From IMG/VR virus record IMGVR_UViG_3300001450_000044, positions 22,637-48,701 of that record: a stretch of DNA of 26,065 nt, one strand, 5' to 3'. Source of the DNA: a virus. Below, piece after piece: positions 1 through 26,065 of this stretch. Numbering within the stretch: position 1 is the stretch's first letter; each line of letters opens with the position of its first letter. A model generated the notes under the pieces. The model was not told the origin of the DNA and did not search any database. It worked only from the letters and a program-made list of their open reading frames with translations. A program made the position numbers and the translations under genes.

Positions 1-27
1 GAAGAAGAATTGTTCGGGGATTTATAA
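1..27 (+). CDS. possible 3' end of an upstream gene (partial)
   Basis: Reading frame 1 is open from the window edge and ends at TAA 25-27, giving a C-terminal tail EEELFGDL. The stop codon lies inside the TATAAATA box that precedes gp25. The other two frames are also open across this short stretch, so the reading frame is a guess. It rests on the tight packing of genes elsewhere in the window. The product cannot be identified from eight residues. Confidence 0.3.
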   Translation, partial: EEELFGDL

Positions 28-30
28 ATA
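23..30 (+). promoter_or_regulatory. T4-type late promoter (TATAAATA) for gp25
   Basis: Exact match to the T4 late-promoter consensus TATAAATA, the only conserved element that the gp55/gp33/gp45 transcription machinery needs. By T4 spacing, transcription would start at about 36, so the gp25 ATG at 37 would lie at or next to the 5' end of the RNA. No other upstream ATG is available to gp25. Confidence 0.75.
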
Positions 31-36
31 TAACAT

Positions 37-459
37 ATGACAGTAGAAACAACATATTCTGATATAGATGTCAATCTAGCTAAAAATTCGTTTAGTGGTG
101 ATATATCAGTGAAAAAAGATTTACATGCTATACGACAATCAATTCAAAATATATTATTAACCCGAGTAGGAGAAAAACCATTCGATCCTACTTTTGGTAG
201 TGAAATTGACAACTTCTTATTTGAACAAGAAAACTCATTTTTAACTACCATCACACTAAAAAATAGAATGGAATCGTTGATCAATAAACTTGATCCGAGA
301 GTTAAATTTCAAGATTTTAATATGTTAGAAGATCTTAGTGATGGTGATACAGCTCACTTTGAATTGACCTATACAGTAAAAACTTTGGGTCAAGGATTAG
401 ATGATGGTGATACAACAGAAATTACAGATGGAATTACAATAACAGTAGAGAGGGCTTAG
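37..459 (+). CDS. gp25: baseplate wedge protein gp25
   Basis: 140-residue member of the GPW/gp25 family. In T4, gp25 helps form the inner baseplate wedge with gp6 and gp53 and contributes to the nucleus for sheath assembly. The conserved family core is visible at residues 44-63: VGEKPFDPTFGSEI followed by a hydrophobic stretch, equivalent to the R-x-G-E-P-F-x-x-x-F-G-S signature. The upstream half is a helical segment with a regularly spaced ILLTR end. It is followed after one base by gp6, its structural partner, as in related phages. The only usable ATG is 37, which has no Shine-Dalgarno sequence and sits 6 bp after a late promoter box. Identification is firm; the initiation mode is inferred. 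Confidence 0.93.
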   Translation: MTVETTYSDIDVNLAKNSFSGDISVKKDLHAIRQSIQNILLTRVGEKPFDPTFGSEIDNFLFEQENSFLTTITLKNRMESLINKLDPRVKFQDFNMLEDLSDGDTAHFELTYTVKTLGQGLDDGDTTEITDGITITVERA

Positions 460-460
460 T

Positions 461-2263
461 ATGTCTCAAATACAATTGGGAAGTCTAGATTATGATGAAA
501 TCAGGAATGAACTCAAAACTTTTCTTTCGGATCAAGAAGAACTGAAGGATTATAATTTTGATGGTTCTATCATTTCAACTATTGTTGATTTGATGGCATA
601 CAATACAATGTACTATGCGTTCTATTCAAATATGCAGGCAAATGAAGCATTTTTGGATACAGCACAAAGAACAGAATCCCTAATTTCTTTAGCAAAACCA
701 CTTGGTTATGTTGTACCTCATAGAAAAAGTGCAACCACTCAGATTACTCTTACCGGAACTTCGAGTTCTTCGAATGTAACATTTGGTAGATATGAACTAC
801 GTTTAACTGGATCTGATTCATCTGGAACAACTAGAGTTTTTTATAATCTAGAACCAATTACTCTTTCATCTTCAGCAACCCCAAGTGCAGTTGGAACTTT
901 CTATGAAGCAAAAGAATTAGTTTTAGATGCACCAGTAAACGTAGATATTGATTCTCAGAAGTTCACCATCTTTGATACCACGGTAGATCCAATCGGAATA
1001 CGAGTAAAAGTCAATGGTCGAGAGTGGAGAAAACAAGATGGAATTGATGCGGATTTAAACTCACTCAGTGAAGTTTATTTTGTTGAGCCAAGTAAAGATG
1101 GTTACGTAATTCGTATGGGTGGTTTAACAGAAATAGAATCTGGGCAAATTATTGGTAAAGGTGTAGGACCTGGAGATATAGTTGAAGTTACATACTTTTC
1201 TTCGAATGGGTCATTGGGTAACAATATTACTGGCATATTTGGTAATAGCAATGTGAATATACAGACAGCAGAAGCTAACAGCTTATCATCCGGTGGAGTG
1301 AATTCACCAAACCCAGACACGATTAAGTTCTTTGCTCCTAGATTTTTTGCGACACAGAATAGAGCAGTTACCGCAGAAGATTACAGAACCATAGGATCTT
1401 CTTTATTGGGATTGGAAAATGATGCATCTAAAATAAATGTGTTTGGTGGTGATGATTTGGGTAATTTAGCACATCTCACATACACATCTGAGGAGGGAAC
1501 TGCAATTACTGATCCAGAGTCAGATATCGCTGTCGGTTCTGCTGGAGAGGTTTATGTGTCATATCTAAATCCAGATGAAACAATTCCATCTGCATCAGAG
1601 CAGGGAATATTTTTCAATCAACTAAAAACTAAATCTGTCGCTGGATTATCTCTCAAATATTACCCACTAGAAAATGCAGAATTGGTAGTGAGGATCGGTG
1701 ATCCAACACAATCAGAAATAGCTACATTTAATTCATTATTTCCAAATGGATATACAAACATAAATTCAGATGTGTTTGCAAATAATGGGGGTCGAGCATT
1801 TTCCTCGGCAACTTTAAATATAGACGCAAACTTTAATAATCTAAATCAGAGTAAACTATTCTTCAAGAATAAGTTGAATAAAAACCAACCACTAAGTATC
1901 ACACCAGAATCATTCATTCCCCGACCAGAAAGCCCCCCTGTTAGTACTGGTTGGTATGATTTAAGTGAAGTCATAGTCGGTGAGGCATTTCAACAGGCTT
2001 CTGGTATGGTTTCCACCATATCGGCTGTGAAAGGTGAAACTTTTTTCGGCGCCGACGTTGGCTGGGTTAATACTGGGGGAATAATCGGAAGTGTATTTTG
2101 GGATAGGGGTGAAATAAAACTAGATGCAATCGGTAACGCATCCATTGATTACGGGAACCTCAGATGCAGTGTTGATGTTGACTTTAATGCACCAAGTCAA
2201 AATCAAACAATATACGCACCACACAATTTATATGTAACTTCTAAACTGGAAAACACACTGTGA
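461..2263 (+). CDS. gp6: baseplate wedge protein gp6
   Basis: 600-residue homologue of T4 gp6 (about 660 residues). In T4, gp6 dimers link neighbouring wedges into the inner baseplate ring. The N-terminus shows the family pattern: a helical DYDEIRNELKTFLSDQEEL segment, then an N-F-D-G-S motif and the MAYNTMYYAFYSNMQANEAF region. This is followed by RTESLISLAKPLGYVVPHRKSA, in which a run of wedge-type sequences ends in a change to β-rich sequence. Around residues 289-310 is FFAPRFFATQNRAVTAEDYR, the baseplate-J-like signature (N-R-A-V-T-A-E-D-Y). The gene starts one base after the gp25 stop with a good ribosome site (GAGAGG at about 448-453), so it is probably translated together with gp25. 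No interruption is seen. Confidence 0.93.
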   Translation: MSQIQLGSLDYDEIRNELKTFLSDQEELKDYNFDGSIISTIVDLMAYNTMYYAFYSNMQANEAFLDTAQRTESLISLAKPLGYVVPHRKSATTQITLTGTSSSSNVTFGRYELRLTGSDSSGTTRVFYNLEPITLSSSATPSAVGTFYEAKELVLDAPVNVDIDSQKFTIFDTTVDPIGIRVKVNGREWRKQDGIDADLNSLSEVYFVEPSKDGYVIRMGGLTEIESGQIIGKGVGPGDIVEVTYFSSNGSLGNNITGIFGNSNVNIQTAEANSLSSGGVNSPNPDTIKFFAPRFFATQNRAVTAEDYRTIGSSLLGLENDASKINVFGGDDLGNLAHLTYTSEEGTAITDPESDIAVGSAGEVYVSYLNPDETIPSASEQGIFFNQLKTKSVAGLSLKYYPLENAELVVRIGDPTQSEIATFNSLFPNGYTNINSDVFANNGGRAFSSATLNIDANFNNLNQSKLFFKNKLNKNQPLSITPESFIPRPESPPVSTGWYDLSEVIVGEAFQQASGMVSTISAVKGETFFGADVGWVNTGGIIGSVFWDRGEIKLDAIGNASIDYGNLRCSVDVDFNAPSQNQTIYAPHNLYVTSKLENTL

Positions 2264-3141
2264 CACTATCCATTCTAGGAAATCCAGCCCACAACCCGTC
2301 CGCAGGTGCGAGTGCTTCAGCAAATCTTATCGTATTACGTGATAAGGTGGCATCAACATTACCAGATCAAAGAATTACTGCTCTTTTGCCACAATCAGAG
2401 ATAGAACAAAGTTGTACAGGAAGACCACCCTTTGATGTTATGAGTCAATTTCCAAGGTGGATACAAAAGAAACATAATGCTGGTGAAAGTAAACTAATTA
2501 CTCTCATGGAGTATTACTACAAATGGTTATATTGTGAATTTGGTAGTGGATATGTTTTGGATGACAGAATGTTGTCAATACATGATGTGGATGAAACTAC
2601 TGATGATTTTGTTGATCTTATTGCCAGAACATATGCCCCAGATCTAAAAGTCATAGAGGACATAGCATCAGTTTCCACAACTAGAGAATTTATAAAGAAT
2701 ATAAGAAAAGTATTCTACTCATCAAAGGGAACAAAACAATCAATATATCATTTCTTTAACACATTATTTAAAGATTTTGTTTATGTTGAGATCTTATTTC
2801 CATCAGACAATTATACTTCAGATAGTTCAATTGATATTGGTGGTGGTACCAATACAACAAATCCTTTCAGAACAAACTCATCATTATTAACTGATTCAAA
2901 TCACAGACTAAATCAAGCAACCAATATACCAGGCAATATCATTGAGTTTGAAGCTGCTGGTCAGGCATCAAGCGAAATATTTACGTATAGTGTAAAGGCA
3001 TATTTTACTGATTCCGAAACACCGTTGACAGATAAACAAAAAACCGACATAGAATCTCTGTTCCGAAGACTAGTACACCCAGTAGGTACTAAGTTGAATT
3101 TTGAAATAAACACAACTAACTTAGTACGAAACATAGATTAA
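2260..3141 (+). CDS. gp7: gp7-like baseplate wedge protein, short form
   Basis: 293 residues starting at GTG 2260, which overlaps the gp6 stop codon (GTGA). The next in-frame Met is about 60 residues later and would remove conserved sequence. The sequence resembles the C-terminal part of T4 gp7 (1032 residues). It has a helical segment with ITLMEYYYKWLYCEFGSGY, a segment with EFIKNIRKVFYSSKGTKQSI and FFNTLFK (compare T4 FFESRSYDFYSTKGIEASYKFLFKVLY), and a terminal RRLVHPVG (compare T4 RFVHPVGFG). In T4, gp7 is the scaffold of the peripheral wedge and binds gp8 and gp10. The location between gp6 and gp8 is the T4 gene 7 position. If this is gp7, more than two thirds of the T4 protein is absent. 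The match is from memory of the T4 protein and moderate in length. Confidence 0.7.
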   Translation: MTLSILGNPAHNPSAGASASANLIVLRDKVASTLPDQRITALLPQSEIEQSCTGRPPFDVMSQFPRWIQKKHNAGESKLITLMEYYYKWLYCEFGSGYVLDDRMLSIHDVDETTDDFVDLIARTYAPDLKVIEDIASVSTTREFIKNIRKVFYSSKGTKQSIYHFFNTLFKDFVYVEILFPSDNYTSDSSIDIGGGTNTTNPFRTNSSLLTDSNHRLNQATNIPGNIIEFEAAGQASSEIFTYSVKAYFTDSETPLTDKQKTDIESLFRRLVHPVGTKLNFEINTTNLVRNID

Positions 3142-3142
3142 T

Positions 3143-3670
3143 ATGGCATATGCAGGTGGAAATAATAACGAAGTTACCCAAGGACCAGATTTAAATAATG
3201 TGGATCCTAATGATGGAAATAAAAAACCATCACTTGGAACAAGCTATATAAAATCATTTAGGAACTCAAGGGATCCAGTACTTGATGTTCGTGGTTCTGA
3301 TTTTTCTATATTTGGTGCAGGTGGTTATGAAATTAAACCAGATACAACAGGCACTGGTAATGGTGCATCTGGGGGTACTGGACTAAGTGAAATAACCATA
3401 ATACACAATTATCTACCATACAAATTATCATCGACAACAGATCTTGGAATAACTGTGGGATGTTCTGGATCCGAATATCCGGGTTGGTCTGGTGGGGCCA
3501 CAGGAGCTACATATAATGAAATCACATATGCACATCCAGATTGGTCAAGTACAATCATATCTGGATCTACCTTTGGGGCTATTTCTTTTGGTGATTTCTT
3601 TGTATTAACAGGAACATCGGAAAACGACTCAAGGCAATGTTGCTACTCATGTCCAGCGACTGGGTATTAA
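3143..3670 (+). CDS. unrecognised Gly-rich baseplate-region protein
   Basis: 175 residues; I do not recognise the family. The first 35 residues are polar and Asn/Asp-rich, then comes YIKSFRNSRDPVLDVRGSDF. A Gly/Thr/Ser-rich stretch lies at about residues 58-82 and an aromatic β-type segment at 84-160. The C-terminus holds a compact Cys group (C166, C167, C170) ending CCYSCPATGY; C107 is the only other Cys. No signal peptide or membrane segment is seen. It starts one base after the gp7-like stop with no clear ribosome site and precedes gp8 by 11 bases, so it is almost certainly a virion or baseplate component expressed with them. The Cys tail is reminiscent of the Cys-rich insert in the next gene, which suggests contact between them but does not show it. 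Confidence 0.75.
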   Translation: MAYAGGNNNEVTQGPDLNNVDPNDGNKKPSLGTSYIKSFRNSRDPVLDVRGSDFSIFGAGGYEIKPDTTGTGNGASGGTGLSEITIIHNYLPYKLSSTTDLGITVGCSGSEYPGWSGGATGATYNEITYAHPDWSSTIISGSTFGAISFGDFFVLTGTSENDSRQCCYSCPATGY

Positions 3671-3681
3671 AGGAATAACGA

Positions 3682-5487
3682 ATGACTAGTAATAGAACAG
3701 TTACAAACTCAATGTCTTCCAGTAATGTTCTGGATGCATATAATATAATTGGAACTGATGGCAGACATCAAGTTTTGTTCTTAGGTGGATATACAGGAAC
3801 ATCTCCAAACACAAATACAACTTATGACAGAAATATAATTTCCAATGAAATAAGTTTAGTAAAAAGAATAAAAAGGAATGATGTTGTTCCTGTGATACAA
3901 CGAGTCGATTGGACATCAGGTTCACCATATAATTATTGGAACTCGCGTGCAGGTAATATAGAGGATGGATCATATTCATATTATGCTCTTGCTAGTAACG
4001 GTGTTGTATATCTCTGCTTAAGTAATAATGAAAAGAATCGGTCAGATCTTTCAATGCAGATAGCATCAACTTCAGAGCCAAATCATATTCTGGGAATTGA
4101 AAAATATCCGGATGGTTATTCTTGGATGGCTCTTTTTAAGATAGACTACACCCTCAATAAATTTTTAACTTCAAATTGGATACCAGTTCCAATACTAGAA
4201 AATTTATTTTCAGAAACAAATACTGGTAATAGTCTAGTTGGACTTGCCACTGATATTTGTGGATCGAGTGCTGGAGTTCTTGGTGCTTGCTGTTTGTACA
4301 ATAAAAAGAAAGAATTTGATCCGATCACATCAGTTGAAATAACTGGTGGTAATCTATTCGATTGCTTCTCGTCAATGCCATGCTATCGATGTACAGAAAT
4401 AGCAGATAGCCTGAACAAAAAACAAGTTTTCATACAAGGTGCAACATGTGCCTCTTGCTCACCCACGACAGAAATACAGACATTGATTGAAAAAATCGAT
4501 GCAAGAAGAAGTGATTATTCTAAAAATTCTACCATTATAACACAGAGGAATATACAAGAAGATTCAGAAACAAATGATGGTAGGATATTATCTGCATTTA
4601 TAGATCTCTCCGGAATTTCCGCTGGTGCTCTAGTAACAACAGATCCAAGTCCACCAATCGATCTGAATAATGGTGGTGAAGAAGCAGACGTTAGACTCAG
4701 CACATATCCAATAATCGATCCCGATGATCGAACCAGAAAATATGTAATCGACGGAATTTACATTAATAATCGCGGTAAGGGATATCATACCGTAAATCCA
4801 TATGTAGATCCTGCTGGTAATTCACTTGCAAGTACTTTGTCATCCAGACTCTTCATTAACTTAGATACAAAAGGTAGTCTCAGTAAGGACTTAGTGGAAA
4901 TCCTCAATGTAAATAAGTTACTAACTAAAGTTTGCCTAACGTCAGATGAAATTTCATCTGTTACCACAGATGCAACCCAAACTAAATTTAGTAGATTTGG
5001 AATTTTACAGCAAGTAAAGGATTCTAGTGGTAGAATAATCGGTCAAGGGTTAAATGCGAATGAAGGTTCGATAAAAAATGCTACTTACTTAGTTACGGCT
5101 TCATCGGGATCATCTACAACAGTACGAAAGGGTGAGCAATTATCCACAGAACTCGCCGCGGCGAGATCGTTTGGATCACAACCATATCAAAATACCGGTA
5201 AAGTTGTTCAAGTAGAAACCACTGGTAGTACATCACACGTATTTAGAGTAATGACAGATAAAAATCTAAGTGTTGGAGAAAAATATTATATCACTAATGA
5301 TGTGATAGCCGGAGGCATCCCATTTGGTGATACAGCACGTCTGTTTACTATAACATCACTCGTGGAACCCGATGTAGATTTAGATTTGACAGAATCCAAA
5401 GTTCTCCACACAGGTAATACTAACATAAATATTACTGATGGTACTCCAAGAAAAGAATATTGTTTCGAATTTATAAAGGTTTTCTAA
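3682..5487 (+). CDS. gp8: gp8-like baseplate wedge protein with Cys-rich insert
   Basis: 601 residues against 334 in T4 gp8, a wedge protein that binds gp7 and gp10. N-terminal matches to T4 gp8 are good. They include NVLDAYNIIGTDGRHQVLFL (T4 MLNFYNSIGSGPDKNTIFI), VVPVIQRVDW (T4 DAVIPRRDW), GVVYLCLSNN (T4 WLVYRCLDV), and YPDGYSWMALFKI followed by NWIPVP (T4 GDGYVWEYLFEI, YIVVPWP). The C-terminus KEYCFEFIKVF resembles the T4 end INILFTF. Residues 193-259 form an insert with eight Cys (193, 203, 204, 228, 234, 237, 256, 259), including a GACC motif and two CxxC pairs. The region after residue 270 is also longer than in T4. The ribosome site AAGGA at about 3669 sets the start. The gene lies in the T4 gene 8 position. 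Confidence 0.8.
   Translation: MTSNRTVTNSMSSSNVLDAYNIIGTDGRHQVLFLGGYTGTSPNTNTTYDRNIISNEISLVKRIKRNDVVPVIQRVDWTSGSPYNYWNSRAGNIEDGSYSYYALASNGVVYLCLSNNEKNRSDLSMQIASTSEPNHILGIEKYPDGYSWMALFKIDYTLNKFLTSNWIPVPILENLFSETNTGNSLVGLATDICGSSAGVLGACCLYNKKKEFDPITSVEITGGNLFDCFSSMPCYRCTEIADSLNKKQVFIQGATCASCSPTTEIQTLIEKIDARRSDYSKNSTIITQRNIQEDSETNDGRILSAFIDLSGISAGALVTTDPSPPIDLNNGGEEADVRLSTYPIIDPDDRTRKYVIDGIYINNRGKGYHTVNPYVDPAGNSLASTLSSRLFINLDTKGSLSKDLVEILNVNKLLTKVCLTSDEISSVTTDATQTKFSRFGILQQVKDSSGRIIGQGLNANEGSIKNATYLVTASSGSSTTVRKGEQLSTELAAARSFGSQPYQNTGKVVQVETTGSTSHVFRVMTDKNLSVGEKYYITNDVIAGGIPFGDTARLFTITSLVEPDVDLDLTESKVLHTGNTNINITDGTPRKEYCFEFIKVF
5424..5431 (+). promoter_or_regulatory. weak candidate late promoter (CATAAATA) inside gp8
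   Basis: CATAAATA, the same one-base variant seen before uvsW, lies 58 bp upstream of the next gene (5489). It is inside a coding sequence and such boxes arise easily in AT-rich DNA, so confidence is low. Confidence 0.15.
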
Positions 5488-5488
5488 A

Positions 5489-6607
5489 ATGGCAGCTGAC
5501 GATACCGATTACACAAAATTTCCGATAACCGCAAGAGACACAATCTTTGAGGTTGGTGACAGTACATTTCAAGTTGAAAATAAATTTCCAATGACAGACA
5601 ACCCATACGGTAGTCGTCTTTCAAGTCAGATCGCACTCCCAATATCTGAAAGACAGAATACCAAGAATTATCATCTTCTTGGATTTGCTCCACAGCGAGC
5701 ACTACAAGCTGAAGATCTCAACGAAATCCAAGAACGTTTCATGGTAAATAATACGTTGACTCAGCAGATGTGGTCAAACTGGAATTCATTTAATAATATG
5801 CAAATGTGCGAGTTTGGTCCCGGTTGGTTTGGCACAACTCCATTACACCCATATGAATGGAAATCAAACATTCGTTACTTGGACGAGTTCATATATGCAC
5901 CCGGAAATGCTGATGATTTGATCTTTGAAAAACCCAAAAACTTAATTACTATTGATCATAAGGAATTTTTCGATAATGCGCCAGGTGGCGGATTTAGATC
6001 GAACTATACCATACAGCTAACTCTTAACCCAGGCTGGTATTATATCAATGATACGTACACAACATCATCAACTCACGACAGCTCTGGATTCAAGTATTGG
6101 TATTATCTTAAAGAAACAATACATTCAGAAGAAATTGTAGTTAATGTAACATACAGAATCGCGCCGTTCGGATACACGGTGACATCACCATCCCACCCAG
6201 AAGAAATTTATATTGAAAATAATGGTACTTGTGATGTACATGTAGAACTTCCATTTGGAATTATTTTAGATGATATTAACTATGTGTCTGGTGGTGAATT
6301 TCAATCAGGTGATTCTGACTCTGGTGCAGATCGAGTCGAAATAAAGATAAAACCAAAATTAGGATCTGGCACATCTTCTGATAGAACTCCATCATATATT
6401 GGATATGTTACATTCGAGACACCTTGCCCATTTCCTGGCTCGGGGGCTACTGTTGGGTTTATACGAGCGAAATACCTTAACAACGTAGCTCTAGATATAT
6501 CTTCTCTTAATAGGGTAGATGGTATCGACTTAGATACAACGGGAGCGAGTAATCAGGAGAATTACGAAAACACAATCCTTCCTGATGCAACCACGGAGTT
6601 TATCTGA
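5489..6607 (+). CDS. baseplate/tail adaptor structural protein, paralogue 1
   Basis: 372 residues; no T4 protein is recognised by sequence. It shares a clear N-terminal module with the following gene: residues 58-121 (TKNYHLLGFAPQRALQAEDL, then ER, NNTLTQQMWSNW, FGPGWFGTTPLHPYEW) match residues 39-113 of the neighbour. Further shared segments are NPGWYYIN at about 179, GFKYWYYL at about 200 and a V-x-Y-R segment. The C-terminal third (from about 240) is a separate β-rich part. The position between gp8 and the fibres is that of T4 genes 9-11, so a role as a peripheral baseplate or fibre-attachment protein is plausible but inferred. It starts one base after the gp8 stop with an AAAGG site, and its stop overlaps the next ATG (TGATG). 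Confidence 0.75.
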   Translation: MAADDTDYTKFPITARDTIFEVGDSTFQVENKFPMTDNPYGSRLSSQIALPISERQNTKNYHLLGFAPQRALQAEDLNEIQERFMVNNTLTQQMWSNWNSFNNMQMCEFGPGWFGTTPLHPYEWKSNIRYLDEFIYAPGNADDLIFEKPKNLITIDHKEFFDNAPGGGFRSNYTIQLTLNPGWYYINDTYTTSSTHDSSGFKYWYYLKETIHSEEIVVNVTYRIAPFGYTVTSPSHPEEIYIENNGTCDVHVELPFGIILDDINYVSGGEFQSGDSDSGADRVEIKIKPKLGSGTSSDRTPSYIGYVTFETPCPFPGSGATVGFIRAKYLNNVALDISSLNRVDGIDLDTTGASNQENYENTILPDATTEFI

Positions 6608-8169
6608 TGTCTGTAGATATTACTAAGTTCCCTTTACTTGATTCCGAAAATACAAAACTACCTCTAGATGCTCCTCCGTATAGAAGTAGAATTAAAAATT
6701 TTTACGTTGAAGATGTTGATACCAAAAACTATATTGGAACTGCATTTCGTAATATTGGGGATATAATACAAGCAGGTGAGCTAAATGAAATTTATGAAAG
6801 ACAACTTTTAAATGATACGTTAACACATCAGATGTGGTCAAACTGGTCATCATTTATATTCCCACCAGAAGGAACTCCACTTTCACCAGCCCCCAGTTTT
6901 GGTCCCGGTTGGGCTGGTACTACACCTCTATACCCTGGCGAGTTTGATGCAAACTCAACTGCACTCTCTGGAGCTGAAGTGATTTTGGATTCTCGTCCAT
7001 ACTCACAAGTAGAAGCAGCGGTTCTTTTCAAAACAGTCGATGAAGGTAAGGGAGGTTATCTACAGTCAAATATAAAATTACTATTTAATACTGGATGGTA
7101 CCTGATTAGTGATAATACCTTTGTAACACCGAAGCTTTTCACTGCTGGTGGTGCAACACAAACAACATTATATGATAGAGTTGTACAAGCAAGCGGATTA
7201 AAGCATTGGTATTACTTAGACACACCAATTCTTTTTGATGTAGCTCTATCGGGAGAAGAAACTTCAACAGGAGAACTAATATCACCGAAATTAGAGAATA
7301 CTGATATACCTGAGACACAATTGTTTTTAATGAACTATCGAGTTTCGGCTAAACATGTTTTTCAGATAGGGTCTCTAAATGTGACAGAAGAAAATCTTAA
7401 TAAATTTATTACGAATGTACATGATGGTGCATATTTTGCCCTTGATCTTGCAAACAAATCATTATGTGAACACATAGATCCAATTAATTGTGATGAAAAT
7501 ACTAGTGATGGTACTGGTACCATACAGGACTCAAATCCAATACAAACTACAGAAATAATAAATGATTCGTTTTTTGCAAATCCACTGAACACAGATCAGT
7601 CAGATGATGTAAATTCAAGAAGAGCGAAAATACAAGTTGTTCCTAGATTTAGACATGCAAGAAATCATGACTTAAGTCCATCAAACTTCACCACCGATGA
7701 GGATTCAACTCAGACATCGGCAAGAAGCAGATCTACAAACATTTTACTCGGTAATATGAATCTTGGTCAGCTATCTAACGATTTGAACACGAACACATTT
7801 CAAGATAAAGTTCCATCATATTCCTTATGTGTAAAATGTGAACCAAATACAGAAGGAACAAAACTAGCTGTTAAAGATATACACGACTACATTATATCTA
7901 CATGCGCAGTTGGGGGTAGTCTAATTACACCAGGCGATGATTTTAGTCTCGATACACTCAAGGAAAAACGAACTAATCTATTCCAACAAATCAAAGAAGG
8001 ATTAACTCCTCGTTTTATAAATAACGTGAGGGTAAATGCAAAGATATATGATGTGGATACAGAAGGTGATTCAGATGCAGAAAATGAATGGAATAGCCAT
8101 TTTTCTGAATTAACTGATGCAATCACAATAGTGGAAACCACAGACTTACGACAAATAGAACCAATTTGA
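6607..8169 (+). CDS. baseplate/tail adaptor structural protein, paralogue 2
   Basis: 520 residues, paralogous to the preceding gene. Residues 39-113 (NYIGTAFRNIGDIIQAGELN, then ER, NDTLTHQMWSNW, FGPGWAGTTPLYPGEF) and the later GWYLISDN and GLKHWYYLDTPI blocks align with it. The rest differs: an Asp/Ser/Thr-rich middle (residues about 300-390) holds C288 and C295, a later segment carries a CVKC pair, and the C-terminal helical part is acidic. Its start overlaps the previous stop by one base (TGATG) with CGGAG about 10 bases upstream, so the two are translationally coupled. It probably forms part of the same adaptor layer between baseplate and fibres. The family is not recognised beyond a general resemblance to virion proteins of marine T4-like phages. 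Confidence 0.75.
   Translation: MSVDITKFPLLDSENTKLPLDAPPYRSRIKNFYVEDVDTKNYIGTAFRNIGDIIQAGELNEIYERQLLNDTLTHQMWSNWSSFIFPPEGTPLSPAPSFGPGWAGTTPLYPGEFDANSTALSGAEVILDSRPYSQVEAAVLFKTVDEGKGGYLQSNIKLLFNTGWYLISDNTFVTPKLFTAGGATQTTLYDRVVQASGLKHWYYLDTPILFDVALSGEETSTGELISPKLENTDIPETQLFLMNYRVSAKHVFQIGSLNVTEENLNKFITNVHDGAYFALDLANKSLCEHIDPINCDENTSDGTGTIQDSNPIQTTEIINDSFFANPLNTDQSDDVNSRRAKIQVVPRFRHARNHDLSPSNFTTDEDSTQTSARSRSTNILLGNMNLGQLSNDLNTNTFQDKVPSYSLCVKCEPNTEGTKLAVKDIHDYIISTCAVGGSLITPGDDFSLDTLKEKRTNLFQQIKEGLTPRFINNVRVNAKIYDVDTEGDSDAENEWNSHFSELTDAITIVETTDLRQIEPI
8016..8023 (+). promoter_or_regulatory. candidate internal late promoter (TATAAATA)
   Basis: Exact TATAAATA inside the 3' part of paralogue 2 (it encodes F-I-N-N), about 157 bp before the tail-fibre start at 8180. 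It could give the fibre genes their own late transcript. A chance match is possible in DNA this AT-rich. Confidence 0.3.
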
Positions 8170-8179
8170 GGAAAATTAA

Positions 8180-10333
8180 ATGGGCGTTGAAGACAATCTA
8201 TTCGAAATAAATGAACTAGAGACTAGCGACACATTTCAAAGTTGGTTCACTAAAACTAACGCAGAAATTATTGCAAAGTTAAACAAACTAAAGATCTATG
8301 ATCTAGAACTTTCAAACATTTCTGGTCTGAGTGGTTCAGTAGGAACTACTGCGGCTGCAACTGGTACTGCCGGTAAACTAGAACTAAAACTACTACACAC
8401 GATTCCACATGGACTAACCCTACAGGGTAACGCTACGATCACGGGTTCATTGGAAGCTGGTAGCTTTGCTGGTCCAAACTCATTCATTCTCAAAGGTCAA
8501 GTGATTGATGGTGTTACAGCAGCATTTGACTTCGGATCTTTTGTTCGAATGGATGCGTCAGGCTTAACCAAAGCAAAGGCAGACTCCGACACAAATGCAG
8601 AAGTTCTCGGTATGGTAACTGGTACATCAGACACCAGCATCACTCTAGCACAGAGTGGATCTGTCGATGGTTTGTTCTCACCTACAATGGTAACCGGTGG
8701 TATTTTCTTCCTAGATCCAACGGTTGCCGGTGGATTTACAGCAACAGAACCTAATGTAGCTGGTCAAGTATCAAAACCAGTTCTTATTGGAGCTTCTGGT
8801 GATACTAATGCTGTTCTTCTATCCATGAGAGGTCAGTTACTACAGGATACTGGTACCGGCAATACAGGTGGATATGCAACACATAAAATTTATGTGAACA
8901 CTGGATCAACTGATCACCATTTAGTCAAGGGTAAAGTTGTTGCATATAGTCCAGATACGTTAACATTTACCGATGGTAGATCACAGTTCAATGGATTCTT
9001 CCTATCGAAAGATGATAAAAACATCGATGATACAATTGGTATTGTTACTGGACAACCAGCACCCGATACAATTGAAATTACAACATCAGGTCTTGCGGAA
9101 GGTTTACCCTCAGATTATGGTAGAGGTAAGTTATACATTTCTGGAGTGACGGGTGAACTACGAACAAATCCAGCTACAAATCGTAGAAAACTATTTGCAA
9201 TAAACTACGATCCATCTAACAGCAACGGTATAGTTACAAATCAAGCTTCTGTTGCAGTAACAGATCTTCTTTCTGGATCATCACCCAATATATTAATCAA
9301 CGGTAGTTTTGATTTATGGCAAAGATATCCAACTGGAACAACAATTACTAGCGTTGACAGCATATATTCTGCCGACAGATGGGTACGTAACTTAAACGCC
9401 ACCGGTGCTACGTTTTCTACTACATCATATATCAGAAGAAAAGAATTTGATGTTGATCAGGTTGACATCAAAGGAACTCCAAATTACTACTTACGAACGT
9501 TCAATGTAATCACGGGAGCTGTTACCGGAGATCACTTACACCTTGAAAATAGAATTGAAGATTCAAGAACACTAGCAAACGAAACTGCTACTGTGAGTGG
9601 GTACATTAGATCGGGTAGTGCAAAGTCAGTTCCAATCAGAATTAAACAGGTATGGAACGGCGTTACTGGATCCGAATATAGCGGAGGAACTCTTTCATCA
9701 TCCACTGATTGGGGATTCTTTAGTAGCACATTCACAGTCCCCGGAATAACCGGAGCATCTGCGAATCCAGAGATTGCAGGGAATCATTACTTAGCATTGG
9801 CGTTTGATCTAACAGAGGCAACAAATACTTTCCATGATTTTGCACAAATAAAATTGGAGCATGGAGATAAGACCACTGCATTCTTCCCCGTGAACGTAGA
9901 TGAAGAACTAAGAAAATCTAGTAGGTATTATCAGAGAAGTTATAGACTAGAAGAATTTACTGGTCAAGTTACTAAGGGTGGGAGTCAAGTTGATTCACAT
10001 GTAGTTGAGTTTACACAGACACCATACAATGAAACATCATTCCGGTATCCAGTTGCAATGAGAGCAACACCTCTCATTAAGATTTACTCACCAGATTCTG
10101 GAAATCAAGATGCTTTCAACTCACCAGCAAAGAGAGATTTGAGAAACACATCAGGAACAATTGCCTTTGATGGAACGGTTCGTATATGTGAGTCTGGTGT
10201 GACTGCGATTACCTCAATACAAACATCCAGAATTGCAACCAGATTTAAAATCCACGCCGGTGCGCATAAATTCGACACAATTCAATTACATTATGTTGCA
10301 GATGCAGACTATAATAACAACGTAACTACATAA
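8180..10333 (+). CDS. tail fibre protein with C-terminal β-sandwich-like module
   Basis: 717 residues. The N-terminus NLFEINELETSDTFQSWFTK with TNAEIIAKLNKLKIYD is the attachment segment typical of tail fibres of marine T4-like phages. Residues 117-218 and 250-345 are two related shaft modules, each with a GxVTG strand, an xLYxS or IFFLD segment and a short hairpin; a third relative occurs in the next gene. Residues 370-585 begin NILINGSFDLWQR and contain YSADRW, then a β-rich region ending in FAQIKLEHGDKTTAFFPVN and EELRKSSRYYQRSY. This module is common at fibre tips, where a carbohydrate-binding role is often proposed. The ribosome site GAGGA (8167-8171) sets the start. It is likely the long receptor-contact fibre; the receptor is unknown. 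Confidence 0.8.
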   Translation: MGVEDNLFEINELETSDTFQSWFTKTNAEIIAKLNKLKIYDLELSNISGLSGSVGTTAAATGTAGKLELKLLHTIPHGLTLQGNATITGSLEAGSFAGPNSFILKGQVIDGVTAAFDFGSFVRMDASGLTKAKADSDTNAEVLGMVTGTSDTSITLAQSGSVDGLFSPTMVTGGIFFLDPTVAGGFTATEPNVAGQVSKPVLIGASGDTNAVLLSMRGQLLQDTGTGNTGGYATHKIYVNTGSTDHHLVKGKVVAYSPDTLTFTDGRSQFNGFFLSKDDKNIDDTIGIVTGQPAPDTIEITTSGLAEGLPSDYGRGKLYISGVTGELRTNPATNRRKLFAINYDPSNSNGIVTNQASVAVTDLLSGSSPNILINGSFDLWQRYPTGTTITSVDSIYSADRWVRNLNATGATFSTTSYIRRKEFDVDQVDIKGTPNYYLRTFNVITGAVTGDHLHLENRIEDSRTLANETATVSGYIRSGSAKSVPIRIKQVWNGVTGSEYSGGTLSSSTDWGFFSSTFTVPGITGASANPEIAGNHYLALAFDLTEATNTFHDFAQIKLEHGDKTTAFFPVNVDEELRKSSRYYQRSYRLEEFTGQVTKGGSQVDSHVVEFTQTPYNETSFRYPVAMRATPLIKIYSPDSGNQDAFNSPAKRDLRNTSGTIAFDGTVRICESGVTAITSIQTSRIATRFKIHAGAHKFDTIQLHYVADADYNNNVTT

Positions 10334-10347
10334 TTTAGGAAAAAATA

Positions 10348-11913
10348 ATGTCATCAAGTTTTAAAAACAACACAACCAACATAATAAAAGCTACTACAAT
10401 TGGAACACGAATACTAGCTCAAGTTGGTATTAACAGTGTAGAAGCAGGAACCACTGCTGGTGATGTTCTCAGGAATGGGTTTTCTGGTGGGACATCATTC
10501 TACTTTAGAGCAGGTGCAACAAGTGCCGCGGCATCTCGTGTATTTGGTGTTGTTGAGAATATTCGCGACAAAAATGTAGATATTGTTCTACAAGGATTAA
10601 TGCAATATCCCAGCAGTTTAATAGCTGGTGCTCCAACCACTGAAAATTTCTTCCTAAGTGCAGCGACAGCAGGTAAAATTCAAAGCTATGCACCAACCCC
10701 CGCTGGTCAGATATCAAAGAAAGTTCTACAGCAAACTACAGTAGGATCGTTCAATGCAACTGTAATAGGCGCAAGCGATTTTGAATCTGGTGAAAATGTT
10801 GGAGCAGTACAAGCATCAAAGACAAGTGATGCACCAGTTGGTACTGTACTACCATATCTTTCTGTTACTGGCAATACTGCTACAATTCCGGAGGGATGGG
10901 TAGATGGAACAACCATGCAATACTTGTCAGTGTCAGAATATCCTGAATACAACACGCAGTTTGGTGATATTTTTGGATTCGAAGAAACACTAACACTATC
11001 GTTCCCAACGGCTACATTCACCTCTAGTTTAGTTGGTACGCAAGTCGCTACTGATCAGGATAGCACAAACAAGCATGATCGTAGCACCGGGGGTGCTATT
11101 GTGACTAATGTTGATACAGTAAACAATAAATTAACAATCAGACAAAATAAGTACAATAGAACATTATACTCTTCAGGTATAACTTCTGGATCAACACCAT
11201 TATTTGAGTATTTCATTCCCTCGGATAATATTAATTTTGAAAATGGCAATTTAATAGGTTATATCAGCTCTGGTGTACTCGATAAAAATGCTACACCTCA
11301 CATTAGACATAACACGAGCAATATGTCAGAACCATATTCTGTCGATGGAATGTGGCCACTCTATAGTACACCGGAAGCCGCAAACGCAGCAAGTCCAAAT
11401 AATCCGGAAGGTATTGCGGGCAGCAATTACCATATTCACGGTGGTCGTCAATTTGGTAGTACTTATGGAACTCAGGAGGATCAGGGAGTAGCCTTCGGAG
11501 TTCTCGCGACCCATTTCCACAGTCACTATATGCCAAATGGCTTGAAACTTGTAAATAATGATCTTAATACGGGAATCCATAATGAAGACGAATTACAATA
11601 TCATGGGGCTACTTTCCCCGGTGGATCCATGTGGGATGGAACTCACAATAATCCAGTTACTGATTATTTAATGAGACCGACTGGAGCTGCTATTCAAACT
11701 CTTTATACAATGAAGGTTAAGAACGTAGTAGCAGTAGACATTCCAAGTCAAGTTACAATACAGACTCTTAATGTTACTCATGGTCTTTCTGCTGGTTCAA
11801 GTGCTAATAATGTGGTGACAACTGATGTTGCCTTTGACGTACAGTGTATGAAAAATAGACTACGTGATCTAGAAATCAGAATTTTGGGTTCTGAACAAAG
11901 TTGCACTCTATAA
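10348..11913 (+). CDS. tail fibre/short-fibre-like protein with collar segment and HxH motifs
   Basis: 521 residues. Residues 62-145 resemble the shaft modules of the preceding fibre (FGVVENIRDKNVDIVLQG, FFLSAATAGKI, GQISKKVL). Residues 163-211 form a tail-collar-type segment (VGTVLPYL, IPEGWVDGTTMQYLSVSEYP, FGDIFG), the domain found in T4 gp12 and gp10. Towards the tip are His-x-His motifs, H362-I-H364 and H389-F-H391-S-H393. In T4 gp12 and gp37, such His motifs bind metal ions along the trimer axis. The C-terminus contains a short helix and ends SCTL. It sits in the T4 gp10-gp12 position and most likely acts as a baseplate-proximal or short tail fibre. It is not a straightforward orthologue of either. 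The TAGGA site at about 10335-10339 supports the start. Confidence 0.75.
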   Translation: MSSSFKNNTTNIIKATTIGTRILAQVGINSVEAGTTAGDVLRNGFSGGTSFYFRAGATSAAASRVFGVVENIRDKNVDIVLQGLMQYPSSLIAGAPTTENFFLSAATAGKIQSYAPTPAGQISKKVLQQTTVGSFNATVIGASDFESGENVGAVQASKTSDAPVGTVLPYLSVTGNTATIPEGWVDGTTMQYLSVSEYPEYNTQFGDIFGFEETLTLSFPTATFTSSLVGTQVATDQDSTNKHDRSTGGAIVTNVDTVNNKLTIRQNKYNRTLYSSGITSGSTPLFEYFIPSDNINFENGNLIGYISSGVLDKNATPHIRHNTSNMSEPYSVDGMWPLYSTPEAANAASPNNPEGIAGSNYHIHGGRQFGSTYGTQEDQGVAFGVLATHFHSHYMPNGLKLVNNDLNTGIHNEDELQYHGATFPGGSMWDGTHNNPVTDYLMRPTGAAIQTLYTMKVKNVVAVDIPSQVTIQTLNVTHGLSAGSSANNVVTTDVAFDVQCMKNRLRDLEIRILGSEQSCTL

Positions 11914-11929
11914 AATAGGAGATTAAATA

Positions 11930-12508
11930 ATGGGATGTAATTGTGGTAAAAATAAAAAGAAAAAACTGACAGAAGCTTTTAAAAAAGAAAACCAAAGTAA
12001 GTTGAGTATACGAAAATCTTGGCTAGATTTAACTAAAGAAGTTCGTAAACAATTAACTTTAGTTCAAAGCTTTGGACTTTCTATGTCATCTAGAGGTCTA
12101 CGAAATAAAAAAATTGATGGTCCAACAAAGCAACTCAGAGTGCTCAGTTGTTTTGGTAATCAAAATATTGGTGGTGAATTAGTTCAATGTCCACATCTGA
12201 TGGAAAGTGAAACTAAGAAAAAGCACTATTGTGGAAAGTGTGGTTGTGGTGATCGACCGGGGACACATTTGATTGCGGATGGAGAAAAGTACAGTAAATT
12301 AGATTACCCAGTTCTTTCATGTCCATTAAATATGCCGGGATTTACGAACTACCAGCTAAGTGAAGAAAGTGAACAACTCCCACCAATGTCAAGGAAAGCG
12401 TACATAGACACGCAAATCAAAACTGCCGATATACAAAGAATATCCGTTACGGTTCCGGAAATGGATGATGATTCAGTAAAAGAGATCGAAGATCATCTCG
12501 AAAAATAA
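11930..12508 (+). CDS. small Cys-rich protein of unknown function
   Basis: 192 residues, basic at the N-terminus (MGCNCGKNKKKK) and acidic at the C-terminus. Cys residues are 3, 5, 74, 87, 101, 104, 106 and 131. The central group (CPHL, then HYCGKCGCGDRPGTH, then LSCPLNMPGFTNY) looks like a small metal-binding fold, possibly zinc. A helical segment (residues about 12-50) precedes it. I know of similar MGCxC-type hypothetical proteins in marine T4-like phages but not their function. It occupies the position of T4 wac (fibritin), just before gp13, yet has no coiled-coil repeats like fibritin. It starts 16 bases after the fibre stop with AGGAG at 11917-11921, and is followed by a late promoter, so it ends the fibre transcription unit. 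Confidence 0.75.
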   Translation: MGCNCGKNKKKKLTEAFKKENQSKLSIRKSWLDLTKEVRKQLTLVQSFGLSMSSRGLRNKKIDGPTKQLRVLSCFGNQNIGGELVQCPHLMESETKKKHYCGKCGCGDRPGTHLIADGEKYSKLDYPVLSCPLNMPGFTNYQLSEESEQLPPMSRKAYIDTQIKTADIQRISVTVPEMDDDSVKEIEDHLEK

Positions 12509-12523
12509 TCTTTTACCTGTTAT

Positions 12524-12531
12524 TATAAATA
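12524..12531 (+). promoter_or_regulatory. T4-type late promoter (TATAAATA) for gp13-gp17
   Basis: Exact TATAAATA in the 40-base gap before gp13. Start of transcription is expected at about 12537, giving a leader of roughly 12 bases that holds the strong ribosome site AGGAGGT (12538-12544). Confidence 0.8.
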
Positions 12532-12548
12532 CAGAGTAGGAGGTAATT

Positions 12549-13355
12549 ATGGCAGCTCCAAATTCCAAACAAAGTCTTATTGATTATTCTTTTAGGCGCC
12601 TAGGCGCTCCTGTAGTAGAAATAAACGTAGATATCGAACAAGCAGAAGAACGTGTGGACGATGCTCTACAGTTTTTCTCAGAGAGACATTTCGATGGTGT
12701 GGAAAGGGTTTACTTTGCATATCAAATGACTCAAGAAGATATGGACTTACAATATGTTGACACAAATAATATAGGTCCAGCAAATGGATCTGGTGGTGAT
12801 GGTCCTCGTGGAAGAGATATATTATCCGTGGTCAGGGTATTTCCGTTCGGAGATCTCAGCACCACAAATATGTTTGATGTTCGCTACCAAATGGCACTAA
12901 CTGATTACTTTGGTATCAATAGAGGTCTTGGTGCTCAAAGTTCAATGGGTATGGCTAGATTTTCATCTACCAAACAATACATTAACATGATACAGCAACT
13001 AATGGATCCAGAAAAGGCAGTCACCTTTAGTAAAGTAACAAATCGCCTTAAATTAGAAATGGATTTCAAACGAGATTTAAAAGCTGGGCAATACATAATA
13101 ATAGAAGCCTTTGCAGCATTAAATCCAGACACATTTAGTGAAATATACAATGATCGTTTACTCAAAGAATATACAACTGCACTCATAAAAAGACAGTGGG
13201 GTCTTAATTTAGCTAAATTTGATGGTGTCCAATTGCCCGGTGGAGTAACTCTCCGTGGTGGACAAATATACCAAGAAGCCTTAGCTGAAATAGCTCAAAT
13301 AGAACAAAGATTCTATTCTGAGTATGAACTTCCATCAGACTTCATGGTTGGGTAA
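12549..13355 (+). CDS. gp13: neck protein gp13
   Basis: 268 residues (T4 gp13: 309). The protein closes the packaged head at the portal, together with gp14, as a head-completion protein. The family N-terminus is clear: SKQSLIDYSFRRLGAPVVEI, then an EERVDDALQFFSERHFDGVER segment. The C-terminal part contains YNDRLLKEYTTALIKRQWGL and a G-V-x-L-P-G-G segment (GVQLPGGVTLRGGQIYQEA), also family-typical. A near-perfect ribosome site AGGAGGT five bases before the ATG suggests high translation. The gene opens a new late unit and runs almost directly into gp14 (two-base gap). Confidence 0.93.
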   Translation: MAAPNSKQSLIDYSFRRLGAPVVEINVDIEQAEERVDDALQFFSERHFDGVERVYFAYQMTQEDMDLQYVDTNNIGPANGSGGDGPRGRDILSVVRVFPFGDLSTTNMFDVRYQMALTDYFGINRGLGAQSSMGMARFSSTKQYINMIQQLMDPEKAVTFSKVTNRLKLEMDFKRDLKAGQYIIIEAFAALNPDTFSEIYNDRLLKEYTTALIKRQWGLNLAKFDGVQLPGGVTLRGGQIYQEALAEIAQIEQRFYSEYELPSDFMVG

Positions 13356-13357
13356 AA

Positions 13358-14293
13358 ATGGCAAGAAATCCTTACATACGCGATGTAAATTCAGAGCAAA
13401 AGCTCGTTGAAGACCTAACTATTGAAACAATAAAAGCAATGGGTAGGAATATGGTGTACATTCCTAGAAAATTGCAGAATGAAGACTTGTTATTTGGAGA
13501 AGACACAAACTCCAAGTTCAATGATGTTTATGATTTGGAGATGTATATCCTTAATGTAAGTGGATTCGAGGGTGAGGGAGATTTAATTGCAAAGTATGGA
13601 TTGGAAATAAAAGATAGAGCAACATTTGTTGTAGCCAGAAAAAGATTTACTGACGAAGTATCAGAAGCTGACGGATCTATTGATCGACCAAGAGAAGGTG
13701 ATTTAATTTATTTTCCTCTAACAAAAGCTTTATTGGAAATAAATTTCGTCGAACATGAAAATCCATTTTATCAACTTGGATCCCTATACACATATACATT
13801 AATATGTGAAACATTCACATACAATAATGAAGAATTTAATACTGGAATAGAAGATCTAGATGACATCTATAAGGACAGAAGAAAAACGACACGTTCTCTT
13901 GTTCTTTCTGGTTCGCCCATTGCAGAAGATACTACAGGAAATAGTGCTGGTAGTTTCTTCCAAGGGGAAGTATTATTCCAAGTTTCTGGGGAAGAAGGAG
14001 ACACGTTCACAAATGCTTCTGCCACTGCTGATATTGTTGATTGGGATGCGAACTCCAAGACTTTGTTGATAACAAACATTTCCGGAAATTTGATATACAA
14101 TCAAACTGTAAAGGGTGCATCGTCTGGTGCAGAATACTTAATAGGCACAGATGCAACCGCAGATATCATCATACCACATAATATTCAGGATAATGAATTC
14201 TTTGGTGATAATGAATCGATAGAACTAGAAGGAAATATAAAAGACATAATTGATTTTAGCGACACTGATCCATTCTCGGAGGGTAATTTCTAA
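13358..14293 (+). CDS. gp14: neck protein gp14
   Basis: 311 residues against 256 in T4 gp14, which forms the head-neck connector with gp13. The N-terminal part carries the family sequence: ARNPYIRDVNSEQKLVEDL, IKAMGRNMVYIPRKLQNED and LFGEDTNSKF. YDLEMYILNVSGFEGEGDLI and RDRATFVVARKRF-like segments follow, as does NPFYQLGSLYTYTLICETF. The last third (from about 165) is a longer, acidic, β-type addition ending DTDPFSEGNF, which accounts for the extra length over T4. The stop overlaps the next ATG by one base (TAATG). The start is two bases after the gp13 stop, without a strong ribosome site, so coupling to gp13 is likely. Confidence 0.92.
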   Translation: MARNPYIRDVNSEQKLVEDLTIETIKAMGRNMVYIPRKLQNEDLLFGEDTNSKFNDVYDLEMYILNVSGFEGEGDLIAKYGLEIKDRATFVVARKRFTDEVSEADGSIDRPREGDLIYFPLTKALLEINFVEHENPFYQLGSLYTYTLICETFTYNNEEFNTGIEDLDDIYKDRRKTTRSLVLSGSPIAEDTTGNSAGSFFQGEVLFQVSGEEGDTFTNASATADIVDWDANSKTLLITNISGNLIYNQTVKGASSGAEYLIGTDATADIIIPHNIQDNEFFGDNESIELEGNIKDIIDFSDTDPFSEGNF

Positions 14294-15063
14294 TGTTCGA
14301 ATATTATAGTAACGAAGCACTAAGAAAATTAGTTATTGGATTTGGATCACTGTTTGATGATATTCTTGTATCCAAGGACAACAATCAAGGTGAATCAATA
14401 CAAAAGATAAGAGTTCCTGTATCTTATGGTCCAAAAGAAAAGTTTATTCAAAGAATCAGAGAGTTAAGTTCAATCTCAGATGAAGTTCGTTTACAAACAA
14501 CCATGCCCAGACTTGGATTCGAACTCCTTGCACTTACCTATGATCCAACGAGAAAAGCAAATAAATTAAGAAAAACTTCAAAAGTTTATGAAACAGGTTC
14601 AACAAGTTTTAGTTATTCTGAAGTTCCCTATATCGCATCATTTGGTCTGTATTCGTTCACTAGAAATGTAAATGAAAATTTACAAATAATTGAACAAATA
14701 TTACCATATTTCCAACCAGAATTTATAATCTCATTAAACATAAATGAAGTTAATAAAAAAGTAGATGTACCAATCATACTTAACGGTCTAAGTGTAACTG
14801 AGGATTATGAAGGTGGATTCGAAACTCGCAGAAGTGTAAATACAGTTTTTCAGTTTACTGCAAAAACTTATGTGTATGGACCAGTTAAAACTAAACCAGT
14901 TATTACTGGTGTTACCGCTGAGATGTTTAACATATTGGGAGACATAGACTACGGTGAAGTTGGATTCGCGTCACAATCTACATCAATTATTGGTACCACA
15001 GGAGGTCTAACTGGATCTAGTGGTGGCAGTTTCCTAAGAGGAGAGAATTTCAATAATGAGTGA
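14293..15063 (+). CDS. gp15: proximal tail sheath stabiliser gp15
   Basis: 256 residues (T4 gp15: 272). The protein caps the tail sheath and tube and joins the tail to the neck. The family N-terminus is present: MFEYYSNEALRKLVIGFGSL, DDILVSKDN, then KIRVPVSYGPKEKFIQRI. Later segments TTMPRLGFELLALTYDPTRK and PYIASFGLYSFTRNVNENLQ also match. The C-terminal part is Gly/Ser-rich. A strong ribosome site GGAGGG at about 14278-14283 lies in the end of gp14, and the ATG overlaps the gp14 stop by one base. The 3' end overlaps gp16 by eight bases. Confidence 0.93.
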   Translation: MFEYYSNEALRKLVIGFGSLFDDILVSKDNNQGESIQKIRVPVSYGPKEKFIQRIRELSSISDEVRLQTTMPRLGFELLALTYDPTRKANKLRKTSKVYETGSTSFSYSEVPYIASFGLYSFTRNVNENLQIIEQILPYFQPEFIISLNINEVNKKVDVPIILNGLSVTEDYEGGFETRRSVNTVFQFTAKTYVYGPVKTKPVITGVTAEMFNILGDIDYGEVGFASQSTSIIGTTGGLTGSSGGSFLRGENFNNE

Positions 15064-15508
15064 TTCTAGTTATGATAAAATTTCTGATGCATTAGATACA
15101 ACATTTGAGTCAAAAGAAATAGTAAAGAAAGAAATAAAAGAAATATCTGTATCAGAGGAAGATCGTTTCAAAAAAGACTTTTCTGATGTTCGAGCAAATA
15201 TTCGTGAATTAATAGGTACAGGAAAGGAAGCTATTGATGGCATACTTAAAGTGGCTACTGAGGGAGACGCGCCTCGTGCTTATGAAGTCGTCTCCCAATT
15301 ACTCAAGACGGTTTCGGAAATGAATCATGATCTTATTGATTTACACAAGAAAACCAAAGAAATTACCAAAGAAGAAGTTATACACAATACACAAAATTCA
15401 ATCTATGTGGGATCAACTTCGGATTTGCAAGATCTGATAAATTCATCTCGAAGCAGAAAAAAAATTATACAAAATGAAAACATAATTGACCATGACGAAC
15501 AAGCGTGA
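15056..15508 (+). CDS. gp16: terminase small subunit gp16
   Basis: 150 residues (T4 gp16: 164). It recognises the DNA and stimulates the gp17 motor during packaging. The match to T4 lies in the central helical pair and the region after it: GKEAIDGILKVATEGDAPRA, then YEVVSQLLKTVSEMNHDLID, LHKKTKEITKEE and SIYVGSTSDLQDLI. The corresponding T4 residues are AKNADSPRHMEVFATL and ATVFMGSPTELMDEI. The ends are charged and of low complexity. It starts with AGGAGA ten bases upstream, overlaps gp15 by eight bases and overlaps gp17 by 17 bases, in the canonical order. Confidence 0.9.
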   Translation: MSDSSYDKISDALDTTFESKEIVKKEIKEISVSEEDRFKKDFSDVRANIRELIGTGKEAIDGILKVATEGDAPRAYEVVSQLLKTVSEMNHDLIDLHKKTKEITKEEVIHNTQNSIYVGSTSDLQDLINSSRSRKKIIQNENIIDHDEQA

Positions 15509-17150
15509 CGGATACTTAGGAAACCCAAATCTAAAAGCAGCGGGTGTTGAATTAGACTATACTGAGGAGCAAGTCAAAGAATACATCAAATGCTCTCAGG
15601 ATCCATCCTACTTCATTAAGAAGTACATCAAGGTAGTTTCTCTAGACGAGGGATTGGTACCGTTTGGATTATACGACTACCAAGAGGACATAGTTGAAAC
15701 TGTTCATAACAATCGTTTTGTAATCGCAAAATTACCTCGTCAGTCAGGTAAGTCAACCACAATTATTGCCTATATTTTACACTATATCATGTTCAATCAG
15801 AGCATGAGTGTTGCTGTATTGGCAAATAAACAATCTACTGCAAGAGATATTTTATCTCGTCTAAAGTTAGCGTATGAATATCTTCCGCTGTGGCTCCAGC
15901 AAGGAATTGTAGAATGGAATAAAGGTAGCATTCAACTTGAGAATGGATCAAAGATTCTTGCCTCTTCCACGTCAGCATCTGCGGTTCGTGGTGGTTCCTA
16001 CAACATGATATTCCTTGATGAGTTTGCTCACGTTCCTGTACATATCGCAGAAGAGTTCTTTAGTTCTGTTTATCCAACTATTACATCCGGACAAACAACC
16101 AAAGTTCTGATGGTATCAACTCCAAACGGGTTAAACATGTTTTATCACTTTTGGAGAGGAGCGACAAAGAAACAAGGTGAAGTGGGTAAAAATGAATATA
16201 TTCCCATTGAGGTTCATTGGAGTAACGTTCCATTATATCCAAATGGTCCTCTTCGAGACGAAAAATGGAAACAGAAACAGATTGCAAACACAAGTGAGCA
16301 ACAGTTTGAATCTGAATTCGAATGTGATTTTGTTGGTTCCACAAATACCTTAGTAAACAGCGCAAAGCTAAAGTGTTTATCGTGGATAAGTCCTGTAGAA
16401 AAAACAAACGACGGTTTGATGGTATACGAACAACCCAAAGAAGGTCATACGTATGTAATCACCGTCGATACTGCACGGGGGCAGGGTAAAGATTATAGTG
16501 CATTTATTGTTATAGACATCACAGATCCTCCATATAAAGTGGTTGCTAAGTTTAGAAATAATCTAATATCTCCCTTGGTATATCCGACAGTAATAAAGTC
16601 TGTAGCAGAAAAATACAACCAGGCATTCTGTCTTGTAGAAATCAATGATATCGGTCAACAAGTTGCGGATATTTTACATCGCGATCTAGAGTATGAGCAT
16701 GTATTAATGACAGTGTATAAAGGTAGATCTGGTCAACAAATATCTGGTGGATTTGGTGGGGGTAATACAAACCTTGGTGTTCGAACAACAACACCAGTGA
16801 AAAAGCTTGGTTGCTCTGTTCTTAAAAGTCTAGTTGAAAATGATAAATTAATAATTGAAGACGTAGATACAGTAAATGAAATGATAACATTCGTGGCAAA
16901 AGGTCAATCTTTTGAGGCAGATGAGGGACACAATGATGATTTAGTCATGTGTCTTGTTTTATTTGGTTGGTTGACAAGACAGGATTATTTCAAAAATCTG
17001 ACAAATTTAGATATTAGAACAGATATTTACCATGAAGAAATGCAAAGAATAGAAGAAGAAATATTACCTTTTGGATATATAAGTACAGAAGATAACACAG
17101 AATCCTTCATTGATGAGAACGGGGACAAGTGGGAAAACCTCAATCCGTAG
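15492..17150 (+). CDS. gp17: terminase large subunit gp17 (packaging ATPase-nuclease)
   Basis: 552 residues from ATG 15492; an in-frame TTG two codons upstream is possible but not needed. T4 gp17 is 610 residues. The ATPase domain shows Walker A LPRQSGKST (residues about 81-89), Walker B MIFLDEF (about 172-178) and motif III MVSTPNG (about 207-213). The nuclease domain shows D326 in ITVDTARGQGKDYSAF, E383 in CLVEINDIGQQ, and D482/D483 in GHNDDLVM, equivalent to the T4 catalytic acids. It drives DNA into the prohead and cuts the concatemer. No intron or homing endonuclease interrupts it. The start overlaps the gp16 end. Confidence 0.96.
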   Translation: MTNKRDGYLGNPNLKAAGVELDYTEEQVKEYIKCSQDPSYFIKKYIKVVSLDEGLVPFGLYDYQEDIVETVHNNRFVIAKLPRQSGKSTTIIAYILHYIMFNQSMSVAVLANKQSTARDILSRLKLAYEYLPLWLQQGIVEWNKGSIQLENGSKILASSTSASAVRGGSYNMIFLDEFAHVPVHIAEEFFSSVYPTITSGQTTKVLMVSTPNGLNMFYHFWRGATKKQGEVGKNEYIPIEVHWSNVPLYPNGPLRDEKWKQKQIANTSEQQFESEFECDFVGSTNTLVNSAKLKCLSWISPVEKTNDGLMVYEQPKEGHTYVITVDTARGQGKDYSAFIVIDITDPPYKVVAKFRNNLISPLVYPTVIKSVAEKYNQAFCLVEINDIGQQVADILHRDLEYEHVLMTVYKGRSGQQISGGFGGGNTNLGVRTTTPVKKLGCSVLKSLVENDKLIIEDVDTVNEMITFVAKGQSFEADEGHNDDLVMCLVLFGWLTRQDYFKNLTNLDIRTDIYHEEMQRIEEEILPFGYISTEDNTESFIDENGDKWENLNP

Positions 17151-17161
17151 ATGTTATTTTG

Positions 17162-17169
17162 TCTAAATA
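17162..17169 (+). promoter_or_regulatory. late promoter variant (TCTAAATA) for gp18-gp19
   Basis: TCTAAATA in the 43-base gap after gp17. CTAAATA is a form described for late promoters of T4-like cyanophages. Transcription would start at about 17175, leaving a leader of about 19 bases with CGGAGA as ribosome site before the gp18 ATG (17194). Confidence 0.55.
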
Positions 17170-17193
17170 CAATAGTATCATCGGAGAAACAAA

Positions 17194-18582
17194 ATGCCCA
17201 CAGATATCACTGTATCAGTAAATGATGAAAGATTTATAGTTCCTGCCCAGGAAACTTCGAGTGATTTTGTCGCTGGTTTTTTAACTAAAGTAGCTTTAAA
17301 TGAATTAGTACGCGCTTTAGGAAATACTGCCGAAAGACAACAAGGGTACTTAGTTGTACCTGACATATCAGACTGGTTTGCTAGACTAAATAACCCACTC
17401 GGTACTGATATGCTTACCGATGGACACGACACATATGCTGGTGGTCCAGATGCTGGATCGCACACAGAAGACGGAAATTCCACAGGTTCAAAATTAGATG
17501 GAAACAACCCCAGATGGCCATTCGGTCCAACAGGTGCTTGGGAACGTGAGTGGTATGCGGTACATAACTACCTTAAGTATGGTGGTTCTGCCGTGGTTGC
17601 TGGAACTGGATCAGTACAAAACACGAACACTCCAAGATCTACTTTAGTTGATTACTCAGATCAACTTGACGTTATATTTGCTGCAACTGGTGGAGCATCT
17701 GCAAATGTTGATATTTCACACATAGCAAACACCAGAACAGATGTAATTGGTATTCTTGGTGCAGGATTTAGTGGTGACATAATAAACATAGCTGGTGGAG
17801 ATGGAGTCTCTGGATTTTCTGGAGAAGGTGTGACGCATAGTCAGTACACATTTGCAGTTCCCGGCACTAAATACCACCTCAAGACATCTCAAAATATACA
17901 AGTAGAAACAGATTTTAATCTTCTACAAGAATCATTCCTCACACCTGACATTGCTGGATGTTTCGCAAGAACCATGGTAGAAGGAAGATCATTCAAATCT
18001 CCTGCTGGTATGGAAAGAGGTAAGATTCTTGATGTTGTTAGAATAGGAAAAGTAATTAACGATAGTGAATATGATGCTCTATATAACGCAGGGGTAAACC
18101 CAGTTAGAACTTTCCCAGAAGGATCGTTTTTGTTCGGAGATAAATCAGGTGAAGCCGTTCCAGGCGATCCCACACTCCTCGGTTCTCCCGCCGCAGCAGG
18201 AGCTGTAACTACACCACCATCAATTGGTGGAGGTTTAGCTCCATCTGGTGTTGCAGTATTTACTAGAATAAATGTTGTTCGTACTTTCCTATATTTAAAG
18301 AATATATTAGGTGAGTCTGCTAGAAGATACCTGTTTGAAATAAATGATGCTGCAACTAGACAGTCATTTATAAGCACAATTACTCCAATACTAAGAACCG
18401 TACAGGCTGGTAGGGGTATAAGTGATTTTAATATTGTTTGTGATCAAAGTAATAACACACAAGCAGTCATAGATGCAAATGAATTTGTTGTTGATGTATT
18501 CATTAAACCAACAAAATCCATCAACTTTATTAGACTAAGATTTACTAATAAAGATAGCAACCAATCACTAGCAACGGAATAG
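17194..18582 (+). CDS. gp18: tail sheath protein gp18 (compact)
   Basis: 462 residues against 659 in T4 gp18, the contractile sheath subunit. The C-terminal half matches T4 well: LTPDIAGCFART, KSPAGMERGKILDVVRIGK, YNAGVNPVRTF, FLFGDKSG, RINVVRTFLYLKNILGES, RYLFEINDAATRQSFI, FNIVCDQSNNTQAVIDANEF and IKPTKSINFIRLRF. N-terminal EREWYAVHNYLKYGGSAVV matches the T4 NFLQYGNDLRVVRAV region. The segment between them is much shorter than in T4, so the exposed outer domains appear to be missing. An extra 30-40 residue Pro/Gly/Ala-rich loop lies between FLFGDKSG and RINVVR. A late promoter and CGGAGA precede it. Confidence 0.92.
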   Translation: MPTDITVSVNDERFIVPAQETSSDFVAGFLTKVALNELVRALGNTAERQQGYLVVPDISDWFARLNNPLGTDMLTDGHDTYAGGPDAGSHTEDGNSTGSKLDGNNPRWPFGPTGAWEREWYAVHNYLKYGGSAVVAGTGSVQNTNTPRSTLVDYSDQLDVIFAATGGASANVDISHIANTRTDVIGILGAGFSGDIINIAGGDGVSGFSGEGVTHSQYTFAVPGTKYHLKTSQNIQVETDFNLLQESFLTPDIAGCFARTMVEGRSFKSPAGMERGKILDVVRIGKVINDSEYDALYNAGVNPVRTFPEGSFLFGDKSGEAVPGDPTLLGSPAAAGAVTTPPSIGGGLAPSGVAVFTRINVVRTFLYLKNILGESARRYLFEINDAATRQSFISTITPILRTVQAGRGISDFNIVCDQSNNTQAVIDANEFVVDVFIKPTKSINFIRLRFTNKDSNQSLATE

Positions 18583-18592
18583 GAGTGCGACA

Positions 18593-19105
18593 ATGACAGA
18601 ATCTAGACTCTCGACATTTATTAATGAATTTAGAGGTGGTAACCGTGCGCACCGCTATGAAATTAGCGGATCAATTGGTGGCAATAATGATTTAAATAAA
18701 TTTTTTGTGAGAGCGGTTAGTTTACCTCCATCACAAATTAATGAAATTAGAATTCCATATAGAGGTAGAATTTTAAAGTGGCCAGGTGATAGAGTATATC
18801 AACCGTGGACAATCAGAATTCTAGATGAAAACGGATCCAATAATTTATGGAAAGCTTTCCATGATTGGAGTGATGATATCAACAGTCACATTGAAAACAA
18901 TAATGAACTAAATGTACTTGAAGATTTCACTAAAGATTGGATCATCAAACAGGTTGATGAGAATGAAGATACGATGAAAGAAATCAACTTAATTGGATGT
19001 TGGCCAAACTTAATTGGACCAATAGACATGGATGCAAATGCTGTTGATACTTTAGTGGAATTTAACGTAGTTGTAAATTATCAATATTATGAAGTAACTA
19101 AGTGA
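18593..19105 (+). CDS. gp19: tail tube protein gp19
   Basis: 170 residues (T4 gp19: 163). It polymerises into the inner tail tube. The pattern of T4 gp19 is present: an N-terminal helix, RYEISGSIGGNNDLNKF, VRAVSLPPSQI, IPYRGRILKWPGDRVYQPWT (T4 NRKINVAGDRTFDDWT), FHDWSDDIN, MKEINLIGCWP (T4 TKEIEIKGLWP) and VEFNVVVNYQYYE (T4 TFEVTLALDYWE). It lies directly after the sheath gene with TAGGAG upstream, the usual order. Single intact copy. Confidence 0.93.
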   Translation: MTESRLSTFINEFRGGNRAHRYEISGSIGGNNDLNKFFVRAVSLPPSQINEIRIPYRGRILKWPGDRVYQPWTIRILDENGSNNLWKAFHDWSDDINSHIENNNELNVLEDFTKDWIIKQVDENEDTMKEINLIGCWPNLIGPIDMDANAVDTLVEFNVVVNYQYYEVTK

Positions 19106-19118
19106 ATAGGAGTATATT

Positions 19119-20660
19119 ATGGCATTAGACTTATTTGGTTTTACAATAGGAAAGAAGTCTAAGGGTGAAGTAAAGACAGAAGCACTAAAGCAAGAATCTT
19201 TTGTCTCCCCTGACGAATATGATGGTTCGTATAATTTTGAAAGCGGTGGTGTCTTTGGGACATACGTCGATTTTTCTGGTGCAGTAAAGGATGAAAATTC
19301 CGCACTTTCGATGTACAGAACTATGGCACTTTATCCCGAAGTAGATTCTGCTATTGAGGATATTGTAAATGAAGCTATAGTTATTGATGAAGATCGAAGA
19401 CCAATAAAATTGGATTTGGATCGTGTTGATATATCAGAAACAATAAAAAATAAGATATATGAAGAGTTCAATACAATACTCAAGCTTTTAGATTTTGGTA
19501 AAAAATCACATGAACTTTTTAGACGTTGGTATATTGATTCTAAATTGTTTTATCATATTGTAATAGACAAAACAGACCCAAGAAGAGGTATACAAGATCT
19601 AAGAGCAATCGATCCCCTGAACATCAAGAAGGTGAAAAAGGTACAGAAGGATAAGGAAGTACTTGGAACAGCAAAAGTTCCTATGGTAACCGGTGTTAAT
19701 GAATTTTTTGTATACACAAACACCGATAAGCAATCTTCATATCAAACCCCATCTACCGGAATTAAGATAAGCACAGATTCAATCTGCTATTGTCACTCCG
19801 GAATAATTGATGCCAATTCAAAACGAGTTGTTGGTTACCTACAAAAAGCAATTAGACCATTAAACATGCTTCGTCAAATTGAAGACGCAGTTGTAGTCTA
19901 TAGAATTTCAAGAGCACCTGAACGAAGAATTTTCTACATTGATGTTGGTAACTTACCAAAACAAAAAGCAGAGCAATACCTAAGATCACTAATGAACAGG
20001 TATAGAAGTAAACTAGTATATAATCAGAGTACCGGTGAAGTTAGAGATGATAGACGGCACATGTCGATGTTAGAGGATTACTGGTTACCACGAAGAGAGG
20101 GTGGTAGAGGAACTGAAATTTCAACTCTACCAGGCGGACAGAATCTAGGTGAAATGACAGACGTTGAATATTTACTTAGAAAAGTATACAATTCCCTGAA
20201 TGTTCCAATTACTCGAATGATGCCACAGGATGGATTCAACTTGGGTAGATCAGCAGAAATAACCAGAGATGAAGTTACTTTCTTCAAATTCATCGAAAGA
20301 CTCAGAATGAAATTTTCTTTGATGTTTCTACAGCTCCTTCGGGTTCAATTGATTCTAAAAGGAGTCATGACTGAAGATGAATGGAATAGTATCCAAAGTG
20401 ATGTATTCTTTGTGTTTGCAAAAGACTCGCACTTCAGTGAACTGAAAGAAGCTGAAATATTAAGAAACAGAATAGATATGGCAGCAGCACTTGAACCATT
20501 GGTTGGAAAGTACTATTCTACACGTTATATTCGTAAAAGTATACTAAAACAGACCGAAGAAGAAATTCGTATTATAGATACTGAGAACATGGCAGAATTA
20601 GCTAGTCAACCACCACAGCAAATGTTACCACCAGGTCAGGAACCGGGAATGATTCAATGA
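19119..20660 (+). CDS. gp20: portal vertex protein gp20
   Basis: 513 residues (T4 gp20: 524). The dodecameric portal starts prohead assembly and is the DNA channel. The family segments are clear: YRTMALYPEVDSAIEDIVNE (about 65-84), FRRWYIDSKLFYHIVIDK, RDLRAIDPLNIKK, RQIEDAVVVYRISRAPERRI, RSKLVYNQSTGEVRDDRRHM, EDYWLPRREGGRGTEISTLP and VPITRM. The C-terminus is low-complexity and Pro/Gln-rich. The ribosome site TAGGAG is at about 19104-19109. Its end overlaps the next gene by four bases (ATGA). Confidence 0.95.
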   Translation: MALDLFGFTIGKKSKGEVKTEALKQESFVSPDEYDGSYNFESGGVFGTYVDFSGAVKDENSALSMYRTMALYPEVDSAIEDIVNEAIVIDEDRRPIKLDLDRVDISETIKNKIYEEFNTILKLLDFGKKSHELFRRWYIDSKLFYHIVIDKTDPRRGIQDLRAIDPLNIKKVKKVQKDKEVLGTAKVPMVTGVNEFFVYTNTDKQSSYQTPSTGIKISTDSICYCHSGIIDANSKRVVGYLQKAIRPLNMLRQIEDAVVVYRISRAPERRIFYIDVGNLPKQKAEQYLRSLMNRYRSKLVYNQSTGEVRDDRRHMSMLEDYWLPRREGGRGTEISTLPGGQNLGEMTDVEYLLRKVYNSLNVPITRMMPQDGFNLGRSAEITRDEVTFFKFIERLRMKFSLMFLQLLRVQLILKGVMTEDEWNSIQSDVFFVFAKDSHFSELKEAEILRNRIDMAAALEPLVGKYYSTRYIRKSILKQTEEEIRIIDTENMAELASQPPQQMLPPGQEPGMIQ

Positions 20661-21094
20661 ATTCTATAATAGGCAAAATTTTATCTTGTGTTATAAAAGA
20701 AGACAAAGAGAGTTTTAGCTCTCTACTTCGTGATGAAATTGCTGGTAGAATTCAGTCAGAAAGAAAGACTAGAATTCCGGATACAATTGAAGATGAAATT
20801 TTTTCGCCTAAAAATCATCAAACACTAAATATTAGTGAAGAACAATATAAAGATTCAATTAAATTTATTCCAATTTTAAATGAACTTGCAAATAAAAAGG
20901 GTAATATTAGCGTAGTTTTTTCAGATGACAGCGAAGCCATAGTCACATCAAGTGAAGTAGATAGCTTAATTAAATTACACGATTCTTTAAATGAAGAGAA
21001 TCAAGTAATATTAAGATCATCGTTGGTTAGAAGTAAAGAATCATATAAAAGTTGCTCTAATTTTGCAAAGAAATATACCACAAAGAAAGGTTAG
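20657..21094 (+). CDS. probable prohead core protein (between gp20 and gp21)
   Basis: 145 charged residues, mostly helical by appearance, with mixed acidic and basic segments and a Lys-rich C-terminus (SNFAKKYTTKKG). No conserved domain is recognised. It overlaps the gp20 stop by four bases and so is translationally coupled to the portal. In T4 the genes in this position are the minor core proteins 67 and 68 (gp68 is 141 residues), and the length fits gp68. Short LxE- or IxE-type matches (IPILNE at about 71-76; ISE at 59-61) would suit the prohead protease. The function is inferred from position rather than from sequence similarity. Confidence 0.65.
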   Translation: MNSIIGKILSCVIKEDKESFSSLLRDEIAGRIQSERKTRIPDTIEDEIFSPKNHQTLNISEEQYKDSIKFIPILNELANKKGNISVVFSDDSEAIVTSSEVDSLIKLHDSLNEENQVILRSSLVRSKESYKSCSNFAKKYTTKKG

Positions 21095-21101
21095 AAGATA
21101 A

Positions 21102-21629
21102 ATGTCCAAATCTTTAAACATAATCCAAAGTATCATCGATGAAAACCTCATTGATGCCAAAAGAGAAACTCAAGCATATCTCAATGATATTCTATCCGAG
21201 TCACTCAACGAAAAATTCCAAGAAATTGCTCCAACCATCATTGGTGAAGAAAAAAGAAAAAAAGGTACTTACCGTAAAAAAGGTAAAAAGCACTCATGTG
21301 CAACTCACGCAGAACACGCCGAATGGGGTGAAGGAACTTGCATTAGTGAGAGTCATGCCAATCCAGATGAAAATGGTTTCGTCTCTTGGTATGACGTTGA
21401 GTTTGAACATGGTGTAGAAAGACGAGTTCCCACAGAGGATCTTAATATTCTAGGCGAATCAATGCATGAACATACTGAAAATTCAGAAGGTGATACCTTA
21501 TCAGAAAAACTGGATCGAGTCGGTAAAGAAGATGAAGACGTTGATAACGACGGCGATAAAGATTCTTCGGACGAATACCTTGCTAAAAGAAGAAAAGTCA
21601 TTGGTAAAGCAATGAAAACGAGAGGGTAA
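21102..21629 (+). CDS. prohead core-type protein with small conserved domain and EF-hand-like loop
   Basis: 175 residues in three parts. Residues 1-50 are a helical, core-like segment with LSE at 31-33. Residues 64-117 form a compact domain (HSCATHAEHAEWGEGTC, then HANPDENGFVSWYDVEFEHG, VERRVPTEDLNIL), a pattern I recall from several proteins of marine T4-like phages. Residues 146-157 are DVDNDGDKDSSD, an EF-hand/dockerin-type loop with Asp at positions 1, 3, 5, 7, 9 and 12, followed by a basic helix. T4 has gp67 and gp68 at this site but neither has this make-up as far as I know. It is probably co-assembled inside the prohead and possibly cut by gp21; calcium binding is suggested by the loop only. 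Confidence 0.65.
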   Translation: MSKSLNIIQSIIDENLIDAKRETQAYLNDILSESLNEKFQEIAPTIIGEEKRKKGTYRKKGKKHSCATHAEHAEWGEGTCISESHANPDENGFVSWYDVEFEHGVERRVPTEDLNILGESMHEHTENSEGDTLSEKLDRVGKEDEDVDNDGDKDSSDEYLAKRRKVIGKAMKTRG

Positions 21630-21633
21630 TCCA

Positions 21634-22281
21634 ATGAAATTAATCACGGAAATGAACGAAGACGTTCAGTTGATCACGGAAAAGCGTGAAGATGGAACCA
21701 AGGAGTTTTATATCCGTGGTAATTTCATGCAAGCAGGTGTAAAAAATAGGAATGGTAGAATATATGATAGAGATGTTCTAGGACCTGCTGTTGGTAAATA
21801 TATGACCGAGTATGTTGAAAAAAATAGAGCACTCGGTGAGTTAAACCACCCCACTGGACCAACCGTCAATTTAGACAGAGTTTCACATATCATCAAAGAA
21901 ATGAACGCTGATGGTAACAACTTTGTTGGTAAAGCCAAAATTCTAAACACCCCAATGGGTAAAATCGTACAAAATTTAATCGAAGAAGGTGCTTGTTTAG
22001 GAGTATCTTCTCGTGGTATGGGATCACTTAAGAAAAATAGTGAAGGTATAAATGAAGTACAAAAAGATTTTATCTTATCTGCGGTAGACATTGTAGCTGA
22101 TCCATCTGCCCCCGATGCTTTCGTTGACGGTATCATGGAAGGTAGAGAATGGATTTGGGACAATGGTGTTATTCGTGAAAAACAAATTGCACATTATGAA
22201 CAAGTGATAAAAGAATCCAACAGACAAAATTTAGAAGAAAATGCAATCCGGGTATTCAAAGATTTCATTTCTAAATTATAA
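21634..22281 (+). CDS. gp21: prohead core protease gp21
   Basis: 215 residues (T4 gp21: 212). It is the serine protease that matures the prohead by cutting scaffold and capsid proteins after (L/I)-x-E. The active-site motifs match T4: GELNHP with H72 (T4 H85) and GVSSRG with S125 (T4 S140). FMQAGVKNRNGRIYDRDVLG and SAVDIVADPSAPDAFVDGIM are also family features. The N-terminus contains two I-T-E matches (residues 4-6 and 14-16) that could be self-processing sites; this is inferred. It starts four bases after the preceding stop with GAGGG upstream, and ends 43 bases before gp22. Confidence 0.94.
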   Translation: MKLITEMNEDVQLITEKREDGTKEFYIRGNFMQAGVKNRNGRIYDRDVLGPAVGKYMTEYVEKNRALGELNHPTGPTVNLDRVSHIIKEMNADGNNFVGKAKILNTPMGKIVQNLIEEGACLGVSSRGMGSLKKNSEGINEVQKDFILSAVDIVADPSAPDAFVDGIMEGREWIWDNGVIREKQIAHYEQVIKESNRQNLEENAIRVFKDFISKL

Positions 22282-22286
22282 AAAAT

Positions 22287-22294
22287 TATAAATA
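22287..22294 (+). promoter_or_regulatory. T4-type late promoter (TATAAATA) for gp22-gp23
   Basis: Exact TATAAATA in the gap between gp21 and gp22, with transcription expected at about 22300 and a leader of about 25 bases containing AAGGAG. No separate box was found directly before gp23, so this promoter probably serves both. Confidence 0.8.
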
Positions 22295-22324
22295 ACAAAG
22301 AATAGGCTTTAAGGAGCACCTATA

Positions 22325-23296
22325 ATGGAAGATCAAACAGACATGGCCTCAGATAAAACTGAGGATAAGAAAAAGAGTAAAAAAGAAGTTATCTCCACTA
22401 AACGGCAAGGCGGAGATTTAGTCCGTGATGCATTAGGTGGTGGTGCTCATGATGCAGAGGGTAAAGGAACTATCCTACAGACCCTAGAGCCTGTTGCAAA
22501 TGCACAAGCTGCTGTTAACATGGCATCGATTGCAACCCCAAAAATGGAAAGTGCCGATGTCGATGAGTGCATGGGAGCACTTTTCTCAGATGAAACTTTA
22601 TCTGAAGAATTTGCATCTAAAGTTCGTGTTATCTTTGAAGCAGCAGTAAATGCAAAAATCGAAGATTATTCGAATGAAATTCACGAATCATATGATGAAG
22701 TAATCAAAGAGCAAATGGTTGATGTGGTTTCAAACCTATCAGAAAAGCTTGATGATTATCTAAACTACGTTGTCACTGAGTGGATGGAAGAAAATGAATT
22801 GGCAGTCGAACGAGGTGTCAAGTCTGATATTGCGGAAAGCTTTATCGATGGAATCAAGTCACTGTTCGAAAATCATTACATTGATGTACCAAATGAAAGA
22901 TACGATGTTTTAGATGAACTATTCGAAGCAAATGAACAATTACAGAATCAACTCAACGAACAGATCGAAAAGAATGTTGATCTATTCAATGAATTGACAT
23001 CTGCAAGAGCACAGGAAATTTTCTCTGAGTCAACTCAGGATCTAACTGATACTCAGAAAGAAAAATTCATTGATCTTGCAAAGAACGTTGCCTACGAAGA
23101 TGAACAATCATTCGCAGGAAAACTACATGCCCTTAAGGAAAATTATTTCCCAATCCAACCAGAGGGTATTTTAACCGAATCAGTTGATACTATGTTAGAG
23201 GAAGGTACTACACCAGTAACTTTCAATGATTCATCTATGAATGCATATGTAAATCATCTAGCTAATCAAATGAAACATCAAAAGAAATCAGATTAA
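22325..23296 (+). CDS. gp22: prohead scaffold protein gp22
   Basis: 323 residues (T4 gp22: 269). It is the main internal scaffold, removed by gp21 during head maturation. The sequence is almost entirely charged and helical, with long acidic segments and coiled-coil-like heptads around residues 195-225 (LDELFEANEQLQNQLNEQIE). Protease-type L-x-E/I-x-E sites are frequent, for example LSE at 92-94 and IFE at 103-105. The N-terminal 50 residues are Lys/Glu-rich, then a Gly/Ala-rich stretch. It precedes gp23 by 25 bases as in T4 and has AAGGAG upstream. Confidence 0.92.
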   Translation: MEDQTDMASDKTEDKKKSKKEVISTKRQGGDLVRDALGGGAHDAEGKGTILQTLEPVANAQAAVNMASIATPKMESADVDECMGALFSDETLSEEFASKVRVIFEAAVNAKIEDYSNEIHESYDEVIKEQMVDVVSNLSEKLDDYLNYVVTEWMEENELAVERGVKSDIAESFIDGIKSLFENHYIDVPNERYDVLDELFEANEQLQNQLNEQIEKNVDLFNELTSARAQEIFSESTQDLTDTQKEKFIDLAKNVAYEDEQSFAGKLHALKENYFPIQPEGILTESVDTMLEEGTTPVTFNDSSMNAYVNHLANQMKHQKKSD

Positions 23297-23321
23297 TTAA
23301 AACACTAAGGAGACAATAATA

Positions 23322-24836
23322 ATGTCTAATTTTGATACTACTACACCCTTTGACTCATTATGTGAGAAGTGGGAACCACTTCTAGAGCATGATAGCGTCG
23401 AAGCAATTTCAGATCCCTATCGTAAGAAGGTTACCGCAGCTCTACTTGAAAACCAAGAAAGAGCAATCAATGAGCAGAATCTAAGCGAAGCTGCTCCAAC
23501 TAACAGCATGGGTGCTGGTGCTTTCGGTTATACCGATGGTGGCGGCGTTCCTAGTTCCAGATCGACTGCCCTTCAGGGTTACGATCCCATTCTCATCAGC
23601 CTCGTCCGTCGTGCTATGCCAAACCTAATGGCTTACGATCTTGCTGGTGTTCAGCCCATGAGCGCACCTACCGGACTCATCTTTGCGATGAGATCTCGTT
23701 ACGGTAAGGCTCGTGGACAAGCCGGTAGTGCACAAAACGAAGCACTCTTCCAAGAACCATTCGCAGTGTTCTCGGGTGGTGGTACTGGTACCACTGCTGG
23801 ACAACCTTCTGCTGGTTATGGTAAGACTGGTGGAATTCATCAGACCGACGATCAACGAGGTGACAACGGTGGACCTACCGCAGCAAACTCTGCTGCTACT
23901 GGTGTTAAGCCCATCCTCAACGATGGTACTCGCGGTCAGGACTTCTCTTCTCAGAACTTTGAAATGTTCAGAGGTATGCTTACCAACGCTGGTGAAGCAC
24001 TTGGTTCATCCAGTAACCCAGAGTTTGCTGAAATGAACTTCACCATTGAAAGAATCGCTGTTGAAGCAAGAACTCGCGCCCTCAAGGCAGAGTACACCAC
24101 TGAACTCGCTCAGGATCTCCGAGCAGTCCATGGTCTCGACGCTGAAACTGAACTTGCTAACATTCTTAGCACTGAGATTCTTTCTGAGATCAACCGTGAA
24201 CTCATTCGTACTCTCTACTACAAGGCTAAGGTTGGATGTCAGCAGAACGACATTAACGGTTCAGGTATTTATGACCTAAACATAGATTCCGATGGTCGTT
24301 GGAGTGCAGAACGCTTCCGTGGACTCATGTTCCAGATTGAGCGTGAATGTAACACCATCGCTAAGGAAACTCGTCGTGGTAAGGGTAACTTCATCGTCGT
24401 TTCCGCCGATGTCGCAAGTGCTCTCGCAATGGGTGGTTTCCTCAACATCTCACCTGCAATCAACCAGCAGCTAGAAGTTGATGACACCGGTAACACCTTC
24501 GCAGGTATCCTCAATGGTAGAATTAGAGTCTACATTGATCCCTACGCAGCAACTGACTCAATCACTGATACCAACTTTGCTAACTTCTGCCTAGTTGGTT
24601 ACAAGGGAACCAGTCCATATGACGCAGGTGTATTCTACTGCCCATACGTTCCCCTCCAGATGGTGAGAGCGGTTGATACCGGTAGCTTCCAGCCCAAGAT
24701 CGGGTTTAAGACCCGCTACGGCATGGTTAGCAACCCATTCGCAGAAACTGTGGATATTGCTCAGTCTGGTGGTAACCAGTACTACAGACTCTTCGCAGTC
24801 AAGAACCTCCACGGTAACACTGGTTTCGGACTCTGA
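23322..24836 (+). CDS. gp23: major capsid protein gp23
   Basis: 504 residues (T4 gp23: 521). It forms the hexamers of the icosahedral head with an HK97-type fold. Characteristic segments are DPILISLVRRAMPNLMAYDL, GVQPMSAPTGLIFAMRSRYG, RALKAEYTTELAQDLRAVHG and YKGTSPYDAGVFYCPYVPLQ. A propeptide is expected: L54-S-E56 followed by AAPTNSMGAG is a good gp21 site. The ribosome site AAGGAGA at about 23307-23313 is strong. The gene is richer in G/C-ending codons than its neighbours: one 60-base line (24061) contains 33 G/C and a line in gp21 (21961) contains 21. That fits the most abundant phage protein. The 3' end is followed by a strong terminator. Confidence 0.97.
   Translation: MSNFDTTTPFDSLCEKWEPLLEHDSVEAISDPYRKKVTAALLENQERAINEQNLSEAAPTNSMGAGAFGYTDGGGVPSSRSTALQGYDPILISLVRRAMPNLMAYDLAGVQPMSAPTGLIFAMRSRYGKARGQAGSAQNEALFQEPFAVFSGGGTGTTAGQPSAGYGKTGGIHQTDDQRGDNGGPTAANSAATGVKPILNDGTRGQDFSSQNFEMFRGMLTNAGEALGSSSNPEFAEMNFTIERIAVEARTRALKAEYTTELAQDLRAVHGLDAETELANILSTEILSEINRELIRTLYYKAKVGCQQNDINGSGIYDLNIDSDGRWSAERFRGLMFQIERECNTIAKETRRGKGNFIVVSADVASALAMGGFLNISPAINQQLEVDDTGNTFAGILNGRIRVYIDPYAATDSITDTNFANFCLVGYKGTSPYDAGVFYCPYVPLQMVRAVDTGSFQPKIGFKTRYGMVSNPFAETVDIAQSGGNQYYRLFAVKNLHGNTGFGL
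23481..23489 (+). other. likely gp21 protease cleavage site in gp23
   Basis: The codons for L54-S55-E56 precede A57, giving a propeptide of 56 residues. T4 gp23 is cut after residue 65 with the same L/I-x-E pattern, and the mature protein here would start AAPTNSMGAG. The site is inferred from the motif and position. Confidence 0.65.
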
Positions 24837-24877
24837 TTTAGAGTAAAACTCCAGAGTTTGAATAAAAATTTAATAAG

Positions 24878-24909
24878 AGTGGGAGTCCTTCGGGACTCCC
24901 GCTTTTTTT
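24878..24909 (+). terminator. rho-independent terminator with UUCG loop after gp23
   Basis: GGGAGTCC (24881-24888), loop TTCG, GGACTCCC (24893-24900); the stem can extend by three pairs, one of them T-G, then a run of seven T (24903-24909). The C(UUCG)G loop is exceptionally stable. It separates gp23 from the gp3 unit and is directly followed by a late promoter. Confidence 0.93.
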
Positions 24910-24910
24910 A

Positions 24911-24918
24911 TATAAATA
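24911..24918 (+). promoter_or_regulatory. T4-type late promoter (TATAAATA) for gp3-uvsY
   Basis: Exact TATAAATA one base after the terminator T-run. Transcription would start at about 24924, leaving a leader of about 10 bases. The ribosome site CGGAGA (24922-24927) would then be partly lost. Confidence 0.8.
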
Positions 24919-24933
24919 ATACGGAGAACCAAT

Positions 24934-25494
24934 ATGCCCCTAACAGGACCAGCCGAACTTCTTCATAGTTCAGACATAAGAAAGCCCAGTACAAATAATT
25001 ACTTAGCTACGAATTATTTTCAGTTTGTTTTAGGTAGAGCACCGCTATTGACATATTTCTGTCAATCTGTTAATCTACCATCATTAACAATTGGATTTGC
25101 TGATGTCCCAGTAGCGGGTATCGGTGTTCCGTTTAGAAATCCTGTAGGAAGATACTCATACGAACAAATGACAGTTTCATTTATTGTAGACGAAGAAATG
25201 AAAAACTGGAGAGAAATACACGATTGGATGCGATCGTTAAGTACAGCAGAATCAATGGGAAACCAAAAAGATGCTGAGGTGATTCCACACGAAGAAAAAT
25301 TCGATACGGCAACTTTAATTATAATGAATAGCGCATACCAACCAAATATTAGAGTTACGGTAAATGAACTCTTTCCTGTAGGTATCAGCGGAATTCAATT
25401 TTCATCGGTATCGGTTGATACCGAACCAGTCGTGGCTACAGCCACCTTTGCATACACTTCTTATAAGGTAGAAGATATATCAAATGAATCTTAA
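24934..25494 (+). CDS. gp3: tail completion/tube terminator protein gp3
   Basis: 186 residues (T4 gp3: 176). In T4, gp3 ends the tail tube at its proximal tip and lets gp15 bind. Matches to T4 gp3 as I recall it: SVNLPSLTIGFADVPVAGIG (T4 SVPIPGI), then RYSYEQMTVSFIVDEEMKNW and IHDWM (T4 FEYDPLIVRFIVDEELKSWIGMYEWM), and PVVATATFAYTSYKVEDIS (T4 PALVCTATIPYTYFQVE). gp54 was considered because of a related domain, but length and these segments fit gp3 better. It lies between gp23 and uvsY, the position in T4-like cyanophages, where T4 itself has gp24. Confidence 0.82.
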   Translation: MPLTGPAELLHSSDIRKPSTNNYLATNYFQFVLGRAPLLTYFCQSVNLPSLTIGFADVPVAGIGVPFRNPVGRYSYEQMTVSFIVDEEMKNWREIHDWMRSLSTAESMGNQKDAEVIPHEEKFDTATLIIMNSAYQPNIRVTVNELFPVGISGIQFSSVSVDTEPVVATATFAYTSYKVEDISNES

Positions 25495-25918
25495 TGAACT
25501 ACGTGAAATGGTTTCTAATGATATAATCATTGATGAAACAAATTTAGATCAAGAATCCCTAAAGACACCACAACTACATAACAAATATCTAATTTTCTTC
25601 GGTGATGAAAAGTTAATATTAAAAAAACTAGAAACTGATCTTAGAGGTTTAAGGAAGGTAAAGTGGTTATATTATACCGGTAAATTGTCTGAAGAAGAAT
25701 TAGCTGAACATGGTTGGGAACCTTTTGATTATCATGTATTGAAAACCGATGTTGATCGATTTATAAATGCAGATGATCAAATAATTACACTAGAAAATAG
25801 AGTAGCATTCCAAAAGGAAAAGGTTGATTACCTAGAGAATGTCATCAAGATAGTCACAGGTAGACAGTGGAATATAAAGACTGCTCTAGACTGGTACAAA
25901 TTTACCAGTGGTGCATAG
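25484..25918 (+). CDS. uvsY: recombination mediator UvsY
   Basis: 144 residues (T4 UvsY: 137). In T4 it loads the UvsX recombinase onto single-stranded DNA covered by gp32. The N-terminus MNLNELREMVSNDIIIDETN corresponds to T4 MRLEDLQEELKKDVFIDSTK. A long basic helical segment follows (LILKKLETDLRGLRKVKWLY, YYTGK; T4 has LDYYSGRG), and the end NIKTALDWYKFTSGA resembles T4 AIKHIQDMRAFEAGK. The start overlaps the gp3 end by 11 bases, so it is coupled to the tail gene; the stop lies within the palindrome around the uvsW promoter. Confidence 0.9.
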   Translation: MNLNELREMVSNDIIIDETNLDQESLKTPQLHNKYLIFFGDEKLILKKLETDLRGLRKVKWLYYTGKLSEEELAEHGWEPFDYHVLKTDVDRFINADDQIITLENRVAFQKEKVDYLENVIKIVTGRQWNIKTALDWYKFTSGA

Positions 25919-25935
25919 TGCATAAATACTATGCA
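25912..25935 (+). repeat. 8-bp inverted repeat around the uvsW late promoter
   Basis: TGCATAGT (25912-25919) and ACTATGCA (25928-25935) are perfect inverted copies with an 8-base spacer, GCATAAAT. The spacer and the first base of the right arm contain the promoter box CATAAATA. The arms include the uvsY stop codon and the first base of the uvsW ATG. Confidence 0.85.
25921..25928 (+). promoter_or_regulatory. late promoter variant (CATAAATA) for uvsW
   Basis: One mismatch from TATAAATA in the 16-base gap between uvsY and uvsW. The box ends 6 bases before the uvsW ATG (25935), exactly the spacing at gp25, so the transcript would have almost no leader. No Shine-Dalgarno sequence precedes the ATG. 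Confidence 0.6.
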
Positions 25936-26065
25936 TGAGTGATTTAATTATTAAACCTGTAGACTCCGTTCATATTTACGTGGAGTGTGAAGAAAGCTTA
26001 GCCAAAGAACTAAACGAGTATTTTACATTCCTTGTACCAAATTATCAATTTACTCCTGCATATAA
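25935..26065 (+). CDS. uvsW: helicase UvsW, N-terminal part (cut by window end)
   Basis: 43 residues run to the window edge. UvsW is the T4 DNA/RNA helicase that resolves recombination and replication intermediates. The start matches T4 UvsW: SVHIYVECEESLAKELNEYF then TFLVPNYQFTPAY, against T4 HVRIDCEESTFHELRDFFSF and GYRFNPRF. An earlier ATG at 25931 is followed by an in-frame stop, so 25935 is the start. The N-terminal domain seen here is the substrate-binding one; the helicase motifs lie outside the window. Confidence 0.88.
   Translation, partial: MSDLIIKPVDSVHIYVECEESLAKELNEYFTFLVPNYQFTPAY

Follow-up and report, generated by a model that had tools for sequence, protein, structure and literature searches.

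A predicted gp67-type prohead core protein of a marine T4-like phage with a barrel and an acidic-loop module as candidate cargo

The 26,065-nucleotide window analysed here comes from positions 22,637 to 48,701 of the IMG/VR virus record IMGVR_UViG_3300001450_000044, which spans 56 kb and belongs to a T4-like marine phage. It contains a T4-like structural cluster comprising tail sheath, tube, gp20, a 145-residue protein, the focal protein, gp21, gp22 and gp23, as well as a second tail-tube-like protein and UvsY. The two tail-tube-like proteins (18593-19105 and 24934-25494) both match PHROG 45, and the second follows gp23. The focal gene occupies a slot with gp20 on one side and gp21 on the other, followed by gp22 and gp23; the T4 gene order is 20-67-68-21. 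The features of this region are:

19119..20660, plus strand: gp20 portal
20657..21094, plus strand: 145-residue neighbour protein, whose family profile also matches the gp67 profile
21102..21629, plus strand: focal coding sequence, ATG start, 175 residues, with a predicted gp67-type core module, an SH3/Tudor-like barrel and an Asp-loop module
21102..21251, plus strand: N module, residues 1-50, gp67-like by hhalign against the gp67 profile, modelled by AlphaFold2
21237..21248, plus strand: IIGE, residues 46-49, predicted gp21 cut ending the core module, equivalent to T4 gp67 FLIE46
21279..21476, plus strand: barrel domain, residues 60-125, modelled by AlphaFold2, SH3/Tudor-like, common to other phage proteins
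21447..21458, plus strand: ILGE, residues 116-119, a further (L/I)xE in the last predicted barrel strand
21495..21506, plus strand: TLSE, residues 132-135, where gp21 is predicted to cut just ahead of the Asp-loop module; the linker around it has low confidence
21507..21626, plus strand: Asp-loop module, residues 136-175 (40 residues), an acidic loop and then a basic helix, 156-174
21537..21572, plus strand: 12-residue loop DVDNDGDKDSSD, residues 146-157, a possible Ca2+ site in the style of a dockerin or F-hand
21634..22281, plus strand: gp21 head maturation protease, the proposed processing enzyme
22325..23296, plus strand: gp22 scaffold, rich in (L/I)xE
23481..23489, plus strand: LSE, residues 54-56 of the window gp23, where LSE-A aligns with the T4 gp23 cut LTE65-A

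The open reading frame lies exactly where the original prediction had placed it, with WGEGTC at residues 75-80 and WYDV at 96-99. Since the frame is conserved in other IMG/VR contigs (L006-L012, the seven best of 305 relatives, 48-100% identity), it represents a real gene. A Pfam search with the focal protein returned no family at E up to 1, nor at E up to 10, and the profile of its alignment gave no match to PDB sequences at E up to 1. The AlphaFold2 model has a mean pLDDT of 70.7 and a pTM of 0.34; confidence is low for residues 48-60 and most of 125-154, and the relative placement of the parts is unreliable.

Relatives were taken as the best 80 of 305 in the focal-protein search, and as 80 of 360 and 80 of at least 600 in two further searches. 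Of 80 gp21 loci in each set, 69 (set A) and 76 (set B) also carried gp20 and entered the census; a gp21-adjacent ORF was kept from 65 of the 69 and a slot ORF from 69 of the 76. Four loci with a different ORF next to gp21 (L145, L151, L152 and L153) were left out before profile building; in these, an unrelated 125-residue ORF rather than the gp67-like one adjoins gp21 in the gp20-gp21 slot. N-terminal extensions were trimmed from L100, L106, L108, L114, L132, L133, L137, L169 and L013, and from rows starting VSVKGEHM or LSVKGEQM.

AlphaFold2 predicts the N module as a long helix (residues 3-42) followed by a short one (44-50). Profiles were compared by hhalign with a reference profile of ten gp67 sequences, using 100 column-shuffled and reversed profiles as controls. 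The two versions of the focal-family profile matched it gap-free over 47 columns with probabilities of 54-67, and none of the 100 shuffles did as well. Four profiles (the two focal versions, the upstream-gene family and the cyanophage-type slot family) scored 23-26 with probabilities of 54-73, against control maxima of 16.5 (column-shuffled) and 12.2 (reversed); all the probabilities are below 75, the range of a remote match. The upstream-gene and focal families match each other at probabilities of 93-95, and ORFs of both types, judged by place and length, are present in 43 of the 69 set A loci. Relative L023 matches PHROG 1064 'prohead' (E 0.0069), while the 55-residue N module of the focal protein gave no match to this gp67 family model at E up to 1. 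The 145-residue neighbour (20657-21094) is a member of a second family resembling gp67, which has an additional C-terminal part; it weakly matches PHROG 4187 (E 0.00049), and tblastn against phages gave no match for it at E up to 0.1.

Remote homology and position make the helical start a divergent core module of the gp67 type, with a predicted function. The protein had been proposed to be of prohead core type with an added domain, and the gp20-gp21 slot, the gp67 profile match and the protease-motif enrichment described below support this. T4-type gp67 also matches the cyanophage slot family PHROG 683 (E 0.0023). All cyanophage genomes are said to lack gp67 and gp68 in a statement in PMC2984593, which is contradicted by the match of the cyanophage-type slot family to gp67. 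Because both the focal slot profile and that of 65 distinct cyanophage-type slot proteins beat all shuffles, core proteins of the gp67 type appear to be a general feature of marine T4-like phages. In the relevant passage of PMC9004378, 'gp67' denotes an unrelated gene, and no passage on gp67 or gp21 was found in PMC3012670.

The N module, barrel and loop module occur separately in IMG/VR among the best 80 of 305 relatives, and in these the N module was found only beside gp20 and/or gp21. It is joined to the barrel alone in L013, L023 and L024, to barrel and loop in L006-L008, L011 and L012, and to other tails in L063, L064, L065, L068, L071, L072 and L080. Other recurring cassettes are seen on slot proteins (L163:701-1459, L148:2540-3001, L160:2672-3001 and L172:2561-3001), several of them preceded by ELDE, QLDE or QIDE. 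Proteins in the same place range from 52 to 252 residues with unrelated tails, and in its minimal form (L083, 57 residues) the N module is nearly alone. Such variability would be expected if the tail were disposable filler, any soluble charged tail being tolerated and modules drifting between genes without a specific job. The barrel argues against this, with 6 invariant and 10 nearly invariant columns across 24 sequences, as do the conservation of the loop-module protein over largely diverged synonymous sites and the single profile match per record on different carriers, both described below; the filler reading is judged improbable. The barrel is predicted to be five-stranded. Structure searches with it gave weak SH3/Tudor matches, and the lack of a stronger one is uninformative.

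The loop module was followed by profile searches because tblastn of phages with the module alone gave no match, probably owing to the BLAST low-complexity filter. The six aspartates of DVDNDGDKDSSD stand at loop positions 1, 3, 5, 7, 9 and 12. Of 52 non-redundant proteins encoded beside gp21, 19 have the full 12-residue pattern (18 of the 37 from gp21-chosen loci and 1 of the 15 found via focal similarity), whereas 1000 shuffles of the tails gave 0.05 such proteins on average and never more than 1. It is absent from 53 non-redundant cyanophage-type slot proteins and from 29 upstream-gene proteins. Between the window and unrelated genes, the module has 89% protein identity, while third positions at identical residues agree in only 28-47%. 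This combination points to old divergence under strong selection on the protein. Recent transfer of the module was considered and rejected, as third positions are largely diverged at identical residues.

An EF-hand pattern of the PROSITE type expects a hydrophobic residue at loop position 8. The loop had been described as a perfect six-Asp, EF-hand-like loop. The acidic ligands at positions 1, 3, 5 and 12 and the glycine at position 6 agree with that description; a canonical EF-hand does not stand, given Lys153 at position 8, Glu158 at position 13 and the lack of a predicted entering helix, AlphaFold2 placing no helix between the barrel and residue 156 (pLDDT is below 50 at residues 125-149 and 151-154). 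The further suggestion that calcium controls assembly or release of the core drew no support from the present results, and calcium control by the loop is possible.

The strength of selection on the six-Asp loop could also be read as that of a structural core protein that is left uncut, in which the barrel and a Ca2+-stabilised loop would make permanent core or portal contacts and cleavage would deliver no cargo. Consistent with such a role, the close relatives L009 and L010 have the loop module swapped for a different cassette that keeps the 12-residue Asp loop, and Dockerin_1 weakly matches, below threshold, 3 of 37 relatives (the best at E 0.0044) but not the focal protein. On the other side, 26 of the 52 gp21-adjacent proteins have neither the full nor a loose form of the loop, and the protease motifs speak for cutting. 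An uncut core protein is given a low probability.

The cleavage consensus of gp21 is (L/I)xE. According to the T4 literature, the protease cuts after glutamate (PMC5694885) and degrades gp22, gp67 and gp68 (PMC9958956, PMC5694885), a degradation that also argues against an uncut core protein. In the same reviews the fragments presumably leave the prohead, which counts against the cargo reading. T4 gp23 loses 65 residues by a cut (PMC9958956), which falls at LTE65. The part of PMC9026906 that lists the T4 virion gives 139 copies of a 3.9 kDa gp67 fragment, from 341 prohead gp67, and no gp68; by these copy numbers, retention in T4 is partial. A cut of T4 gp67 after its last (L/I)xE, FLIE46, leaves 34 residues of 3.99 kDa, comparable to the reported 3.9 kDa.

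In the focal protein, IIGE49 immediately precedes the added domains and TLSE135 the loop module. The former adjoins the low-confidence stretch 48-60 and the latter falls within a low-confidence linker, positions that favour the proposed cuts. Two motifs, ISE83 and LGE119, sit inside predicted barrel strands and count against the cargo reading. When (L/I)xE was compared with composition shuffles in 25 window proteins, the strongest excess was found in gp21 (11 vs 3.0), gp22 (13 vs 5.1) and the focal protein (7 vs 3.0, P 0.018, a value that would fail correction for 25 proteins). An excess is also present in a non-core protein of the window (5489-6607; 7 vs 3.2, P 0.0245).

The motifs also tend to lie at module borders, which, like their enrichment, is unfavourable to the uncut alternative. 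Residues 44-58 contain [LIVMF]xE in 37 of 52 slot proteins and [LI]xE in 21 of 52; equal windows of the tails, 49 of which were long enough, contain [LIVMF]xE in 13.0 on average and 24 at most. Within eight residues upstream of the loop module, [LIV]xE is found in 25 of 42 distinct contexts (random mean 6.2, maximum 14 in 2000 draws) and [LIV]xD in 10 of 42, counts that are not independent trials because the contexts are related sequences. The same motif precedes the GLYANI cassette in 10 of 10 cases (random mean 1.3), the SPP cassette in 2 of 2 and another cassette in only 4 of 9.

The search for the domain in other phage proteins that had been proposed as a check was run, and both barrel and loop recur on different carriers: the gp67 slot, the gp22 scaffold and a protein encoded beside an NMNAT gene. 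In L059 (795 residues) and L060 (789 residues), a single ORF combines both modules with a C-terminal part similar to gp22 (for L059, PHROG 237 at E 5.5e-51 and T4_CASP at E 2.3e-44). The loop module is in the gene right after an NMNAT/cytidyltransferase gene in P-HM1, Syn9, S-SM1, S-SCSM1 and S-H38, that is, in 5 of the 9 named loop-module records, with Syn19, S-CAM3 and ACG-2014f unmapped; in S-PM2 the module is elsewhere and the post-NMNAT gene S-PM2p140 lacks it. For the barrel, the carrier is the gene immediately downstream of the NMNAT gene in P-SSM7 and the second gene downstream in S-ShM2. By profile search, 9 of 12 named records have the loop module and 5 of them have the barrel module or, as in S-CREM2, neither is present; among 28 IMG/VR records, hand-chosen, many because they bear a module, and mostly fragments, the counts are 11 and 12. 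S-CREM2 has neither module by this search. Each of the 20 records with the loop and each of the 17 with the barrel gave one profile match; outside the 28 records, one ORF of L084 has two loop-module matches.

The single loop-module match in S-SCSM1 (90301-90411) lies in SSCSM1_92, annotated 'virion protein'; MSE rather than [LIV]xE precedes the module there. The S-SCSM1 paper reports 45 virion proteins by mass spectrometry, and its authors note that some may be left over from CsCl purification. SSCSM1_92 is taken to be one of these 45, the mass spectrometry having assigned proteins and not the module. The idea that the domain ends up as an internal peptide after cleavage gains indirect support from this relative's protein with the same loop module, as well as from the T4 3.9 kDa gp67 fragment, which fits a cut at the site equivalent to IIGE49.

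Since the modules occur on core-slot proteins, on gp22 and on one protein with a virion annotation, they could alternatively be core-docking tags, which would attach to the scaffold and take the protein that bears them into the head without being cargo themselves. A general tag would be expected on several proteins per phage, whereas each module has one match per record; focal-type proteins already possess the gp67 module, and the cyanophage NMNATs have a T4-type capsid-targeting start instead. Docking tags are regarded as the least probable of the alternatives. The full start pattern, M..[FYW]..[FYW][LIV].E, is present in 7 of 9 cyanophage GC190-type NMNAT/cytidyltransferase proteins examined. 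The NMNATs with a T4-type capsid-targeting start ending in (L/I)xE-A are:

L264:18257-19420
L280:4820-6049
L253:8609-9469
L092:3165-4313
L003:2043-3221
L005:2656-3816
L004:1571-2698

The pattern agrees with the capsid-targeting positions 4, 7, 8 and 10 named in a section of a review (PMC9026906). T4 IPII and IPIII have it in full, and IPI keeps the two aromatics only. In the baseline it occurs in 3 of 119 ORFs, all three of them GC190-type proteins. T4-GC190 is reported as detected in S-SM1 virions (PMC3037559), the virion table of S-CREM2 includes ORFs 154, 155, 156 and 160 (PMC10665884), and an NMNAT-type protein is reported in the virion proteomes of S-SM1, S-SCSM1 and S-CREM2. Based on the capsid-targeting start and these proteome reports, cyanophage NMNAT probably enters the head and undergoes trimming by gp21. 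For the focal protein itself, a capsid-targeting sequence was considered and rejected, its start (MSKSLNIIQS) lacking the pattern. The shorter M..[FYW]..[FYW] is found in 7 of 31 cassette proteins whose starts are distinct, against 3 of 119 baseline ORFs, and the full pattern in none of the 31.

Taken together, the focal gene is best read as encoding a divergent gp67-type prohead core protein with conserved cargo modules as its tail, for which retention and release are argued from T4 by homology; this reading is considered reasonably probable. Since the same two pieces are found on other head proteins in related phages, the data suggest that barrel and loop are cargo freed inside the virus head. 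By homology, the long helix (residues ~1-50) would join the assembling core with gp22 and gp21. After shell assembly, gp21 would cut at (L/I)xE sites, chiefly behind IIGE49 and TLSE135; the helix would be broken up, and the barrel (50-135) and a 40-residue peptide of Asp loop and basic helix (136-175) would be set free. As with the T4 3.9 kDa gp67 fragment, the freed pieces would at least partly stay with the packaged DNA. More speculatively, a divalent cation is the probable ligand of the loop, and DNA or a head partner that of its basic helix, while the barrel may have a role in the next host once ejected; injection and any host target are a guess.

On this reading, the modules are passengers, riding on gp22 or on the NMNAT-adjacent protein in other marine T4-like phages. 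A broader proposal, doubtful as a whole, is that the Tudor-like barrel and the metal-loop/basic-helix peptide constitute mobile internal cargo, usually one per genome, that has moved between core carriers (gp67 slot, gp22 and the neighbour of the virion NMNAT), often beside protease sites; gp21 would then make core proteins the precursors of injected peptides, and RNA polymerase is an example of a host protein to which the barrel may bind. By placing conserved modules behind a protease site, a phage would have a simple means of filling its head with peptides, and abundant marine phages would allow a test of the old question of what enters the host with T4-like DNA. Among the titles and abstract openings listed, none dealt with loop-bearing core proteins, module shuffling in core proteins or cyanophage capsid targeting, and the terms 'prohead' and 'internal' are absent from PMC10684548.

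Several known systems resemble parts of this protein. The Tudor domain of UvrD binds RNA polymerase, and the C-terminal Tudor domain of PcrA/UvrD is among the nearest solved folds to the barrel (probability 0.96 for 7egt_B and 0.77 for 6yi2), at Foldseek E values of 0.14-0.2 and a VIA Z of at most 4.4, which other SH3/Tudor folds equal, both below the level of trust. Pfam PF21196, the PcrA/UvrD Tudor family, is weakly matched in 6 of 37 relatives (best E 0.011) and not in the focal protein, and the focal barrel, unlike that of PcrA/UvrD, lies outside any helicase context. Dockerin and F-hand calcium loops share the DxDxDGxxDxxD loop, with a helix behind it and no entering helix in front; the focal loop differs from dockerin in being single and in its lysine at position 8. 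T4 gp22, which gives rise to an internal fragment, is likewise a core protein dense in (L/I)xE; the family matches of the focal protein include none to the gp22 family (PHROG 237). T4 gp67 shares the portal/prohead-protease slot, a helical start of about 47 residues, an (L/I)xE at its end and a tail behind it. It is only 80 residues long with a purely acidic tail, in contrast to the predicted barrel and acidic-loop/basic-helix module of the focal tail, which are common to other proteins. Because that purely acidic, low-complexity tail is absent, the focal protein is classified as gp67-type and not as gp67. With T4 IPI-III and Alt it shares a proposed fate, delivery in the head beside the DNA; it differs in that its N-terminus has no capsid-targeting sequence, and delivery would proceed via the gp67 module.
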